The position numbers and the translations under genes are program-made. A stretch of 64,000 nucleotides of DNA from Micromonospora terminaliae (GTDB lineage: Bacteria; Actinomycetota; Actinomycetes; Mycobacteriales; Micromonosporaceae): positions 5,846,001 through 5,910,000 of the forward strand of contig NZ_CP045309.1 of assembly GCF_009671205.1 (NCBI RefSeq), written 5' to 3'. Below the pieces are notes generated by a model. That model searched no databases. It had not been told where the DNA came from and saw nothing but the letters and a program-made list of their open reading frames with translations. Positions 1 through 64,000 of the stretch are shown piece after piece; the stretch's first letter is position 1; each line of letters starts with the position of its first letter.

Positions 1-780
1 GCCCAGGTACGCGGCGTCGCCGGCACCTGGCGCGACCTCACGGACAACGTGAACTCGATGGCGTCGAACCTGACCGCTCAGGTGCGGAACATCGCCCAGG
101 TGTCGACGGCGGTGGCCAAGGGTGACCTGTCGCAGAAGATCACGGTGGACGCGCAGGGCGAGATCCTGGAGCTGAAGTCGACGGTCAACACGATGGTGGA
201 CCAGCTGTCGTCGTTCGCCGACGAGGTGACGCGGGTGGCCCGCGAGGTGGGCACCGAGGGCAAGCTGGGCGGTCAGGCGCAGGTGAAGGGTGTCTCCGGC
301 ACCTGGCGGGACCTGACCGACAACGTGAACTCGATGGCGTCGAACCTGACCAGCCAGGTGCGGAACATCGCCTCGGTCACCACGGCCGTCGCCAAGGGCG
401 ACCTGGGCCAGAAGATCACGGTGGACGCGCAGGGCGAGATCCTGGAGCTGAAGAACACCGTCAACACCATGGTCGACCAGCTCTCCTCGTTCGCCGACGA
501 GGTCACCCGGGTGGCCCGCGAGGTCGGTATCGAGGGCAAGCTGGGCGGCCAGGCCCAGGTGAAGGGGGTCAGCGGCACCTGGCGCGACCTCACCGAGAAC
601 GTCAACCAGCTCGCCTCGACCCTGACCACCCAGCTCCGGGCGATCTCCCAGGTCTCCACGTCGGTGACCCGGGGTGACCTGACCCAGCGGATCAGCGTGA
701 AGGCGCAGGGCGAGGTCGCCGAGCTGAAGGACAACATCAACCAGATGATCGTCACCCTCCGGGAGACGACCAAGAAGAAC
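1..780 (+). repeat. 276-bp tandem coding repeat (HAMP modules)
   Basis: The codons for GTWRD start at bases 22, 298 and 574, an exact 276-bp spacing. The first two visible units are nearly identical in DNA as well as protein; the third diverges, mainly in its second half. The array continues leftwards out of the window. Confidence 0.9.
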
Positions 781-2718
781 GCCGAGCAGGGCTGGCTCGA
801 CTCGAACCTGGCCCGCATCGGTGGCCTGCTCCAGGGCCAGCGGGACCTCGGCGAGGTCTGCCGCATGATCATGATGGAGGTGACCCCGCTGGTCGACGCG
901 CAGCTCGGCGCGTTCTTCCTGGCGGACAGCTCCGAGGGCAGCATGCGGCTGCGGCTCACCGCCTCCTACGGTTACGTCGCCCGCGGGCACGACGTGACCT
1001 TCGGGCCGGGCGAGGGGCTGGTCGGGCAGGCCGCCCTGTCCCGGCGGACCATCCGGGTCAACACCCAGCCCGACGGGCGCCTGGTGCTCCGTTCCGGCCT
1101 GGCCGAGACGCCCCCGGCCGACCTCGTGGTGCTGCCGGTCCTCTTCGAGGGCGAGCTGCTCGGCGTGATCGAGTTCGCCGGCGTGACCACCTTCTCCGAG
1201 CTGCACCTGGCGTTCCTGGAGCGGCTCGTGCTCACCATCGGCGTCGCGGTCAACACGATCCAGGCCAACCGGCGTACGGAGGAACTGCTCGCGCAGTCGC
1301 AGCGGCTGGCGCACGAGATGCAGGAACAGTCGGCGGAGCTCCAGCGCACCAACGCCGAACTGGAGGACAAGGCGAAGCTGCTCTCCGAGCAGAAGACCAA
1401 CATCGAGACGCAGAACCGGGAGATCGAGCTGGCCCGGCTCGGCCTGGAGGAGAAGGCGCAGCAGCTCACCCGGGCGTCGGCGTACAAGTCGGAGTTCCTG
1501 GCCAACATGAGCCACGAGCTGCGTACGCCGTTGAACTCGCTGCTCCTGCTGGCCCGGCTGCTCGCCGAGAACCCGGAGCAGAACCTGAGCCCGAAGCAGA
1601 TCGAGTTCGCCCGGACCATCCACGGCGCCGGGTCGGACCTGCTCTCCCTGATCGACGACATCCTCGACCTGTCGAAGATCGAGGCGGGCCGGATGGACGT
1701 GGAGCCGACCGAGATCCACTTCTCGGAGATCCGCAGCTACGTCGAGCAGGCGTTCGCGCCGCAGGCCGAGGAGAAGGGCCTCGACTTCCAGGTACGCATC
1801 AGCAAGGATCTGCCGCCGGCGCTGGTCACCGACGCCCAGCGGTTGCAGCAGATCCTGCGCAACCTGCTCTCCAACGCGGTGAAGTTCACCGACAACGGCG
1901 CGGTCACCCTGCGCATCGCGCCGGCCGCCGAGAACGCGGTGTTCGACGTGCCGGCGCTGACCAACGCCCGGCAGGTCATCGCGTTCACCGTGATCGACAC
2001 CGGCATCGGCATCTCGGACGACAAGCTCTCGCTGATCTTCGAGGCGTTCCAGCAGGCCGACGGCACCACGAGCCGGCGTTACGGCGGCACGGGCCTGGGC
2101 CTGTCGATCAGCCGGGACCTGGCCCGCCTGCTCGGCGGCACGATCACCGTGTCCTCCGCGCCCGGGCAGGGGTCGACGTTCACCCTCTTCGTACCCGATG
2201 TGCTGGCACCGGACGCGGTGGTGGCGCCGGCGCCACCCTCGCCGCAGCGCGCGGGCCTGCCGTCTTCCCTGCTCATGCCCATGGAGCTGCCGCAGCCGCA
2301 GGAGACTCCGGCGACCCGCCGGCTGGAGGGCGTGACCGTTCTGATCATCGACGACGACGTCCGGAACGTGTTCGCGCTGACCTCCGCGTTGGAACTCCAC
2401 GGTATGACCGTGTTGTACTCGGACAACGGGGCGGACGGCGTTCGCCAACTGGCCGAGCATCCGGAGGTGGACATCGTGTTGATGGACGCGATGATGCCGG
2501 ACCAGGACGGCTACGAGACGACCGCGCAGATCCGCCGCAACCACCGCTTCGCGGACCTGCCCATCGTGTTCCTGACGGCGAAGGCCATGCCCGGTGACCG
2601 GGAGTCGGCGATCGCGGCCGGGGGCAGCGACTACATCACCAAACCGGTGGATCTGGACGAGCTCATCGAGCTGATGGCGTCCTGGATCGGCCGGAGCCGA
2701 GGCGAGGAGAATCCGTGA
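1..2718 (+). CDS. HAMP-repeat hybrid histidine kinase, 5' end cut off by window
   Basis: Membrane-linked or cytosolic hybrid sensor kinase. The frame is open to base 1, so the N-terminus lies outside; 905 codons are visible. Visible order: HAMP-type repeats with a 92-residue period (GTWRDLT motifs at codons about 8, 100 and 192), a GAF-like domain (about 275-420), a coiled coil (about 425-490), HisKA with the phospho-acceptor His in the SHELRTPL motif (codon 505), HATPase_c with the [10 protein letters not shown] box, and a C-terminal receiver with phospho-acceptor Asp in VLMDAMMPD (codon 829). The architecture resembles the Streptomyces OsaA osmotic-stress kinase family; that link is inference. 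Its stop overlaps the start of the next gene by four bases, so the two are probably co-translated. Confidence 0.95.
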
Positions 2719-3272
2719 CCCAGATGGCCAAGGCGCTGCTGGTGGACGACCGGCGGGAGAATCTGATGGCCCTGGAGGCGATCCTCCAGGGGCTGCCGGT
2801 GCAGTCGGTCGCCGTCGAGAGCGGCGAGGCGGCGCTCAAGCAGCTCCTGGTGGACGACTTCGCGGTGATCCTGCTGGACGCCCAGATGCCGGACATGGAC
2901 GGCTTCGAGACCGCCACCCACATCAAGCGGCGCGAACGGACCCGGCACGTGCCGATCATCTTCCTCACCGCCGCGGACAAGGACGCCCAGCTCGCCCTGC
3001 GGGGCTACGCGGTCGGCGCCGTGGACTACCTGACCAAGCCCTTCGACCCGTGGGTGCTGCGGGCGAAGGTGTCGGTGTTCGTCGAGCTGTGGGTGAAGAC
3101 CCGGCAGCTCGCCGCCCAGTCGGACCTGGTGCGGGAGCGCGACGCGCAGTGGCGGGTGCTCACCGACGCGGTCGACGAGGCGACCGCGCTGCTGCGCGGC
3201 GCCGACGATCCCGAGTCCCGGGAGCGTGCGGTGGACCTGCTGGAGCAGGCCCGCTGGGGCAACAACGCCTGA
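2715..3272 (+). CDS. Response regulator with receiver domain and C-terminal helical tail
   Basis: 185 residues. A single receiver domain (about 5-125) has the acidic pair VDD near residue 10, phospho-acceptor Asp 55 in VILLDAQMPDMDG, and the conserved Lys in YLTKPF. The remaining 60 residues are charged and helical with no DNA-binding domain, so it probably acts by protein contact. The GTG start overlaps the stop of the hybrid kinase, which marks it as the partner. The pair resembles OsaA/OsaB of Streptomyces, where OsaB also has a receiver and a coiled-coil tail; this is a family-level comparison only. Confidence 0.93.
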   Translation: MTQMAKALLVDDRRENLMALEAILQGLPVQSVAVESGEAALKQLLVDDFAVILLDAQMPDMDGFETATHIKRRERTRHVPIIFLTAADKDAQLALRGYAVGAVDYLTKPFDPWVLRAKVSVFVELWVKTRQLAAQSDLVRERDAQWRVLTDAVDEATALLRGADDPESRERAVDLLEQARWGNNA

Positions 3273-3285
3273 GGCGCTCAGGCGT
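3265..3285. terminator. Hairpin shared by two convergent genes
   Basis: ACGCCTGA, a 5-base loop, then TCAGGCGT form a perfect 8-bp stem. The two arms carry the stop codons of the response regulator (+) and the GbsR-like regulator (-). No T-run is present; bidirectional termination is inferred. Confidence 0.55.
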
Positions 3286-3799
3286 CGGCCCGGTCGCCGT
3301 GTCCCGTCGCGGCGCGCCGGGCCCGCCATCGTTCGCCGAGGGCGTCGATCTCCTCCTGTACGAAGAGGAAGAAGTCCCGCATCTCGGCCACGCGCTCGCC
3401 CGCCGGGGTGTCCCGGCCCAACAGCGCGTCCACCCCGCCGTTGGCGATGTCGATGAAGTTCTTGTAGAGGCCGGTCTTGGTGATGGTGGCCTCGTACCAG
3501 GGGTTGGCCGGCATCCGGTAGCGGTCCCGGCGGGAGCCCTTGACGGGCTCGCGGACCAGCATGGCGAACTGGGTGAGGTAGCGCACGGCGCCGGAAACGG
3601 CCGCCGCGCTCACCCCCAGCCGCTCGGCGATCTCGGCGGCGGTCAGCGGCTCGTCGGCGCTCATCACCGTGAACAGCACCCGGCCGGCCATCCGGGGGAA
3701 GCCGACCTCCGCGAAGGCCATCGCCATCCGTTCGACGAAGAGGTGGACCTCTTCCTCGTCCCGGCCGGGCGGCTCGGTCATGGGTGTCGTCTCGCTCAT
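3278..3799 (-). CDS. GbsR/MarR-type winged-helix repressor
   Basis: 173 residues starting MSETTPMTEPPGRDEEE. An ATG start was preferred over longer readings because AGGTG lies just upstream. The winged helix sits at about residues 45-105 (LTAAEIAERLGVSAAAVSGA), followed by a basic wing (KGSRRDRYRMP) and a helical C-terminal dimer region. It is divergent from the ABC exporter genes at 3867, and a perfect palindrome lies between them. In this common actinobacterial arrangement the regulator represses the exporter. The ligand is unknown. Confidence 0.9.
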   Translation of the reverse strand: MSETTPMTEPPGRDEEEVHLFVERMAMAFAEVGFPRMAGRVLFTVMSADEPLTAAEIAERLGVSAAAVSGAVRYLTQFAMLVREPVKGSRRDRYRMPANPWYEATITKTGLYKNFIDIANGGVDALLGRDTPAGERVAEMRDFFLFVQEEIDALGERWRARRAATGHGDRADA

Positions 3800-3830
3800 C
3801 ACACCTGATCGTCTCTCAGATCTCACTGTC

Positions 3831-3846
3831 TTCACAAGTTTGTGAA
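3831..3846. promoter_or_regulatory. Operator palindrome TTCACAA-GT-TTGTGAA
   Basis: A perfect 7-bp inverted repeat with a 2-base centre lies in the 67-bp divergent region. TTCACA (3831-3836) is a 5/6 match to the -35 consensus and sits 17 bases before a -10-like TAGCTT (3854-3859) that is 7 bases from the exporter ATG. By symmetry the other half offers a -35 on the minus strand. A repressor bound here would block both promoters. The likely ligand is the neighbouring GbsR-like protein (inference). Confidence 0.75.
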
Positions 3847-3853
3847 ACGAGCG

Positions 3854-3859
3854 TAGCTT
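3854..3859 (+). promoter_or_regulatory. -10 box for ABC exporter, probably leaderless
   Basis: TAGCTT ends 7 bases before the ATG at 3867, with TTCACA 17 bases upstream. No Shine-Dalgarno sequence precedes the ATG. Confidence 0.6.
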
Positions 3860-3866
3860 CCGAAGT

Positions 3867-4769
3867 ATGGAAACTCCCATTGAGGTGTCCGGCCTGGTGA
3901 AGACCTTCGGCCGCACCCGAGCCCTCGACGGACTCGACCTGACCGTCCGCGCCGGCGAGGTGCACGGCTTCCTGGGCCCCAACGGCTCCGGCAAGTCGAC
4001 CACGATCCGGGTGCTGCTCGGTCTGCTGCGGGCGGACGCGGGGGCCGTCCGGCTGCTCGGCGGCGACCCCTGGCGGGACGCCGTCGCCCTGCACCGCCGG
4101 CTCGCGTACGTGCCCGGCGACGTCACCCTCTGGCCCAACCTGAGCGGCGGCGAGGTGATCGACCTGCTCGGCCGGCTGCGCGGCGGGCTCGACCCGAAGC
4201 GCCGGGCCGAGCTGCTGGAGTCCTTCGAGCTGGACCCGCGCAAGAAGGGCCGGGCCTACTCCAAGGGCAACCGGCAGAAGGTCGGCCTGGTCGCGGCGCT
4301 CGCCTCCGACGTCGAGCTGCTCATCCTCGACGAGCCCACCTCCGGGCTCGACCCCCTCATGGAGGAGGTCTTCCAGCACTGGGTACGCCGGGCCAAGCAG
4401 GACGGACGCACCGTGCTGCTCTCCAGCCACATCCTGGCCGAGGTGGAGGCGCTCTGCGACCGGGTGACGATCATCCGGAACGGCCGCGCCGTCGAGTCCG
4501 GCACCCTCACCGAGCTGCGCCACCTGCACCGCACCTCGATCGACGCCGAGGTGGCCGCCCCGCTCGACGGGCTGGCCGACCTGGCCGGCGTGCACGACCT
4601 GCGGGTGGACGGCAACCGGGTGCGCTTCGACGTGGACTCCGCGGCGCTGGACGTCGCCCTGCGGCGCCTCACCGAACTGGGCGTCCGCAGCCTGGTCAGC
4701 ACGCCGCCCACGCTGGAGGAGCTGTTCCTGCGGCACTACGAGGCGGTTCCCGAGGAGCTGAGCGCATGA
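3867..4769 (+). CDS. ABC exporter ATP-binding subunit
   Basis: 300 residues. Walker A is GPNGSGKST, with a Q-loop region near [10 protein letters not shown]; the signature is degenerate ([15 protein letters not shown] instead of LSGGQ); Walker B is [12 protein letters not shown], and the switch His is in SSHILAE. This is the ABC-2 drug/polyketide exporter type (DrrA/CcmA-like). Its stop overlaps the permease ATG by four bases. Substrate unknown; control by the divergent GbsR-like regulator is likely. Confidence 0.95.
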
Positions 4770-6358
4770 GCACCTTCACTGGCACGTGGCACCTGGCCCG
4801 GCTGGTCCTGCGGCGGGACCGCCTCGTGCTCCCGCTCTGGGTGCTGGTCCTCGCCGTGCTGCCCATGACGTACGCGACCAGCTTCTTCGAGCTGTTCCCA
4901 ACCGACGCCGAGCGGGCCGCGTACGCCGCCGGCACCGCCCGCAACCCCTCGATCGTCGCGCTGCTCGGCCCGGTCTACGGGGAGAGCGTCGGCGCGCTGA
5001 CCGCCCAGCGGTGCGGCTTCCTGCTGGTCATCGTCGCGCTGGCCAGCCTGCTCACCGTGATCCGGCACACCCGCGTCGAGGAGGAGGCCGGCCGGCGGGA
5101 GCTGCTCGGTGGGGCGGTGCTGGGCCGGCACGCCGGGCTGACCGCCGCGCTGCTCGTCACGTACGCGGCCGACCTGGTGCTCGGCCTGCTCAGCGCGGCC
5201 GGGCTGGCGTCCACCGGGCTGCCGGCCGCCGGCTCCTGGGCGTACGGCCTCGGCGCCGCGCTCACCGGCGTGGTCTTCGCCACCCTCGGAGGGCTGGCCG
5301 CCCAGCTCACCGAGACGGCGGGCGGGGCACGGGGCATCGGCATCGCCGTCCTCGGCGCCGCGTTCGCGCTGCGGATGGTCGGTGACACGGCCAGCAACGA
5401 CTGGCCGAGCTGGCTCTCCCCGCTGGGCTGGGCGCCCCGGATCCGGCCGTTCGAGGGTGAGCGGTGGTGGGTGCTGGCGCTGCCGCTGCTCGCGTCGGCG
5501 CTGCTCGCCGCGGTCGCGTACCCGGTCTCGGTCCGCCGCGACCTGGGCGCGGGGGTGCTGCCGCCCCGGCTCGGGCCGGCCGGCGCCGGCCGGGGGCTCG
5601 CCGGACCGTTCGGGCTGGCCTGGCGGCTGCACCGCGGGCAGATCCTCTGGTGGTCGGTCGGCTTCGGCCTGCTCGGGCTGATCCTGGGCGGCGCCGCGGA
5701 GGCGGCCGGCCGCTCGGTTGAGGGCAACCCGCAGCTGGAGGACATCATGGCCCGGATCGGCGGGGCGTCCGGCCTGGCCGACGCCTACCTGGGCGCCACG
5801 CTCAGTCTGGCCGGGCTGGCCGCGGCGGGCTACGGCATCCAGGCCGCGCTGCGGATGCGCGCCGAGGAGTCCGCCGGGCACGCCGAACCGGTGCTCGCCA
5901 CCGGCACGCACCGCTCTACCTGGGTGCTGTCACACGTTGTGTTCGCGCTGATCGGCCCCGTCGTGGTGCTCGCCGTGACCGGCCTGGCCACCGGCCTGAC
6001 GTACGGCCTCAGCGTGCACGACGTGCCCCGGGAGCTGGGCCGGATGCTCGGTCTGGGGCTGGCCCAGGTGCCCGCCGCCTGGGTGCTGGCCGGGCTCGCC
6101 GTGCTGCTCTACGGCCTGCTGCCCCGGCTCGCCCCGGTGACCTGGGCGGTGCTGGCGGTCTGTGTGCTGCTCGGCCAGCTCGGCGCGGTGCTCGAACTCG
6201 ACCAGTGGCTGCTGGACGTGTCCCCGTTCACGCACACCCCGCAGGTCCTCCGGGACACCTGGAGCGCAACCCCGCTGGTGGCTCTGGCCCTGGTGGCCCT
6301 GGCCCTGGCGGCAGCCGGCCTGACGGCCTTCCGCCGCCGCGACGTCCCGGTCACCTGA
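4766..6358 (+). CDS. ABC exporter permease, polyketide-antibiotic exporter type
   Basis: 530 residues, almost wholly hydrophobic, with about 12 predicted membrane segments. It has two similar halves (roughly 1-260 and 280-530), typical of the fused actinobacterial permeases often called exporters of polyketide antibiotics. The ATG is coupled to the ATPase gene by a 4-base overlap. Together they form a complete two-component exporter. Substrate not predictable from sequence. Confidence 0.93.
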
Positions 6359-6368
6359 CCCCCGCCCC

Positions 6369-6429
6369 GTTGATCATGAGGTTGGCGGCACCTGTGGAGA
6401 TCCACATCGCCGTCAACCTCATGATCGAC
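6369..6429. repeat. Long nested inverted repeat between convergent genes
   Basis: A 21-bp arm at 6369-6389 pairs with 6409-6429 (two mismatches). Inside the loop TGTGGA-GA-TCCACA adds a second 6-bp hairpin. It lies between the permease (+) and STAS gene (-) and could serve as a bidirectional terminator. The core TTGATCATGAGGTTG looks like a dispersed Micromonosporaceae intergenic repeat (inference from memory). Confidence 0.7.
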
Positions 6430-6444
6430 GCGAGAAGAGGCGCC

Positions 6445-6777
6445 TCAGGGGGCGGTTTCGTTGCGGATCATCAGGGCTGAGCGGAGGCCGGTGATGTCCA
6501 GGACCCGCAGGAGGAAGTCGCCGACGTTGCTCAGGACCAGCAGGCTCTGGGCGTGACTGGCCTTACGGCTGAGCACCACGAGGGTGCCGAGCCCCTGCGA
6601 GTCACAGAAGGTGACCCCGCCCAGGTCGAGCACGATGCGCGGCGGGGGATCAGCCAGCACCTCGTTGACGACCGTCGACAGCTGGGCGGCCGTGAGCATG
6701 TCGATCTCACCGGCGAGGCGAAGCACGGCTTCGTCACCCGTCCGGTGTAGCGTGATGGACAGTTCGGCACGATCCAC
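6445..6777 (-). CDS. STAS-domain anti-sigma factor antagonist
   Basis: 110 residues forming one STAS domain. The conserved DS pair is in VTFCDSQGLGTLV; Ser 60 is the expected phosphorylation site. Proteins of this SpoIIAA/RsbV type release a sigma factor by binding its anti-sigma kinase in the unphosphorylated state. No anti-sigma kinase or sigma factor gene lies next to it, so partners are encoded elsewhere. The GTG start is preceded by a -10-like box six bases upstream rather than a ribosome binding site. Confidence 0.9.
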   Translation of the reverse strand: MDRAELSITLHRTGDEAVLRLAGEIDMLTAAQLSTVVNEVLADPPPRIVLDLGGVTFCDSQGLGTLVVLSRKASHAQSLLVLSNVGDFLLRVLDITGLRSALMIRNETAP

Positions 6778-6783
6778 CCGGTC

Positions 6784-6789
6784 AGCCTA
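6784..6789 (-). promoter_or_regulatory. -10 box for STAS gene, probably leaderless
   Basis: On the minus strand TAGGCT ends six bases before the GTG at 6777, with no Shine-Dalgarno between them. Confidence 0.5.
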
Positions 6790-6928
6790 TCGCGATCTCG
6801 ACCAACGGGCCCGTCGAGCGACCCGCCGGTCGCTGGCCCACGCCGAACGGACGAGGGCGTGAGCCCGGTAACCCTCGGTGCGGGGTGCCTGCCGATCAGC
6901 CGCCCGGCGCTGACACAATGGCGGCATC

Positions 6929-8266
6929 GTGACCGATACCTTTTCCGCCGGATCCGGCCGCTACCCGGCCGACGCACCGGCCTCCGAGGCCCTGTTCGAC
7001 CGCGCCAAGGCCATCGTGCCCGGCGGGGTCAACTCCCCCGTGCGCGCGTTCCGTGCCGTCGGCGGCACCCCGCGCTTCATGGTCCGGGGGGAGGGGCCCT
7101 GGCTCTTCGACGCCGACGGTCGCCGCTACGTCGACCTGGTCTGCTCCTGGGGCCCGCTGATCCTCGGTCACGCCCACCCGGCGGTGGTCGAGGCGCTGCG
7201 CGAGGCGGCCGCCCTGGGTACCAGCTTCGGCACCCCGACCCCGGGTGAGGTCGACCTGGCCGCGGAGATCGTCGCGCGTACCCCGGTGGAGCAGGTCCGC
7301 CTGGTCAACTCGGGCACCGAGGCGACCATGTCGGCGATCCGGCTGGCCCGCGGCTTCACCGGCCGGGCCAAGATCGTCAAGTTCTCCGGCTGCTACCACG
7401 GCCACTCCGACGCGCTGCTCGCCGCCGCCGGCTCGGGCGTGGCCACCTTCGGGCTGCCCGATTCGCCGGGCGTGACGGGGGCGGCGGCGGGCGACACCAT
7501 CGTGCTGCCGTACAACGACCTGCGCGCCGTCGAGGAGGTCTTCGCCGCCGAGGGCCCGCACATCGCGGCGATCATCACCGAGGCGGCCGCCGGCAACATG
7601 GGCGTGATCGCCCCGCGCGGTGACTTCAACCAGCAGCTCGCCCGGATCGCCCACGCGCACGGCGCGCTGCTGATCGTCGACGAGGTCATGACCGGGTTCC
7701 GGGTCTCCCGCGCCGGCTGGCACGGCCTCGACCCCTCCGACGCCGACCTGTGGACGTACGGGAAGGTCATGGGTGGTGGCCTGCCCGCCGCGGCGTTCGG
7801 CGGGCGCGCGGAGATCATGGCGAAGCTGGCTCCGGCCGGCCCGGTCTACCAGGCCGGCACGCTCTCCGGTAACCCGCTGGCCTGCGCCGCCGGCCTGGCC
7901 ACGCTGCGGCTGGCCGACGACGCCCTCTACCGCCGCCTCGACGAGACGGCCGCCGCCGTGGGCAAGCTCGCCACCGAGGCGCTGGCCGCCGCGGGGGTCC
8001 CGCACCGGCTGTCGTACGCGGGCAACATGTTCTCGATCTTCTTCACCGACGCCGACGTGGCCGACTACGACAGCGCGCGTACCCAGCAGGTGCCGGCGTT
8101 CAAGGCGTTCTTCCACGCCATGCTTGCCGCCGGCGTCTACCTGCCGCCGAGCGCGTTCGAGTCGTGGTTCGTGTCGGCGGCGATCGACGACGCCGCCCTG
8201 GAGCAGATCGCCGCGGCCCTGCCCGGGGCGGCGAACGCGGCGGCAGCAGCGGGACACGGGGGGTAG
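6929..8266 (+). CDS. hemL: Glutamate-1-semialdehyde 2,1-aminomutase
   Basis: 445 residues, class III aminotransferase fold, usual length. It converts glutamate-1-semialdehyde to 5-aminolevulinate, the last step of the C5 route to heme and B12 precursors, in the cytosol. The PLP lysine is Lys 279 in [33 protein letters not shown] and DEVMTGFR are typical. The GTG start has a CACAAT box nine bases upstream and no clear ribosome binding site. It lies six bases before the phosphatase gene and heads the run into cytochrome c maturation, a fitting neighbour because that system consumes heme. Confidence 0.97.
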
Positions 8267-8271
8267 CAATC

Positions 8272-8919
8272 GTGAGCGAGACGGTGGTCCACGTGCTGCG
8301 GCACGGCGAGGTGCACAACCCGGACGGGATCCTCTACGGCCGGCTGCCCGGCTTCCGCCTCTCCGAGCTGGGCGTCCAGATGGCCAAGGCGGCCGCGCAG
8401 GCGCTCGCCGAGCGCACCGTGGTGCACGTGGTGGCCAGCCCGCTCGAGCGTGCCCAGCAGACCGCCGAGCCGATCGCCGCCCAGTTCGGCCTGCCGGTCG
8501 GGGTGGACGAGCGGCTCATCGAGAGCGCGAACTGGTTCGAGGGCAAGAGGGTCTCGCCGGGCGACGGCTCGTTCCGCGACCCGCGCAACTGGTGGGTGCT
8601 GCGCGACCCGGTGACCCCGTCCTGGGGCGAGGCCTACCGGGTGATCGCCGAGCGGATGTTCGCCGCGCTGCACGCCGCCCGGATCGCCGCCGAGGGCCGG
8701 GAGGCCGTGCTCGTCTCCCACCAGCTCCCCATCTGGACCCTGCGCCGCTACGTCGAGCGCAAGCGGCTCTGGCACGACCCGCGCAAGCGGCAGTGCGGCC
8801 TGGCCAGCCTCACCTCGTTCCACTTCGACGGCGCCAAGATCGTCGGCATCGGCTACTCCGAGCCCGCGGCCCACCTGGTCTCGATCTCGCCGACCGCGCG
8901 GACGGCCAAGGGAGCCTGA
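8272..8919 (+). CDS. Histidine phosphatase family protein
   Basis: 215 residues. The phosphohistidine motif is LRHGEVHNPDG (Arg 10, His 11, Gly 12); the second catalytic His is in VLVSHQLPIW. The fold is the phosphoglycerate mutase-like branch 2 type. Substrate unknown. The GTG start was chosen because a G-rich stretch lies just upstream and the phosphatase motif begins ten residues in. The stop overlaps the next ATG (TGATG), so it is co-translated with the thioredoxin-like lipoprotein. Confidence 0.92.
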   Translation: MSETVVHVLRHGEVHNPDGILYGRLPGFRLSELGVQMAKAAAQALAERTVVHVVASPLERAQQTAEPIAAQFGLPVGVDERLIESANWFEGKRVSPGDGSFRDPRNWWVLRDPVTPSWGEAYRVIAERMFAALHAARIAAEGREAVLVSHQLPIWTLRRYVERKRLWHDPRKRQCGLASLTSFHFDGAKIVGIGYSEPAAHLVSISPTARTAKGA

Positions 8920-9491
8920 TGCCCAGCCGGAGGCTCGTCGCCGCCCTGCTCGCCGCCGTCACCGCCGTGACGGCGCTGGCCGGCTGCTCCTCCGGTAGCG
9001 AGGAGAGCCGCTGCGCGAGCGACGGCGTCACCATCACCTGCGCACCCGACCAGCGGTCGAAGACGCCGAAGGTGAGCGGTGAGCTGCTCACCGGCGGCAG
9101 CTACGACATCTCCCAGGCCCGCGGCCAGGTCGTCGTGGTCAACTTCTGGGGCTCCTGGTGCGCGCCCTGCCGGGCCGAGGTCGACGACCTGGAGGCGGCG
9201 TACCAGGCCACCAAGGCGTCCGGCGTGACCTTCCTCGGCATCAACGTGCAGGACAGCAAGGACAAGGCGATCGCCTTCGAGGAGGGCCGGGTCACCTACC
9301 CGAGCCTCTTCGACCCGGCCAGCCGGCAGGCGCTCAACTTCGACATCCCGCCCAACACCACCCCGGCGACCGTCGTCCTCGACCGGGACGGCCGGGTCGC
9401 CGTGGTGATCCGCCGGGCGATCACCCGCGACGAACTCCAGCCCATCGTCGAGCGGATCGCGGCCGAGCAGCCCGCGTCCGGTTCCCGCTGA
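8919..9491 (+). CDS. TlpA/ResA-like thioredoxin lipoprotein for cytochrome c maturation
   Basis: 190 residues. Signal sequence with lipobox LAGC (lipidated Cys 23), then a thioredoxin fold with WCAPC (Cys 81 and Cys 84) and the cis-Pro region TTPATV. It is expected on the outer face of the membrane, reducing the heme-binding cysteines of apocytochrome c and receiving electrons from CcdA. First gene of a four-gene chain (8919-12944) in which each stop overlaps the next start as TGATG. Confidence 0.94.
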   Translation: MPSRRLVAALLAAVTAVTALAGCSSGSEESRCASDGVTITCAPDQRSKTPKVSGELLTGGSYDISQARGQVVVVNFWGSWCAPCRAEVDDLEAAYQATKASGVTFLGINVQDSKDKAIAFEEGRVTYPSLFDPASRQALNFDIPPNTTPATVVLDRDGRVAVVIRRAITRDELQPIVERIAAEQPASGSR

Positions 9492-10339
9492 TGGGCGAGA
9501 CCTTCCGCCAGCTCGCCGAGTCCGGCCCGCTGCTGCTGGCCGTCGGCGCCGCGGCGCTCGCCGGGCTGGTCAGCTTCCTGTCCCCGTGCGTCCTGCCGCT
9601 GATGCCCGGCTACCTGTCGTACGTCACCGGGCTGGCCGGCGCGGACCTGGAGGGCCGGACTGCACGGAAGGACCCGGTCGAGGACAGGCCCCAGGTCAAC
9701 CCCTCCGGCGGCGCGGGGGTCGCCCTGGCGGCGCCACCGGCCACCCGGTCGGCGGTCGCCGTCAAGGGGCGGGTGCTGGCCGGGACGATGCTCTTCATCG
9801 CCGGCTTCACCGCCGTGTTCGTCGCGACCGCGATCCTCTTCTCCAGCGTCGGCAGGCTCTTCTTCCAGTACGAGCGCACGTTGGAGATCGTCATCGGCGC
9901 CCTGGTCGTCGTGCTCGGCCTCGGCTACCTGGGCGTGATCCCCGGGCTGCAGCGCGAGTTCCGCATCCGGCGGCTCCCCGCCGCCGGGCTGCTCGGCGCC
10001 CCGGTGCTCGGCGCGGTCTTCGCGCTGAGCTGGCTGCCGTGCACCGGCCCGACCCTCGGGGCCGTGCTCGGCATGGCCACCGTCGACGGGCGGACCGACC
10101 GGGCCGTGCTGCTCGCCGTGGCGTACTGCCTCGGGCTGGGGGTACCGTTCGTCGTCTTCGGGCTGGGCTTCCACCGCCTGCTCGGGGTGTTCCGCGCCGT
10201 CCGGCGCAACAGCCGCTGGGTGACCCGGATCGGCGGTGCGCTCTTGATCCTGATCGGCGTGGCGCTGGTCACCGGCGGCTGGCAGGACTTCGTGATCTGG
10301 CTGCAGACGCACGTGGGCGTGGGCGAGGTGAGCATCTGA
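9491..10339 (+). CDS. ccdA: CcdA-type membrane thiol reductant transporter
   Basis: 282 residues with six or more membrane segments. The redox cysteines are Cys 33 in FLSPCVLPLMPG and Cys 184 in SWLPCTGPT, the two conserved CcdA/DsbD positions. An extra hydrophilic loop (about 50-92) separates the first segments. It carries electrons from cytosolic thioredoxin to the TlpA-like lipoprotein encoded just upstream. ATG overlaps the previous stop. Confidence 0.95.
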   Translation: MGETFRQLAESGPLLLAVGAAALAGLVSFLSPCVLPLMPGYLSYVTGLAGADLEGRTARKDPVEDRPQVNPSGGAGVALAAPPATRSAVAVKGRVLAGTMLFIAGFTAVFVATAILFSSVGRLFFQYERTLEIVIGALVVVLGLGYLGVIPGLQREFRIRRLPAAGLLGAPVLGAVFALSWLPCTGPTLGAVLGMATVDGRTDRAVLLAVAYCLGLGVPFVVFGLGFHRLLGVFRAVRRNSRWVTRIGGALLILIGVALVTGGWQDFVIWLQTHVGVGEVSI

Positions 10340-11961
10340 TGACGACCGTGGACGACCGGCCGGCCGCGCCGCCCGCCGGCGCGCCCCGGCGACGGGTCAA
10401 CCCCGTGCTGGCCCTGCTGCGCAACTCGTGGCGGCAGCTCACCAGCATGCGTACGGCGCTGATCCTGCTCTTCCTGCTGGCCATCGCCGCCATCCCCGGC
10501 TCGGTCCTGCCGCAGCGCGGGGTCAGCCCCGAGAAGGTCAACCAGTACTTCGTCGACCACCCCGACCTGGCGCCCCGGCTCCAGCAGCTCGGCATGTTCG
10601 AGGTGTTCGGCTCGGTCTGGTTCTCCGCCATCTACCTGCTGCTGTTCACCTCGCTGATCGGCTGCATCCTGCCCCGGGCCCGCGACCACGTCCGCGCGCT
10701 GCGGATGCGGCCGCCCGCCGCTCCCAAGCGGCTGGAGCGGCTGCCCCAGCACGCGGTGCTGGAGGCCCCGGCCGCCGCCGACCCGGAGGCCATCGCGGCG
10801 GTGCTGCGCCGCCGCCGCTGGCGGGTCACCGTCCGCGGCAACGAGGTCTCCGCCGAGAAGGGCTACCTCAAGGAGACCGGCAACCTGCTCTTCCACGTCT
10901 CGCTGGTCGCCGTCCTGCTCGGGGTCGCGACCGGGTCGTGGTACGGCTGGCACGGCAACAAGCTGCTCACGGCCGGCGCGGACAACGCCTTCTGCAACAG
11001 CAGGCAGCAGTACGCGGAGGCGACGCTCGGCCCGCGGGTGGACAGCGCCGACCTGCCGCCGTTCTGCCTCACCCTGGACCGGTTCGACGCGCGGTACCTG
11101 TCGAGCGGGCAGCCGTCGCGCTACGCGGCCACCGTCACGGTCGACCACCTCGACGGCCGGCCGGTGCGGGCCGAGAGCTTCTCGGTCAACTCACCGCTGC
11201 GGCTCGGCTCGGCCAACGTCTACCTGCTCGGCCACGGTTACGCGCCCGTCCTCCGGTACACCGACCGGTACGGCCGCAGCCAGACCAGCGACGAGCCGTT
11301 TCTGACCACCGGCGACGCCACCGTCACGGAGGAGGGCGTCGCCGCCTTCCCGGACGCGAACGTCGACCCGAAGACCCGCACCCGCGCCCCGGACCAGCAG
11401 GTCGCGTTCGACGGCATCTACATGCCCACCACGCCGGACGAGGGGCCGTTCAACCGCTCGACCTGGCCGGAGGAGCGCAACCCGGGGATCTTCCTGGTCG
11501 CGTACCGGGGCAACCTCGGTCTGGACGCGGGAATCCCCGGCTCGGTCTACAAGCTCGACCAGCGGCAGATCGACAACGGCAAGCTCAAGCAGGTCGGCGA
11601 GAAGCTGCTGCGCCCCGGCGAGAAGTGGACCCTCGACGACGGCAGCACGCTCGAGTTCGTGGGCACGAAGCCCTACGTCAACATCTCGGTGCGGTACGCC
11701 CCCGGTCAGACGCTGCTGCTGGTCGCCTGCGTGACGCTGCTGCTCGGGCTCATGGGCTCGCTCTTCGCCCGGCGGCGACGGGTCTGGTTCCGGGTTTCAC
11801 CCCCGGTGGGTGGATCTCCGACGAGCGGTAGTAGTTTGGTGGAGGCCGGTGGGCTGCCGCGCACCGAGCATCCAGGGTTCGCCGACGAGTTCGCACAGCT
11901 CGTCGCCGCGGTCAGCGACGACGGGCGGGACGACCCGCGGGCGCGAGAAGGAGAAGAGTGA
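10339..11961 (+). CDS. resB: ResB, cytochrome c heme lyase subunit
   Basis: 540 residues. ResB family: membrane segments near residues 35-55, 95-115, about 180-200 and 455-475 surround a large extracytoplasmic domain. Characteristic stretches are WRQLTSMRTALILL and KGYLKETGNLLFHVSL. It forms the system II heme export and ligation complex with the CcsB protein encoded next. A hydrophilic tail of about 60 residues follows the last membrane segment. Confidence 0.96.
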   Translation: MTTVDDRPAAPPAGAPRRRVNPVLALLRNSWRQLTSMRTALILLFLLAIAAIPGSVLPQRGVSPEKVNQYFVDHPDLAPRLQQLGMFEVFGSVWFSAIYLLLFTSLIGCILPRARDHVRALRMRPPAAPKRLERLPQHAVLEAPAAADPEAIAAVLRRRRWRVTVRGNEVSAEKGYLKETGNLLFHVSLVAVLLGVATGSWYGWHGNKLLTAGADNAFCNSRQQYAEATLGPRVDSADLPPFCLTLDRFDARYLSSGQPSRYAATVTVDHLDGRPVRAESFSVNSPLRLGSANVYLLGHGYAPVLRYTDRYGRSQTSDEPFLTTGDATVTEEGVAAFPDANVDPKTRTRAPDQQVAFDGIYMPTTPDEGPFNRSTWPEERNPGIFLVAYRGNLGLDAGIPGSVYKLDQRQIDNGKLKQVGEKLLRPGEKWTLDDGSTLEFVGTKPYVNISVRYAPGQTLLLVACVTLLLGLMGSLFARRRRVWFRVSPPVGGSPTSGSSLVEAGGLPRTEHPGFADEFAQLVAAVSDDGRDDPRAREGEE

Positions 11962-12944
11962 TGTCCGCACTCTCCGACCAGCTGGTCACGTTCGCGATCC
12001 TGGCGTACCTGGTCGCGATGATCAGCCACGCCGTCGAGTACGCCCTGGGTAACGCCCGGAAGGTGCCGGCCGCGGCCCCGGCCCGGGAGCTCGTGGGCGC
12101 CGGTGTGGGCTCCACCGGCGGGACGGTCGAGGAGTCGGCCACCCCGGTCCCGCCGGCCGGCACCCGCGCCGACCGCTCCACCGCGCGGGCCGAGCTGGCC
12201 GGGCGGATCGCCGCCTGGCTCACCGCGCTCGCCGCCGCGCTGCACCTGGGCGCGGTCGTGACCCGGGGCATCGCCGCCGAGCGGATGCCCTGGGGCAACA
12301 TGTACGAGTTCGTGCTGACGGTCACCTGGATCGGGGCGGCGGCCTGGCTCGCGGTGCTCTGGAAGCAGCCGTCGCTGCGCCGGCTCGGGCTCTTCCTGAC
12401 CCTGGTCATGGTGCTGCTGCTGGCGTTCGCCGAGCTGAAGCTCTATGTGCAGGTCGTGCCGCTCATGCCGGCGCTCCAGTCCTACTGGTTCATCATCCAC
12501 GTGTCGACGATCATCTTCGCCTCCGGCATCTTCCTGCTGGGCGTGGTGCCGGCCGTGGCCTACCTCATGCGGGCCGGCTGGGAGCAGGGGAAGCGCAGCT
12601 TCCCGTACACCCTGGCCCGGCGGCTGCCGGCGGCGGCCGGCCTGGAGCGGCTGACCTTCACGCTGCACGCCTTCGCCTTCCCGGTCTTCACCTTCGCGGT
12701 GATCGCCGGTGCGATCTGGGCCGAGGCGGCCTGGGGCCGGGCCTGGGGCTGGGACCCGAAGGAGACCTGGGCGTTCATCTCCTGGGTGGTCTACGCGGGC
12801 TACCTGCACGCCCGGGCCACCCCGAGCGTCAAGCGCAACGTGGCCACCTGGATCTCGGTCGTGGGCTTCCTGACCATGCTCATGAACCTGTTCGGGGTCA
12901 ACTTCTTCTTCACCGGCCTGCACTCCTACGCCGGCGTCAACTGA
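11961..12944 (+). CDS. ccsB: CcsB/ResC, cytochrome c heme lyase subunit
   Basis: 327 residues from the ATG that overlaps the resB stop; a GTG one codon earlier is also possible. Eight or so membrane segments. The heme-handling tryptophan-rich motif is WGRAWGWDPKETW, and conserved His residues are in LTFTLHAFAFP and HLGAVV. With ResB it exports heme and attaches it to CXXCH motifs. A Pro/Ala-rich loop (about 30-70) is a common actinobacterial insertion. Confidence 0.96.
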   Translation: MSALSDQLVTFAILAYLVAMISHAVEYALGNARKVPAAAPARELVGAGVGSTGGTVEESATPVPPAGTRADRSTARAELAGRIAAWLTALAAALHLGAVVTRGIAAERMPWGNMYEFVLTVTWIGAAAWLAVLWKQPSLRRLGLFLTLVMVLLLAFAELKLYVQVVPLMPALQSYWFIIHVSTIIFASGIFLLGVVPAVAYLMRAGWEQGKRSFPYTLARRLPAAAGLERLTFTLHAFAFPVFTFAVIAGAIWAEAAWGRAWGWDPKETWAFISWVVYAGYLHARATPSVKRNVATWISVVGFLTMLMNLFGVNFFFTGLHSYAGVN

Positions 12945-12956
12945 GCCGTCCGCGCT

Positions 12957-12988
12957 GACCGCCGGGAGCCGCGTGGCTCCCGGCGGTC
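12957..12988. terminator. Strong hairpin after ccsB
   Basis: GACCGCCGGGAGCC, loop GCGT, GGCTCCCGGCGGTC: a perfect 14-bp stem. It lies between ccsB (+) and the convergent gene ending at 13001 (-), so it probably ends both transcripts. No T-run. Confidence 0.85.
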
Positions 12989-13000
12989 GCGGTTTCCGGG

Positions 13001-14368
13001 TCAGCTCAGGGTCACCGGTGCGGCGTCGTTGGCCGGGTGGTCATCCACCCGGGGGAAGTTGTCCGCGCGACGGACCTCGCCGGGCGCACCGAGCGGGCCG
13101 TCAACTCGCAGGTCGAAGTCGAGGAGCCAGGTCTCGCCCGCTGGGAAGACCCCACCGGGCCTGGTGCAGTACCAGCCGCTCGGCACCGACTCCTCGGTGG
13201 CCTCCTCGTCGCCCCCGATCGGCCAGCAGGCCGACGGGGACCTGGTCACCGCCGTGCCGGCTGGCGGCGTGAAGACGAGCCGCGCCGCGCTGTCACCGGA
13301 GACCGTGCCGTCCGGCACGCCGGGGCCGTCGTTGCGCAGGCCGACCTGGACCTGGACGCTGTCGCCGGGTACACCGGTGGCCGCCGCCCCCAGGGCGACG
13401 ACGTCGTACGCCCCGTGGATCGCCCGCAGGAAGTACTGGCCGGACGGAGACTGGTGCTCGGGGCCGATCACGTCCACCGGGTCGCCGACCTGGCGCAGCC
13501 GCAGCGGCTGGTCGGCCTGCCGCTTGCCGAACGTCACGCCGGTGGGCAGTGGCCCCGCCGTGGCGGTGGGCGCCACGCTCTGCATGATCCGCTTGTCGCC
13601 GATCGCCTCCGGCCCGACCGTGGTGGCGAACCCGCCCGGCACCTCGTAGCGGCGGCCGGGGGCGAGCTGGTCGGTGACGGTGCAGACGACGATGGTGCTC
13701 AGTTGGTCGCCGGCGCCGTACCGACAGTTCCGGTAGGCGGCGGGTTCCAGCCCTACCGGGAAGCGCAGGGTGATGCGCAGGCCGTCCACGGCCTGGTCGC
13801 CGGAGCTCACCAACGCCACCGGCATGGCCAGCCGGTCGCCGGTGCCGGCGTTGTCGACGTACCGGTCGACCAGGTCGATCGCGTCCGGTCCGGCGTGCAC
13901 CGTCACCGTCGCCTGCTGTGCCCAGCCGTCGAGGCCGTCGGCCAGGGTGGTGTAGCCGATGGCGCCGCTGGCTCCGTCGGCGGCTCCCGGGGCGGCACGG
14001 AGCACGATCGGCATCGTTCCGTTGACCGTGCCCCACTCGTCCGTGGTGGCGTCCGGGGGCATCGGGCAGGTGACCGAGTCGGCGTCGCTGACGCACCAGT
14101 CCGGGAAGGTGGCGGTGGCGACGCCGGCCAGGCCGGACAGGTCGAACGTGGTCCGCGGGTGGAGGGCGTCGGTGCTGCTGCTGATGGAGAGGGCGGCGGT
14201 GCGGGCGGGTGCGCCGGCCGTGCCGACGACGGTGTCGCCGAGCCAGCCGCTCACCCAGCCAGGGCCGGTGTCGGCCGACGCAGGGGTGGGCAGGGCGGTG
14301 ACCGCGCCCAGGGTGGCCATCGCGACGGCGCCGGCCTGGATCGCGCGAGAAGCGCGCAGTGGTCTCAT
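13001..14368 (-). CDS. Secreted beta-rich protein, function unknown
   Basis: 455 residues. Signal peptide with cleavage near ASA-D (about residue 32), then a Gly/Thr/Val-rich extracellular protein. Segments such as VQVQVGLRNDGPGVPDGT resemble DUF11/CARDB-like sandwich domains, seen also in the LPXTG protein at 59752. Four to six cysteines could form disulfides. There is no C-terminal anchor or membrane segment, so it is released or held non-covalently. The start has GAGGAG six bases upstream. Confidence 0.8.
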   Translation of the reverse strand: MRPLRASRAIQAGAVAMATLGAVTALPTPASADTGPGWVSGWLGDTVVGTAGAPARTAALSISSSTDALHPRTTFDLSGLAGVATATFPDWCVSDADSVTCPMPPDATTDEWGTVNGTMPIVLRAAPGAADGASGAIGYTTLADGLDGWAQQATVTVHAGPDAIDLVDRYVDNAGTGDRLAMPVALVSSGDQAVDGLRITLRFPVGLEPAAYRNCRYGAGDQLSTIVVCTVTDQLAPGRRYEVPGGFATTVGPEAIGDKRIMQSVAPTATAGPLPTGVTFGKRQADQPLRLRQVGDPVDVIGPEHQSPSGQYFLRAIHGAYDVVALGAAATGVPGDSVQVQVGLRNDGPGVPDGTVSGDSAARLVFTPPAGTAVTRSPSACWPIGGDEEATEESVPSGWYCTRPGGVFPAGETWLLDFDLRVDGPLGAPGEVRRADNFPRVDDHPANDAAPVTLS

Positions 14369-14459
14369 CGAACTCCTCGAAGGACGGTGGGCCGTCCGGG
14401 CTGGTCGGCCGGACGGCGCGCTGATCCTACGGAGATGAGCCGACGGAAGCTGCCCGGCT

Positions 14460-14651
14460 CTACGGTCTTCGCCGGCCCAGCAGGTCGACGACCCGGAGGG
14501 TCACCTGGTACGCCACCTCCGGCAGGTCGGCCAGGTCGAGGCGGTCGGCCCGCAACGCGAACTGAGCGTGCAGCTCGCGGGCCACCGCGTCCCGGATCTC
14601 GGCCTGCAAGGGGCTGAGCCCGTCCGGATCACCCACCACGTACGCGTCCAT
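14460..14651 (-). CDS. Small conserved-looking protein, function unknown
   Basis: 63 residues beginning MDAYVVGDPDGLSPLQAEIRD. It is mostly helical and acidic with a basic C-terminus (LLGRRRP). Codon usage has the GC-rich third positions of neighbouring genes. No domain recognised. It lies between the secreted protein gene and the ATPase operator, reading away from the latter. Confidence 0.6.
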   Translation of the reverse strand: MDAYVVGDPDGLSPLQAEIRDAVARELHAQFALRADRLDLADLPEVAYQVTLRVVDLLGRRRP

Positions 14652-14698
14652 TCGCTCATCGTGGCAGAACGGCGCGGCACTGAGCGGGACCGCAAAAT

Positions 14699-14731
14699 GT
14701 AGGACTACACTTCTAAGAAATGTAGTTCTAC
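14699..14731. promoter_or_regulatory. 33-bp near-perfect palindrome before ATPase gene
   Basis: Sixteen-base arms around a single central A. Fourteen of sixteen pairs are Watson-Crick, one is G:T and one is C:A. The outer parts are themselves palindromes: GTAG-GA-CTAC (14699-14708) and GTAG-TT-CTAC (14722-14731), with centres 23 bp apart; the middle is TTCTAAGAA. It is an AT-rich island in GC-rich DNA, 16 bases before the GTG of the ATPase. Best read as an operator for a dimer or pair of dimers. Confidence 0.7.
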
Positions 14732-14747
14732 GAGATGCGGTGGCGAT

Positions 14748-16229
14748 GTGGCGCTTCCGGTAAAGCCGACGGAGATCTTCGATCGGGACGTCGAGTGGGG
14801 CGAACTGGCCCGGTTCGTCGCAGATGAACGGCCCGGTGCCACCCTCGGCGTGGTCAGCGGACGCTGGCGTCAAGGCAAGACGCTGTTGCTGTACGAGCTG
14901 GCGCGGGTCAGCGGCGGCTTCTACTTCGGCGCCACCGAGGCGACGGAGACCGAGTCGCTCCGCCGCCTGGGGGGCGCGCTGGGCGCGCACACGGGCGCTC
15001 CCGGTCCGGTCCACCTCGCCGACTGGGGTGCCGCCATCGACGCCCTGCTCGCACTGGGGCGGGACCGCCCGGTGACTGTCGTTCTGGACGAGTTTCCGTA
15101 CCTCGTGCGCGCTGCAAGGGACCTGCCCTCGATCATCCAGCACGCGCTGACCCCAGGGCGCCCGGAGCGCACGGAGTCCCGCACGCGGCTGCTGCTGTGC
15201 GGGTCGGCGCTCTCCTTCATGGGTGGCCTGCTCGCCGGATCGGCGCCGCTGCGCGGGCGCGCCGGGTTGGAACTGCCGGTACAGCCTCTGGACTATCGGG
15301 CCGCCGCCGCCTTCTGGCAGATCGAGGATCCCCGGCTGGCGGTCCGGGTCTTCGCCATCGTCGGCGGCACCCCCGCGTACCGCCGGGAGTACGTCCAGGA
15401 CGACGCGCCCGCCGGCCCGGACGACTTCGACGACTGGGTCGTGCGGGCGGTGCTGAATCCAGCCCGTCCGCTGTTCCGCGAGGCTCGCTATCTGCTGGCC
15501 GAGGATCCAGACCTCCGGGACACCGCGCTGTATCACTCCGTCCTCGCCGCCGTCGCCGAGGGCAACGCCAGCCGCGGTGGCATCGCGGGCTACATCGGGC
15601 GGAAGGCCAACGATCTGCAGCACCCGCTGACCGTGCTGGAGGACGCTGGCCTGTTGCTGCGGGAACCTGATCCGCTCCGGAGCGGCCGCAGCAGCTACCG
15701 GATCACCGAACCGCTGATCACCTTCTACCAGGCGATCATGCGACCGGCCTGGACGGCGCTCGAGCAGCGCCGGGGCGCGGATGTCTGGCGCCGGTCCCAG
15801 CGCCGGTACGCCAGCGCTGTCCTCGGGCCCCGCTTCGAGGAGATCGTCCGGCAGTGGGCCGTGCGCTTCGCCGATCCCGACACTCTCAGTGGGCTCGTCG
15901 CGGAGGCGAGCGCTGCCACGCTCACCGACCCGGCAAGCCGGACCAGCCACGAACTCGACCTGGTCGCCCTCGGCGAACCACCGCTGGGGGACGGGCCGCG
16001 CCCGTTGCTCGCGATCGGTGAGGTCAAGTGGGGAAGGCAGCTGGGGAGGGCGGATCTGGAGCGGTTGGAGCGGATCAGGGAGCTGCTCGTCCGGCGGCCG
16101 GGATTCGACACGACTGACACCAGGTTGCTGCTGGCGAGCGGCCAGGGCTTCACCGAGGGGCTCGGCGAGACGGCATCGGCCCGGGCGGATGTGGTCCTGC
16201 TGGATCCCTCCCGCCTCTACGGCGACTGA
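14748..16229 (+). CDS. AAA ATPase with winged helix and DUF234-like PD-(D/E)XK domain
   Basis: 493 residues. Walker A is SGRWRQGKT (Lys 44); Walker B is TVVLDEFPYL (Asp 114, Glu 115). A winged-helix region is at about 262-320 (NASRGGIAGYIGRKANDLQHPL). The C-terminal domain (about 355-470) shows the nuclease-like pair HELDLVAL (Asp 404) and IGEVKWG (Glu 425, Lys 427). This matches the archaeal-type ATPase/DUF234 family, whose roles are mostly unknown. It stands alone between unrelated genes behind a 33-bp palindrome, which suggests a laterally acquired, tightly controlled unit (inference). GTG start; an out-of-frame ATG lies two bases before it. Confidence 0.88.
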   Translation: MALPVKPTEIFDRDVEWGELARFVADERPGATLGVVSGRWRQGKTLLLYELARVSGGFYFGATEATETESLRRLGGALGAHTGAPGPVHLADWGAAIDALLALGRDRPVTVVLDEFPYLVRAARDLPSIIQHALTPGRPERTESRTRLLLCGSALSFMGGLLAGSAPLRGRAGLELPVQPLDYRAAAAFWQIEDPRLAVRVFAIVGGTPAYRREYVQDDAPAGPDDFDDWVVRAVLNPARPLFREARYLLAEDPDLRDTALYHSVLAAVAEGNASRGGIAGYIGRKANDLQHPLTVLEDAGLLLREPDPLRSGRSSYRITEPLITFYQAIMRPAWTALEQRRGADVWRRSQRRYASAVLGPRFEEIVRQWAVRFADPDTLSGLVAEASAATLTDPASRTSHELDLVALGEPPLGDGPRPLLAIGEVKWGRQLGRADLERLERIRELLVRRPGFDTTDTRLLLASGQGFTEGLGETASARADVVLLDPSRLYGD

Positions 16230-16235
16230 GGCAAT

Positions 16236-16706
16236 TCACCCGCCGAACCAGCCGGGGACGTCGAGGCGGAAGACGTCGGACGGGACCATCCGGCGCAGGT
16301 CGTCCTCGATGGCCGCGACCCGGCCCGCGCCCAGGGTCGCCGCCCAGCGGTCGCGCAGTTCGTCGAAGACGACCACCGAGCGGCGCAGCCCGTCGTGGCC
16401 CTTCGCCGTCATCCGGACCAGCTTGCGCCGGGCGTCGGCGGGGTCGTCGGCGCGTTCCAGGTAGCCGAGCGCGACCAGCCGGTCCACCGTCTTGCCGGCC
16501 GCCTGCTTCGAGACGCCCAGGCGCTGGCCCAGGTCGGAGGCGGTGGTGCCGGCGTTGCCGACGGCCTGGAGCACGAAGCCGTGTGCCGGCCGCAGCTCGG
16601 GGTGCCCCTGCCGGGCCAGTTCGGCGTGCAGGTCGTCGATGAGCGTGCGGAAGCCGGCGAGCAGGAGCAGTGGGAGCACGAAGCCCGGGCGGTCAGGCGT
16701 TGCCAT
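16236..16706 (-). CDS. MarR-family transcriptional regulator
   Basis: 156 residues from the ATG (MATPDRPGF); a TTG three codons upstream is less likely because GGGGTT is spaced for the ATG. The winged helix is at about 50-110 with TASDLGQRLGVSKQAAGKTV and the wing DDPADARRKLVRMT. Divergent from the AhpD-like gene at 16771, with a palindrome between them. Probably represses that gene in response to oxidant or a phenolic ligand (inference). Confidence 0.92.
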   Translation of the reverse strand: MATPDRPGFVLPLLLLAGFRTLIDDLHAELARQGHPELRPAHGFVLQAVGNAGTTASDLGQRLGVSKQAAGKTVDRLVALGYLERADDPADARRKLVRMTAKGHDGLRRSVVVFDELRDRWAATLGAGRVAAIEDDLRRMVPSDVFRLDVPGWFGG

Positions 16707-16731
16707 GTTCGACAACCCCGTTTACTATTTC

Positions 16732-16746
16732 GTCAACCACGTTGAC
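16732..16746. promoter_or_regulatory. MarR-type operator GTCAAC-CAC-GTTGAC
   Basis: A perfect 6-bp inverted repeat with a 3-base centre, in an AT-richer 64-bp divergent region between the MarR regulator (-) and AhpD-like gene (+). Size and position suit a MarR dimer. Confidence 0.7.
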
Positions 16747-16770
16747 TATCGTACGTGAGGGGTACCCGTC

Positions 16771-17331
16771 ATGTCCCGTCCGGTCTTCACCGCCCACACG
16801 CCCGACACCGCGCCCGCCGCCGCCCGGCCGACGATGGCCACGGTCCACCGCAAGCTCGGCCACCTGCCCGGCGCGGTGGCCCTCATGGCCGAGTCGCCCG
16901 AACTGCTCAAGGGCTTCCTCACCGCCAACGCCGTCTTCGAATCCACCGACCTCGACCCGGTCGCCCGGGAGGTCGTGGTGCTGACCGTGGCCACCCGCAA
17001 CGAGTGCCACCTCTGCGTGGCCATGCACACCGCGACGCTCACCCGGCACGGCGCCGCGCCCGAGCTGATCGAGGCGCTGCGGGCCGGCGCCGCCCTGCCC
17101 GACCCGCGCCTGGAGGCGCTGCGCCGGTTCACCGTCGCCGTCCTCGACCACCGGGGCGCGGTTCCGGACGGCGACCTGGACGCCTTCCTGGCCGGCGGCT
17201 GGCAGCCCCGGCACGCGCTGGACGTGGTGCTCGGCGTCGGCACGTACACGATCTCGACCTTCGCCAACCGGCTCACCGACGCCCCGCTCGACCCGCCGCT
17301 GGCCGCGTACGCCTGGTCCCCGGCCTCCTGA
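16771..17331 (+). CDS. AhpD-like carboxymuconolactone decarboxylase family protein
   Basis: 186 residues. The catalytic pattern is NECHLCVAMH: Glu 78, Cys 79, Cys 82 and His 86, the E-CxxC-xxxH arrangement of peroxidatic AhpD proteins. Likely a cytosolic thiol peroxidase or disulfide reductase. GAGGGG lies upstream of the ATG. The divergent MarR gene and shared operator suggest induction by oxidative or chemical stress. Confidence 0.92.
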   Translation: MSRPVFTAHTPDTAPAAARPTMATVHRKLGHLPGAVALMAESPELLKGFLTANAVFESTDLDPVAREVVVLTVATRNECHLCVAMHTATLTRHGAAPELIEALRAGAALPDPRLEALRRFTVAVLDHRGAVPDGDLDAFLAGGWQPRHALDVVLGVGTYTISTFANRLTDAPLDPPLAAYAWSPAS

Positions 17332-17340
17332 CCGGCGGCC

Positions 17341-18213
17341 TCAGTTCCGCAGGAACGGCAGCAGCAGGTCCGCCAGATCGGCCGGCCGCTCCTCGAAGAG
17401 CCAGTGGCCGCACTCCTCCACCACCTCGCCGGTGACCGTGTCGGCGTACCGCCGGACCTGCTCGGCCACCTGCTCACCGAGGCTGGCCCGGGCACCGACG
17501 GCGAGGACCGGCATCGGCAGCTTCGTCGCTCGGTACGCGGCGTTGTCCGCCACGTCCTGTCCGAACGCCCGGAAGTAGGCGAAGCTCGCCCAGAGGTGGG
17601 CCGGGTCCCGCAGGTGCCGGGCGTACTCCGCCGTCTCCTCCGGACCGATGCTGCCCTTGTTGACCATGATCGAGTCGGTGAACCGATCCACCCAGAGCGG
17701 TTCCCGGCCGGTGACGAGTTGCTCCGGCAGGCCGTTGGTCAGATTGAAGAAGCCGAAGTTCCACACGGCCGGGCCGGCGGCGGTGAGGGCCGGAATCGTG
17801 TAGATGCTCTCGTCGGGGATCGGCGCCTCGGTGAGCGCCAGCCGGGACACCCGGTCGGGATGGGCGGCGGCGTAGGCGTAGGCGACCATCGTGCCGAGGT
17901 CGTGACCGACCAGGCGGATGTCCTCGGCCAGGCCGAGCCCGGTCAGCAGCCCGTGCAGGTCGGCGGCGACGGTCTTCTTGTCGTAGCCGTCGGTCGGGGC
18001 GTCGCTGTCGCCGAAGCCGCGCAGGTCGGGCGCGACCACCTCGAACGACTCGGCGAGCACCGGCAGCAGGTGCCGCCACATCCGCCAGCACTGCGGGTAG
18101 CCGTGGAGCAGCACCAGGGTGGGCCCGCTGCCCCCGCGGACGTGGTTGATCGTGACGTCACCGACCCGGGTCCGCTGCTCGGTGAACCCTGCCGGGACCC
18201 GTCCGTCGCCCAT
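17341..18213 (-). CDS. Alpha/beta hydrolase, epoxide hydrolase-like
   Basis: 290 residues starting MGDGRVPAGF, chosen because GAGAGGGGG lies six bases upstream. The oxyanion segment is HGYPQ (37-41). The nucleophile is Asp 105 in GHDLGT, which points to epoxide hydrolase or haloalkane dehalogenase chemistry rather than a serine esterase; the catalytic His is about 270 in CGHWLFEE. Substrate unknown. It converges on the AhpD-like gene with nine bases between stops. Confidence 0.9.
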   Translation of the reverse strand: MGDGRVPAGFTEQRTRVGDVTINHVRGGSGPTLVLLHGYPQCWRMWRHLLPVLAESFEVVAPDLRGFGDSDAPTDGYDKKTVAADLHGLLTGLGLAEDIRLVGHDLGTMVAYAYAAAHPDRVSRLALTEAPIPDESIYTIPALTAAGPAVWNFGFFNLTNGLPEQLVTGREPLWVDRFTDSIMVNKGSIGPEETAEYARHLRDPAHLWASFAYFRAFGQDVADNAAYRATKLPMPVLAVGARASLGEQVAEQVRRYADTVTGEVVEECGHWLFEERPADLADLLLPFLRN

Positions 18214-18366
18214 CGACGCCCCCTCTCGTCCGGCGGCTCGACTACCCGCTGAGCGGGGAGCCATGCCGGGCCGCCGACCGCGCCGGGTGCGCTCGCCCGA
18301 CGCCACGGCTCAGCTCACACCACCCGGCTTGGACGCTGAGAACACCGGTGCGGGAGACTGGCGGGC

Positions 18367-19827
18367 ATGGCGGCTCGTGGCTTCCCGTACACCGATCTCA
18401 AGGATTTCCTCGCGGCCCTGGAGGCCGCGGGTGAGCTGCGGCGGGTGGGCGTTCCGGTCGACCCCACGCTGGAGATCAGCGAGGTGGTCACCCGGACCGT
18501 CCGCGACGGCGGGCCGGCGCTGCTCTTCGAGCGGCCCACCCGGGGTGAGATGCCGGTCGCGATCAACCTGTTCGGCACCGAGAAGCGGATGGCCATGGCG
18601 CTCGGCGTCGAGACGCTGGACGAGATCGGCGAGCGGATCGGCGCGATGATCAAGCCGGAGCTGCCGGTCGGCTGGTCCGGCATCCGCGACGGCCTGGGCA
18701 AGGTCATGCAGCTCAAGTCGCTGCCGCCGCGCAAGGTCAAGACCGCGCCGTGCCAGCAGGTGGTCTACCGCGGTGACGACGTCGACCTCAACCGGCTGCC
18801 CGGCCTCCAGGTCTGGCCCGGCGACGGCGGGATCTTCCACAACTTCGGGCTGACCCACACCAAGCATCCGGAGACCGGCAAGCGCAACCTCGGCCTCTAC
18901 CGGCTCCAGCAGCACAGCCGGAACACCCTCGGCATGCACTGGCAGATCCACAAGGACTCCACGGCGCACCACGCCGTCGCCGAGCGGCTCGGCCAGCGGC
19001 TGCCGGTGGCCATCGCCATCGGCTGCGACCCGGTCGTCTCGTACGCGGCGACCGCGCCGCTGCCCAGCGACATCGACGAGTACCTGTTCGCGGGCTTCCT
19101 GCGCGGCGAGCGGGTGGAGATGGTCGACTGCCTCACCGTGCCCCTGCAGGTGCCGGCGAACGCCCAGGTGGTGCTGGAGGGTTATCTGGAGCCCGGCGAG
19201 CGGCTGCCCGAGGGCCCGTTCGGCGACCACACCGGCTTCTACACGCCGGTCGAGCCGTTCCCGGTGCTGCACGTCGAGACCATGACCATGCAGCGCGACC
19301 CGGTCTACCACTCGATCATCACCTCGAAGCCGCCGCAGGAGGACCACGGCCTCGGCAAGGCCACCGAGCGGATCTTCCTGCCGCTGCTCAAGATGATGAT
19401 CCCCGACATCGTCGACTACGACCTGCCGGCCGCCGGCGTCTTCCACAACTGCGCGATCGTCTCCATCCGCAAGCGCTACCCGAAGCACGCGCAGAAGGTG
19501 ATGAACGCGATCTGGGGCGCGCACCTCATGTCGCTCACCAAGCTGATCGTGATCGTCGACGAGGACTGCGACGTGCACGACTACAACGAGGTCGCGTTCC
19601 GCGCGTTCGGCAACGTCGACTACGCCCGGGACCTGCTGGTCACCGAGGGCCCGGTGGACCACCTGGACCACGCCTCGTACCAGCAGTTCTGGGGTGGCAA
19701 GGCGGGCCTCGACGCGACCCGCAAGCTGCCCACCGAGGGCTACACCCGGGGCTGGCCCGAGGAGATGACCATGTCGCCCGAGGTGGTCTCGCTGGTCGAC
19801 AAGCGCTGGAAGGAGTACGGCATCTGA
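18367..19827 (+). CDS. mqnL: UbiD-type decarboxylase of menaquinone synthesis
   Basis: 486 residues, full length for UbiD enzymes that use prenylated FMN. Typical stretches: PGLQVWPGDGGIFHNFGLT, ERLPEGPFGDHTGFYTP (catalytic Glu region) and LGMHWQIHKDS. In the futalosine route this type removes the carboxylate of the naphthoate intermediate (S. coelicolor homologue SCO4490, from memory). The stop overlaps the start of the UbiA-type gene, and a UbiX gene for its cofactor lies 2 kb on. Divergent from the hydrolase gene. Confidence 0.93.
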   Translation: MAARGFPYTDLKDFLAALEAAGELRRVGVPVDPTLEISEVVTRTVRDGGPALLFERPTRGEMPVAINLFGTEKRMAMALGVETLDEIGERIGAMIKPELPVGWSGIRDGLGKVMQLKSLPPRKVKTAPCQQVVYRGDDVDLNRLPGLQVWPGDGGIFHNFGLTHTKHPETGKRNLGLYRLQQHSRNTLGMHWQIHKDSTAHHAVAERLGQRLPVAIAIGCDPVVSYAATAPLPSDIDEYLFAGFLRGERVEMVDCLTVPLQVPANAQVVLEGYLEPGERLPEGPFGDHTGFYTPVEPFPVLHVETMTMQRDPVYHSIITSKPPQEDHGLGKATERIFLPLLKMMIPDIVDYDLPAAGVFHNCAIVSIRKRYPKHAQKVMNAIWGAHLMSLTKLIVIVDEDCDVHDYNEVAFRAFGNVDYARDLLVTEGPVDHLDHASYQQFWGGKAGLDATRKLPTEGYTRGWPEEMTMSPEVVSLVDKRWKEYGI

Positions 19828-20741
19828 TGGCCACCGTCGCCGAGGTCCCGGTGGAACGCCCGGGCCGGGTCAAGTCGTTCCTCAAGCTCGTCACGATCGA
19901 GCACTCGGTCTTCGCGCTGCCGTTCGCGTACCTGTCGGCGCTGACCGCCATGCAGGTCCACGGCGGGCGGGTGCGCTGGCTCGACCTGCTGCTCATCACC
20001 GTGGCGATGGTCGGGGCGCGGACGTTCGCCATGGCCGCCAACCGGATCCTCGACCGGCGGATCGACGCGCGGAACCCGCGTACCGCCAACCGGGAGCTGG
20101 TGACCGGTGCCGTGAGCGTGCGGACGGCCTGGACCGGCGCGGTCGTCGCCCTGGTGGTCTTCCTGGCCGCCGCCGCCCTGCTCAACCCGCTCTGCCTGGC
20201 GCTCGCCCCGCTCGCCGTGGTGCCGCTGGTCGTCTACCCCTACGGCAAGCGGTTCACCAACTGGCCGCACGCCATCCTGGCCGTCGCCCAGGCGGTCGGC
20301 CCGGTCGGCGCCTGGCTCGCGGTGACCGGCACCCTCGCCGGCTCCGGGCCGGCCTGGCTGCTGGGCGCGGCCGTCGGCCTCTGGATCGGCGGCTTCGACC
20401 TGATCTACGCCTGCCAGGACTCCGAGATCGACCGGGAGATCGGGGTGCACAGCGTCCCGGCCCGCTACGGCCGGCGCTTCGCGCTCCACGCCTCGACCGT
20501 CGCGCACGTGGTGACCTTCGCGCTGTTCATCTGGTTCGGCGCGCTGGTCGGCTTCGGCTGGCTCTGGTGGATCGGGCTGGCGCTCACCGCGGTCGCGTTC
20601 GGCTACCAGCACCTGGTGGTCAGCCCGACCGACCTGAGCAAGGTCAACCGGGCGTTCTTCACCGCCAACGGCTTCGTCGGCATCGCGCTGTTCGTCTTCG
20701 CCCTGCTCGACCTGGTGATCCGCCTGGGCCTGCGCGCCTGA
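19827..20741 (+). CDS. mqnP: UbiA-type prenyltransferase of menaquinone synthesis
   Basis: 304 residues with eight or nine membrane segments. The two Asp-rich prenyl-diphosphate motifs are NRILDRRIDARNPRTANR and YACQDSEIDREIG. It attaches the polyprenyl side chain to the dihydroxynaphthoate intermediate in the membrane. ATG overlaps the mqnL stop, so the two are co-translated. Confidence 0.94.
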   Translation: MATVAEVPVERPGRVKSFLKLVTIEHSVFALPFAYLSALTAMQVHGGRVRWLDLLLITVAMVGARTFAMAANRILDRRIDARNPRTANRELVTGAVSVRTAWTGAVVALVVFLAAAALLNPLCLALAPLAVVPLVVYPYGKRFTNWPHAILAVAQAVGPVGAWLAVTGTLAGSGPAWLLGAAVGLWIGGFDLIYACQDSEIDREIGVHSVPARYGRRFALHASTVAHVVTFALFIWFGALVGFGWLWWIGLALTAVAFGYQHLVVSPTDLSKVNRAFFTANGFVGIALFVFALLDLVIRLGLRA

Positions 20742-20748
20742 GCGGGCG

Positions 20749-21708
20749 TCACCCCGCCACCGGGTAGCGGGCGCTCTCCAGCGTCCAGTCGACCGTGCCG
20801 CGGACCGCGTTGGCCAGCCCGTCGAGGTGGGCGGTGACCGCCTCGTCCAGCGCCGGCCCGAACGACGGCACCGCGGCGCGCAGCGCCACGAAGCGGGCCA
20901 TCTCCGCGCGCCAGCGCGCGGCGACCAGGTCCACGGCGGCGGGTACCGGCACGCCCCGCTCGGCGGCCACCGCCAGCACCAGGTTGTGGCCGCCGGCGCC
21001 GGCCCGGTCCCGCTCCAGCGAGGCCAGGTCGTTGTACCAGGACAGGAGGTCGTTGGCGAGGTCCGCGAGCCGGCGCAGGGCGGGGTAGTGGTAGACCGCG
21101 TCCGGCATCGGCCGCCCGGCGGCGAACTCGATCAGGGGGTACGAGACGTAGGCCGCCGAGGTGGCCCGGCGCAGCCGCACGTACTCGGCGACGCCCGGTG
21201 GCCGTCCCGCGACCGTGGCGACCGCCTCCCGCTCGGCGCCGTCGAGGTGGTCGGCCACGGCGTCGGCGAAGCGCAGCCGCCAGCGGGCCGGCATCCGGCG
21301 CCGGGGCTCCCGCCACGCCTGGACCAGCAGCCGGCGCAGCGGGCCGGAGAAGCCGGGGTGCCGGGCCCGGGGGCCCACCCGGAGCAGGGCCAGCGCCCCG
21401 TCGCGAAGCGCCCGGATCTGCGCGGGGGCCAGCCGGTCCGGCCCCTCGCAGGCGTCGTCCACCAAAAAGAACCAGGTGAACAGGGCGGCCAGCGCCCGCA
21501 GGTCGGGCTCGCTGGCGTCCGGGTAGAGGCGGCCGGCGTAGCGGGCGAAGCCGGCCCGGGCCAGCCGCTCCCGCATCGCCGGATCCAGCGGCAGGCCGAG
21601 CCGGACCAGTTGGTCGACGAGCCACTCCTGCACCGGGTCCGCGTGCGGGGAGAGCCGGGGCGGGATCGGGCAATCGGCTCGCAACGCCCGCAGCACCGCC
21701 GCCGTCAT
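20749..21708 (-). CDS. Class I terpene synthase
   Basis: 319 residues. The metal motif is FLVDDACEGP (Asp 84-Glu 88, DDxxE form). The second metal site reads NDLLSWYND (Asn 219, Ser 223, Asp 227), with Asp where Glu is usual. An Arg cluster at 178-181 fits the pyrophosphate sensor, and the C-terminal RY pair is present (314-315). Length fits a bacterial sesquiterpene cyclase; product unknown. It sits on the minus strand between mqnP and mqnM. The ATG has CCGGAGAT upstream. Confidence 0.88.
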   Translation of the reverse strand: MTAAVLRALRADCPIPPRLSPHADPVQEWLVDQLVRLGLPLDPAMRERLARAGFARYAGRLYPDASEPDLRALAALFTWFFLVDDACEGPDRLAPAQIRALRDGALALLRVGPRARHPGFSGPLRRLLVQAWREPRRRMPARWRLRFADAVADHLDGAEREAVATVAGRPPGVAEYVRLRRATSAAYVSYPLIEFAAGRPMPDAVYHYPALRRLADLANDLLSWYNDLASLERDRAGAGGHNLVLAVAAERGVPVPAAVDLVAARWRAEMARFVALRAAVPSFGPALDEAVTAHLDGLANAVRGTVDWTLESARYPVAG

Positions 21709-21824
21709 CTCCGGCCCCTTCCATCGACGTGGATCGCCGGAGGAAGAATCCCATGTTCGCGGGGCGGCCGCCGACCCGGGCGGGCAACGCCGGGGGTGGC
21801 CGCCCGCCGTCCGGCCCGACCAGG

Positions 21825-21830
21825 CAGTCT
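21825..21830 (+). promoter_or_regulatory. -10 box for mqnM, probably leaderless
   Basis: CAGTCT ends seven bases before the ATG at 21838; no Shine-Dalgarno is seen. Confidence 0.4.
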
Positions 21831-21837
21831 GGACGGC

Positions 21838-22482
21838 ATGCGCGAACCATGGGTGGTCGGCGTCTCCGGGGCCTCCGGTACGCCGTACGCGGCCGCGGTC
21901 GTCCGGGGCCTGCTCGACGCCGGCCAGGCGGTGGACCTGATCGTCTCCCGGGCCGCCCGGCTGACCATCCTCGACGAGACCGGCCGGCCGTTCCGGGACG
22001 GGCACTGGGCCGAGGACCTGGCCGCCTGGCTGGGCCGCGACCTCGCCGACGCGGACCTGCGGCACTGGCCGGCCGGTGACCTGGCCGCCGGCCCGAGCAG
22101 CGGCTCCTACCGGGTACGCGGCATGGCTGTCGTCCCGGCCAGCACGGCGGCCTGCGCCGGCATCGCCATCGGGCTCTCGAAGGACCTGTTGCAGCGCGCC
22201 GCCGAGGTGAACCTCAAGGAGCGGCGGCCCGTGGTGGTGGTGCCCCGGGAGACCCCGGTGACGCGCAGTCACCTGGAACACCTCATCGCGCTGCACGACG
22301 CCGGCGCCGTGGTGCTGCCGGCGAGCCCCGGCTTCTACGGTGCCGGGGCGGCGGCGTCCGCCCAGCAGCTTGTCGACTTCGTGGCCGGCAAGGTGCTCGA
22401 CGCGCTCGGCGTGCCGCACACGCTGTTCCGCCGCTGGTCCGGTGAGCTGGCCGCCGCCCGCCGGGACGCGGAGGGGACCTGA
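21838..22482 (+). CDS. mqnM: UbiX-type flavin prenyltransferase
   Basis: 214 residues, usual UbiX length. The N-terminal flavin motif is GVSGASGTPYA, with AVVPASTAACAGIAIG and VVVVPRETP further on. It makes prenylated FMN, the cofactor of the UbiD enzyme encoded at 18367. The terpene synthase gene now separates it from the mqnL-mqnP pair. The ATG was chosen where the flavin-binding strand begins; upstream reading-frame extension overlaps the terpene synthase on the other strand. Confidence 0.92.
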   Translation: MREPWVVGVSGASGTPYAAAVVRGLLDAGQAVDLIVSRAARLTILDETGRPFRDGHWAEDLAAWLGRDLADADLRHWPAGDLAAGPSSGSYRVRGMAVVPASTAACAGIAIGLSKDLLQRAAEVNLKERRPVVVVPRETPVTRSHLEHLIALHDAGAVVLPASPGFYGAGAAASAQQLVDFVAGKVLDALGVPHTLFRRWSGELAAARRDAEGT

Positions 22483-22487
22483 CGGCG

Positions 22488-22529
22488 CCGATCGGGACGC
22501 GGGCCAGGAGCGGGCCGCGTCCCGATCGG
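22488..22529. terminator. Hairpin between mqnM and bldC
   Basis: Perfect 15-bp stem, CCGATCGGGACGCGG with CCGCGTCCCGATCGG, 12-base loop. It lies six bases after the mqnM stop and eight bases from the convergent bldC stop, so it probably serves both. Confidence 0.85.
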
Positions 22530-22536
22530 TGTCGCC

Positions 22537-22803
22537 TCAGTACATTCCGGCGTTCGCCGGCCCCGGGCCGGTCGAGGCGGTCGGGCCCATGTTGCGTGCC
22601 TTGCCCATGTCCTCCGCCTCGTCCAGCATGCCCTCCCCCTCAAGCAGGGCCCGCACCTCGGATTCCCGAAACCGGCGATGCCCGCCTGGAGTCCGGATGC
22701 TGCCGATCCGGCCGGCCGCTGCCCATCTGGTGACGGTCTTCGGGTCAACCCGAAACAGCGCGGCGACCTCACCCGGTGTCAGCAGGCGATCTCCAGTGTC
22801 CAC
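22537..22803 (-). CDS. bldC: BldC-type MerR-like DNA-binding protein
   Basis: 88 residues from a GTG with a strong GAGGAGG ribosome binding site six bases upstream; a longer in-frame reading to 22893 lacks such a site. The MerR-like winged helix is at 7-58: LLTPGEVAALFRVDPKTVTRW, then IRTPGGHRRFRESEVRALL, nearly identical to BldC, the small developmental regulator of Streptomyces. A tail of about 28 residues (EDMGKARNMGPTAS...) follows the domain. It likely binds DNA cooperatively on direct repeats and times differentiation. Confidence 0.85.
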   Translation of the reverse strand: MDTGDRLLTPGEVAALFRVDPKTVTRWAAAGRIGSIRTPGGHRRFRESEVRALLEGEGMLDEAEDMGKARNMGPTASTGPGPANAGMY

Positions 22804-23003
22804 AGCCCCCTCCTCGCGTCGACGAAGCCCCCGGCTGAACACACTGCCCCCGGCCGGTGCGAGCCCAGAGCCGTCATGAGGGACGTATGGCAATTACAGC
22901 ACCAGCGACCTGGCGTGTCCGCCAAACGCGAAAAACGCACACAGTGAGAAGTTAGTAAATGCTACCGGCGTAGAACCCCCGTGACTGCACGTTTGTGAAC
23001 GGC

Positions 23004-23019
23004 AACGTGACGTCATGTT
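23004..23019. promoter_or_regulatory. 16-bp palindrome upstream of Lrp gene
   Basis: AACGTGAC-GTCATGTT pairs at 7 of 8 positions, around an exact TGACGTCA core. It lies 53-68 bases before the proposed GTG of the Lrp/AsnC regulator, a usual place for autoregulation by this family. Function inferred. Confidence 0.45.
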
Positions 23020-23071
23020 CAACTGATGCCGCGTGCCGGGCGTTACGCCCGAAAGGATAGGGTCACTCTCC

Positions 23072-23530
23072 GTGGATGCGATCGACCTGAGCCTCGTGGA
23101 GCTGTTGCGCGGCAACGCCCGCCTGTCGTACGCCGAACTGGCCCGCCAGGTCGGCCTCTCCGCCCCGGCCGTGCACGAGCGGGTCGGCAAGCTGGAGTCG
23201 GGCGGCGTCATCCGGGCGTACCGGGCCGAGGTGGAGCCGGAGGCGATCGGGCTCGGCGTGACCGCGCTGATCGGCATCGTGGAGGACTCGACCGCCGACA
23301 CCGACGACGTGCTGGAGGCGTTCCGCCAGATGCCGGAGATCGAGTCCTGCTATTTCATGGCGGGCGTCGAGTCCTTCCTGCTGAAGGCCCGGGTGGGCAC
23401 CATCGCCGAGCTCGAACAGCTGATCGTCCGGCTGAACCGGACCGCCGGGGTGGCCTCCACCCGCACCGGCATCGCCCTGTCGACCAAGTGGGAGAACCGG
23501 CCCCAGCCGCTCGAATCCACCGCCTCCTGA
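23072..23530 (+). CDS. Lrp/AsnC-family transcriptional regulator
   Basis: 152 residues from GTG 23072 (VDAIDLSLVELLRGN); GTG 23033 would add 13 residues that the family normally lacks. Helix-turn-helix at about 20-45 (SYAELARQVGLSAPAVHERV) and an ACT/RAM-like ligand domain from about 65. It lies 46 bp upstream of an SDR gene and just before the Cds1-like gene. Lrp relatives such as DecR control cysteine desulfhydrases, so cysteine response is a reasonable guess. Confidence 0.9.
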   Translation: MDAIDLSLVELLRGNARLSYAELARQVGLSAPAVHERVGKLESGGVIRAYRAEVEPEAIGLGVTALIGIVEDSTADTDDVLEAFRQMPEIESCYFMAGVESFLLKARVGTIAELEQLIVRLNRTAGVASTRTGIALSTKWENRPQPLESTAS

Positions 23531-23564
23531 CCGTCGCGCTCTGGCCCCGGCCCGCCCGGGGCGT

Positions 23565-23570
23565 TACCGT
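23565..23570 (+). promoter_or_regulatory. -10 box for SDR gene, probably leaderless
   Basis: TACCGT ends six bases before the ATG at 23577; no ribosome binding site. Confidence 0.5.
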
Positions 23571-23576
23571 GCGCCG

Positions 23577-24419
23577 ATGACGACTCCGGGGCGGGGCGCC
23601 GCCGTGGTGACCGGGGCGGCCCGCGGCCTGGGCCGCGCCATCGCCGCCGCGCTGCACGCCGACGGGTGGCGGGTGCTGCTCACCGATGTGGACGCCGACG
23701 CCGTGGCCGCCGCGGCGGCGCCGCTCGGTGGCTGGTCCCGCGTACTCGACGTGCGCGACGAGGCGGCCTGCACGGCCGTGGCCGCCGAAGCGGCCGGTAC
23801 GCCGGACGGGCTGGGGCTCTGGGTCAACAACGCCGGCATCCTGGCCACCGGGCCCGCCTGGACGCACGACGCGGCCACCCGGCGCCGGCTCGTCGAGGTG
23901 AACACGCTGGGCGCCATGAACGGCACCCACGCGGCCCTGACGGTCATGCGGGCGCAGGGCCGCGGCCACGTGCTCAACATCGTCTCGCTGGCCGGGCTCA
24001 TCGCCGCCCCCGGCGAGACCGTGTACGCGGCCAGCAAGCACGCCCTGCTGGCGTTCAGCCTCGGCACCCTGTCCGACCTGCGGATGGCCGGCGTCCGGGG
24101 CGTACACGTGTCGTGTCTGTGCCCGGACGGGATCTGGACGCCGATGCTGCACGACAAGCTCGACGACCCCGGCGCGCTGGCGTCCTTCACGGGGGCGCTG
24201 CTGACCCCGGAGCGGGTCGCCGCGCGGGCCGTACGGCTGGCCCGGCGGCCCCGGCCGGTGGTCAGCCTGCCGCGCTGGCGCGGCGCCCAGGTGCGGCTCC
24301 TCGACGCGTTCCCCCGGTTCGCCCTGGCCCTCACCCCGGTGGTCCGGGCCGCCGGCCGCGCCGGCCAGCGGCGGCAGGCGCGCCGGACCCGCCCGGCCGC
24401 CGGCCCACCCCGCTTGTAA
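23577..24419 (+). CDS. Short-chain dehydrogenase/reductase
   Basis: 280 residues, classical SDR. Cofactor motif [12 protein letters not shown] at about 17-28, NNAG at about 84, and catalytic YAASK about 155 with the upstream Ser in NIVSLAG. The acidic turn LLTDVDAD suggests NAD preference. The C-terminus is long and basic ([10 protein letters not shown]). Substrate unknown. The next gene starts ten bases later. Confidence 0.9.
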
Positions 24420-24422
24420 CGT
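24417..24422 (+). promoter_or_regulatory. -10 box for cds1-like gene, probably leaderless
   Basis: TAACGT ends seven bases before the GTG at 24430; it overlaps the SDR stop codon. Confidence 0.5.
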
Positions 24423-24429
24423 TGCCGGC

Positions 24430-25521
24430 GTGACTCATCTCGACCGGTGTGACGAGGCCAGCCGGAGCTGGGTGACCGAGGCGATCGCCACGGTCGAGGC
24501 GGACGCCAACCGCTCCGCCGACACCCACCTCCTGCCCTTCCCGCTGCCGCGGGAGTGGGGCATCGACCTCTACCTCAAGGACGAGTCGGTGCACCCCACC
24601 GGCTCGCTCAAGCACCGGCTGGCCCGCTCGCTCTTCCTGTACGGGCTCTGCAACGGCTGGATCGGCCCGGAGACCACCATCGTCGAGGCGTCGTCCGGCT
24701 CGACCGCAGTCTCCGAGGCGTACTTCGCGCGAATGCTCGGGCTGCCGTTCATCGCCGTCATGCCCGCCTCCACCTCGCCCGAGAAGATCGCCCAGATCGA
24801 GTTCCAGGGCGGCCGCTGCCACCTGGTGACCGACCCGGCCAAGGTGGTCATCGAGGCGCGCTGGCTCGCCGAGGACACCGGCGGGCACTACATGGACCAG
24901 TTCACCTACGCCGAGCGGGCCACCGACTGGCGGGGCAACAACAACATCGCCGAGTCGATCTACGCGCAGCTCGCCCTGGAACGGCACCCCGTGCCGGCCT
25001 GGATCGTGGTGGGCGCCGGCACCGGCGGCACGAGCGCCACGATCGGCCGGTACGCCCGCTACCGCCGGCTGCCCACGAAGCTCTGCGTGGTCGACCCCGA
25101 GAACTCCGCGTTCTATCCGGCCTGGCAGGCCGGCGACTGGTCGGTCCGCACCGACAAGGGTTCGCGAATCGAGGGGATCGGGCGGCCCTGCGTCGAGGCG
25201 TCCTTCCTGCCCAGCGTGGTCGACCGGATGATGCAGGTGCCGGACGCCGCGTCGCTGGCCGCCATGCGGGCCGGCTCCGCGGTGCTCGGCCGACGGGTGG
25301 GCGGCTCCACCGGCACCAACCTCTGGGGTGCCTTCGGGCTGATCGCGGAACTGCTCGCCACCGGCCGGACCGGCTCGGTGGTCACGCTGATCTGCGATCC
25401 GGGCGACCGCTACGCGCACACCTACTACGACGACGAGTGGGTGGCCGGGCAGGGCCTCGACCTCGCCCCGCACCTCGCCACCATCGACCGCTTCCTGGCT
25501 GGCGGCGCCTGGCCGGCCTGA
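24430..25521 (+). CDS. cds1: PLP-dependent cysteine synthase-fold enzyme, Cds1-like desulfhydrase
   Basis: 363 residues, fold type II PLP enzyme. The PLP lysine is Lys 61 in PTGSLKHR; the substrate loop is EASSGSTA, and the phosphate-binding loop is [10 protein letters not shown]. Length and features such as [15 protein letters not shown] fit the mycobacterial Cds1 group, which releases sulfide, pyruvate and ammonia from cysteine. Cystathionine or cysteine synthase is less likely. The Lrp regulator upstream supports a role in cysteine or sulfide balance. Confidence 0.82.
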
Positions 25522-25525
25522 GGGG

Positions 25526-26155
25526 TCAACGGGGGTCGATCCGCTCGGCCAGCCCCGGGTAGCGCACCACGAAACCCTCCGGGTCGACGTCCAGGTCGGC
25601 CGTGAAGGAGTCGCTGGCGTAGCGGACCCGGCCCGGGCCCAGCGAGGTGTAGACCTGCTGGGCGGGGAGCACCGCCAGGCCGGGCAGCAGCACCCAGGCG
25701 GCGGTGATGGTCCGCGGCTGGTCGGCCGGGGCCCGGCCCAGGTTGAGCCGGCGCACCGGCAGCGTGTTGGTCAGCGGTGAGCCGCCCAGGTCGACGTCGA
25801 GCGCCTCGGCCAGCCGGTCCGGGTCGTCGGTGCCCGGCAGCCCGGCCGGCGGATGCCCGGCCGCGCGCAACGCCGCGTCGAGGTCACCCTCCTCGCCGGT
25901 GCGCACCCGCCACCCGTCCCCACCCCGTTCCAGGCGTACGCTCCGCGACCAGCCCGCGCCCTCGGCGGTGACCTCCAGCCGGCTGGTCGACCAGTCCGCG
26001 CCCACGGTCAGCTGGTAGCGGCAGGTGTAGGGGATCGGGTCGACCGCCAGCGCCACGCCCTGCGCGGTGAGCCCCTGCCGGTCGTCGAGCACCACGTGCT
26101 CTGAGCCGGCGGTGTCGGTCCGGGTCCAGAAGAGCGACTTCGGCATGGTGGGCAT
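25526..26155 (-). CDS. Putative glycolipid-binding protein (DUF1089-like)
   Basis: 209 residues from MPTMPKSLFW; MPKSLFW three codons later is possible. Typical features of the putative glycolipid-binding family: an early SLFWTRTDTAGSEHVVL, a central YQLTVGADW, and LPVRRL-NL near the middle. No signal peptide or membrane segment, so cytosolic. The family's function is not established. It lies 102 bp after the helicase gene on the same strand and converges on cds1. Confidence 0.85.
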   Translation of the reverse strand: MPTMPKSLFWTRTDTAGSEHVVLDDRQGLTAQGVALAVDPIPYTCRYQLTVGADWSTSRLEVTAEGAGWSRSVRLERGGDGWRVRTGEEGDLDAALRAAGHPPAGLPGTDDPDRLAEALDVDLGGSPLTNTLPVRRLNLGRAPADQPRTITAAWVLLPGLAVLPAQQVYTSLGPGRVRYASDSFTADLDVDPEGFVVRYPGLAERIDPR

Positions 26156-26257
26156 GAACCGGACGTTACGCGACTCGGCGGACACCGGCAGCGGATGCAC
26201 GAACGCCGCCGCCGAGCGGTGGCTCGACGGCGGCGTCGGTGTGCTGGTGTCGCCGGA

Positions 26258-28315
26258 TCAGTGGGTGCGGGCCGGCGGGCGGCCGCCGAAACCGCGCCGG
26301 TCGTCGCGCGGGCGGTCGTCCCGGCCGCGCGCCTCCGGCCGGAAGCCGCCCCGGCGCTCGGCCGGACGGAACTCGCCCCGCTCGCCGAAGCGCCGCTCGC
26401 CCCGGGCGTCGCGGTCGCCGAAGCGCCGCTCGCCCTGCGGGCGGTCCTCGTAGCGGCGGCCGTGGTCGCCGTGGCCGCGCCCGCCGTCCCGGTCGCCGTA
26501 GCCGCGGCCCTCGGTGGGCCGGTCGCCGTAGGTGCGCCCGCCGGTGGGCCGGTCGTCGTGCCGCCGGTCGCCGTAGGCGCGCCCGCCGTCCCGGTCGCCG
26601 TAGCCGCGGCCCTCGGTGGGCCGGTCGCCGTAGGTGCGCCCGCCGGTGGGCCGGTCGTCGTGCCGCCGGTCGCCGCGGGCGTCCCGGTCGTAGCCGCGAC
26701 CCGCGCCGGTCGGCCGGTGCTGGTCGCGCCCGGCCCGGTCGGCGAAGGGGCGGTCGCCCGAGGGCCGGCCGTTGCCGCGCTCGTCGAAGCGCCGCTCACC
26801 ACGGTCGCCGAAGCGCCGCTCACCGCGCGCGTCCCGGTCGAAGCCACCCCGGTCGAAGCTGCCCCGGTCGGCCTGGCGCCGCTCGCCGAAGCCGCGGTCG
26901 TCGCGGTCGAAGCGCCGCTCGCCGAAGGGCCGGTCCTGACCGCGGCCGCCCGCCGGCCGGTCGTCGGTACGGCGGTCACCCCGGTCGAAGCTCCGGCCGG
27001 CCGGCCGGTCGCTGAAGCGGCGCTCGCCGCGCCCGTCCCGGTCGCCCGAGCGGCGCGGGCCGCCCCGGCGCGGCTCCGGCTCGTCGCGGACCGGCACACC
27101 GCTGGGCTCGCGGGCACCCGTCAGCTCGGTCAGCGCCGCGTCGCCGGCGCGGACCCGGGACTCGGCCGGCTCGACGCCCGCCTTCTCCAGCATGGCGAGC
27201 GTGGTCCGGCGCTGCTTCGGCAGCACCAGCGTCGCGACCGCGCCGGACTCACCGGCCCGCGCGGTGCGACCCGCCCGGTGCAGGTAGTCCTTCGGGTCCT
27301 TCGGCGGGTCCACGTGCAGCACCAGCGTCACGCCGTCGACGTGGATGCCCCGGGCCGCCACGTCGGTGGCGACCAGCACGTTCATCCGGCCCTCGCGGAA
27401 ATCGGCCAGGGTGCGGGTGCGCATCCGCTGGGTCTTGCCGCCGTGCAGGCCGCCGGCCCGTACGCCGACGGCGGCGAGCTGCTCGACCAGCCGGTCGACA
27501 CCGAGCTGGGTACGCGCGAAGAGCATGGTGCGACCCTCGCGGGCCGCGATGGACGCCGCGACGGCGAACTTGTCGTGCGGCGGGATCAGCAGCAGGTGGT
27601 GATCCATGGTGGACACGGCGGCGGTCGGCGGCGCGGTCGAGTGGGTGACCGGGTCGGTCATGAACCGCTTGACCAGGGTGTCGACGTCGTTGTCCAGAGT
27701 GGCCGAGAAGAGCAGCCGCTGGGCGTCCGCGGGGGTCTTAGCCAGCAGCTCGGTGACCTCGGGCAGGAAGCCCATGTCGGCCATCTGGTCGGCCTCGTCC
27801 AGCACGGTGATCTCGACGTCGTCGAGGTTGCAGACGCCCCGCTCGATCAGGTCGCCGAGCCGGCCCGGGGTGGCCACGACGATCTCCACACCGCGGCGCA
27901 GCGCGTCGATCTGCCGGTCGTACGGGACGCCGCCGACGGCGGTCTTCAGGAAGATGCCGACCGCCTTGCCGAGCGGCATCAGCGCGTCGTTGACCTGCAT
28001 GGCCAGCTCGCGGGTCGGCACCAGGACCAGGGCGCGCGGGTGCAGCGGCCGGGCCCGGTTCCGCTCGGCGAGGCGGGCGATCACCGGCAGGCCGAAGGCG
28101 AGGGTCTTGCCCGAGCCGGTCTGGCCCCGGCCGAGCACGTCGCGGCCCGCGAGGGCGTCCGGCACGGTGGCCCGCTGGATCTCGAACGGGGTGGTGATGC
28201 CCTGCCGGGCGAGCGCCTCGACCAGCTGGCGGGGCAGGCCGAGGGCGGCGAAGTCAGGGGTGTCGATGGTCGGGTCGGCGGACGGGGACGTGCCAGGGGC
28301 AGCGAACGTGGTCAA
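26258..28315 (-). CDS. DEAD-box RNA helicase with long RGD/RGG-rich tail
   Basis: 685 residues from a TTG with AAAGG about eight bases upstream (MTTFAAPGTSP). The core (about 20-390) has the Q motif, GQTGSGKT, PTRELA, VLDEADQM, SAT, and the C-terminal motifs VATDVAARGIHVD and HRAGRTARAG. The last 270 residues are low-complexity Arg, Gly and Asp with RRF/RGYGDRD repeats, including an exact internal duplication. Such tails bind RNA without specificity. Likely helps ribosome assembly or mRNA decay, often cold-induced. Confidence 0.93.
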   Translation of the reverse strand: MTTFAAPGTSPSADPTIDTPDFAALGLPRQLVEALARQGITTPFEIQRATVPDALAGRDVLGRGQTGSGKTLAFGLPVIARLAERNRARPLHPRALVLVPTRELAMQVNDALMPLGKAVGIFLKTAVGGVPYDRQIDALRRGVEIVVATPGRLGDLIERGVCNLDDVEITVLDEADQMADMGFLPEVTELLAKTPADAQRLLFSATLDNDVDTLVKRFMTDPVTHSTAPPTAAVSTMDHHLLLIPPHDKFAVAASIAAREGRTMLFARTQLGVDRLVEQLAAVGVRAGGLHGGKTQRMRTRTLADFREGRMNVLVATDVAARGIHVDGVTLVLHVDPPKDPKDYLHRAGRTARAGESGAVATLVLPKQRRTTLAMLEKAGVEPAESRVRAGDAALTELTGAREPSGVPVRDEPEPRRGGPRRSGDRDGRGERRFSDRPAGRSFDRGDRRTDDRPAGGRGQDRPFGERRFDRDDRGFGERRQADRGSFDRGGFDRDARGERRFGDRGERRFDERGNGRPSGDRPFADRAGRDQHRPTGAGRGYDRDARGDRRHDDRPTGGRTYGDRPTEGRGYGDRDGGRAYGDRRHDDRPTGGRTYGDRPTEGRGYGDRDGGRGHGDHGRRYEDRPQGERRFGDRDARGERRFGERGEFRPAERRGGFRPEARGRDDRPRDDRRGFGGRPPARTH
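26477..26675 (-). repeat. 102-bp tandem repeat in helicase tail
   Basis: Bases 26477-26578 recur at 26579-26675 with no difference until 26676. The unit encodes 34 residues (DDRPTGGRTYGDRPTEGRGY and flanks). It is a recent in-frame duplication. Confidence 0.9.
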
Positions 28316-28504
28316 GAAATGCCTTTCGAGCGGGGCGCATCTTCGCGATGGCCCGCCGCGGCTTCGTGACGCCGCCGATTCGCCCGCAAGATCGCCCATG
28401 GGCGCGCGCATCGGGCGCGCCAGGTCAGTGATCTCCACAAGTGTACGGCGGTCCGGCGAACCCGCCACCGCACCGCGCGGCCGTAGTGGGCGGGCTCACC
28501 CCGG

Positions 28505-29926
28505 TCACCTGGTCAGCGCGTTGCCGGTGAGCCCACTCAGCGCGTCGTTGGCCAGGAAGACCACCACCAGGCTGATCGCGACCAGCAGCGCCAGCGCGCC
28601 GGCCAGCACGAGCACCACCCTGGTGTTGCGCGACCGGGTCGCCGGGGCGTCCTCGGACCAGCCCTGGGCCAGGATGTGCCCGGTCAGCGAGCCGGAGTTC
28701 TCCAGCGGGTTGCCCTGGGGGAAGGAGACCGTGGCGAAGCCCGGCCCCTCGGTGCCGCCGTACGTGGTGCCGGCCAGCTCGGGGCCGGTCCGCGGGCGGC
28801 TCACCGGGTGCGCCGGCTCCGGGTGGCCGGCCGACCCGGACCGGTACTCGGTCGGGTTGGCGGACGGCGGCCAGGTCGGCAGCGCCGGCGCGGGCACCGC
28901 CGGCGGAGCGGTGGGGAGCGGCGCCGCGGCCGACTGTGCGGCGGCCCACGGCGCGCCCGGCTGGCCGGCGGCCGGGAACGGGGTCGATCCCGGTGCCCCG
29001 GCCATGGCGGGCGGCGGCGGGAACGGCGGTGCCGGCATCGGGCCGGGCGGCGGCGGGGGTGGGGGCACCGGTGGGCCCGGCGGGGGTGCCGGTGGGCCCG
29101 GCACCGGGGGCACGGGTGCCGGTGGGGTCGGGCCGGGCGGCGGTGCGGGCACCGGCGGCGTGGGCACCGGCGGCGTCGGCCGGAACGGGGGCTCGGGCAC
29201 CGGCCCGGGCGGTGCCGGGGAGGGCGGGGTCGGACCCGGTACGGGAGTCGGCGCCGGCTCGGGTTCCGGCACGGGCGGTGTCGGGGGCTGGGCCGGCTCC
29301 GGCGGCTGGGCCGGCTCGGGCGGCTCGGGGTTGACCGGGCCCGCCCGGTAGACCTTGGCGCTGCCCGGCGTTCCGGCGGCCGCCACGGCGGCGACCTCCT
29401 CGGCCGAGACCCGGGTCAGCCCGGGAACCGACGCGCTGGCCCGGGCGTGTCCCTGTGCGGGGACCGGGGCCTTCGTGGCAGGCGGCCGGCCGGCATCCGC
29501 ATCCGGCGCCTCGGCTGGCGGCGTGGGCAGCCCGGGCGCGCCGGCGACATTCGCGGAAGCGGGCTCGGTGGCCGGGGCGGCGCCGGCGGCGGGAGAGTGC
29601 TCGGCGGCGGCGAAGGCGGACCAGGTCGAGGCCGGCGGGACGGACGCGCCCGGGCGGCGCCGGTCCAGCGCCGGGACGGCCTCGGCCGGTCCGTTCGCGC
29701 GGTAGGTGCCGGTGGCGGGCGGGCTCGGCGACTGCTCGGACGGTGGGGCCACGGCGCCGGCGACGCTGACCCGGGCCCGCGCGACGGTCACCGGAGCAAC
29801 CGCGCCCGGCCGTTCCTCGGCGGCGTCGGCCGGCCGCTTCTCGACGGCGGGGTCGGCCGGCCGATCGGCGGCGTCGGGCGCGGATCCGGGGTGGACCGTC
29901 TCCGCCGGAACGTCCTGCTCGCCCAT
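28505..29926 (-). CDS. Pro-rich protein with one C-terminal membrane segment
   Basis: 473 residues starting MGEQDVPAETVHPGSAP, with GGAGGGG upstream of the ATG; a longer in-frame reading overlaps the NlpC gene and has unnatural composition. Residues 1-200 are acidic and Ala-rich, about 205-300 are almost pure Pro with Pro-Glu-Pro and PPPPPP runs, then a Gly-rich stretch and a single membrane helix (about 437-458) followed by a short outside tail. No signal peptide, so it should be tail-anchored with a cytosolic Pro-rich arm. Function unknown. Confidence 0.8.
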   Translation of the reverse strand: MGEQDVPAETVHPGSAPDAADRPADPAVEKRPADAAEERPGAVAPVTVARARVSVAGAVAPPSEQSPSPPATGTYRANGPAEAVPALDRRRPGASVPPASTWSAFAAAEHSPAAGAAPATEPASANVAGAPGLPTPPAEAPDADAGRPPATKAPVPAQGHARASASVPGLTRVSAEEVAAVAAAGTPGSAKVYRAGPVNPEPPEPAQPPEPAQPPTPPVPEPEPAPTPVPGPTPPSPAPPGPVPEPPFRPTPPVPTPPVPAPPPGPTPPAPVPPVPGPPAPPPGPPVPPPPPPPGPMPAPPFPPPPAMAGAPGSTPFPAAGQPGAPWAAAQSAAAPLPTAPPAVPAPALPTWPPSANPTEYRSGSAGHPEPAHPVSRPRTGPELAGTTYGGTEGPGFATVSFPQGNPLENSGSLTGHILAQGWSEDAPATRSRNTRVVLVLAGALALLVAISLVVVFLANDALSGLTGNALTR

Positions 29927-30038
29927 CTCGCCCCTCCGCGCCCACGCTCGCCCCCGACCGGTGGCGCCGGTCGGGCGTGCCTGGATCTCACCGTGCCACA
30001 TTCCGGCCCGGGAGCACAGCCGGAGTGGACGGTTGGGG

Positions 30039-31637
30039 TCAGTCGGTGGCGCTCGGGCTCGCCGAGGTGCTCTCGGCCGAGCTGCCGGTCGGCTCGGCCG
30101 CGTCACCGGTCGGGTCGGCGCCGGCGGTGCTGGTCGGCGCCGAGGTCGGCGAGTCGGTCGGGCTCGGCGGCGCGGACGTCGGCGGCGGCGGTGTCGTGGT
30201 GCTCGGCGCGGTCGACGGGGTGGGCGTCGGGCTCGACGTGCTGGGCGTGGGCTTCGGCGTCGCCGTCTTCGTCGGCTTGGGCGTCGCCGTCTTCGTGGGC
30301 TTCGGCGTCGAGCCGGGCTTCGACGGGGTGGCCGGCGGAGTGGTCGGCGGGGTGCTGGGAACCGTCGGCGCCGGGGTGGCCGGAGCGGGGACCGCGCCGA
30401 GCACCCGGGTGGCGGCGTAGAGCCGGGACCACCGGACCACCGAGATCTTGACGACGTCGCCGGTCCGCGGCGCCTCGACCATCTTGCCGTTGCCGATGTA
30501 CATGGCGACGTGGTGGATGGACGTCCAGCTGCTGCTCGAGGCGAAGAAGAGCAGGTCACCGGGGAGGAGCGCGTTGGGGTCGACCGTGCGCGAGCGGGTC
30601 GCGTAGTACTGGTCGCGGGAGACCCGGGGCAGCCCGCGGTAGCCGGCCGACTGGTAGGCGGCGAGCACCAGGCCGGAGCAGTCGAACCGGTCCGGCCCCT
30701 CGGCCGCCCAGAGGTAGGGGTCGCCGAGCTGGGCGAGGGCGTAGCGCACCGCGGCCAGGGCCCTCGGGTCGGCGACCCGGCCGCTGACGCTCTGGTTCAC
30801 GACGTACGAGCTGCCCAGCTGCTGCTCGGCGGCGTCCTCGCGGCGCTCGATGTCGCGCAGCTTGGCGGCGTTGTCCTTGCGGAGCTTGAGCAGCGTGGCT
30901 TCCTGCTTGTGCAGGTCGGTCTCGACCCGGGTGTACTCCGCCGCCTTCTCGGTGGCGCGTCGCTCGGCCGAGGCGTGGGCCTCGCGGGCGACCTGCTCGG
31001 CGGCGGTGGCCCGGGCGAGTTCGCCGGTCACCGCGGTCGTGGTGCCCTCGGCCTTGTCGCCCCGGGTGATCCGCTGGAGGTTGGCGAGCTCGCGCAGGCT
31101 GGCCCCGAACTCGCCGGGCGGCAGCGCGGCGTCGGCCTTGACGGCGTCGGCGGCGGCGGCCTTCGCGTTCTCCTGGGCCCGGAGGAGCGCGTCCTGGGCC
31201 TCCTTCAGCCGGGTGGCGGCGAGGGTCAGGTCCGCCTGCGCGGTGTCCCGTTCGCCCTTGACGCTGAGCAGCGTGTCGCCGAGCTGGGCGACCTGGGCGT
31301 CGGCCTGATTGATCTGGGCGATCAGCGGGCCGTCGGCCGGGTTGGTGACGGCCGGCGTGGTGCCGGGGAGACCGGGCGTGCGGCCGGGCGCGCCTGGCAC
31401 CGTGCCGGGCAGGCCGGGAACGGCGCCGGGCACGGTGGGGAGCTGGAGGGTGCCGGCGACCTGGGGGCGGGAGCCGGTGCTGGGGACCGTGTCGGGCAGC
31501 GGGTCGGCCCAGGCCGGCGTGGCGAGCGCCGCGGCCGCGACCGCCCCGAGCAGGGCGGACCAGAGCGCCGGGCGCAGCACCGGTGAGATCACCGGATAGC
31601 GGCGTCCTCGGCGTCGGCCCTGGGTGCTGTCGACCAT
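30039..31637 (-). CDS. NlpC/P60 peptidoglycan endopeptidase (RipA/CwlO type)
   Basis: 532 residues. Signal peptide ending ATPAWA-D (about 44), a Pro/Gly linker, a coiled coil (about 105-275), then an NlpC/P60 domain (about 285-405). Catalytic Cys 320 is in FDCSGLVLAAY, His 376 in HHVAMYIG, and GDLLFF is present. The C-terminal 125 residues are Pro/Thr/Ser-rich with a repeated TKTATPKP. It should cut peptide stems during cell separation, with the coiled coil restraining or localising it. Confidence 0.94.
   Translation of the reverse strand: MVDSTQGRRRGRRYPVISPVLRPALWSALLGAVAAAALATPAWADPLPDTVPSTGSRPQVAGTLQLPTVPGAVPGLPGTVPGAPGRTPGLPGTTPAVTNPADGPLIAQINQADAQVAQLGDTLLSVKGERDTAQADLTLAATRLKEAQDALLRAQENAKAAAADAVKADAALPPGEFGASLRELANLQRITRGDKAEGTTTAVTGELARATAAEQVAREAHASAERRATEKAAEYTRVETDLHKQEATLLKLRKDNAAKLRDIERREDAAEQQLGSSYVVNQSVSGRVADPRALAAVRYALAQLGDPYLWAAEGPDRFDCSGLVLAAYQSAGYRGLPRVSRDQYYATRSRTVDPNALLPGDLLFFASSSSWTSIHHVAMYIGNGKMVEAPRTGDVVKISVVRWSRLYAATRVLGAVPAPATPAPTVPSTPPTTPPATPSKPGSTPKPTKTATPKPTKTATPKPTPSTSSPTPTPSTAPSTTTPPPPTSAPPSPTDSPTSAPTSTAGADPTGDAAEPTGSSAESTSASPSATD
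30247..30310 (-). repeat. 24-bp tandem repeats in NlpC/P60 tail
   Basis: Codes for repeated TPKPTKTA units (8 residues, 24 bp) in the Thr/Pro-rich tail. About two and a half copies with silent differences. Confidence 0.7.
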
Positions 31638-31879
31638 TCCGCTCCCCGTCCGGTCTGGTGTCTTCCGCGCCAGGTGGGCGCGGTGAGGCAGGACGGTACC
31701 GGTGTGTGTTCCGCCCCATCCTGTCTTACCTCACCAACGCAGCTATGTCGATGCGCGGAGCGTGACGGTCGACCGGGCGACCGGTGAAGTAGGTCGCTGC
31801 GGTTGACCGGGTCACCGGTTCGTCCAGCCCGCGACGTACGCTCGACCGGGACCGCAGGTGGAAGGGACGTGGCTTTCGG

Positions 31880-33049
31880 ATGGACGCCGGACTCAAGCGT
31901 GAGCTCGAGGCGAAGGTCTACGCGGGGGAGCGGCTGACCCGCGAGGACGGGATCGCCCTCTACGAGAGCGACGACCTCGCCTGGCTGGGGCGGCTCGCCC
32001 ACCACAAGCGCACCGAGCTGAACGGCGACCGGGTGATGTTCAACGTCAACCGGCACCTCAACCTGACCAACGTCTGTTCCGCCTCGTGCGCGTACTGCTC
32101 GTTCCAGCGCAAGCCGGGCGAGAAGGACGCCTACACGATGCGCATCGACGAGGCGGTCCGCAAGGCCAAGGAGATGGAGGATGAGCAGCTCACCGAGCTG
32201 CACATCGTCAACGGCCTGCACCCGACCCTGCCGTGGCGCTACTACCCGAAGGTGCTCCGCGAGCTGAAGGCGGCGCTGCCGAAGGTCAACCTGAAGGCGT
32301 TCACCGCCACCGAGGTGCAGTGGTTCGAGAAGATCAGCGGCCTGGGCGCCGACCAGATCCTCGACGAGCTGATGGACGCCGGCCTGGAGTCGCTCACCGG
32401 CGGCGGCGCGGAGATCTTCGACTGGGAGGTCCGGCAGCACATCGTCGACCACGCCTGCCACTGGGAGGACTGGTCGCGCATCCACCGGCTGGCCCACTCG
32501 AAGGGCATGAAGACGCCGTCCACGATGCTCTACGGCCACATCGAGGAGCCCCGGCACCGGGTCGACCACGTGCTGCGGCTGCGCGAGCTGCAGGACGAGA
32601 CCGGCGGCTTCCAGGTCTTCATCCCGCTGCGCTACCAGCACGACTTCGTCGACTCGGCGGACGGCAAGGTCCGCAACCGGATCCAGGCGCAGACCACGAT
32701 GGCCTCGCCGGCCGAGTCGCTCAAGACGTTCGCCGTGTCCCGGCTGCTCTTCGACAACGTGCCGCACGTGAAGTGCTTCTGGGTCATGCACGGCCTCTCG
32801 GTGGCCCAGCTGTCGCTCAACTTCGGTGTCGACGACCTGGACGGCTCGGTCGTGGAATACAAGATCACCCACGACGCCGACTCGTACGGCACGCCGAACA
32901 CCATGCACCGCGAGGACCTGCTCGACCTGATCTGGGACGCGGGCTTCCGCCCGGTCGAGCGGAACACCCGCTACGAGATCGTCCGCGAGTACGACGCGGC
33001 CCCGTCGCTGGCGGAGCGCCGCGCCGAGCCGCAGCAGGTCTGGGCCTGA
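31880..33049 (+). CDS. mqnE: Aminofutalosine synthase
   Basis: 389 residues, radical SAM enzyme. The 4Fe-4S cysteines are in NVCSASCAYCSF (Cys 66, 70, 73). It joins 3-[(1-carboxyvinyl)oxy]benzoate, the product of MqnA, to SAM-derived adenosyl to make 6-amino-6-deoxyfutalosine. Family-typical stretches are HIVNGLHPTLPWRYYP, LTGGGAEIF and KTPSTMLYGH. The ATG has GAAGGGA some distance upstream. The small membrane protein gene follows after ten bases. Confidence 0.95.
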   Translation: MDAGLKRELEAKVYAGERLTREDGIALYESDDLAWLGRLAHHKRTELNGDRVMFNVNRHLNLTNVCSASCAYCSFQRKPGEKDAYTMRIDEAVRKAKEMEDEQLTELHIVNGLHPTLPWRYYPKVLRELKAALPKVNLKAFTATEVQWFEKISGLGADQILDELMDAGLESLTGGGAEIFDWEVRQHIVDHACHWEDWSRIHRLAHSKGMKTPSTMLYGHIEEPRHRVDHVLRLRELQDETGGFQVFIPLRYQHDFVDSADGKVRNRIQAQTTMASPAESLKTFAVSRLLFDNVPHVKCFWVMHGLSVAQLSLNFGVDDLDGSVVEYKITHDADSYGTPNTMHREDLLDLIWDAGFRPVERNTRYEIVREYDAAPSLAERRAEPQQVWA

Positions 33050-33059
33050 CCGCACGTCG

Positions 33060-33488
33060 ATGAGCACCGAGGAGCAGCAGCGCAGCTTCCCCCGGCGGGA
33101 CGCCGAGGGGCGCATCCTCACCCTGGGCGACCTGCTCGGGGTGAGTCTCGCCGGGCTGGTGATCGGGGTGCTGGCGCTGGTGCTCTTCGAGTGGGCCTTC
33201 GCCACCATGGGCGCGGGCGACTTCGGGCGGACCAACGGCTGGCTCGCGGTGATCCTGCCCCTCTGGCTGTTCTGGGACGACTTCCGGGCCTGGGAGTTCG
33301 GCGCGGCCCGGGTGCTCGCGGCGCTGGCCGGGCTCGCGCTCGGCGTCTTCGCCGGCCTGCTGGCGGCCGGCCTCGCCGCCGGCCTGCCGGCGCTGGTCTC
33401 CGGCGCGCTGGCGGCGGCGGTGTTCACGGTGGTCTACGCGGTGGTCTGGTTTCATGGCGTGCACTGGCTGGCCCGGCGGACGGGCTGA
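33060..33488 (+). CDS. Small membrane protein, function unknown
   Basis: 142 residues with about four membrane helices after a charged N-terminus (MSTEEQQRSFPRRDAEG). Tryptophan- and Phe-rich second helix (LPLWLFWDDFRAWEFG). No family recognised. It probably shares a transcript with mqnE and with the DUF4229 gene, an arrangement suggesting a role linked to the membrane rather than to menaquinone chemistry. Confidence 0.82.
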   Translation: MSTEEQQRSFPRRDAEGRILTLGDLLGVSLAGLVIGVLALVLFEWAFATMGAGDFGRTNGWLAVILPLWLFWDDFRAWEFGAARVLAALAGLALGVFAGLLAAGLAAGLPALVSGALAAAVFTVVYAVVWFHGVHWLARRTG

Positions 33489-33514
33489 GGCGTGAGAGCG
33501 AAGGAAGTGGCGGC

Positions 33515-33576
33515 GTGAGCGCGAGGAGTGAGCCGGGTTTGCGAGCCCCGCAGTCGCGAACCGAGGCGTCGCAGTG
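33515..33576 (+). repeat. Dispersed GAGCGCGAGGAGTG repeat, copy A
   Basis: GTGAGCGCGAGGAGTG, then GCAGTCGCGAACCGAGG. It closely matches 56394-56455 in order and spacing. Both end at the GTG of the next gene, and the 3' part supplies its purine-rich ribosome binding site. Confidence 0.75.
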
Positions 33577-33852
33577 AGCGCGGCGGTCAAGTACACGCTG
33601 GGCCGGATCGGGCTGTTCGTCGGCGTGCTGGCGGCCCTCTGGTTCGTCGAGATGAACATGTTCCTGCGGCTGATGCTGGCGCTGGTCTTCTCCGCGGCGC
33701 TGTCGTTCTTCCTGCTCCGCGGCTGGCGGGACGAGATGGCCGGGGAGATGGCCGAGGCGTCGGAGCGGCGCCGCGCGGAGAAGGACCGGCTGCGCTCCGC
33801 GCTGGCCGGTGAGGACCAGGCCGAGCGCTCCGACGAGCGCCGGGAGAGCTGA
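33574..33852 (+). CDS. DUF4229 membrane protein
   Basis: 92 residues with two membrane helices (about 10-28 and 30-48) and a charged cytosolic tail rich in Glu and Arg (SERRRAEKDRLRSA). The start KYTLGRIGLFVGV and LLRGWRDEMA fit the actinobacterial DUF4229 family, of unknown function. The GTG start lies at the end of dispersed repeat copy A. Confidence 0.82.
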   Translation: MSAAVKYTLGRIGLFVGVLAALWFVEMNMFLRLMLALVFSAALSFFLLRGWRDEMAGEMAEASERRRAEKDRLRSALAGEDQAERSDERRES

Positions 33853-33890
33853 CCGCCCGGAACGGGGCAGCGGGAAACGCCGCGGGCCGC

Positions 33891-33896
33891 TAGGGT
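33891..33896 (+). promoter_or_regulatory. -10 box for gene at 33905, probably leaderless
   Basis: TAGGGT ends eight bases before the GTG; no ribosome binding site. Confidence 0.5.
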
Positions 33897-33904
33897 CTGC
33901 CGCC

Positions 33905-34390
33905 GTGAGTTTCCTGAACACGATCAACGGGTGGCGGACGAAGGTCTTCGTCTGGATCGGCCTGCCGGTCATCGCCGCCATCGGACTGATGCTGAGCGTC
34001 ACCGACCTCGCCCCGGCCTGGGAGGCGAAGAACGGTGGCGGCACGCCGGGCACCTTCACCGCGGTGAACGAGGAATGCGGCCGGCGTAACTGCGAGTGGC
34101 ACGGGACCTTCGTCGCCACCGAGGGCGGCGCCAAGCGCGCCGACGTGATCCTCTACGACGCGCCGGACGAGCTGGCCGCGGGAGCCACCGCCCCGGCGCG
34201 CGACTCCGGTGCCCGGAAGGGCGTCTTCTCCACCGCGGGCGGCTCGACGTACCTGCTGGTCACCGGGCTCGCCCTGGCCGGCGTGGCCGCCCTGGTGGCC
34301 TGGGTGTGGATCATCGTGCGGGCGATCCGCAACCGCCGCCGGGCGAAGGAGCCCACGGCCCCGCCGGCCTCGTTCGCCCCGTCCGTCTGA
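33905..34390 (+). CDS. Two-helix membrane protein, function unknown
   Basis: 161 residues. Membrane helices at about 14-34 and 116-138 flank an extracytoplasmic loop containing ECGRRNCEW, a pair of cysteines that could form a disulfide. Short basic cytosolic tail. The GTG start follows a TAGGGT box and was chosen over upstream in-frame codons, which run into the previous gene. No family recognised. Confidence 0.8.
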   Translation: MSFLNTINGWRTKVFVWIGLPVIAAIGLMLSVTDLAPAWEAKNGGGTPGTFTAVNEECGRRNCEWHGTFVATEGGAKRADVILYDAPDELAAGATAPARDSGARKGVFSTAGGSTYLLVTGLALAGVAALVAWVWIIVRAIRNRRRAKEPTAPPASFAPSV

Positions 34391-34395
34391 CCAGA

Positions 34396-34442
34396 CCCGG
34401 GCCCGGCGCGATCCCCCAACGGGGGAACGCGCCGGGCCCGGG
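34396..34442. terminator. Double-stem hairpin between convergent genes
   Basis: Perfect 15-bp outer stem, CCCGGGCCCGGCGCG (34396-34410) with 34428-34442, enclosing CCCCC-AAC-GGGGG. It lies between the gene ending at 34390 (+) and the C39-like gene ending at 34447 (-). Confidence 0.88.
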
Positions 34443-34446
34443 CGTT

Positions 34447-35808
34447 TCACCAGTTGGTCGAGCCCGGCACGACCGGCCAGGCCTTGTCGGTCGGCTTGAT
34501 GAGGTACGCGATGCCGCCGGAGCCGGAGGCCACCGTGCCGTTCGCCCGGTACCGCTTGGTGCGCAGCCAGATCTGCTCGAACTGCTCCCGCTTGTACACG
34601 TTGCGCACGGCGTCGTTGGACGACGAGGCCGGGTCGTTGACGATCACGTCGCCGTCGGCGGTGAAGCCGACGATCACGAACAGGTGCCCGGAGGTGCCGT
34701 AGTTGGCCGTGTCCAGCTCGCTGGCCAGGAAGGACTGCGAGGTGATCACCGGGATGCCGGCCTTGATGAAGCGTTCCACCTCGTCCAGCGAGTGCATCCG
34801 GGTGACCCGGGCGTCCAGGCCCGGGAAGCTGGCCGCGTACGCGGTGTTGAACGGCCAGTTGCCGGCGCCCTCGTACTCGTAGTCGTAGGTCATCCGGGCC
34901 GCGTGGTCGACCGTGGGGTCGGCGTAGCTCGGGTCGACCCAGGCGGTGTCCTCGGCGGAGGGCTTACGGCCCCAGTACTCGACCACCATCTCGGTCGAGG
35001 TGGGCGAGCACCAGGCCTCCCCGCCGTTGTCGAACTCGGGGTACTCGCCGATGTGGACGTTCTGCGAGTAGCGCGGCACGGCCAGTTCGGTGCCCCAGGC
35101 GATGCCGCCCTTGCTCGGGGCGACGGTGAACCGGTCCGGCACGTTGGAGCTCATGGCGCCGAGCATCCAGACCCGCGGCGAGGCGGTCTGCCCCGGCGCG
35201 CGGTAGAGGGTCAGCCGGAGCTGGTACGACCGCAGCAGCACACCCGCCTTGGCGTTGTCGATGGAGAACGTGTCGGTCCAGATGGTCGACCAGGGGTCAC
35301 CCTGGCCGTCCAGCGTCGACCGCTTGATGTCCTGGTCGCCGGAGGCCCAGCGGCCCATGACGTACCAGCCGTCCCTGCCGGCCCCCTCGTCGGTGTGCTG
35401 CCCGTTGTTGTAGGTGCCGTGCAGCTCGACCTGGATCCAGGTGCCGGCCGGGGTCGCGGCGTTCCACGACGCGACCAGCTCGCTGGCGTCGAAGCCGACC
35501 TGCCGCTCGGGCGAGGTCCAGGTCGCGTACTCCCAGGTCCGGGTCGTGCCGGTGTGCTCGTCGGTGAACTCGGTGGTGCCGGCCGGCTGACCGATGGTGA
35601 TGCCGGTGCGGTGCCCCGGGATGGCGTACGTGCCCTGGTGGGTGCCGCCGCTCCAGTCCGGGTACTTGGACCACTCCTGGAAGGTGATCTGCTCGTCGTG
35701 CGAGACGACCGGCAGGTTGTTGTCGGCGTGGGCGGGCGCCGTCACACCGGCGAGGGCGAGCGCGGCGGTGCCGATGAGGGCGACCGCACGCAGGACTGGT
35801 CTGACCAT
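34447..35808 (-). CDS. Secreted C39-like cysteine peptidase, copy 1
   Basis: 453 residues. Signal peptide ending APAHA-D (about 29). Residues 35-230 are a beta-rich domain; the peptidase-like domain (about 240-400) has Cys 267 in EAWCSPTSTEM, His 375 in SGHLFVIVGF, and Asn 391-Asp 392 in VNDPAS, the papain-like triad of the C39-like family. It ends with a conserved TNW. GGAG lies six bases before the ATG. A paralogue (copy 2) is immediately upstream. Secreted, substrate unknown. Confidence 0.88.
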   Translation of the reverse strand: MVRPVLRAVALIGTAALALAGVTAPAHADNNLPVVSHDEQITFQEWSKYPDWSGGTHQGTYAIPGHRTGITIGQPAGTTEFTDEHTGTTRTWEYATWTSPERQVGFDASELVASWNAATPAGTWIQVELHGTYNNGQHTDEGAGRDGWYVMGRWASGDQDIKRSTLDGQGDPWSTIWTDTFSIDNAKAGVLLRSYQLRLTLYRAPGQTASPRVWMLGAMSSNVPDRFTVAPSKGGIAWGTELAVPRYSQNVHIGEYPEFDNGGEAWCSPTSTEMVVEYWGRKPSAEDTAWVDPSYADPTVDHAARMTYDYEYEGAGNWPFNTAYAASFPGLDARVTRMHSLDEVERFIKAGIPVITSQSFLASELDTANYGTSGHLFVIVGFTADGDVIVNDPASSSNDAVRNVYKREQFEQIWLRTKRYRANGTVASGSGGIAYLIKPTDKAWPVVPGSTNW

Positions 35809-35837
35809 GTGCACTCCGTTGGGTGGGTAGGGATGGA

Positions 35838-37160
35838 TCACCAGTTGGTGGAACCGGCCACGGCGGGCCAGGCCACGTCGGTCGGTTTGATCAGGTAGAC
35901 GACGCCGCCGGAGCCGCTGCCGGTGCCGCCGCTCGCGGTGGTACGCCGGGTCCGCTGCCAGATCTGCTCGAACTGGTCGCGCCGGTAGACGTGCCGGACG
36001 GCGGCGTCGCTGGGCGAGGCCGGGTCGTTGGCGATCACGTCGCCGGTGGCCGTGAAGCCGACCACCACCATGAGGTGCCCCGCCGTGCCGTAGCCCGCCC
36101 CGTCCAGCTCGCTGGCGAGGAAGGACTGGCTGGTCACCACGGGGATGCCGGCGGCGATGAAGTGCTCCAGCTCGTCCAGCGAGTGCAGCCGGGTCACCTT
36201 GGCCTCCAGGCCCGGGAAGCCGGCCGCGTACGCCGTGTTGAACGGCCAGTTGCCGGTGCCGCCGTACTGCCAGTCGTAGGCCATCCGGGCGGCGTGGTCG
36301 ACGGTCGGGTCGGCGTAGCCCGGGTCCACCCAGGAGGTGTCGGCCGGGGAGGGTTTGCGGCCCCAGTACTCGACCACCATCTCGGTGGAGGTGGGCGAGC
36401 ACCACGCCTCGCCGCCGCCGCCGTACTCCGGGTACTGGCCGGCGTGGATGTTCTGCGAGTAGCGCGGCACGGCCAGCTCGGTGCCCCAGGCGATGTGCCC
36501 GGCGCTGGGTGCGACGGTGAACCGGTCCGGCACGTTCGAGCTCATCGCGCCGACCGAGCGGAGCACCGGCGTGGCGGTCGACGCCGGGTCCCGGTAGAGG
36601 GTCACCCGCAGCTGGTACGCCCGCAGCAGCATTCCGGCGGACGGGTTGGTGATCGCGAAGGTGTCGGTCAGGACGCTGGAGGTCTTGTCGCCCTGCCGGT
36701 CGACGCTGGTGCGGCGGATGTCCCCGTCGCCGGAGGCCCAGCGGCCCATGACGTACCAGGGGGTGCGGGTGCCGCTCGTGTAGGTGCCCTGGAGTTCGAC
36801 CTGGAGCCAGGTGCCGGCCGGGGTGTCGGCGTTCCACGAGGTGACCAGCTCGGTGGCGGAGAAGCCGACCTGGGTGAGCGGAGAGGTCCACGTCCCGTAG
36901 GCCCAGGTGCGCCGGGTGTTGCTGTGCGGGTCCTTGTAGAGGATGGTGCCGACCGGGGTGGCCAGGGTGAGGCCGGCCGCCGTGCCGGTGGTGCCGGCGG
37001 CGGTGCCGGTCGACCAGGCCGGGCCGGACCAGCCCTGCCAGGTGATCTGCTCGTCGTGCGTGACGGTGGTGGTGGTCGCGCCGGCCGGCGCGGTGGTGCC
37101 GAGGAGGGCGAGCGTGGTGGCGCCGGCCACGGCGGCCGTGCGCAGGGATGTCCGGTCCAT
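35838..37160 (-). CDS. Secreted C39-like cysteine peptidase, copy 2
   Basis: 440 residues, about 70 percent identical by eye to copy 1. The signal peptide ends APAGA-T. Cys 254 in EAWCSPTSTEM, His 362 in AGHLMVVVGF and Asn 378-Asp 379 match. The N-terminal domain repeats the HDEQITWQGW opening and the NVPDRFTVAPS linker. Strong GGAGGAG ribosome binding site. First gene of the pair, with 29 bases to copy 1. Upstream DNA is AT-richer and divergent from the M14 gene. Confidence 0.88.
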   Translation of the reverse strand: MDRTSLRTAAVAGATTLALLGTTAPAGATTTTVTHDEQITWQGWSGPAWSTGTAAGTTGTAAGLTLATPVGTILYKDPHSNTRRTWAYGTWTSPLTQVGFSATELVTSWNADTPAGTWLQVELQGTYTSGTRTPWYVMGRWASGDGDIRRTSVDRQGDKTSSVLTDTFAITNPSAGMLLRAYQLRVTLYRDPASTATPVLRSVGAMSSNVPDRFTVAPSAGHIAWGTELAVPRYSQNIHAGQYPEYGGGGEAWCSPTSTEMVVEYWGRKPSPADTSWVDPGYADPTVDHAARMAYDWQYGGTGNWPFNTAYAAGFPGLEAKVTRLHSLDELEHFIAAGIPVVTSQSFLASELDGAGYGTAGHLMVVVGFTATGDVIANDPASPSDAAVRHVYRRDQFEQIWQRTRRTTASGGTGSGSGGVVYLIKPTDVAWPAVAGSTNW

Positions 37161-37367
37161 GGCAGCTCCTCCAGGTGAACCGCATCGTTGCCGTTCACTG
37201 TCGCGCCTGGAGGGAAGTTTCGCCAGAGGTTCAGGCATGGAAAATCATTGCCGGGGTGAGGATGCGGTCGGGATGGAACGACGACAGTGATGAATGTTGA
37301 TATGACCATGTGACTCCTGGTGAAGTGTGCGGACAACGGGACCGCCCGTACCCCGAGGAGGTTGTCC

Positions 37368-38675
37368 ATGGCCCTCCGCACGTCCCCGCTCCGCCGCCGG
37401 CTGGCCCTCGCCGCCGCCGCCGGCCTGACCCTCGTCGCCGCGATCACCGGCCCGGCCGCCGCCCGGCCCGCGCCGGACGGCGAACCGGCCGCCGTCGCCT
37501 ACCGGGTGCTCGGCCCGCGTACGGTCGCCGACCGCAGTGCCGTGGCCCGCACCGGCGCGGCGATCGACCACTCCGAACACGGCGTACTGCACGTCACGGC
37601 CACCACCGCCGAGGCCGCCGCCATCACCCGGCTCGGCTTCCGGCTGGAGAAGGACGTCGCCCCGGCCCCGGCCGCCGGAGCCGTCGCCTACGCCTTCCCG
37701 CCCGCCGACTCGAACTACCACGACTACGCCGAGTTGACCGCGGTGGTGAACACGGTCGTCGCCGACCACCCGGCCATCGCCCGCAAGCTCAGCATCGGGC
37801 GGTCCTACCAGGGCCGGGACCTGATGGCCGTGAAGATCTCCGACAACGTCGGCACGGACGAGAGCGAGCCGGAGATCCTCTTCAACGCCCAGCAGCACGC
37901 CCGCGAGCACCTGACCGTCGAGATGGCGATCTACCTGCTCAACCTGTTCACCGACAACTACGGCAGCGACTCCCGGATCACCAACCTCGTCAACTCGCGG
38001 GAGATCTGGATCGTCCCCACGGTCAACCCGGACGGCAGCGAGTACGACATCGCCACCGGCTCCTACCGCTCGTGGCGGAAGAACCGGCAGCCGAACAGCG
38101 GCTCGACGGCCGTCGGCACCGACCTGAACCGGAACTGGTCCTACCAGTGGGGCTGCTGCGGCGGCTCGTCCGGCTCGACCTCGTCGGAGACCTACCGCGG
38201 GCCGTCCGCCTTCTCCGCCCCCGAGACGGCGGCGCTGCGCTCCTTCGTCAACAGCCGGGTGGTCGGCGGCGTGCAGCAGATCAAAGCGAACATCGACTTC
38301 CACACCTACTCGCAGCTGGTGCTCTGGCCGTACGGCTACACGTACAGCAACACCGCCACGGGGATGAACGCCGACCAGTACAACACCTTCGCCACCATCG
38401 GGCGGCAGATGGCGTCCAGCAACGGCTACACCCCGGAACAGTCCAGCGACCTCTACATCGCCGACGGCACCAGCATCGACTGGATGTGGGGGACCCACAA
38501 GATCTGGGCGTACACCTTCGAGATGTACCCCGGGTCGGCCTCCGGTGGCGGCTTCTACCCGCCCGACGAGGTGATCCCGGCGCAGACCTCCCGCAACCGG
38601 GAGGCCGTGCTGCTCCTCTCCGAGTACGCCGACTGCCCGTACCGGGCCATCGGCAAGCAGAGCCAGTACTGCTGA
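37368..38675 (+). CDS. Secreted M14 zinc carboxypeptidase
   Basis: 435 residues. Signal peptide ending AAA-R (about 32) and a propeptide (about 33-110), then the carboxypeptidase domain. Zinc ligands are His 177 and Glu 180 in QQHARE and His 312 in IDFHTYSQ; substrate Arg in DLNRNW (254-256), Tyr region GYTYSNT and catalytic Glu 385 in YTFEMYPG. A Cys pair (WGCC) is typical of actinobacterial carboxypeptidase T/SG relatives. GAGGAGG lies before the ATG. It may share extracellular protein breakdown with the adjacent C39-like peptidases. Confidence 0.94.
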
Positions 38676-38747
38676 CCGCGAACCACGGTGGGGCCTGTCA
38701 CCCGGGTCCCACCGTGCCTCCCGTCCGGACGATCTCCGCTGGTCATG

Positions 38748-38893
38748 CGCTACCGTGGCACCGACCACCCCGCAGCGAAGCCGGTGCGAAACCGGCGCTG
38801 TCCCGCAACTGTGATGCCCCGCACACGGCGCCGGCCCCGCCCGGCGCCGGCACCTGTGGGGGGACGAGCCAGGTCGCCTGCGGCACGGTCGCG
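38748..38893 (+). ncRNA. Cobalamin riboswitch aptamer
   Basis: Diagnostic segments in order: GCCGGTGCGAAACCGGCGCT, GTCCCGCAACTGTGA, a variable GC-rich stem, and the B12 box AGCCAGGTCGCCTGC (38867-38881). Binding of adenosylcobalamin should lower expression of the transporter genes that follow. Confidence 0.93.
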
Positions 38894-38941
38894 ACTCGCG
38901 CTCTCGAGGAAGGGCGCCTCGCGGACGGGCCCGCCCAGGTC

Positions 38942-38977
38942 CCTGTCGGCGAAGCACCACGCTCCTCGACCGACAGG
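38942..38977 (+). promoter_or_regulatory. Hairpin overlapping btuF ribosome binding site
   Basis: CCTGTCGG (38942-38949) pairs perfectly with CCGACAGG (38970-38977). The 3' arm includes the start of CAGGAGG, the ribosome binding site four bases before the ATG region; a CTCCT in the loop (38962-38966) could also pair with AGGAG. This fits translational control by the riboswitch. Confidence 0.65.
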
Positions 38978-38984
38978 AGGACCG

Positions 38985-39923
38985 ATGTCCAGACGTACCC
39001 CCCGGCTCTTCGCCGCCGCCCTCGCGGTCGGCGCCCTGCTCCTCGGCGGCTGCGCCGAGAAGACCTCGAACGACACCCCCGCCAGCGGCGGTGGCTCGCA
39101 GGCGGCCGCCTTCCCGGTCACCGTCGGCAAGCTGACCCTGGACAAGCGGCCCGAGAAGATCGTCTCGCTGTCGCCGTCGGCGACCGAGATGCTCTTCGCC
39201 ATCGGCGCCGGCAAGCAGGTCACCGCCGTGGACGACCAGTCGAACTACCCGCCGGAGGCACCGAAGAGCGACCTCTCCGGCTACCAGCCGAACGCCGAGG
39301 CCATCGCCGGCCGCAGCCCCGACCTCGTGGTGCTCGCCAACGACACCAACAAGATCGTCGACCAGCTCACCACGCTGAAGATCCCGGTGCTGCTCACCCC
39401 GGCCGCGGCCACTCTGGACGACACGTACCAGCAGATCACCGACCTGGGCAAGCTCACCGGCCACCCGGCCGAGGCGGACGCCGTCACGAAGAAGATGAAG
39501 GACGACGTCACCGCCCTCACGAAGGACCTGCCGAAGCGGGCCACGAAGCTCACCTACTACCACGAGCTGGGCCCGGAGCTGTACAGCGCGACCAGCAAGA
39601 CCTTCATCGGCTCGATCTACGCCCTCGCCGGCCTGGAGAACATCGCCGACCCGGCGGACGCCGACGGGAAGAACGGCGGCTACCCGCAGCTCTCCCAGGA
39701 GGTCATCGTCAAGGCGAACCCCGACTTCGTCTTCCTGGCCGACACCAAGTGCTGCAAGCAGACCCCGGAGACGGTCAAGGCCCGCAGCGGCTGGGCCGGC
39801 GTCACCGCCGTGAAGAACAACCAGATCGTGGCGTTGGACGACGACATCGCCTCGCGCTGGGGCCCGCGGGTCGTCGACCTGCTCAAGGCGATCGTCGACG
39901 CCACCGCCAAGGTCCCGGCCTGA
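38985..39923 (+). CDS. btuF: Cobalamin-binding lipoprotein of ABC importer
   Basis: 312 residues. Lipobox LLGGC (Cys about 22), then a class III periplasmic-binding fold: RPEKIVSLSPSATEMLFAIG at the start, LVVLANDTN and a second lobe after about 175. The riboswitch upstream identifies the ligand as a corrinoid. The permease follows after two bases. GGAGG is spaced for the ATG. Confidence 0.92.
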   Translation: MSRRTPRLFAAALAVGALLLGGCAEKTSNDTPASGGGSQAAAFPVTVGKLTLDKRPEKIVSLSPSATEMLFAIGAGKQVTAVDDQSNYPPEAPKSDLSGYQPNAEAIAGRSPDLVVLANDTNKIVDQLTTLKIPVLLTPAAATLDDTYQQITDLGKLTGHPAEADAVTKKMKDDVTALTKDLPKRATKLTYYHELGPELYSATSKTFIGSIYALAGLENIADPADADGKNGGYPQLSQEVIVKANPDFVFLADTKCCKQTPETVKARSGWAGVTAVKNNQIVALDDDIASRWGPRVVDLLKAIVDATAKVPA

Positions 39924-39925
39924 CG

Positions 39926-41086
39926 GTGACCGTGCGACCGGCGGACAACCCGCACCGGCCGGCCGGGACGCCCGACGCGTCCCGGCCCGCCGGCGTGCCC
40001 CGCGCAACCCGCCGTGCGCCGGCCGGACCGGATGCGACGGTCCGGCCGGCCGGGCTGCGCACCCGCTGGCTGCTCGCCGGCATCGGCGCGGTGCTGGTCG
40101 CCCTGGTGGCCGGCGTCTCGCTCGGCCCGGTCAGCCTGCCGCCGGGCAGCGTCGCCGCCGAACTGCTCAACCTGCTGCCCGGGGTGCACCTCGACAGCGG
40201 GCTCACCGAGCGGGAGATCGCCATCGTCACCGAGCTGCGGCTGCCCCGGGTCGTGCTCGGGCTGCTCGTCGGCGCCCTGCTCGCCCTGGCCGGCGGCTGC
40301 TACCAGGGCGTCTTCCGCAACCCCCTCGCCGACCCGTACCTGCTCGGGGTGGCGGCCGGGGCTGGGCTCGCGGTGACCGCGGTCATCACGCTGGGCGCCG
40401 GTGCGGGCGGGGCGATCACGGGGCTGCCGGTCACCATCCCGCTCGCCGCGTTCGTCGGGTCGCTCGGCGCGGTCGCCATGACGTACGGGCTCGGCGCGGC
40501 AGGTGGCAGATCCCGGTCACCGGCCACGCTGATCCTGGCCGGGGTGGCGGTCTCGGCGTTCCTCTCCGCCGGGCAGACGTACCTGCTGCAACGGCACTCC
40601 GACAGCATCCAGCAGGTCTACTCCTGGCTGCTCGGCCGGCTGGCCACCGCCGGCTGGCACGACGTCCGGCTGGTCCTGCCCTACTTCGTGCTCACCGCCG
40701 TGGTGGTGCTCCTGCACCGGCGCGAGCTGGACGTGCTCTCCGTCGGCGACGACGAGGCCACCAGCCTCGGGCTGCACCCGCAGCGCTCCCGCTACCTGCT
40801 GATCGCCGCCGCCTCGCTGGGCACCGCCGCCGCGGTCTCCGCCTCCGGCCTGATCGGCTTCGTCGGCATCATCGTGCCGCACACCGTACGGCTGCTCGCC
40901 GGGTCCAGCTACCGGGTGATCCTGCCCCTGTCGATGCTCTTCGGCGGGGCGTTCCTGGCGCTGACCGACGTGGTCGCCCGCACCGCCGCGGCCCCCGCCG
41001 AGGTCCCCATCGGCGTGGTCACCGCGCTGCTCGGCGGCCCGTTCTTCGTGCTGGTCCTGCGTACCGCCCGCCGGGTGCTGACATGA
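39926..41086 (+). CDS. btuC: Cobalamin ABC importer permease
   Basis: 386 residues from GTG 39926; a GTG two codons later is also possible. About ten membrane helices of the FecCD/BtuC family, with GCYQGVFRNPLADPYLLGV and SGLIGFVGIIVPHTVRLL. The first 45 residues are a Pro/Arg-rich cytosolic extension absent from E. coli BtuC. The stop overlaps the btuD start as ATGA. Confidence 0.92.
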   Translation: MTVRPADNPHRPAGTPDASRPAGVPRATRRAPAGPDATVRPAGLRTRWLLAGIGAVLVALVAGVSLGPVSLPPGSVAAELLNLLPGVHLDSGLTEREIAIVTELRLPRVVLGLLVGALLALAGGCYQGVFRNPLADPYLLGVAAGAGLAVTAVITLGAGAGGAITGLPVTIPLAAFVGSLGAVAMTYGLGAAGGRSRSPATLILAGVAVSAFLSAGQTYLLQRHSDSIQQVYSWLLGRLATAGWHDVRLVLPYFVLTAVVVLLHRRELDVLSVGDDEATSLGLHPQRSRYLLIAAASLGTAAAVSASGLIGFVGIIVPHTVRLLAGSSYRVILPLSMLFGGAFLALTDVVARTAAAPAEVPIGVVTALLGGPFFVLVLRTARRVLT

Positions 41087-41862
41087 CCGCCCCCGCCGTG
41101 GAGCTGCGCGACCTCCGGGTCGAGCTGGGTGGCAACCCGATCCTGGCCGGCGTCGACCTGACGGTCGCGGTGGGCGAGTGGGTCACCGTGATCGGCCCGA
41201 ACGGCGCCGGCAAGTCGACCCTGCTGCGCGCCGTCGGCGGCCTGCTGCCCGCGCCGGGCGCGGTCTCCCTCTTCGGTACGCCGATCAACTCCCTCCGCCG
41301 CCGCGACCGGGCCCGGGTGGTGGCCACCGTGGCGCAGTCCCCGGTGGTGCCGGCCGGCATGTCGGTCTTCGACTACGTGCTGCTGGGGCGCACCCCGTAC
41401 ATCCCGGCGCTGGGCCGGGAGTCGGCGGCCGACCTGGCCGCCGTGCACGAGGTGCTGGACGGGCTCGACCTGGGCGGGTTCGGGCGCCGCGAGCTGGCCA
41501 CGCTCTCCGGTGGCGAGCGGCAGCGGGTCTTCCTGGCCCGGGCGCTGGCCCAGGGCGCCACCCTGCTGCTGCTCGACGAGCCCACGAGCGCCCTGGACAT
41601 CGGCCACCAGCAGGAGGTGCTGGAGCTGGTCGACCAGCTCCGCCGCGAGCACGACCTCACGGTGCTCGCCACCATGCACGACCTCTCCATCGCCGGCGAG
41701 TACGCCGACCGCCTGGTCCTGCTCGCCGACGGCCGGGTCGCCGCGGCCGGCCCGCCGCAGGAGGTCCTCACCGAGACCATGCTGGCCCGCCACTACCGCG
41801 CCAACGTCCGCGTCATCCCCGGCGACCACGGCCCCCTGGTAGTCCCCGTCCGCCCCCGCTGA
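41083..41862 (+). CDS. btuD: Cobalamin ABC importer ATPase
   Basis: 259 residues. Walker A GPNGAGKST, Q-loop ATVAQSPVV, signature LSGGERQR, Walker B LLLLDEPTSALD, switch His in TMHDLSIAGEY. FepC/BtuD-type importer ATPase. Last gene of the riboswitch-controlled btuFCD operon. Confidence 0.94.
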   Translation: MTAPAVELRDLRVELGGNPILAGVDLTVAVGEWVTVIGPNGAGKSTLLRAVGGLLPAPGAVSLFGTPINSLRRRDRARVVATVAQSPVVPAGMSVFDYVLLGRTPYIPALGRESAADLAAVHEVLDGLDLGGFGRRELATLSGGERQRVFLARALAQGATLLLLDEPTSALDIGHQQEVLELVDQLRREHDLTVLATMHDLSIAGEYADRLVLLADGRVAAAGPPQEVLTETMLARHYRANVRVIPGDHGPLVVPVRPR

Positions 41863-41875
41863 CCCGACCCACCCG

Positions 41876-41944
41876 CGATCTTGCACTTTGTGCCCCGACG
41901 AAAGGGGCGTACACCGCGTTGCGAGGGCCGCAACTGCACGATCG
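41876..41944. repeat. Nested inverted repeat after btuD
   Basis: CGATCTTGCA (41876-41885) pairs with TGCACGATCG (41935-41944), 9 of 10. Inside, GCCCC and GGGGC form a second stem. It lies between convergent genes like the element at 6369 and probably ends transcription. Confidence 0.6.
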
Positions 41945-41988
41945 GCGAGAGCGGGAGCCGAGAGCCCGCGCGCGGGTCAGGGTGCTCG

Positions 41989-42747
41989 TCAGCGGAGGGC
42001 TGTGACGGAGAACAGGGCGCCCTGGGGGTCGCGGAGCGCGGCGCTGCGGCCGGCCGGGTTGTCCCGGGGCGGCACGAGGATGGTGCCGCCCAGCTCGGCG
42101 GCCCGGGCCGCCGTGGCGTCCGCGTCCTCGACCGCGAAGTAGACCGACCAGTACGCCGGCAGGTCCTCGGGCAGCGGCTCCAGCTGGGGCAGCATGCCCG
42201 CGACGATCCGGGCGCCGCACCGCCACCCCGTGTAGGTGACCGGGCCGGCCGCCCGCTCCTCGGGATGCCAGCCGAAGACCAGCGCGTAGAAGTCCTTCGC
42301 CCCCTCGGGGTCGGGCGTCACCAGCTCGTTCCAGCACATCGAGCCCGGGGCGTTGAACAGCTCCGCCCCACGCATGGCCATCGGCTGCCAGACGCTGAAC
42401 ACCGCACCGGCGGGATCCGAGAGGACCGCCATCCGGCCCTGGTCGAGGACGTCGAACGGGGAGACGACCACCTGACCGCCGGCCGCCTCCACCCGGGTGG
42501 CGACCAGGTCGGCGTCGTCGGTCGCCACGTACGTCGACCAGACCGGCACCTGGTCCTCGGCGGCGGGCGGCCCGGCACCGGCGACGGCCCGGCCGTCCTT
42601 GAGGAACGTGGTGTAGCCACCGGCGGTGGGCTCTGCGGCCATCCGGCCGGTCCAGCCGAACAGCTCCGGGTAGAACCGCTTCGCGTCGTCCAGCCCGGGT
42701 GTGGCCAGGTCGGCCCAGCAGGGCGTGCCGGGCTCCACGCCGTCCAC
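41989..42747 (-). CDS. Two-domain VOC (glyoxalase/bleomycin-resistance fold) protein
   Basis: 252 residues from a GTG with AGAGGGG six bases upstream. Two tandem VOC modules (about 5-120 and 125-250), each opening with a CW(A/N)(D/E)L strand and ending with DPxGAxFSV. Single chain covers what is a dimer in smaller relatives. Many such proteins are annotated as hydroxylases without proof; function unknown. Monocistronic. Confidence 0.88.
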   Translation of the reverse strand: MDGVEPGTPCWADLATPGLDDAKRFYPELFGWTGRMAAEPTAGGYTTFLKDGRAVAGAGPPAAEDQVPVWSTYVATDDADLVATRVEAAGGQVVVSPFDVLDQGRMAVLSDPAGAVFSVWQPMAMRGAELFNAPGSMCWNELVTPDPEGAKDFYALVFGWHPEERAAGPVTYTGWRCGARIVAGMLPQLEPLPEDLPAYWSVYFAVEDADATAARAAELGGTILVPPRDNPAGRSAALRDPQGALFSVTALR

Positions 42748-42841
42748 GCTGACCCCTCTCGCCGGGAGCGGCCCCGGTGGCACGCCCTGCCGGAATCGTG
42801 GCACCGTCCCACCGGCCGCCGGGCCGGATTCGGACAAAAGG

Positions 42842-43579
42842 TCAGGTGAAGCGGCGTCCCTCGTCCCGCCGGTACGCCCACCCGGCGACCGCCGCGAGCG
42901 CCACCACCCAGACGCCGAGCATGACCATGGAGACCGGGTTCGGCCGCCAGTCGGTCACAGCCGCCCACATCAGCTCCAGTGCACCGCGGGTGGGCAGGTA
43001 GGGCGCGATCGCGTCGACGAAGCCGGGCGCGTTGTCCGGGCCGAAGAGCAGTCCGCCGCCGAAGGCGAGCGGGAAGAAGATGAGCTGAGCGACCACGATC
43101 GCCGCCTTGCTCGGCAGCGAGTAACCGATGGCCAGCCCGAGCAGCGTGAACGGGATCGAGATCAGCGCCACCCCGCCGGCGGCGAGCAGGAACTGCGCCG
43201 GGGTGACCCGGGCCGCGGTGGCCACCGCCGCGATCACCACCACCGGGAGCATGGAGAAGTAGGTGATGGCCAGACCGGCCAGGATCCGGCCGGCGAAGCG
43301 CGGGCCAGGCCCGGCGGGCAGGGTCCGGCTGTACACGCTCCACGGCTGGTCGCGGTCCTCAGCGACGCCGATCCCGTACTGGAAGATGTTGGCGCTCATC
43401 ACCGCGAAGGTGACCATCGCGGCGGTGGCGTAGGTGGCGGCGGTGGGATCGTCACCGGCGAACGGCACGACGAAGAAGAGCATCGTGGCGGCCGGGAAGA
43501 ACGCGCTGCCGAAGATCGCGACCGGGATCCGGACGATCTCCAGGAGCTGGTAGCGGGCGTGGACCAGGGCGAGCGGCAC
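42842..43579 (-). CDS. ABC-2 type exporter permease
   Basis: 245 residues with six membrane helices (ABC-2 family). GTG start with GGAG upstream; an in-frame extension overlaps the ATPase gene on the wrong composition. Lies nine bases after its ATPase gene. Conserved helix IFQYGIGVAEDRDQPW lies in the central loop. Substrate unknown. Confidence 0.9.
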   Translation of the reverse strand: MPLALVHARYQLLEIVRIPVAIFGSAFFPAATMLFFVVPFAGDDPTAATYATAAMVTFAVMSANIFQYGIGVAEDRDQPWSVYSRTLPAGPGPRFAGRILAGLAITYFSMLPVVVIAAVATAARVTPAQFLLAAGGVALISIPFTLLGLAIGYSLPSKAAIVVAQLIFFPLAFGGGLLFGPDNAPGFVDAIAPYLPTRGALELMWAAVTDWRPNPVSMVMLGVWVVALAAVAGWAYRRDEGRRFT

Positions 43580-43587
43580 GGTGTCTC

Positions 43588-44475
43588 CTAGGCGGGGGTG
43601 GGTGCGGGCCGGTCGCCGGCGGTCAGCGCGAGGAACGCCTCCTCCAGCGAGGTGGGCCGGACCTCCAGGTCGCGGAACGTCACGCCGGCCGTGACCAGGT
43701 CCCGGACGAGCTGGTCGGCGTCGGCGGTGAGCAGGTGGGTGCGTCCCTCGGTCTGCTCGGTGGCCAGGACACCGGGCAGCGGCGGCAGGTCGTCGGCGAC
43801 CAGGCTGACCCGGCGTACGCCCACGATGCCGCGGATCGCCGCCACCGAGTCGTCGGCGAGGACGCGGCCCTGCCCGATCACCACCACCCGCTGCGCCAGC
43901 GCCTCCACCTCCTCCAGATAGTGGCTGCTCAGGAGGACCGTGCCGCCCTCGGCGTGGAAGCCGCGTACGGCCTCCCACAGGGTGTGCCGGGCCTCCACGT
44001 CCAGCCCGGTGGTGGGTTCGTCGAGGACCACGAGCCGGGGCCGGCCGACGAAGGCGAGCGCCACCGCCAGCCGGCGGCGCTGCCCGCCGGAGAGGCCACC
44101 GGTCTGCCGGCGCACCTGGTCGGCCAGGCCGAACCGGGCGAGCAGCTCGTCCCGGGGCACCGGGTCGGGGAAGTGCGCGGAGACGAAGTCGACGACCTCG
44201 CCGACCCGCAGGGTGCCCGGCAGGCCGGTCTCCTGCGGGGTCACCCCGAGCTGCCGCCGGCTCGCGTGGTCGCGCGGGTCGCCGCCGAACAGCTCGACCC
44301 GGCCGGCGGTGGGGCGGCGCAGCCCGATCAGCAGGTTGAGCAGGGTGCTCTTGCCGGCGCCGTTCGGGCCGAGCAGGCCCACCAGCTCTCCGGCGCGGAC
44401 GGTCAGGTCGACCCGGTCCAGGGCCAGCACCTCGCCGTAGCGGCGGCTGACCTGGTCGGCGCGGGCCAGGATCAT
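43588..44475 (-). CDS. ABC-2 type exporter ATPase
   Basis: 295 residues. Walker A GPNGAGKST, Q-loop GVTPQETGLP, signature LSGGQRRR, Walker B LVVLDEPTTGLD and switch His SSHYLEE, followed by a C-terminal DUF4162-like extension (about 215-290). GAGGAG lies before the ATG. Partner of the permease downstream. No regulator adjacent. Confidence 0.93.
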   Translation of the reverse strand: MILARADQVSRRYGEVLALDRVDLTVRAGELVGLLGPNGAGKSTLLNLLIGLRRPTAGRVELFGGDPRDHASRRQLGVTPQETGLPGTLRVGEVVDFVSAHFPDPVPRDELLARFGLADQVRRQTGGLSGGQRRRLAVALAFVGRPRLVVLDEPTTGLDVEARHTLWEAVRGFHAEGGTVLLSSHYLEEVEALAQRVVVIGQGRVLADDSVAAIRGIVGVRRVSLVADDLPPLPGVLATEQTEGRTHLLTADADQLVRDLVTAGVTFRDLEVRPTSLEEAFLALTAGDRPAPTPA

Positions 44476-44646
44476 CGTCGGGCTCCTCAGGGTTGCGGTC
44501 CCGGGCGGGCGTGCCGTCCCCTGTCTACCGTGCCGGTGCCAGTTCCACCGCCCCGCGCGGACGGGTGCCCATCGCCTACTGTGGTAATCCCGTTGTCCGC
44601 TCTGGCCGACGACGGATGACTGGCGACTGGACACTGGGGAGGGTCC

Positions 44647-44967
44647 ATGACGAGTCCGAGCCGGAACCTCGAGGTCCAGCCGGAGGCGTTGACCGCCTTC
44701 GCCGCCGCGTCCCGGGACCGGGCCGGCCGCTTCCGCGAGCTGCGCCGGGTCTTCCACGACGGGCACGTGCCCCGGCACGCCTTCGGCATCATGCCGGCGT
44801 CCTTCAGCCTCGCCGCCGCGTACGCCGAGCAGTTCGAGGCGTGCCTGCAGGGGTTGGAGGACGGCGCCGAGGTGATGGCCGACATCGCCGAGGGGATCAG
44901 CGACACCGCCGAGGCCTACACCGGGACCGACGTGGCGAACACCGACATGTTCACGCCGGGCGGCTGA
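44647..44967 (+). CDS. EspC-like type VII secretion-associated protein
   Basis: 106 residues, helical, no signal peptide. It matches the ESX secretion-associated EspC/excreted virulence factor family: an opening LEVQPEALTAFAAASRDRAGRF and a second long helix ending DIAEGISDTAEAYTGTDVAN. First gene of a four-gene set with 10-bp gaps. Probably forms a helical pair with the WXG-type protein encoded next and is exported by an ESX system located elsewhere. Confidence 0.82.
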   Translation: MTSPSRNLEVQPEALTAFAAASRDRAGRFRELRRVFHDGHVPRHAFGIMPASFSLAAAYAEQFEACLQGLEDGAEVMADIAEGISDTAEAYTGTDVANTDMFTPGG

Positions 44968-44976
44968 GGGGGCCTG

Positions 44977-45903
44977 ATGAGCACCGAGGCGTTGCAGCGC
45001 AACAAGACCTACTTCGAGCAGATCGTGTCGGGCACGCCCGACCCGTTCAAGCCGCTCTCCAACGCGGTGCTCTGGCCGTTCGAGCAACTGCTCGAACTGG
45101 TCGCCGGCGAGCCCGACGACCTCATGCAGGCGGCCCAGCTCGCCCTCACCACCGGCGAGGCGGTGCGCCAGATCGCCGGCGACCAGATCGCCGACCGGGC
45201 GCGGCTGCGCGGTGCCTGGGACGGCGACGCGGCGGAGAAGTTCCACGCCTCGATGGAGTCCGTCGAGGAGGCGATCGAGGAGCTGGCCAAGGGGCTGGAC
45301 GGCACCAAGGAGGTGCTGGTCGACGCCGCGAACGCGGCCGTCGACGCGTTCAACCTGCTGGTCGAGCTGATCCTGGAGTTCCTGCTCTGGTTCCTGACCG
45401 AGGTGATCATCGCGGCCGTGGCCGCCGTGCTCAGCGCGGGCGTGACGCTGGCCGCCACGGTCGTCCGGGTGCTGGCCCGGCTGGCCACCACGGTCGGCCG
45501 CATGGTCAAGATCGTGGCGCGGTTCGCGGAGATCCTCACCAAGCTGGTCACGAAGCTGGAGCGGGTCGCCGCCCTGCTCATGAAGTACCGCCAGGTGGTG
45601 CTGGAGCTGAAGCAGGCCAAGAAGGCGTACCGGCTCTGGAACAAGTCCGGCTACGGCAAGGAGGCCTTCTCGTTCATGGCGAAACGGACGGCCATCCTCT
45701 TCCCTGGCAAGTTCGCCATCAACCAGGCGTCACCGGTCAACATCCCCGGCATCGGCGGCGCGCTGCTCGACACCGGGGTCGGCCTGCACGACGTCTCCGA
45801 CGGCCACAAGGACCGCAACTACCTGGTGGACGGCACCTACTCGGAGGATCTGGGGCCGTACACCAAGGGTGTGCAGAACGTCTTCGACTCGATCGTGAAC
45901 TGA
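44977..45903 (+). CDS. WXG100-like protein with hydrophobic central region
   Basis: 308 residues. The first 115 residues look like a WXG100 hairpin with the turn at LRGAWDGDAAEKF (W about 77). Residues 125-165 are strongly hydrophobic (LLVELILEFLLWFLTEV...), enough to span a membrane twice, then helical and basic to about 235. The C-terminus is loop-rich (NIPGIGGALLDTGVGLHDVSDG). No toxin domain recognised. Candidate secreted substrate or membrane-inserting effector of a type VII system. Confidence 0.78.
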   Translation: MSTEALQRNKTYFEQIVSGTPDPFKPLSNAVLWPFEQLLELVAGEPDDLMQAAQLALTTGEAVRQIAGDQIADRARLRGAWDGDAAEKFHASMESVEEAIEELAKGLDGTKEVLVDAANAAVDAFNLLVELILEFLLWFLTEVIIAAVAAVLSAGVTLAATVVRVLARLATTVGRMVKIVARFAEILTKLVTKLERVAALLMKYRQVVLELKQAKKAYRLWNKSGYGKEAFSFMAKRTAILFPGKFAINQASPVNIPGIGGALLDTGVGLHDVSDGHKDRNYLVDGTYSEDLGPYTKGVQNVFDSIVN

Positions 45904-45912
45904 GAGGCAGCC

Positions 45913-46272
45913 ATGACCTTCCCGGCCCTGGACCGGATCGAGGCGCTGGCCCGCAACCTGGACGGGTGGCAGCGCGAACTCGGCGCGCGGATGGCCGAGC
46001 TGGAGCAGAGCAGCGCCGAAGGGGTGAGCGACTCCGGCCTGGTCACCGTCACGGCGGCCGCCGACGGCAGGATCCTCTCCACCGAGATCAACGCGCGGGC
46101 CATGCGGCTCGACTCCTACACCCTGGCCGAGGAGTTCACCGCCGCGGCGAACCGGGCCCAGGAGGCCGCCGCCGCCCGCGTCCGGGAGATCGTCGGCGAG
46201 GTCATGGGCAACACGCCGGCCGCGGAGCGCCGCACCGACGACGGCCACGACCACGACCACGACCGATACTGA
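45913..46272 (+). CDS. YbaB/EbfC-family protein
   Basis: 119 residues. The YbaB/EbfC fold is at about 5-100: a long N-terminal helix, then LVTVTAAADGRILSTEINARA and a C-terminal helix. The end is a His/Asp-rich HDHDHDRY tail that could bind metal. Family members bind DNA, but copies inside type VII cassettes are common in actinobacteria and may act as chaperone-like partners. GAGAGG precedes the ATG. Confidence 0.85.
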   Translation: MTFPALDRIEALARNLDGWQRELGARMAELEQSSAEGVSDSGLVTVTAAADGRILSTEINARAMRLDSYTLAEEFTAAANRAQEAAAARVREIVGEVMGNTPAAERRTDDGHDHDHDRY

Positions 46273-46276
46273 GCCG

Positions 46277-46879
46277 ATGGACGGGACGGGATACCGCGAC
46301 CGGATCGGCCAGCTCGTCGAGCCGGGGGAGCACGTGCTGGCCTTCGCGAAGGCCGAGGCGGCCCACGGCGCGACGCCGCCCCCGCCGCCGGACGCGGCGA
46401 AGCCGGACGCCCACGCCGGTGGGGTGAGCGCCGGGGCGGTGCTGCTCAACCTGATCTCCCCGCTGATCAGCTCCGAGCGGGGCGACCGGCTGGTCGACCG
46501 GGTGTTCTGGGGCATCGCGGGGCGTGGCGCCCCGGGGTCCGCCGCCTCCCGGCTGCACCGCGCGCTGCGTCCGCCCAAGCCGGATCTGGCGGCACGGGAC
46601 ACGCTGCTGGTGGCCACCGACCGGCGGCTGCTGGTCTGCGTGAGCGGCCCGATGAAGGTGCTGTCCAGCCGGCAGGACGACGAGCGGGCCGTGGCGGAGA
46701 CCGGGGTCGCCTGGTCGGCGTCGCGGGCGGAGGTGGCCTCGGCCCGGGTGGGCTGGCACCGGCTCAACCCGAAGCGCCTGCGCCTCGACTTCACCGACGG
46801 CTCCTGGCTCGCCTTCACCGTGCCGATCGCCGAGTCCGGCCGCCCGCTGCGGGACGTCGCCGCCGCCCTGTCCGCCTGA
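46277..46879 (+). CDS. Protein of unknown function, last gene of type VII cassette
   Basis: 200 residues. N-terminal VEPGEHVLAFAKAE, a Pro-rich loop (GATPPPPPDAAK), a mildly hydrophobic segment and a C-terminal region (about 115-195) with alternating strands (DTLLVATDRRLLVCVS, LRLDFTDGSWLAFTVP) that suggest a PH-like fold. Starts four bases after the YbaB gene, so it belongs to the same transcript. Confidence 0.72.
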   Translation: MDGTGYRDRIGQLVEPGEHVLAFAKAEAAHGATPPPPPDAAKPDAHAGGVSAGAVLLNLISPLISSERGDRLVDRVFWGIAGRGAPGSAASRLHRALRPPKPDLAARDTLLVATDRRLLVCVSGPMKVLSSRQDDERAVAETGVAWSASRAEVASARVGWHRLNPKRLRLDFTDGSWLAFTVPIAESGRPLRDVAAALSA

Positions 46880-46912
46880 GCCGCCGGCCGCTGCCACGTC
46901 GGCGGCGACCGG

Positions 46913-48952
46913 TCAGCCGGCCAGCGGGGCGGGCAGCGGCTCGCGGTGCAGCACGGCAAGCCGGGACACCGCCCGGGTCAGCACCACGTAGAGGCGGTGC
47001 AGGCCGCGCGGCTCCGCGGCCACGATCGCGGCCGGCTCGACGACGACCACGTGGTCGTACTCCAGGCCCTTGACCAGGGTCGCCGGAACCACGGTGACGC
47101 GCTCCGCGGCCTCCACGTCGTCGGCGGTCGCGGTCCGGACGCCCGCGTCGGCGAGGGCCGCGCGGAGCCGGTCCACCGTGTCGTCGGCGGCGATCACGCC
47201 GACCGAGCCGTCGTGCGCCAGCGCCGCCCGCACCTCGGCCACCGCCGCCGCCGTCAGGTCCTCGACGGTACGCACGTCGAGCGCCCCGTCGCGCCGCAGC
47301 GACTGCGCCGGGGGCACGTCCACGGCGAGCGCCGGCAGCAGCCGGTTGGCGAAGGCGACCACCGCGGCGGGCACCCGGAAGCCGATGCTCAGCGGCACCA
47401 CGGCCGCGTCCGGCTTGCCGAGGTGGGCGAGGGACTCCCGCCAGTCGGTGGCCGCCCAGGGCGCGGTGCCCTGGGCGAGGTCGCCGAGGAGGGTGATCGA
47501 GCCGTGCTCGCTGCGCCGGGCGATGGCCCGGCACTGCATCGGGGAGAGGTCCTGCGCCTCGTCGACCACCACGTGCCCGAAGCCGCCGGGCCGTTCCAGC
47601 AGCCCGGCGGCCTCGTCGATGAGCACCGCGTCCGCGGCGGTCCACCGGGTCGCCTTCGGGGTACGCCCCACCGGGCCGGACCGGAACAGGTCCTGTTCCT
47701 CGGCCGTGAGCAGGCCGTCCGCGGCGGCGGCGAGCGCCTCGGGGTCGGTGCGCAGCCGGTGCAGCAGCCCCTCGGGAGTGAGGGCCGGCCACACCGCGTC
47801 GAGGAACTCGGTGACCGGCTTCGCCCGGCTCATCCGCCGCAGCCAGGCGTCGCTGGGCGACTCGGCCCGGCGCGCCTCGGACTGGCGTTGCAGCAGCCCC
47901 ACCACGCGGGCGCGGACCCGGTCCCGGCCGGTCCCGTAGGGCAGGTCCTCCCGGCGGGTCTCCTCGACCAGCCGGTGCAGCGGGTCGAGGCCGATGCGCC
48001 AGCGGAACGACCCGTCCGAGACCATGATCGGCTCGGTGGGCGCGCCGATGTGCGCGTCGACCGCGCGGCGCAGCACCTCGGCCATCCGGACGTCGTGCTT
48101 GAGGGCGGCCACGGCCGGCGCGTCGACGGCGCGGACGGGCACCCGGGCGACCAGATCCTCCACCGTGGCCTGCTCGACCTCCACCTCACCGAGCGCCGGC
48201 AGCACGGCCGCGATGTAGGACAGGAACGCCCGGTTCGGTCCGACGATCAGCACGCCCGACCGGCGCAGGCGCTCCCGGTGCAGGTAGAGCAGGTACGCGG
48301 CCCGGTGCAGCCCGACGGCCGTCTTACCGGTGCCCGGCGCGCCCTGGACGCAGATCGAGTCGGCCAGGTCGGCCCGGACCAGCTCGTCCTGCTCCGGCTG
48401 GATGGTGGCGACGATGTCGCGCATCGGGCCGACGCGGGGGCGCTCGATCTCGGCCGTGAGGATGCGGCTGGCGGCGCCCAGCTCCTCGCCGCGATCCAGG
48501 CGCTCGTCCTCGAAGCTGGTCAGCACCCCCGTGCTGAACCCGAACCGGCGCCGGACCGCGACGCCCTGGGGATCCCGGGCGCTGGCCCGGTAGAACGACC
48601 GGGAGACCGGCGCCCGCCAGTCCAGCACGAGCGGTTCGCCCAGCTCGTCGGTGACGTGCCGGCGCCCGACGTGGTAGTCCCGTCCCGCGTGGTCCGGATC
48701 GGCCTCGCCGAAGTCGAGGCGGCCGAAGAAGAGCGGGGTGGTCGGGTCGTCGGCGAGTTCCTTGACCCGGCGGGCCATGTGCCGGCCGAGCTGCTCGGCG
48801 GTGTACGCGTCCCCGGCCACCTTGTCGCCGGTGGCGAAGAGGGACTCGGCGCGCTCGCGCATCCGGCGCAGCGCCTCGCGGGAGGTGTCCAGGTGGGCGC
48901 GCTCGGCGACCAACTCGGCATCGAGGGTCTGTTCTTGGGCGTGCAGGGTCAT
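46913..48952 (-). CDS. HelD-like UvrD/Rep-family ATPase
   Basis: 679 residues from ATG 48952 with GAGGAG eight bases upstream. N-terminal helical arm (about 1-70), Walker A VQGAPGTGKTAV (about 205), VVVDEAQDLS, and helicase motifs VKGLEYDHVVVVEP and YVVLTRA at the end. The size and arm fit actinobacterial HelD, which removes RNA polymerase from DNA; some relatives (HelR) protect against rifampicin. No rifamycin-associated 19-bp element was seen upstream, so the role in resistance is open. Confidence 0.88.
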   Translation of the reverse strand: MTLHAQEQTLDAELVAERAHLDTSREALRRMRERAESLFATGDKVAGDAYTAEQLGRHMARRVKELADDPTTPLFFGRLDFGEADPDHAGRDYHVGRRHVTDELGEPLVLDWRAPVSRSFYRASARDPQGVAVRRRFGFSTGVLTSFEDERLDRGEELGAASRILTAEIERPRVGPMRDIVATIQPEQDELVRADLADSICVQGAPGTGKTAVGLHRAAYLLYLHRERLRRSGVLIVGPNRAFLSYIAAVLPALGEVEVEQATVEDLVARVPVRAVDAPAVAALKHDVRMAEVLRRAVDAHIGAPTEPIMVSDGSFRWRIGLDPLHRLVEETRREDLPYGTGRDRVRARVVGLLQRQSEARRAESPSDAWLRRMSRAKPVTEFLDAVWPALTPEGLLHRLRTDPEALAAAADGLLTAEEQDLFRSGPVGRTPKATRWTAADAVLIDEAAGLLERPGGFGHVVVDEAQDLSPMQCRAIARRSEHGSITLLGDLAQGTAPWAATDWRESLAHLGKPDAAVVPLSIGFRVPAAVVAFANRLLPALAVDVPPAQSLRRDGALDVRTVEDLTAAAVAEVRAALAHDGSVGVIAADDTVDRLRAALADAGVRTATADDVEAAERVTVVPATLVKGLEYDHVVVVEPAAIVAAEPRGLHRLYVVLTRAVSRLAVLHREPLPAPLAG

Positions 48953-49127
48953 CCACGTACTCCTCGTCACGGGGAACAACGCTGCCGCTCGCGTTTCCGA
49001 CCTCGGGTCGGCGCGGGGACGTCCTGTGCGGTGCTACTCACCACGGCCGTCAGGCGGGACAGAGCAGCTTACTCCGGTCGGGTCGGCGGGCAACCGAATT
49101 TCCCCGGGGGCCGTCCGGCGCGGAATC

Positions 49128-49718
49128 ATGGGTGACATGACCGAGGCGCGTCCGGAGCAGCGCCGGGTGACGATCAGCGACCCGCAGGTGATGCGGGCGC
49201 TGGCCCACCCGGCCCGTATGGCGATCATGGAGCATCTCAGCACGGTGGAGGGCGGTGCGACCGCCACCGAGTGTGCCGAGATCGCCGGGCTGTCGCCCAG
49301 CGCCACGAGCTATCACCTGCGGGAGCTGGCGAAGTTCGGCCTCATCGAGGAGGCCCCGAGCCGGGGCGACGCCCGGGAGCGGGTGTGGCAGGCGTTCAGC
49401 CCGTCCTACTACGTCGAGTCCGGGCAGGACGCGGACTCCGAGGCCCGCGCCGCCGAGCTGGCCCTGGTCGACGCACACCTGGCCCGGGACAGCCAGCGTG
49501 CCCGGGACTGGATCCGCCGCGCCCCGGACGAGCCGCGCGACTGGTATCAGGCGGCCTGGTTCAGCGACAGCCTGCTCCAGGTGACCGCGGAGGAGCTGAC
49601 CGAGCTGAACGAGGCCGTCCAGGCGCTGCTGGCCCCCTATCGGCGCCGGCTGCGCAGCGATCCGCCGGAGGGCTCCCGGACCGTCGCCGTGCAGTACCGG
49701 GCGCTGCCGATCGACTGA
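49128..49718 (+). CDS. ArsR-type winged-helix regulator
   Basis: 196 residues; an in-frame ATG at 49137 would remove three. Winged helix at about 20-80 (DPQVMRALAHPARMAIMEHL, LSPSATSYHLRELAKFGLIEE). The C-terminal half is helical and acidic with WYQAAWFSDSLLQVTAEELTEL, typical of a drug- or metal-responsive subgroup without the classical Cys metal site. It is followed by an MFS exporter whose start region carries a 28-bp palindrome. Confidence 0.88.
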   Translation: MGDMTEARPEQRRVTISDPQVMRALAHPARMAIMEHLSTVEGGATATECAEIAGLSPSATSYHLRELAKFGLIEEAPSRGDARERVWQAFSPSYYVESGQDADSEARAAELALVDAHLARDSQRARDWIRRAPDEPRDWYQAAWFSDSLLQVTAEELTELNEAVQALLAPYRRRLRSDPPEGSRTVAVQYRALPID

Positions 49719-49742
49719 TCGGGGGTTGCGCCGAACAGGTAT

Positions 49743-49770
49743 GAAGGATTATTTTCGAAATATGTCCTTC
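49743..49770. promoter_or_regulatory. 28-bp imperfect palindrome at MFS start
   Basis: GAAGGA at one end and TCCTTC at the other, with TTTCGAAA at the centre: 20 of 28 positions are symmetric. Very AT-rich for this genome. It overlaps ATG 49762. Likely operator for the upstream ArsR-type regulator. Confidence 0.6.
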
Positions 49771-51036
49771 GCATCTGGCTCCTCACGCTGGTCGGACGTC
49801 TGGCTCGCCACCGCCGCCCGGGGCACCTCCAGCTGCGGGGACTTCCTCGCCGCGAGCGCGCTGACCCTGGCGCTCCAGTCGGCCGGGGCCGGCGGGCTCG
49901 CCGTCTCCGGGCTGCTGCTCGCCGCCACGCTGCCGCTGGTCGCGCTCGCCCCGCTGACCGGCCGGCTCGCCGACCGCGTGGACAGCCGGGTCCTGCTGGT
50001 GACCGCCGGGCTCGGCCAGGCCGCGATCTGCCTGGCGCTCGCGTACGCCGGGCACCCGGCCCTGGTCATCGCGCTGGTGGCGCTGCTCGCGGCCGGGCTC
50101 GCGGTCACCCAGCCGGTGCTCTCGGCGCTGGTGCCGGTCATGGTCCGCGCCGAGGACCTGCCCCGGGCCGGCGCGCTGAACCAGACCGCCGGCACCCTGG
50201 GCGCACTCGCCGGTCCGGCGCTGGCCGGGCTGCTCGTCGGCCAGTTCGGCACCCGGGTGCCGCTGCTCGTCGACGCCGCGAGCTACCTCGCCCTGGTGGC
50301 GGCCGGCCTGCTCATCCGTACCCGACGGGGTGGCCGGCGGTCGACGGCGCCGGCCGCCGGCGCGACGCCGCCGCCCGCCTGGCGGTTCCGGCGCGACCCG
50401 CTGCTCATGGTGATGGTGGGCAGCCTCGCCGCGGTGGTCGCCGCGGTCGGCGCCATCAACGTCATCGAGGTCTTCTTCATCCGGGAGACGCTGCACAGCA
50501 CCACCACGGTCTACGGCCTGGTCACCGGCGCCTGGCCGCTGGGGATCGTGCTGGGCGGCTGGCTGTTCGCCCGGCTCGCCCGCCGGCTCACCGACGACGG
50601 GTCGCTGCTCGGTGCCGGGCTGGTCCTGCTCGGCGGCTGCTGCCTCGCGGTGCTCGCCTCGGCCGCGGTGCCGTCGGCCTGGCTGCTCGTGCCGATCTGG
50701 CTGGTCGGCGGGGTGGGCAACGGTGGCGACAACGTCTTCAACAACCTCCTGCTGGCCCGGCGGGTGCCCGAGGCGGCCCGCGGCCGGGCCTACGCCGTCT
50801 TCGGCGCCGCGGTCCAGGGCGCCGGGATGGCGGGCTACCTGATCGGCGGCCTGCTGCTGGAGGTGGCCGCGCCCCGGCCGCTGGTCGCCGCCTGCGGAGT
50901 GGCCGGTGTGCTGGTGGTCGTGGCGGCGGCCTGGCCGGTATGGCGGGCGGTCCGTGCCGAGCGCTCCGCACGTCCGGTCGCCGGAGTCGTGGCCGAGCGG
51001 CGTGCGGAGTTGGCCACTCCGACCCCCTCCCGCTGA
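49762..51036 (+). CDS. MFS transporter, drug-efflux type
   Basis: 424 residues with 12 membrane helices. The loop motif GRLADRVDSR between helices 2 and 3 is the MFS signature. ATG 49762 (MSFASGSSRW) fits the usual N-terminus length; ATG 49741 and TTG 49726 are in frame. Paired with the ArsR-type regulator 43 bases upstream; probably an exporter it represses. Confidence 0.88.
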   Translation: MSFASGSSRWSDVWLATAARGTSSCGDFLAASALTLALQSAGAGGLAVSGLLLAATLPLVALAPLTGRLADRVDSRVLLVTAGLGQAAICLALAYAGHPALVIALVALLAAGLAVTQPVLSALVPVMVRAEDLPRAGALNQTAGTLGALAGPALAGLLVGQFGTRVPLLVDAASYLALVAAGLLIRTRRGGRRSTAPAAGATPPPAWRFRRDPLLMVMVGSLAAVVAAVGAINVIEVFFIRETLHSTTTVYGLVTGAWPLGIVLGGWLFARLARRLTDDGSLLGAGLVLLGGCCLAVLASAAVPSAWLLVPIWLVGGVGNGGDNVFNNLLLARRVPEAARGRAYAVFGAAVQGAGMAGYLIGGLLLEVAAPRPLVAACGVAGVLVVVAAAWPVWRAVRAERSARPVAGVVAERRAELATPTPSR

Positions 51037-51921
<885 letters not shown>

Positions 51922-51938
51922 CGCCCTCCCTCCCACGA

Positions 51939-51980
51939 CGAAGCGGCGGTGTCCCGGCGGACCGGGGCACCGCCGCTTCG
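51939..51980. terminator. Long hairpin between mqnA and serine hydrolase gene
   Basis: Nineteen-base arms, CGAAGCGGCGGTG(T/C)CCCGG, pair at 18 of 19 positions with a 4-base loop. Located between convergent genes, so likely bidirectional. Confidence 0.88.
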
Positions 51981-51994
51981 CGCAGCGGGTGGGA

Positions 51995-52936
51995 TCAGGT
52001 GGCGTCGCGGAGCAGCGCCTCGGTGATCTTCTCGCAGGCGTCCATGCCGTACTGCCACGAGCTGGCGGCGCTGAACGGGGTCTTGACCATCACGCCCATC
52101 GTCCAGGTGTCGCCGATCGCCAGGCAGTTGACGTGGTATTCCCGCTCCTTCTGCCGGTCGATCCAGCCGTTCTTGATGGCGATCTGCTTCTGCTCGGCGG
52201 CGGGGAAGGCCTTGCGGATGCCGAAGTCGCCGTCACCGCGGACGAGCCGCATCTCGTTGAGCAGCCACTTGGTCCACTTCGGCCCGGCGGCCCGGCCGTC
52301 GTCGATGCAGAGGCCTAGCCGCGCCGTGTCGCGAGGCGACAGCATCGTCCGGCTCCAGCCGCCGTCACTGGCCACCTTGCTGTCGGTCAGCTTGCAGATC
52401 GAGATCAGCCGCTTGATCGATGCCGAACCGCCCACGCTCTCGTAGAACTCCTGGGCCCGGGTGTTGTCGCTGTCCCGGATGATCTGCGTGGCGTCGTCCA
52501 GCTTCGCCTGGCTCGGGGTCCTGCCCGCCTCGGCGCTACGCCGCAGGTAGTCGGCGACCACCCAGGACTTGATCATCGACGCGGTGGTGCTGGTCTCGCC
52601 CATGTTCTCCGAGCCGATGATCTTGCCGGTCCGCTTGTCCAGCACGGCCCACGAGTACCAGCCCTTGATGCCGAGGTCGTCGAGGTCCTGCGCCTCGAAC
52701 GGCAGCGGCTCCAGCGAGGGCGAGGGGGCCGACTCGGGACGCGCGTCGCGGTCGGTCGGGGCGCCCGTGGACCGGCCGGCGGCGCTCGGGGCCGGGTGCG
52801 ACGCGGCCGTCGGCCGCAGCGGCGAGCCGGGGACCAGCCGGAGCGCGACGAGCACCACGCCGACCAGGATCACGGCGACCGCGCTGTAGGCCAGCGGGCG
52901 GCGGTCACTGCCCGGCCGGCGCCGGCTGCCCGCCAT
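51995..52936 (-). CDS. Secreted serine hydrolase, class A beta-lactamase-like fold, copy 1
   Basis: 313 residues. One N-terminal membrane anchor (about 14-34), Pro/Ser-rich linker (40-75), then the catalytic domain. Ser 120-Met-Ile-Lys 123 is the SxxK motif, SDN is at 156-158 and KNG at 255-257, all three penicillin-binding/beta-lactamase motifs. Four cysteines. The paralogue upstream ends at this ATG (one base shared), so the pair is co-translated. Beta-lactamase, D,D-peptidase or an inactive binding protein are all possible. Confidence 0.85.
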   Translation of the reverse strand: MAGSRRRPGSDRRPLAYSAVAVILVGVVLVALRLVPGSPLRPTAASHPAPSAAGRSTGAPTDRDARPESAPSPSLEPLPFEAQDLDDLGIKGWYSWAVLDKRTGKIIGSENMGETSTTASMIKSWVVADYLRRSAEAGRTPSQAKLDDATQIIRDSDNTRAQEFYESVGGSASIKRLISICKLTDSKVASDGGWSRTMLSPRDTARLGLCIDDGRAAGPKWTKWLLNEMRLVRGDGDFGIRKAFPAAEQKQIAIKNGWIDRQKEREYHVNCLAIGDTWTMGVMVKTPFSAASSWQYGMDACEKITEALLRDAT

Positions 52937-53901
52937 CAGAGCTTCCCGACCGGCTGCTGCGGGACCTTGAGGGCGGCGCCCGGCTGCGGGGTCACGAGCT
53001 GGGTGGCGACGCTCGCGCAGACCTTGGCCCCGTACGAGGGGGTCCTCGGGTCGCCGGCGCCGGGATAACGCATCATCACGGCCAGGGTCCAGTCGTCGGC
53101 GATCGCCAGGCAGTTGACGTGCCACTGGCCGTCCGCCCAGAGCATGGTGAAGCCGTTCTTGATGCTGACCGGCCCCTGCGACGTGATCGACTCGGGCAGG
53201 CCGTCGACGATGCCCCAGTGGCCGCCCTGGACGGCGGTGGACTTCTGGTCCTTGACGCCGCCGCGCACGTGAGCCATCTGGTCCAACACCCACTTCGTCC
53301 ACTTGGGTCCGGCGGCCGTGCCGTCACCGATGCAGTCGCCCATGCGCACCGCGTCGCGCGGCGACATCTGGGTGTACGCCCACTTGGCCTTGGTGGGTTC
53401 AATCTTCGTGTCGGTCAGCTTGCACATCTTGATCAGCCGGGTCAGCACCGGCTTGCGGCCACCGGCGTTGTAGAGCGCCTCGGCCGAGATGTCGTTGCTG
53501 TCCCGGATCGCGGTCTCGGCCTGCTTCTTACGCGCGGCGCTCGGCTCCTTGCCGTCGAGTTCGCGCAGGTAGTCGGAGACGATCCACGCCTTGATCATCG
53601 ACTCGGTCGAGTTGGTGGAGGACATGTTCGGCGCGCCGTCGATCTTGCCGGTCTTCCGGTCCATCAGCGCCCAGGAGAAGAACTTGCCCTTGAAGTTCAC
53701 CGATACCGGCCCGGCGGCCAGCGTCGGCTCCGGAGGCGCGGTCGGTGCGGGCGTGGGCACCTGCGCCACACCGCCGCCGATGCCGCCGAGTCCGCTGATC
53801 CCGTCGCCACCGGAGAGCTTGGCGTACGCGGCGGGGACCAGCATGCCGCCGCCGAGAAGCACCGCCACGACGGCGAGCACCATGGTCACGCGAGGTCGCA
53901 T
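52936..53901 (-). CDS. Secreted serine hydrolase, class A beta-lactamase-like fold, copy 2
   Basis: 321 residues. Signal-like N-terminus ending PAAYA-K (about 27), linker, catalytic domain with Ser 101-Met-Ile-Lys 104 and KNG (248-250). Where copy 1 has SDN, this one has SND at 135-137. Shared spacing (CKLTD, MSPRDAVRMGDCIGDG, GPKWTKW) shows common origin. First gene of the pair. No beta-lactam regulator nearby. Confidence 0.85.
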   Translation of the reverse strand: MRPRVTMVLAVVAVLLGGGMLVPAAYAKLSGGDGISGLGGIGGGVAQVPTPAPTAPPEPTLAAGPVSVNFKGKFFSWALMDRKTGKIDGAPNMSSTNSTESMIKAWIVSDYLRELDGKEPSAARKKQAETAIRDSNDISAEALYNAGGRKPVLTRLIKMCKLTDTKIEPTKAKWAYTQMSPRDAVRMGDCIGDGTAAGPKWTKWVLDQMAHVRGGVKDQKSTAVQGGHWGIVDGLPESITSQGPVSIKNGFTMLWADGQWHVNCLAIADDWTLAVMMRYPGAGDPRTPSYGAKVCASVATQLVTPQPGAALKVPQQPVGKL

Positions 53902-54272
53902 GAGTGGGTGAACTCCAGATTGTCTGGCCGGGGGGACCGGCGCTTTCCGAATGTGTTTCGGCCTGATCGCCGAGGCCGGGGGAATGGCCTGGAGCCGGTG
54001 GCGATCGTCAGCAGCCGATCGGTGTGCCGGGCGAAGTCTACTTCCGGACAGGCGGGATGCCAGATCCCGGAGCCCGGCAACTCGCCGTGAAGGCGGGACA
54101 TTGGACCGCTATGCCGCCCTTGTGAGGATTCATCTTCTCCGGGTGGCGGACGTCACAGCGTTCCGGCAGGTCAGGGGTTGTCACCGGAAGCGGTCGACCG
54201 GTGACGGAAGGTGGGTCGGGAAACCTGTTACACCCTCTGGTGCCATCGGGCGCGAGCTGTAACACTGGCCTC
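53902..54272. other. 371-bp divergent intergenic region
   Basis: Separates the serine hydrolase pair (-) from paaA (+). It contains a perfect hairpin GTCACCGG-N10-CCGGTGAC (54180-54205) and the TGTTACA/TGTAACA pair (54226-54264). The rest shows no convincing reading frame in either direction. Confidence 0.7.
54226..54264 (+). promoter_or_regulatory. paaA promoter region with TGTTACA/TGTAACA inverted pair
   Basis: TGTTACA (54226-54232) and TGTAACA (54258-54264) are perfect inverted 7-mers, 25 bases apart. The second overlaps the -10-like TAACACT (54260-54266), six bases before the ATG at 54273. A regulator bound to both would cover the promoter. No regulator gene is adjacent. Confidence 0.5.
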
Positions 54273-55337
54273 ATGTATGGCAATGACTTCGCCCCGCCCG
54301 AGGACGGCCCGGGCGGCGGCCTGCTCGGCGAGGTGGAGGCGGCGGAGGCCGCGCTGCGCGAGGCGGCGGCACGCGCCCGGCGCGGTGGGCCGGCGCCGGA
54401 CGAGGACCTCGCGGCGTACTTCGCGGACGTGATCGACGCCGACCAGAAGATCGAGCCGCGGGACTGGATGCCGGAGGCGTACCGGAAGACGCTGATCCGG
54501 CAGATCGCCCAGCACGCGCATTCCGAGATCATCGGCATGCAGCCGGAGGGGAACTGGATCAGCCGGGCCCCCTCGCTCAAGCGCAAGGCGATCCTGCTGG
54601 CCAAGGTGCAGGACGAGGCCGGCCACGGCCTCTACCTCTACGCCGCCGCGGAGACGCTCGGCGTCAGCCGCGACGAGCTGGTCGAGCTGCTGATCGACGG
54701 CCGGCAGAAGTACAGCTCGATCTTCAACTACCCGACCCTGACCTGGGCCGACGTGGGCGCGATCGGCTGGCTGGTCGACGGCGCCGCGATCGTCAACCAG
54801 GTCCCGCTGTGCCGCTGCTCCTACGGCCCCTACGCCCGCGCCATGATCCGGGTCTGCAAGGAGGAGTCGTTCCACCAGCGCCAGGGCTACGAGATCCTGC
54901 ACACGCTGGCCCACGGCACCCCGGAGCAGAAGGCCATGGCCCAGGACGCGGTGGACCGCTGGTGGTACCCGTCACTGGCCATGTTCGGCCCGCCGGACGG
55001 AGATTCGACGCACAGCGCCCAGTCGATGGCCTGGAAGATCAAGCGCTTCTCCAACGACGAGCTGCGCCAGCGCTTCGTGGACATGTGCGTACAGCAGGCG
55101 GAGATCCTCGGTCTCACCATCCCCGACCCGGACCTGCGGTGGAACGAGCAGCGGCAGGCCCACGACTACAGCCAGCCCGACTACGACGAGCTGATGCAGG
55201 TGATCAAGGGCAACGGACCGTGCAACCGGCAGCGGATGGAGCACCGGCGCCGGGCCCACGCCGACGGCGCCTGGGTGCGGGAGGCCGCCGCGGCGTACGC
55301 GGCGAAGCGGAACAGCAGGGAGAAGGTGGCGGCATGA
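54273..55337 (+). CDS. paaA: Phenylacetyl-CoA epoxidase catalytic subunit
   Basis: 354 residues. Diiron-carboxylate fold with the metal ligands in the QDEAGHG and ESFHQRQG regions. It inserts oxygen into phenylacetyl-CoA to form the 1,2-epoxide. ATG 54273 follows a TAACACT box with no ribosome binding site; upstream in-frame codons add an unnatural leader. First of five coupled genes. Confidence 0.95.
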
Positions 55338-55675
55338 GCGAACGCACCGAGCGAAGCGAGGGCCGTGAGGGCATGCCCGGCCAGCACGGCATGACCGAGC
55401 GGACCCCGTTGTGGGAGGTCTTCGTGCGGGCGCGCCGGGGGTTGTCGCACACCCACGTCGGCAGCCTGCACGCCCCCGACGCCGAGCTGGCCCTGCGCAA
55501 CGCCCGGGACCTCTACACGCGGCGCCAGGAGGGCGTGTCCATCTGGGTGGTGCCGGCGAGCGCGATCACCGCGTCCAGCCCGGACGAGAAGGACGCCTTC
55601 TTCGACCCGGCGGCCGACAAGGTCTACCGCCACCCCACCTTCTACGAGGTGCCGGACGGGGTGGCGCACCTGTGA
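55334..55675 (+). CDS. paaB: Phenylacetyl-CoA epoxidase subunit B
   Basis: 113 residues from ATG 55334, which overlaps the paaA stop as ATGA with GGAGAAGG upstream. The conserved domain starts only at [14 protein letters not shown] 55391, which would give the usual 94 residues. The extra 19 codons are a GAGCGAACG...GAGCGAAGCGAGGG repeat resembling those at 33515 and 56394. PaaB bridges the complex. Confidence 0.9.
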
Positions 55676-56397
55676 GCGAGCTGTTCGACTTCGCCCTCGC
55701 CCTCGGCGACGACGCGCTGATCGCGGCGCAGCGGCTCGGCGAGTGGACCTCTCGTGCGCCGGAGATGGAGGAGGACATCGCGCTGGCCAACATCGCCCTC
55801 GACCAGCTCGGCGCGGCCCGCCTGCTGCTTACGTACGCGGGCGAGCTGGAGGGCGCCGGCCGGGACGAGGACGCGCTGGCCTACCTGCGCGGCGACCGGG
55901 AGTTCCGGAACTGCCTCCTGGTCGAGCTGCCCAACGGCGACTTCGCGGTGACGATGGCGAAGCTGTTCTTCCTGGCCGCCTACCAGCTCCCGCTCTACAC
56001 CGCGCTGAGCGGGTGCGCCGACGAGCGGCTGGCCGCCATCGGGGCGAAGGCGCGCAAGGAGTCGGCGTACCACCTGGACCACGGCTCGCTGTGGGTGAAG
56101 CGGCTCGGCGACGGCACCGACGAGTCGCACCGGCGCATGCAGGACGCGGTCGACCAGGTGTGGCCGTACACCCACGAGCTGTTCACCGCGGACCCGGCGG
56201 CGCCGGTCGACCCGGCCACCCTGCGGGCCGACTTCGACGCCGTCGTGTCCGCGGTGCTCGACGAGGCGACGCTGACCCGGCCGGCCGACGGCTGGGCACC
56301 GGGTGGCGGCCGGGCCGGCGTCCATACCGAACACCTCTCCTACCTGCTGGCCGAGATGCAGGTGCTGCACCGCGCCCACCCGGGGGCGAAGTGGTGA
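55672..56397 (+). CDS. paaC: Phenylacetyl-CoA epoxidase structural subunit
   Basis: 241 residues, ferritin-like fold of PaaA type but with a degenerate metal site. MEEDIALANIALDQLGAARLLL and ARKESAYHLDHGSLWVKRLGDGT are family hallmarks. It scaffolds PaaA. GTG start overlaps the paaB stop. Confidence 0.94.
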   Translation: MSELFDFALALGDDALIAAQRLGEWTSRAPEMEEDIALANIALDQLGAARLLLTYAGELEGAGRDEDALAYLRGDREFRNCLLVELPNGDFAVTMAKLFFLAAYQLPLYTALSGCADERLAAIGAKARKESAYHLDHGSLWVKRLGDGTDESHRRMQDAVDQVWPYTHELFTADPAAPVDPATLRADFDAVVSAVLDEATLTRPADGWAPGGGRAGVHTEHLSYLLAEMQVLHRAHPGAKW

Positions 56398-56455
56398 GCG
56401 CGAGGAGTGCAGCGAAGCGGAGTCCCGCAGTCGCGAACGAAAGGCGGCACCGGTG
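56394..56455 (+). repeat. Dispersed GAGCGCGAGGAGTG repeat, copy B
   Basis: GTGAGCGCGAGGAGTGCAGC, then GCAGTCGCGAACGAAAGG. It fills the gap between paaC and paaD and supplies AAAGG, the paaD ribosome binding site. Same layout as copy A at 33515. Confidence 0.78.
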
Positions 56456-56929
56456 ACCGACCCCAGGGCGGCCGTGGCGGCGGTGGTGGACCCGGAGATC
56501 CGGGTCGTCACCATCGACGAGCTGGGCATCCTGCGGTCGGTGGACGAGGACCCGGCCACCGGCCGGGTGGTCGTCACCATCACCCCCACCTACACCGGCT
56601 GCCCGGCCATGGACGTGATCCGGGCGGACATCCGCCGCGCGCTCGCCGCGGCCGGCCACTCCGACGCCGAGGTCCGCACGGTGTACGCCCCGGCGTGGAG
56701 CACCGACTGGATCTCCGAGGGCGGCCGGGCCAAGCTGGCCGCCGCCGGCATCGCCCCACCCGCGCCGGCCGCGCGCGGCGGCGCCGTCCCGCTCACCCTG
56801 GCCGTCCGCTGCCCGCGCTGCGGCTCCCCGGAGACCGAGCAGGTCAGCCGGTTCGGCTCCACCGCGTGCAAGGCCCTGTGGCGCTGCCGCTCCTGCTCCG
56901 AACCCTTCGACCACCTGAAGGCGCTGTGA
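56453..56929 (+). CDS. paaD: Phenylacetate pathway iron-sulfur/assembly factor
   Basis: 158 residues. An MIP18/DUF59 domain (about 5-85) with TYTGCPAMDVI, then a C-terminal zinc ribbon with CPRCGS and CRSC. Needed for maturation of the epoxidase reductase in known systems. The GTG is at the end of repeat copy B. Confidence 0.93.
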   Translation: MTDPRAAVAAVVDPEIRVVTIDELGILRSVDEDPATGRVVVTITPTYTGCPAMDVIRADIRRALAAAGHSDAEVRTVYAPAWSTDWISEGGRAKLAAAGIAPPAPAARGGAVPLTLAVRCPRCGSPETEQVSRFGSTACKALWRCRSCSEPFDHLKAL

Positions 56930-58062
56930 CTGTCACGATCACCCGACCGGTCCGTCGCCGGCCGGTCTTCCACCCGCTGCCCGTCGCCGCCGTCGACCGG
57001 CTCACCGACGACGCCGTGGCGATCACCTTCGCCGTGCCCGAGGAGCTGCGGGAGACGTTCGCGTTCTCCGCCGGGCAGCACCTGACCGTGCGGCTTCCCG
57101 CCGGAGGCGGGCTCACCGGCTCCGCCGGTGAAGGCGGTGCGGACGTGCGGCGGTCGTACTCGATCTGCTCGACCCCCGACGACCTGGCCCGGCACGGCCG
57201 GCTGCGGATCGGGGTGCGCGAGGTTCCCGGCGGCGTTTTCTCGGCGTACGCCTGCGGCGGCCTGCGCGGCGGCGACACGGTCGAGGTGCTGCCCCCGCTC
57301 GGGCACTTCACCAGCGCGTTCGCCCCGGACCGGGTCCGCCACTACGGCGCGGTGGTCGCCGGTTCCGGCATCACCCCGGTGCTCTCGCTGGTCGCGACCG
57401 CGCTGTCCGTCGAGCCGGCCAGCACCTTCACCCTGGTGTACGGCAACCGCACGGCGAACACGGTGATGTTCGCCGAGGAGCTGGCCGACCTGAAGGACCG
57501 CTGGCCGACCCGGCTGCACCTGGTGCACGTGCTCTCCCGGGAGATGGGCGAGTCCGCGCTGCTCTCCGGGCGGATCGACGCCGACCGGCTGACCCGGCTG
57601 CTCGACACCGTGGTCCCCGCCGACGTGATCGAGGAGTGGTTCCTCTGCGGTCCGTACGGGATGGTGCTGGACGCCAAGGAGGTGTTCGCCGGCCGGGGCG
57701 TGCCCGACTCGGCGGTCCACGCCGAGCTGTTCCACGTCGACGCGCCGCCGGAGCCGATCCGCCGCCCGACCGACGAGCCCGGCGCCGGCGCCGAGGTGAC
57801 GATCGTGCTGGACGGGCGCTCGTCGAGCTTCACGATGGGCCGTGACGAGCGGGTGCTGGACGCCGCCCTCAAGGTCCGTGGCGAGCTGCCCTACGCCTGC
57901 AAGGGCGGGGTCTGCTCGACCTGCAAGGCCAAGGTGGTCGCCGGCGAGGTGACCATGGCCCGCAACTACGCGCTGGAGCCCGACGAGGTGGCCGCCGGCT
58001 ACGTCCTCACCTGCCAGTCCAGCCCGGTCACCGACAAACTCACCATCGACTACGACGCCTGA
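56926..58062 (+). CDS. paaE: Phenylacetyl-CoA epoxidase reductase
   Basis: 378 residues: ferredoxin reductase FAD domain (RRSYSICS), NAD domain (VAGSGITPVLSL) and a C-terminal 2Fe-2S domain with cysteines in YACKGGVCSTCKAKV and LTCQS. It passes electrons from NAD(P)H to PaaA. GTG overlaps the paaD stop. The remaining paa ring-opening genes are not in the window. Confidence 0.96.
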   Translation: MTVTITRPVRRRPVFHPLPVAAVDRLTDDAVAITFAVPEELRETFAFSAGQHLTVRLPAGGGLTGSAGEGGADVRRSYSICSTPDDLARHGRLRIGVREVPGGVFSAYACGGLRGGDTVEVLPPLGHFTSAFAPDRVRHYGAVVAGSGITPVLSLVATALSVEPASTFTLVYGNRTANTVMFAEELADLKDRWPTRLHLVHVLSREMGESALLSGRIDADRLTRLLDTVVPADVIEEWFLCGPYGMVLDAKEVFAGRGVPDSAVHAELFHVDAPPEPIRRPTDEPGAGAEVTIVLDGRSSSFTMGRDERVLDAALKVRGELPYACKGGVCSTCKAKVVAGEVTMARNYALEPDEVAAGYVLTCQSSPVTDKLTIDYDA

Positions 58063-58079
58063 CGGCACGCAGCGTGCCG
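58063..58079 (+). terminator. Hairpin after paaE
   Basis: CGGCACG-CAG-CGTGCCG, a 7-bp stem directly after the stop codon, followed by more GC-rich repeats. No T-run. Confidence 0.55.
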
Positions 58080-58240
58080 GCCCGGCCCGGCCCGGGGCGG
58101 GGACCGGCACGCGGCGGTGACCGTCAGCGGTTGAGGAAACCCTGGTGCCCGTGGAGCGTTGCCTTGATCCTCTTGATCACCGCCGCGGTGCGAACGGGTC
58201 ACATCGGCTAACACCCCTGGCGGGGTCGGCGTCACAGCGG

Positions 58241-58256
58241 CGTACCCTCGGGTACG
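58241..58256 (+). promoter_or_regulatory. Hairpin covering mqnC promoter and start
   Basis: CGTACCC-TC-GGGTACG is a perfect 7-bp stem. Its last base is the G of the mqnC GTG (58256). TACCCT (58243-58248) inside the left arm is a -10-like box seven bases from the GTG. Confidence 0.5.
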
Positions 58257-59446
58257 TGACGGTGAGCCGGGAGATCGACGACATCCTGCAGCGCGGCGCG
58301 GACGGCGGGCGGATCACGCCCGAGGAGGCCCTGCTGCTCTACACCGAGGCGCCCTTCCACCCGCTGGGTGAGGCGGCCGACGCGGTGCGCCGGCGGCGCT
58401 ACCCGGACAACATCGTCACCTACCTGATCGACCGCAACATCAACTACACGAACGTCTGCGTGACGGCGTGCAAGTTCTGCGCCTTCTACCGTGCGCCCAA
58501 GCACAAGGAGGGCTGGACCCACCCGACCGAGGAGATCCTGCGGCGGTGCGGCGAGGCGGTCGAGCTGGGCGCCACCCAGGTGATGCTCCAGGGCGGCCAC
58601 CACCCGGACTACGGCGTGGAGTACTACGAGGAGCTCTTCTCCGCCGTCAAGCAGGCGTACCCGCAGCTCGCCATCCACTCGATCGGGCCGAGCGAGATCC
58701 TGCACATGGCCAAGGTCTCCGGGGTGAGCCTGGACGAGGCGATCGCCCGGATCAAGGCCGCCGGGCTGGACTCGATCGCCGGCGCCGGCGCCGAGATGCT
58801 GCCGGACCGGCCACGCAAGGCGATCGCGCCGCTCAAGGAGTCCGGCGCGCGCTGGCTGGAGGTCATGGAGCTGGCGCACCGGCAGGGCCTGGAGTCGACG
58901 GCGACCATGATGATGGGCACCGGCGAGACCCACGCCGAGCGGATCGAGCACCTGCGGATGATCCGCGACGTGCAGGACCGCACCGGCGGCTTCCGCGCGT
59001 TCATCCCGTGGACGTACCAGCCGGAGAACAACCACCTGAAGGGCCGCACCCAGGCGACCACCCTGGAGTACCTGCGGCTGATCGCGGTGGCCCGGCTCTT
59101 CTTCGAGACCGTGCCGCACCTGCAGGCGTCGTGGCTGACCACCGGCAAGGACGTCGGTCAGCTCGCCCTGCACATGGGCGTCGACGACCTCGGCTCGATC
59201 ATGCTCGAGGAGAACGTCATCTCCTCGGCCGGCGCCCGGCACCGCTCGAACCTGCACGAGCTGATCTCGATGATCCGCACCGCCGACCGGATCCCGGCCC
59301 AGCGGGACACGCTCTACAACCGGCTCGCGGTTCATCACACCCCGGCCGACGACCCGAGCGACGAGCGGGTGGTCTCGCACTTCTCGTCGATCGCCCTGCC
59401 GGGCGGCGGGGCCGGGAAGTCCCTTCCGCTGGTCGAGGTCAACTGA
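58256..59446 (+). CDS. mqnC: Cyclic dehypoxanthinylfutalosine synthase
   Basis: 396 residues, radical SAM. The Fe-S cysteines are in NVCVTACKFCAF (Cys 68, 72, 75). It cyclises dehypoxanthine futalosine. Family stretches: QVMLQGGHHPDYG, HSIGPSEI, ATMMMGTGETHAERIEHL. GTG 58256 was chosen for the MTVSREIDDIL opening; GTG two codons later is possible. Monocistronic. Confidence 0.95.
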   Translation: MTVSREIDDILQRGADGGRITPEEALLLYTEAPFHPLGEAADAVRRRRYPDNIVTYLIDRNINYTNVCVTACKFCAFYRAPKHKEGWTHPTEEILRRCGEAVELGATQVMLQGGHHPDYGVEYYEELFSAVKQAYPQLAIHSIGPSEILHMAKVSGVSLDEAIARIKAAGLDSIAGAGAEMLPDRPRKAIAPLKESGARWLEVMELAHRQGLESTATMMMGTGETHAERIEHLRMIRDVQDRTGGFRAFIPWTYQPENNHLKGRTQATTLEYLRLIAVARLFFETVPHLQASWLTTGKDVGQLALHMGVDDLGSIMLEENVISSAGARHRSNLHELISMIRTADRIPAQRDTLYNRLAVHHTPADDPSDERVVSHFSSIALPGGGAGKSLPLVEVN

Positions 59447-59595
59447 TCTCCACCGAACGGCCGAGCCGACGGCCGCCCAGGTAACAGGACGGCCGCGACC
59501 AGCGCGACCCTGGCCCGCGCGACGCCGCCGGCGGCTACGCTGCGCCTGACGGTCGTCCTCCATCGGCCCGCGAGGGTCGTTCACATAACGCACGG

Positions 59596-59633
59596 CAGCA
59601 GGGGCGGGATGGGTCACCATCCCGCCCCTGCTG
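59596..59633 (+). terminator. Hairpin after mqnC
   Basis: Perfect 17-bp stem (CAGCAGGGGCGGGATGG with its complement), loop GTCA. It lies 150 bases after the mqnC stop. Confidence 0.88.
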
Positions 59634-59662
59634 TCGATGCTCCGCAGAGGACGGAGGAATTC

Positions 59663-59701
59663 ATGCAGGGGTTCTGGCGCGTCGCGACGTCGCTCCGGTA
59701 G
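59663..59701 (+). other. 12-codon mini-ORF with strong ribosome binding site
   Basis: ATG CAG GGG TTC TGG CGC..., 12 codons and a TAG, preceded by ACGGAGGAATTC (GGAGG five bases from the ATG). It could be a leader peptide for the LPXTG gene or chance. Confidence 0.3.
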
Positions 59702-59751
59702 CGTCCTTTCGTTCCGCAACCATCGACGCGTCCCTTTACCCCGGGGGATTC

Positions 59752-60996
59752 ATGACTTTCCTGCACCGATCGGCGCTGGCCCGTGCCGGCGTCGTCACCC
59801 TCCTGGCCGCGGGCGGTCTCGGTGTCGTCGCCGGCCCCGCGCAGGCCGCCGACCAGGCCGACCTCCAGCTCATCCCGCTCAGCTACCAGCTGGCCAAGGG
59901 CGTCGAGGAGGCCAGGGCCAAGCCCTTCAAGTTCCAGGTGGACAACACCACGGGCACCGCCGGCGCCAAGGACGTCCGGGTCACTGTGGAGACCAAGGGT
60001 CTCAAGCCCCGGAAGGTCGGCGTCGTGGTGCCCGAGGGCTGCGAGGTCGACGGCACCGAGTTCTCCTGCCTGCTCGGTGACCTGGCCGCCGGCACCACTG
60101 AGGACTTCGGCATCCCGCTCTTCTCCACCGGCGGCAAGGGCGCCGCGGGCACGCTGCGGGTCACCATCAGCGCGGCCACCGCCGATCCCGACCTGGAGAA
60201 CAACACCGTCGAGCACGACATCACCGTCACCGAGCCCGGCTACGACCTCACCACGTGGGTGCAGGACGTGTACGCGGACGTGCAGGTCGACGGCGACGAG
60301 GCCGGTGAGTCCGGCCTGAAGCCGGTGCGGCCGGGCGAGACCGCCCCGCTGGACTGGGCGGTCTTCAACGACGGCAGCCGCCGCGCCACGGGCGTCGCGT
60401 ACGGCATCGCGCTGCCGGCCGGCGTCACCTTCGCCGAGCTGCCCGAGGGCTGCGTGGAGCAGGACCTGGGCGGCCTGGCCACGGCGTACTGCGAGGACGG
60501 TGGCGCGGTGCTGAAGCCGGGCGAGTACTACACCGCCGGTGTCCGGGTGAAGGTCCGCGCGGACGTCACCGAGCCGGTGCTCCGTCCCGGCTTCGTGTTC
60601 GCCTCCGGGCTCGACGCCGCCTCCGGCGAGCCCGAGGAGGAGCCCCGGGTGGCCAGCTCGGCGCAGCGGCGCACCTTCACCGAGACCGACGACGGCGACA
60701 ACACGGCCCAGTTCGACGTCTTCGTCGACCTGACCACGCAGCCCACCCCGACCCCGACCCCGACCGCGCAGCCGACTCCGACCGCGGAGCCGACCCCCAG
60801 CGGTGGCGCGACGGCGAGTCCCGCGCCGACCGCGGGCGGTGGTGCCGGCGGCGGCCTCCCGGTGACCGGTGTGCAGGTCGGGCTGATCGGTGGGATCGGC
60901 GCGGCCATCCTGCTGGCCGGCGGGGCGCTGCTGATGCTCTCGCGCCGCCGGAAGGTGGTTCTCGTCACGCCGACCGACGAGCGGGCCGAGGACTGA
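59752..60996 (+). CDS. LPXTG-anchored surface protein
   Basis: 414 residues. Signal peptide ending AQA-A (about 32), then two or three DUF11-like beta domains (segments such as [17 protein letters not shown] and [12 protein letters not shown]), a Pro/Thr spacer ([17 protein letters not shown]), sortase motif LPVTG (about 369-373), a membrane helix and SRRRK. It should be attached to the cell wall by a class E-type sortase encoded elsewhere. Function unknown. Confidence 0.9.
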
Positions 60997-61013
60997 CCGA
61001 CCTGGACAGCGAC

Positions 61014-61043
61014 AGGGCGGGGTGGGTGACCACCCCGCCCTTT
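61014..61043 (+). terminator. Hairpin with T-run after LPXTG gene
   Basis: AGGGCGGGGTGG, loop GTGA, CCACCCCGCCCT, then TT: a perfect 12-bp stem followed by T residues, the most classical rho-independent shape in the window. Confidence 0.88.
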
Positions 61044-61091
61044 CGCGTACCCGGGAGGAGCCGGGCGCGGGCCGGCTGGCAGAGTGGAGGG

Positions 61092-61802
61092 GTGAGCCGT
61101 ACCCCGCAGGGCCAGCGCGCCAGCCTGGACAAGCAGCCGCACGAGGTCGCCGCGATGTTCGACGGCGTGGCCGCCCGCTACGACCTGACCAACACCGTGC
61201 TCTCCTTCGGGCAGGACCGGTTCTGGCGGCGGGCCACCCGGGCGGCGCTGGGGCTGCGGCCCGGCGAGCGGGTGCTGGACGTGGGCGCCGGCACCGGCGT
61301 CTCGACCGAGGAACTGGCCCACTCCGGGGCGTACGCGGTGGGCGCCGACCTGTCGCTCGGGATGCTGCACGCCGGCAAGCGCACCCGGCCGGGGGTGCCG
61401 CTGCTGGCCGGGGACGCCCTGCGGCTGCCCTTCGCCGACGCCAGCTTCGACGCGGTCACCATCTCCTTCGCGCTGCGCAACGTCAACGACACCGACGCGG
61501 CGCTGCGTGAGCTCGCCCGGGTCACCCGCCCGGGCGGCCGGCTGGTGGTCTGCGAGTTCAGTACCCCGGTGAACCCGGCGTTCCGCACGGTCTACCTGTC
61601 GTACCTCATGCGGTCGCTGCCGGCGGTGGCCCGCACTGTCTCGAGCAACCCCGACGCCTACGTCTACCTCGCCGAGTCGATCCGCGCCTGGCCGGACCAG
61701 GCGGCGCTGGCCGCGCGCATCGGCGCGGCCGGGTGGGGCCGGGTGGCCTGGCGGAACCTGACCGGCGGCGTCGTGGCGCTGCACCGCGCGATCCGGGACT
61801 GA
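61092..61802 (+). CDS. menG: Demethylmenaquinone C-methyltransferase
   Basis: 236 residues, UbiE/MenG family. SAM motif [25 protein letters not shown] and [13 protein letters not shown] are family signatures. It adds the final methyl group to the ring. GTG start with GGAGG close upstream. With the next enzyme it finishes menaquinone. Confidence 0.94.
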
Positions 61803-61863
61803 CCCGCGGGCCAGGACAATATGGCCATTTCGTGAATATCCGTTTTGGCTCTACTTTGTCCCG

Positions 61864-61869
61864 TAAGCT
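61864..61869 (+). promoter_or_regulatory. -10 box for small gene at 61877
   Basis: TAAGCT ends seven bases before the ATG; TTTTGG lies about 15 bases upstream. The region is AT-richer than its surroundings. Confidence 0.45.
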
Positions 61870-61876
61870 CGCCCCC

Positions 61877-62095
61877 ATGACGGGACCAGACCAGGCGACC
61901 ACCGACGACGACGCGGCCGAACTGATCGCCCAGCTCCGGGAGCTGGCCGGTGCGGACCCCGCCGACGTCCGCCAGGTGGTCGCCGAGGTGCTGGCCGCGC
62001 TCGACCGTGCGGCCGGCGGCGCGCTGCGCGATCACCTGCCGGAGGCGATCCGGCTCGACGCCGGCCTGGGACCGGCCGCCGCCGCCCGCCCCTGA
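61877..62095 (+). CDS. Small acidic protein, function unknown
   Basis: 72 residues, two helices, acidic (MTGPDQATTDDDAAELIAQL...). A -10-like box seven bases before the ATG suggests a leaderless transcript. GC-rich third positions support coding. No domain recognised. Confidence 0.55.
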   Translation: MTGPDQATTDDDAAELIAQLRELAGADPADVRQVVAEVLAALDRAAGGALRDHLPEAIRLDAGLGPAAAARP

Positions 62096-62229
62096 CCGTC
62101 CGGCCGCGCCCCCGCCGGCCTGTTTCCGCGAGTTAGGCCCCCCTCAGCGCATACAGGTGTAACGCCGGTCATAGACTCCAACCCGATCGGCTTGTGAAGC
62201 ATTTCACGAGCATGCGGGAGGAGGCGCGG

Positions 62230-63504
62230 ATGACCGCGGTGGAGAACGACGCCGACGTCATCGTCGTGGGCGCCGGTCCCGGAGGATCGGCGACGGCGTA
62301 CCACCTGGCGCGGCACGGCGTACGCGTGCTGCTGCTGGAGAAGACCGAATTTCCCCGGGAGAAGGTCTGCGGCGACGGGCTCACGCCCCGGGCCGTGCGG
62401 CAGCTCGTCCGGATGGGCGTGGACACCTCGCCCGAGGCCGGCTGGCTGCACAACAAGGGCCTGCGGGTGATCGGCGGCGGCATACGCCTGGAACTGGACT
62501 GGCCCGAGCTGGCCAGCTTCCCCGGCTACGGCCTGGTCCGGACCCGGCTCGACTTCGACGACCTGCTCGCGCAGCGGGCCGTGGCCGCCGGGGCGAAGCT
62601 GCGGACCAGCGTCAACGTCCTGGCCCCGGTGCTCGACGCCGACGACCGGGTGATCGGGGTGCAGGCCGAGGTGGGCCCGGAGAAGGAGCCCGCCACCTTC
62701 CACGCGCCGCTCGTCGTCGCCGCCGACGGCGTCTCCGGTCGCTTCCCCCTCGCCCTCGGGCTGGCCAAGCGGGAGGACCGGCCGATCGGCGTGGCGGTCC
62801 GCCGCTACTACCGCTCGCCCGCCAAGCACGACGACGACTACCTGGAGTCGTGGCTGGAGCTGCGGGCCAAGGGCAGCGACGCGCTGCTGCCCGGCTACGG
62901 CTGGATCTTCGGCCTCGGCGACGGCCGGGTGAACGTCGGCCTGGGCGTGCTCAACTCGTCCTCGGCCTTCGGCAAGACGAACTACCGCCGGCTGCTCACC
63001 GACTGGCTGGCCAACACCCCCGAGGACTGGGGGATGACCGACGAGGCCAACGCGGAGGGGCCGATCCTCGGCGCCGCGCTGCCCATGGGCTTCAACCGCG
63101 TGCCGCACTACACCCGCGGCGTCCTGCTGGTCGGCGACTCCGGCGGCATGGTCAACCCGTTCAACGGCGAGGGCATCGCGTACGCCATGGAGTCCGGCGA
63201 ACTGGCTGCCGAGGTCGCGGTGCAGGCGCTCGCCCGCCCGGCCGGCGCGGAGCGGGAGCGGGCGCTGCTCGCGTACCCGCAGGAGCTGAAGGCCCGCTTC
63301 GGCGGCTACTACCGGCTCGGCGGGATCTTCGTGAAGCTCATCGGCCGGCCCGAGGTCATGCGGATGGCCACCAAGCACGGCATGCCGCACCCGATGCTGA
63401 TGCGCTTCGTGCTCAAGCTGCTGGCCAACCTCACCGACCCCCGGGGCGGGGACGCCATGGACCGGGTCATCAACGCGATGACGAAGGTGGCTCCGGCCGT
63501 GTAG
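62230..63504 (+). CDS. Geranylgeranyl reductase-family flavoprotein, MenJ-like
   Basis: 424 residues. FAD motif VIVVGAGPGGSATAYHL, then CGDGLTPRAVRQL and GDSGGMVNPFNGEGIAYAMESG, all hallmarks of the family. Mycobacterial MenJ saturates one isoprene of the menaquinone tail; the location beside menG and nuoA fits that role, though archaeal-type lipid reduction is possible. GGAGGAGG lies upstream of the ATG. Confidence 0.9.
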   Translation: MTAVENDADVIVVGAGPGGSATAYHLARHGVRVLLLEKTEFPREKVCGDGLTPRAVRQLVRMGVDTSPEAGWLHNKGLRVIGGGIRLELDWPELASFPGYGLVRTRLDFDDLLAQRAVAAGAKLRTSVNVLAPVLDADDRVIGVQAEVGPEKEPATFHAPLVVAADGVSGRFPLALGLAKREDRPIGVAVRRYYRSPAKHDDDYLESWLELRAKGSDALLPGYGWIFGLGDGRVNVGLGVLNSSSAFGKTNYRRLLTDWLANTPEDWGMTDEANAEGPILGAALPMGFNRVPHYTRGVLLVGDSGGMVNPFNGEGIAYAMESGELAAEVAVQALARPAGAERERALLAYPQELKARFGGYYRLGGIFVKLIGRPEVMRMATKHGMPHPMLMRFVLKLLANLTDPRGGDAMDRVINAMTKVAPAV

Positions 63505-63626
63505 ACCACCGGTCCCGGGCCCCGGGACCGACAAAGATCGACCCCCGCCGCCGAGGTCGTGAGGGACGTGAATAGTGTGATTTTCGCCAACCACCGAGGT
63601 CAGGGAAGGACGAGCAGGAGACAACG

Positions 63627-63992
63627 ATGACGCTCTCTCCTTACGCACCGATCATCGGGCTGTTCGCCCTCGCCGCGGGGTTCGCGCTGTTCTCCGTGGC
63701 CGCCGCCCGATTCGCCGGCCCCCGGCGACTGAACAAGGCCAAGCTCGAGGCGTACGAGTGCGGCATCGAACCGAGCCCGCAGCCCGTCGGCGGCGGCCGG
63801 TTCCCGATCAAGTTCTACCTGACGGCGATGCTCTTCATCGTCTTCGACATCGAGATCATCTTCCTCTACCCCTGGGCGGTCTCCTTCGACGCCCTGCCGA
63901 TCTTCGGCTTCGTGGAGATGGTCCTGTTCATCGTCGCGGTCTTCGTCGCCTACGCCTACGTCTGGCGGCGCGGCGGCCTGGACTGGGACTGA
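63627..63992 (+). CDS. nuoA: NADH-quinone oxidoreductase subunit A
   Basis: 121 residues with three membrane helices. YECGIEPSPQPVGGGRFPIKFYL and FDIEIIFLYPWAV are invariant features of complex I subunit A. AGGAG lies before the ATG. The last bases of the window, GGGAGGTA, look like the ribosome binding site of the next gene, presumably nuoB. Confidence 0.97.
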   Translation: MTLSPYAPIIGLFALAAGFALFSVAAARFAGPRRLNKAKLEAYECGIEPSPQPVGGGRFPIKFYLTAMLFIVFDIEIIFLYPWAVSFDALPIFGFVEMVLFIVAVFVAYAYVWRRGGLDWD

Positions 63993-64000
63993 GGGAGGTA

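Follow-up and report, generated by a model that had tools for sequence, protein, structure and literature searches.

The closest described relatives of the protein studied here are the ATPase_2-DUF234 proteins (Pfam PF01637 plus PF03008), or PDC-S27, in which ATPase, winged helix and PD-(D/E)XK domain follow one another as they do in this protein. Archaeal Orc1/Cdc6 proteins bind repeated origin sites, often near their own gene, while in autoregulated operators and iteron-Rep systems the repeated site of a DNA-binding protein precedes that protein's own gene and diverges together with it. In the accessible parts of the papers that name PDC-S27 (PMC12988326 among them), it is an unvalidated candidate, on the origin of which these papers disagree; PMC12988326 counts 3503 in Archaea and 4562 in Bacteria. 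As a whole word, DUF234 was found in the accessible literature in a single paper, on Campylobacter hypothetical proteins. The accessible parts of the open-licence full-text literature, including PMC12988326, PMC13356809, PMC5760070, PMC4599002 and PMC8195603, hold no account of a palindrome or array before these genes.

The window, which is the whole stretch of 64,000 nucleotides of Micromonospora terminaliae DNA that was analysed, contains a gene akin to these at a housekeeping-type locus of the chromosome. The order is ResB, CcsB, a 455-aa protein, a 63-aa gene, the solitary ATPase gene, a MarR-family protein (16236-16715, adjoining the ATPase gene), a CMD-family protein, an alpha/beta hydrolase, UbiD and UbiA, where the names ResB, CcsB, UbiD and UbiA are those we take the neighbours to have. 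No known defence gene was seen among the named neighbours (PADLOC was run on the ATPase and the 63-aa protein). The features of the locus are the following:

14460-14651, minus strand: divergent 63-aa gene, a neighbour only, outside the unit of palindrome and gene; in 62 of 101 genomes of the genus, with and without the ATPase gene and on either side of it.
14690-14740, no strand: extended imperfect palindrome, with 25-base arms around A14715 and CCGCA...TGCGG at its ends (approximate limits); 19 of 25 arm pairs, the outer stem being included when either strand is folded.
14699-14731, no strand: core 33-bp palindrome, with 14 of 16 arm pairs; model R1 (described below) matches 14693-14737 on both strands, with E 9.7e-7 and 6.5e-6.
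14701-14714, no strand: unit 1 of the 15-bp array, AGGACTACACTTCT, in the register given by 95 aligned sites and the distant homologues.
14706-14711, plus strand: TACACT inside the left arm, read from the sequence as a possible -10 element; the matching columns are conserved among the aligned sites.
14716-14729, no strand: unit 2 of the 15-bp array, AGAAATGTAGTTCT, behind the spacer A14715, in the same register.
14748-16229, plus strand: gene for the 493-aa ATPase-winged helix-PD-(D/E)XK protein, with a GTG start.
15552-15656, plus strand: helix-turn-helix of the winged helix, codons 269-303, with helices 276-283 and 287-299 (DSSP of the predicted model); the block that co-varies best with the site.
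15768-16226, plus strand: PD-(D/E)XK-type domain, codons 341-493, with D404 at 15957-15959, E425 at 16020-16022 and K427 at 16026-16028.

Several neighbours have peculiarities of their own. The 63-aa gene, usually found right behind ccsB, has no Pfam, PADLOC or NCBIfam match. To the eye, the 455-aa protein (13001-14368, minus strand) starts like a signal peptide; it matches no Pfam family at E<=0.001, and only some of the relatives have it at this locus. A GC-rich palindrome just behind ccsB (12957-12988, 15 of 16 arm pairs) may be the terminator of two convergent genes, between which it lies. Several Micromonospora genomes have a further inverted repeat near the locus, around CTTGGACAGTT...AACTGTCCAAG (in L080, where it stands between MarR and the 63-aa gene, in L104 and in L210); it is perhaps a small repeat element.

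The 33-bp palindrome that the earlier note had described, with 16-base arms around a central A, is present but imperfect, the mismatches being at +/-5 and +/-12 from A14715. As described there, it is AT-rich in GC-rich DNA (36% G+C against 72.9% for the window), ends 16 bases before the gene and contains the small palindromes GTAGGACTAC and GTAGTTCTAC, 23 bp apart. By pair score, lag 23 comes first in the window site (14.0) and lag 15 second (13.5). The 23-bp pair was nevertheless set aside as a meaningful unit, because the distant relatives show 15 bp, although lag 23 scores slightly higher here. Judged by sequence comparison, the repeating unit of the family is the 14-mer at 15 bp and not the 23-bp pair; the window has two such 14-bp inverted repeats before the gene, and in relatives they are clearer. 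A good candidate for a -35 element before the ATPase gene was not seen by eye. Other palindromes with arms of similar quality occur elsewhere in the window, all of them GC-rich by eye, so a single copy is weak evidence and the case rests on conservation.

The encoded protein has the order SSO1545/Orc1-like ATPase, winged helix and PD-(D/E)XK domain. Its ATPase plus winged-helix part is predicted to have the Orc1/Cdc6 fold, resembling SSO1545 and DNA-bound Orc1/Cdc6. The carboxy-terminal part, predicted separately (pLDDT 94), finds PD-(D/E)XK enzymes as its best structural matches, with no E below 1e-3 for this part from Foldseek alone. D404, E425 and K427 are invariant in a 10-protein alignment (A1); in a 50-protein alignment (A3), D404 and E425 are invariant and K427 is nearly so, giving the predicted PD-(D/E)XK fold a conserved acidic pair and lysine. 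The nuclease domain proposed in the earlier note is supported by the prediction, and the other fold that the note would have counted against it was not what the prediction gave. PF03008 gives no match to the protein at E<=1. PF01637 scores 17.2 bits against a gathering score of 33.2, and a close relative (L130) is likewise below this cut-off with 27.8 bits. Among eight relatives tested, PF03008 is above its cut-off in seven and both profiles are in six. The PDC-S27 profiles PDLC04984 and PDLC04985 match the protein with E 2.9e-11 and 1.8e-10, no curated cut-off being given for them; in a genome search with PDLC04984 at E<=1e-8, its own genome was not among the matches. Since neither PF01637 nor PF03008 recognises it, the protein is at most a divergent branch near ATPase_2-DUF234 / PDC-S27.

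A protein match is present in 30 of 151 related genomes, and in 24 of these the homologue is full-length and at least 51% identical. The palindrome precedes the gene in all 24, including the homologues with 61%, 59% and 51% identity, so the search across genomes that had been proposed as a check finds the site conserved before its gene. The palindrome upstream of a nearly full-length 33% homologue (in G124, locus L028) is unrelated. The 95 sites on which model R1 was trained include those of the 24 carriers; its hits there are by construction and its value lies in absence elsewhere, while the stricter filters used for the 151 genomes lose weak matches. It matches 31 of the 151: the 24 carriers, two genomes with broken genes (G064 and G078), four without a protein match, and one weakly, on another contig (G121). 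In the genome of the window, R1 has no match at E<=10 other than this place, which it hits on both strands; the 6.7 Mb contain TGTAGNNCTAC three times, and the halves of the window site account for two of these. One arm resembles GAAC-N4-GTTC, and LexA-like boxes were considered and dropped because R1 has no further match in the genome. The proposal that the site is a substrate for the nuclease is left unsupported by the same restriction to one locus. Phage records searched with the site gave no match.

The association extends to other actinobacteria, where a palindrome score of at least 9 is reached before the gene in 35 of 72 loci, against 8 of 122 control genes from the same loci. A motif finder run over 104 loci returned at least 12 of 16 pairs in 69, but it always returns a best window and is therefore no test; eight of these loci (L121-L128) were later set aside because they repeat or nearly match Micromonospora loci already included. 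Solo sites, with 17-20 of 22 pairs, are located at the same locus without the ATPase gene in four genomes (L213 in G002, L226 in G032, L214 in G049 and L210 in G058). Such near-perfect copies may reflect recent gene loss, or a site with a use of its own.

In 12 Micromonospora regions the unit of palindrome and gene is flanked by the 63-aa gene on one side and by MarR, or the place of MarR, on the other; in 11 it directly follows ccsB, two of the latter with a broken gene, and once it lies further from ccsB (L107). One genome (G020) has only a 3' remnant behind ccsB, in another (G071) the remnant is on another contig, and in G077 the gene and ccsB are on different contigs. As judged by eye, little besides the unit distinguishes empty relatives (L077 and L079) from occupied ones (L087, L089 and L090). 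Palindrome and gene might thus be a minimal mobile unit, with the site as the end or target for the ATPase-nuclease. This would agree with the presence or absence of the unit as a block at two places near ccsB, with the left border at the palindrome and the right border just past the stop codon (by eye), with the remnant or copy elsewhere in G071 and G077, and with the solo sites and the several gene copies of some genomes. However, neither a second site at the other end nor a target duplication was seen by eye, the domain profile searches reported no recombinase or transposase domain in the protein, and ATPase distances follow those of CcsB (r = 0.80, n = 21). UbiD, being very conserved (r = 0.27, n = 19), was abandoned as a yardstick of descent. 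We consider a mobile element quite unlikely; the mostly block-wise presence or absence of the unit and its two neighbouring places speak weakly for the mobile role suggested in the earlier note. We interpret the unit as a long-standing resident that has often been lost and has moved locally once.

Distant genes of the ATPase_2-DUF234 type, from bacteria and archaea, have unrelated upstream sequences, often with palindromic 14-mers every 15 bp. Of the 32 lags tested (9-40), 15 is the best in 41 of 83 distant genes; among shuffles it is so in 8 of 195, and among neighbouring genes taken as controls in 7 of 122. By set, the counts are 12 of 26, 8 of 12, 10 of 14 and, in a hold-out fetched after the rule was noted, 11 of 31; against the 122 control genes, which are flanks of L129-L200 and not from the hold-out genomes, the hold-out gives a Fisher p of 5e-5. 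The 26 are those scored among 30 loci from the PDLC04984 genome search (L247, L252, L254 and L260 were left out), and three of the loci scored for lags (L249, L253 and L258) are absent from the protein alignment. The 12 and 14 plasmid loci were picked for variety among the matches listed (20 of 140 and 60 of 157 records) and are not fully independent, with sites shared by L262 and L273 and by L274 and L275. In the hold-out, 31 of 32 stretches were scored, L317 being dropped for its unclear start, and several genomes overlap with the first set (G413, G298, G190 and G374, for example). Averaged over 52 sequences, only lags 15 (+3.39) and 30 (+1.25) stand out, with values of at most 0.78 elsewhere. 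The other 42 of the 83 genes have a different best lag; an array is visible by eye in one of these (L261), and in others none was seen. The window's own subfamily has less perfect units, and lag 15 is the best there in 30 of 73 sequences. Arrays, where found, lie mostly within about 100 bp of the start codon, with two units in the window and three or more in some relatives, and in several distant relatives they are direct-repeat arrays instead of one long palindrome. Clear examples are:

L234, actinobacterium: CAAATCGCGATTTG A CAAATCGCGATTTG.
L269, Rhodothermus: ATACTCCAGAGTAT A ATACTCTCGAGTAT.
L283, M. jannaschii plasmid: ATAATTTCAATTAT C ATAATTATAATTAT.
L276, Natronococcus: GAAATCTGGATTTC C GAAATCTAGATTTC; additional, weaker units are visible by eye.

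On Rhodothermus marinus plasmid pRMAR01, the gene (L269, 2998-4422) follows csm5 of a type III-A CRISPR system at a distance of about 1.4 kb. The gene on Natronococcus occultus plasmid 2 (L276, 1501-2886) has a longer 15-bp array and is located between two orc1/cdc6 family genes.

The reader of the site was sought by co-variation in 124 proteins, comparing half-site differences with protein-block differences after removal of overall protein distance; of the distant sites only the 28 with best lag 15 and a score of at least 13.5 were used, which favours clear sites. The best 35-residue block starts at residue 270 (r 0.364), and the best block that does not overlap it reaches 0.269. Block 269-303 has r 0.359, rank 5 of 459 overlapping blocks, where site shuffles within protein clusters give 0.192 +/- 0.024; five other blocks are within 3 sd of their own shuffles. 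The best 11-residue windows are 277-287, 269-279, 285-295 and 271-281, and the best co-varying stretches correspond to both helices of the helix-turn-helix. When the 28 distant proteins are taken by themselves, window 255-265 ranks first and 283-293 third. Co-variation of single residues is noisy (four of the top 20 are in 269-303), too noisy for contact residues to be named. In G298, G190, G100 and G145, the sites of paralogues differ within the genome; in G374, two of three paralogues have clear and different palindromes, and both of those in G413 share nearly the same site. No neighbour family is found in more than 6 of 72 loci. Co-variation of the helix-turn-helix, different sites of paralogues and the lack of a shared neighbour family together point to the protein itself as the reader, and the earlier suggestion of an operator bound by the protein's own winged helix agrees with the pattern of sequences.

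Operators of trans-acting regulators are common, and a separate regulator encoded elsewhere, such as the MarR-family protein of the adjoining gene, might bind the site and control the gene. This is made improbable by the absence of any widespread neighbour family and by the way in which the site differs among paralogues in a single genome and varies along with the helix-turn-helix of the protein itself; moreover, empty loci that have no palindrome also contain the MarR gene. Neither MarR nor the 63-aa gene is a fixed partner, as both are found with and without the ATPase gene.

The arms of the palindrome change together: 79.6% of cells are paired, against 64.6% in shuffles and 32-45% when slid, and double changes occupy 399 cells against 175.5 in shuffles. 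Compensatory changes of this kind would also maintain the stem of an RNA (or extruded DNA) hairpin that controls translation from the leader. The plus strand folds strongly (z -6.8) and G.T mismatches outnumber A.C mismatches by 127 to 70, both of which would suit a hairpin. However, the minus strand folds equally well (z -7.1), and the G.T excess is found in Streptomyces (62:19) and Micromonospora (21:7) but not in Nocardia (10:13); a strand-specific RNA hairpin was rejected on these two grounds. Double changes affect 20 of 21 pairs, which is unexceptional, as 53 of 500 shuffles reach 20. The direct-repeat arrays of several distant relatives do not form a long palindrome, and a hairpin would not be expected to co-vary with a helix-turn-helix. 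A hairpin is quite unlikely; like the nuclease-substrate reading, it is less supported than a private operator. That the array might be an iteron set for an Orc1-like initiator, the relic of a replicon, is suggested by the predicted Orc1/Cdc6 fold, the direct-repeat arrays and the L276 copy between two orc1/cdc6 genes, but has a near-negligible chance given a solitary chromosomal gene at a housekeeping locus, conserved nuclease residues and two short units near a start codon, which fit an operator better.

The palindrome is rather likely to be a private operator that is read by the protein encoded behind it and probably mediates autorepression. In the model that we infer for binding, subunit number, repression, nuclease activity and trigger, the unit would be a 14-bp inverted repeat that recurs every 15 bp, two units together making the long palindrome. 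If the protein's own winged helix reads this unit, two or more ATPase modules would line up side by side on the array. As the array is only a short distance ahead of the start codon, where it covers the leader or promoter, the bound protein would most likely repress its own gene and keep an ATP-controlled putative nuclease scarce. Phage or DNA damage are guesses for the signal that would release it. Control by its own product would explain how genes of this kind can be solitary, with no antitoxin or immunity partner, and suggests a putative defence family held in check in this way; the protein is a candidate for a defence role through its match to PADLOC's unvalidated PDC-S27. A private site of fixed geometry could also serve as a handle: as a DNA ligand for structures, as a reporter for the inducing signal and as a code that links residues 269-303 to the site.

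A bolder idea, which we hold to be unlikely, is that the array is a parking and sensing platform, on which the SSO1545/Orc1-like ATPase-nuclease is held inactive. If the array were stripped by phage takeover, by DNA damage or by altered ATP, the nuclease would be freed and its gene immediately switched on, as a one-gene, one-site alarm of bacteria and archaea. If true, such a platform would be the DNA-bound counterpart of the STAND/NLR immune ATPases.

When the locus is compared with the known systems, the ATPase_2-DUF234 / PDC-S27 proteins are closest, about half of the distant relatives carrying the 15-bp array; the window protein differs from them in its Pfam scores, as described. For these proteins a self-read site, if true, offers a direct handle on what they bind and do. 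Unlike the window protein, SSO1545 (2fna) and PABY2304 (2qen) have no nuclease domain in their chains, which are 352 and 350 residues long. Archaeal Orc1/Cdc6 proteins share the predicted ATPase plus winged-helix fold, to which the window protein adds a nuclease domain, and there is no sign of an origin at the locus. With autoregulated operators and iteron-Rep systems the locus shares a repeated site that precedes the gene of its presumed binder and diverges with it, whereas here the binder would be a candidate ATP-driven nuclease and the period is fixed at 15 bp. By analogy, the locus may work as autoregulated operators or iteron systems do, the binding protein here being an Orc1-like ATPase.
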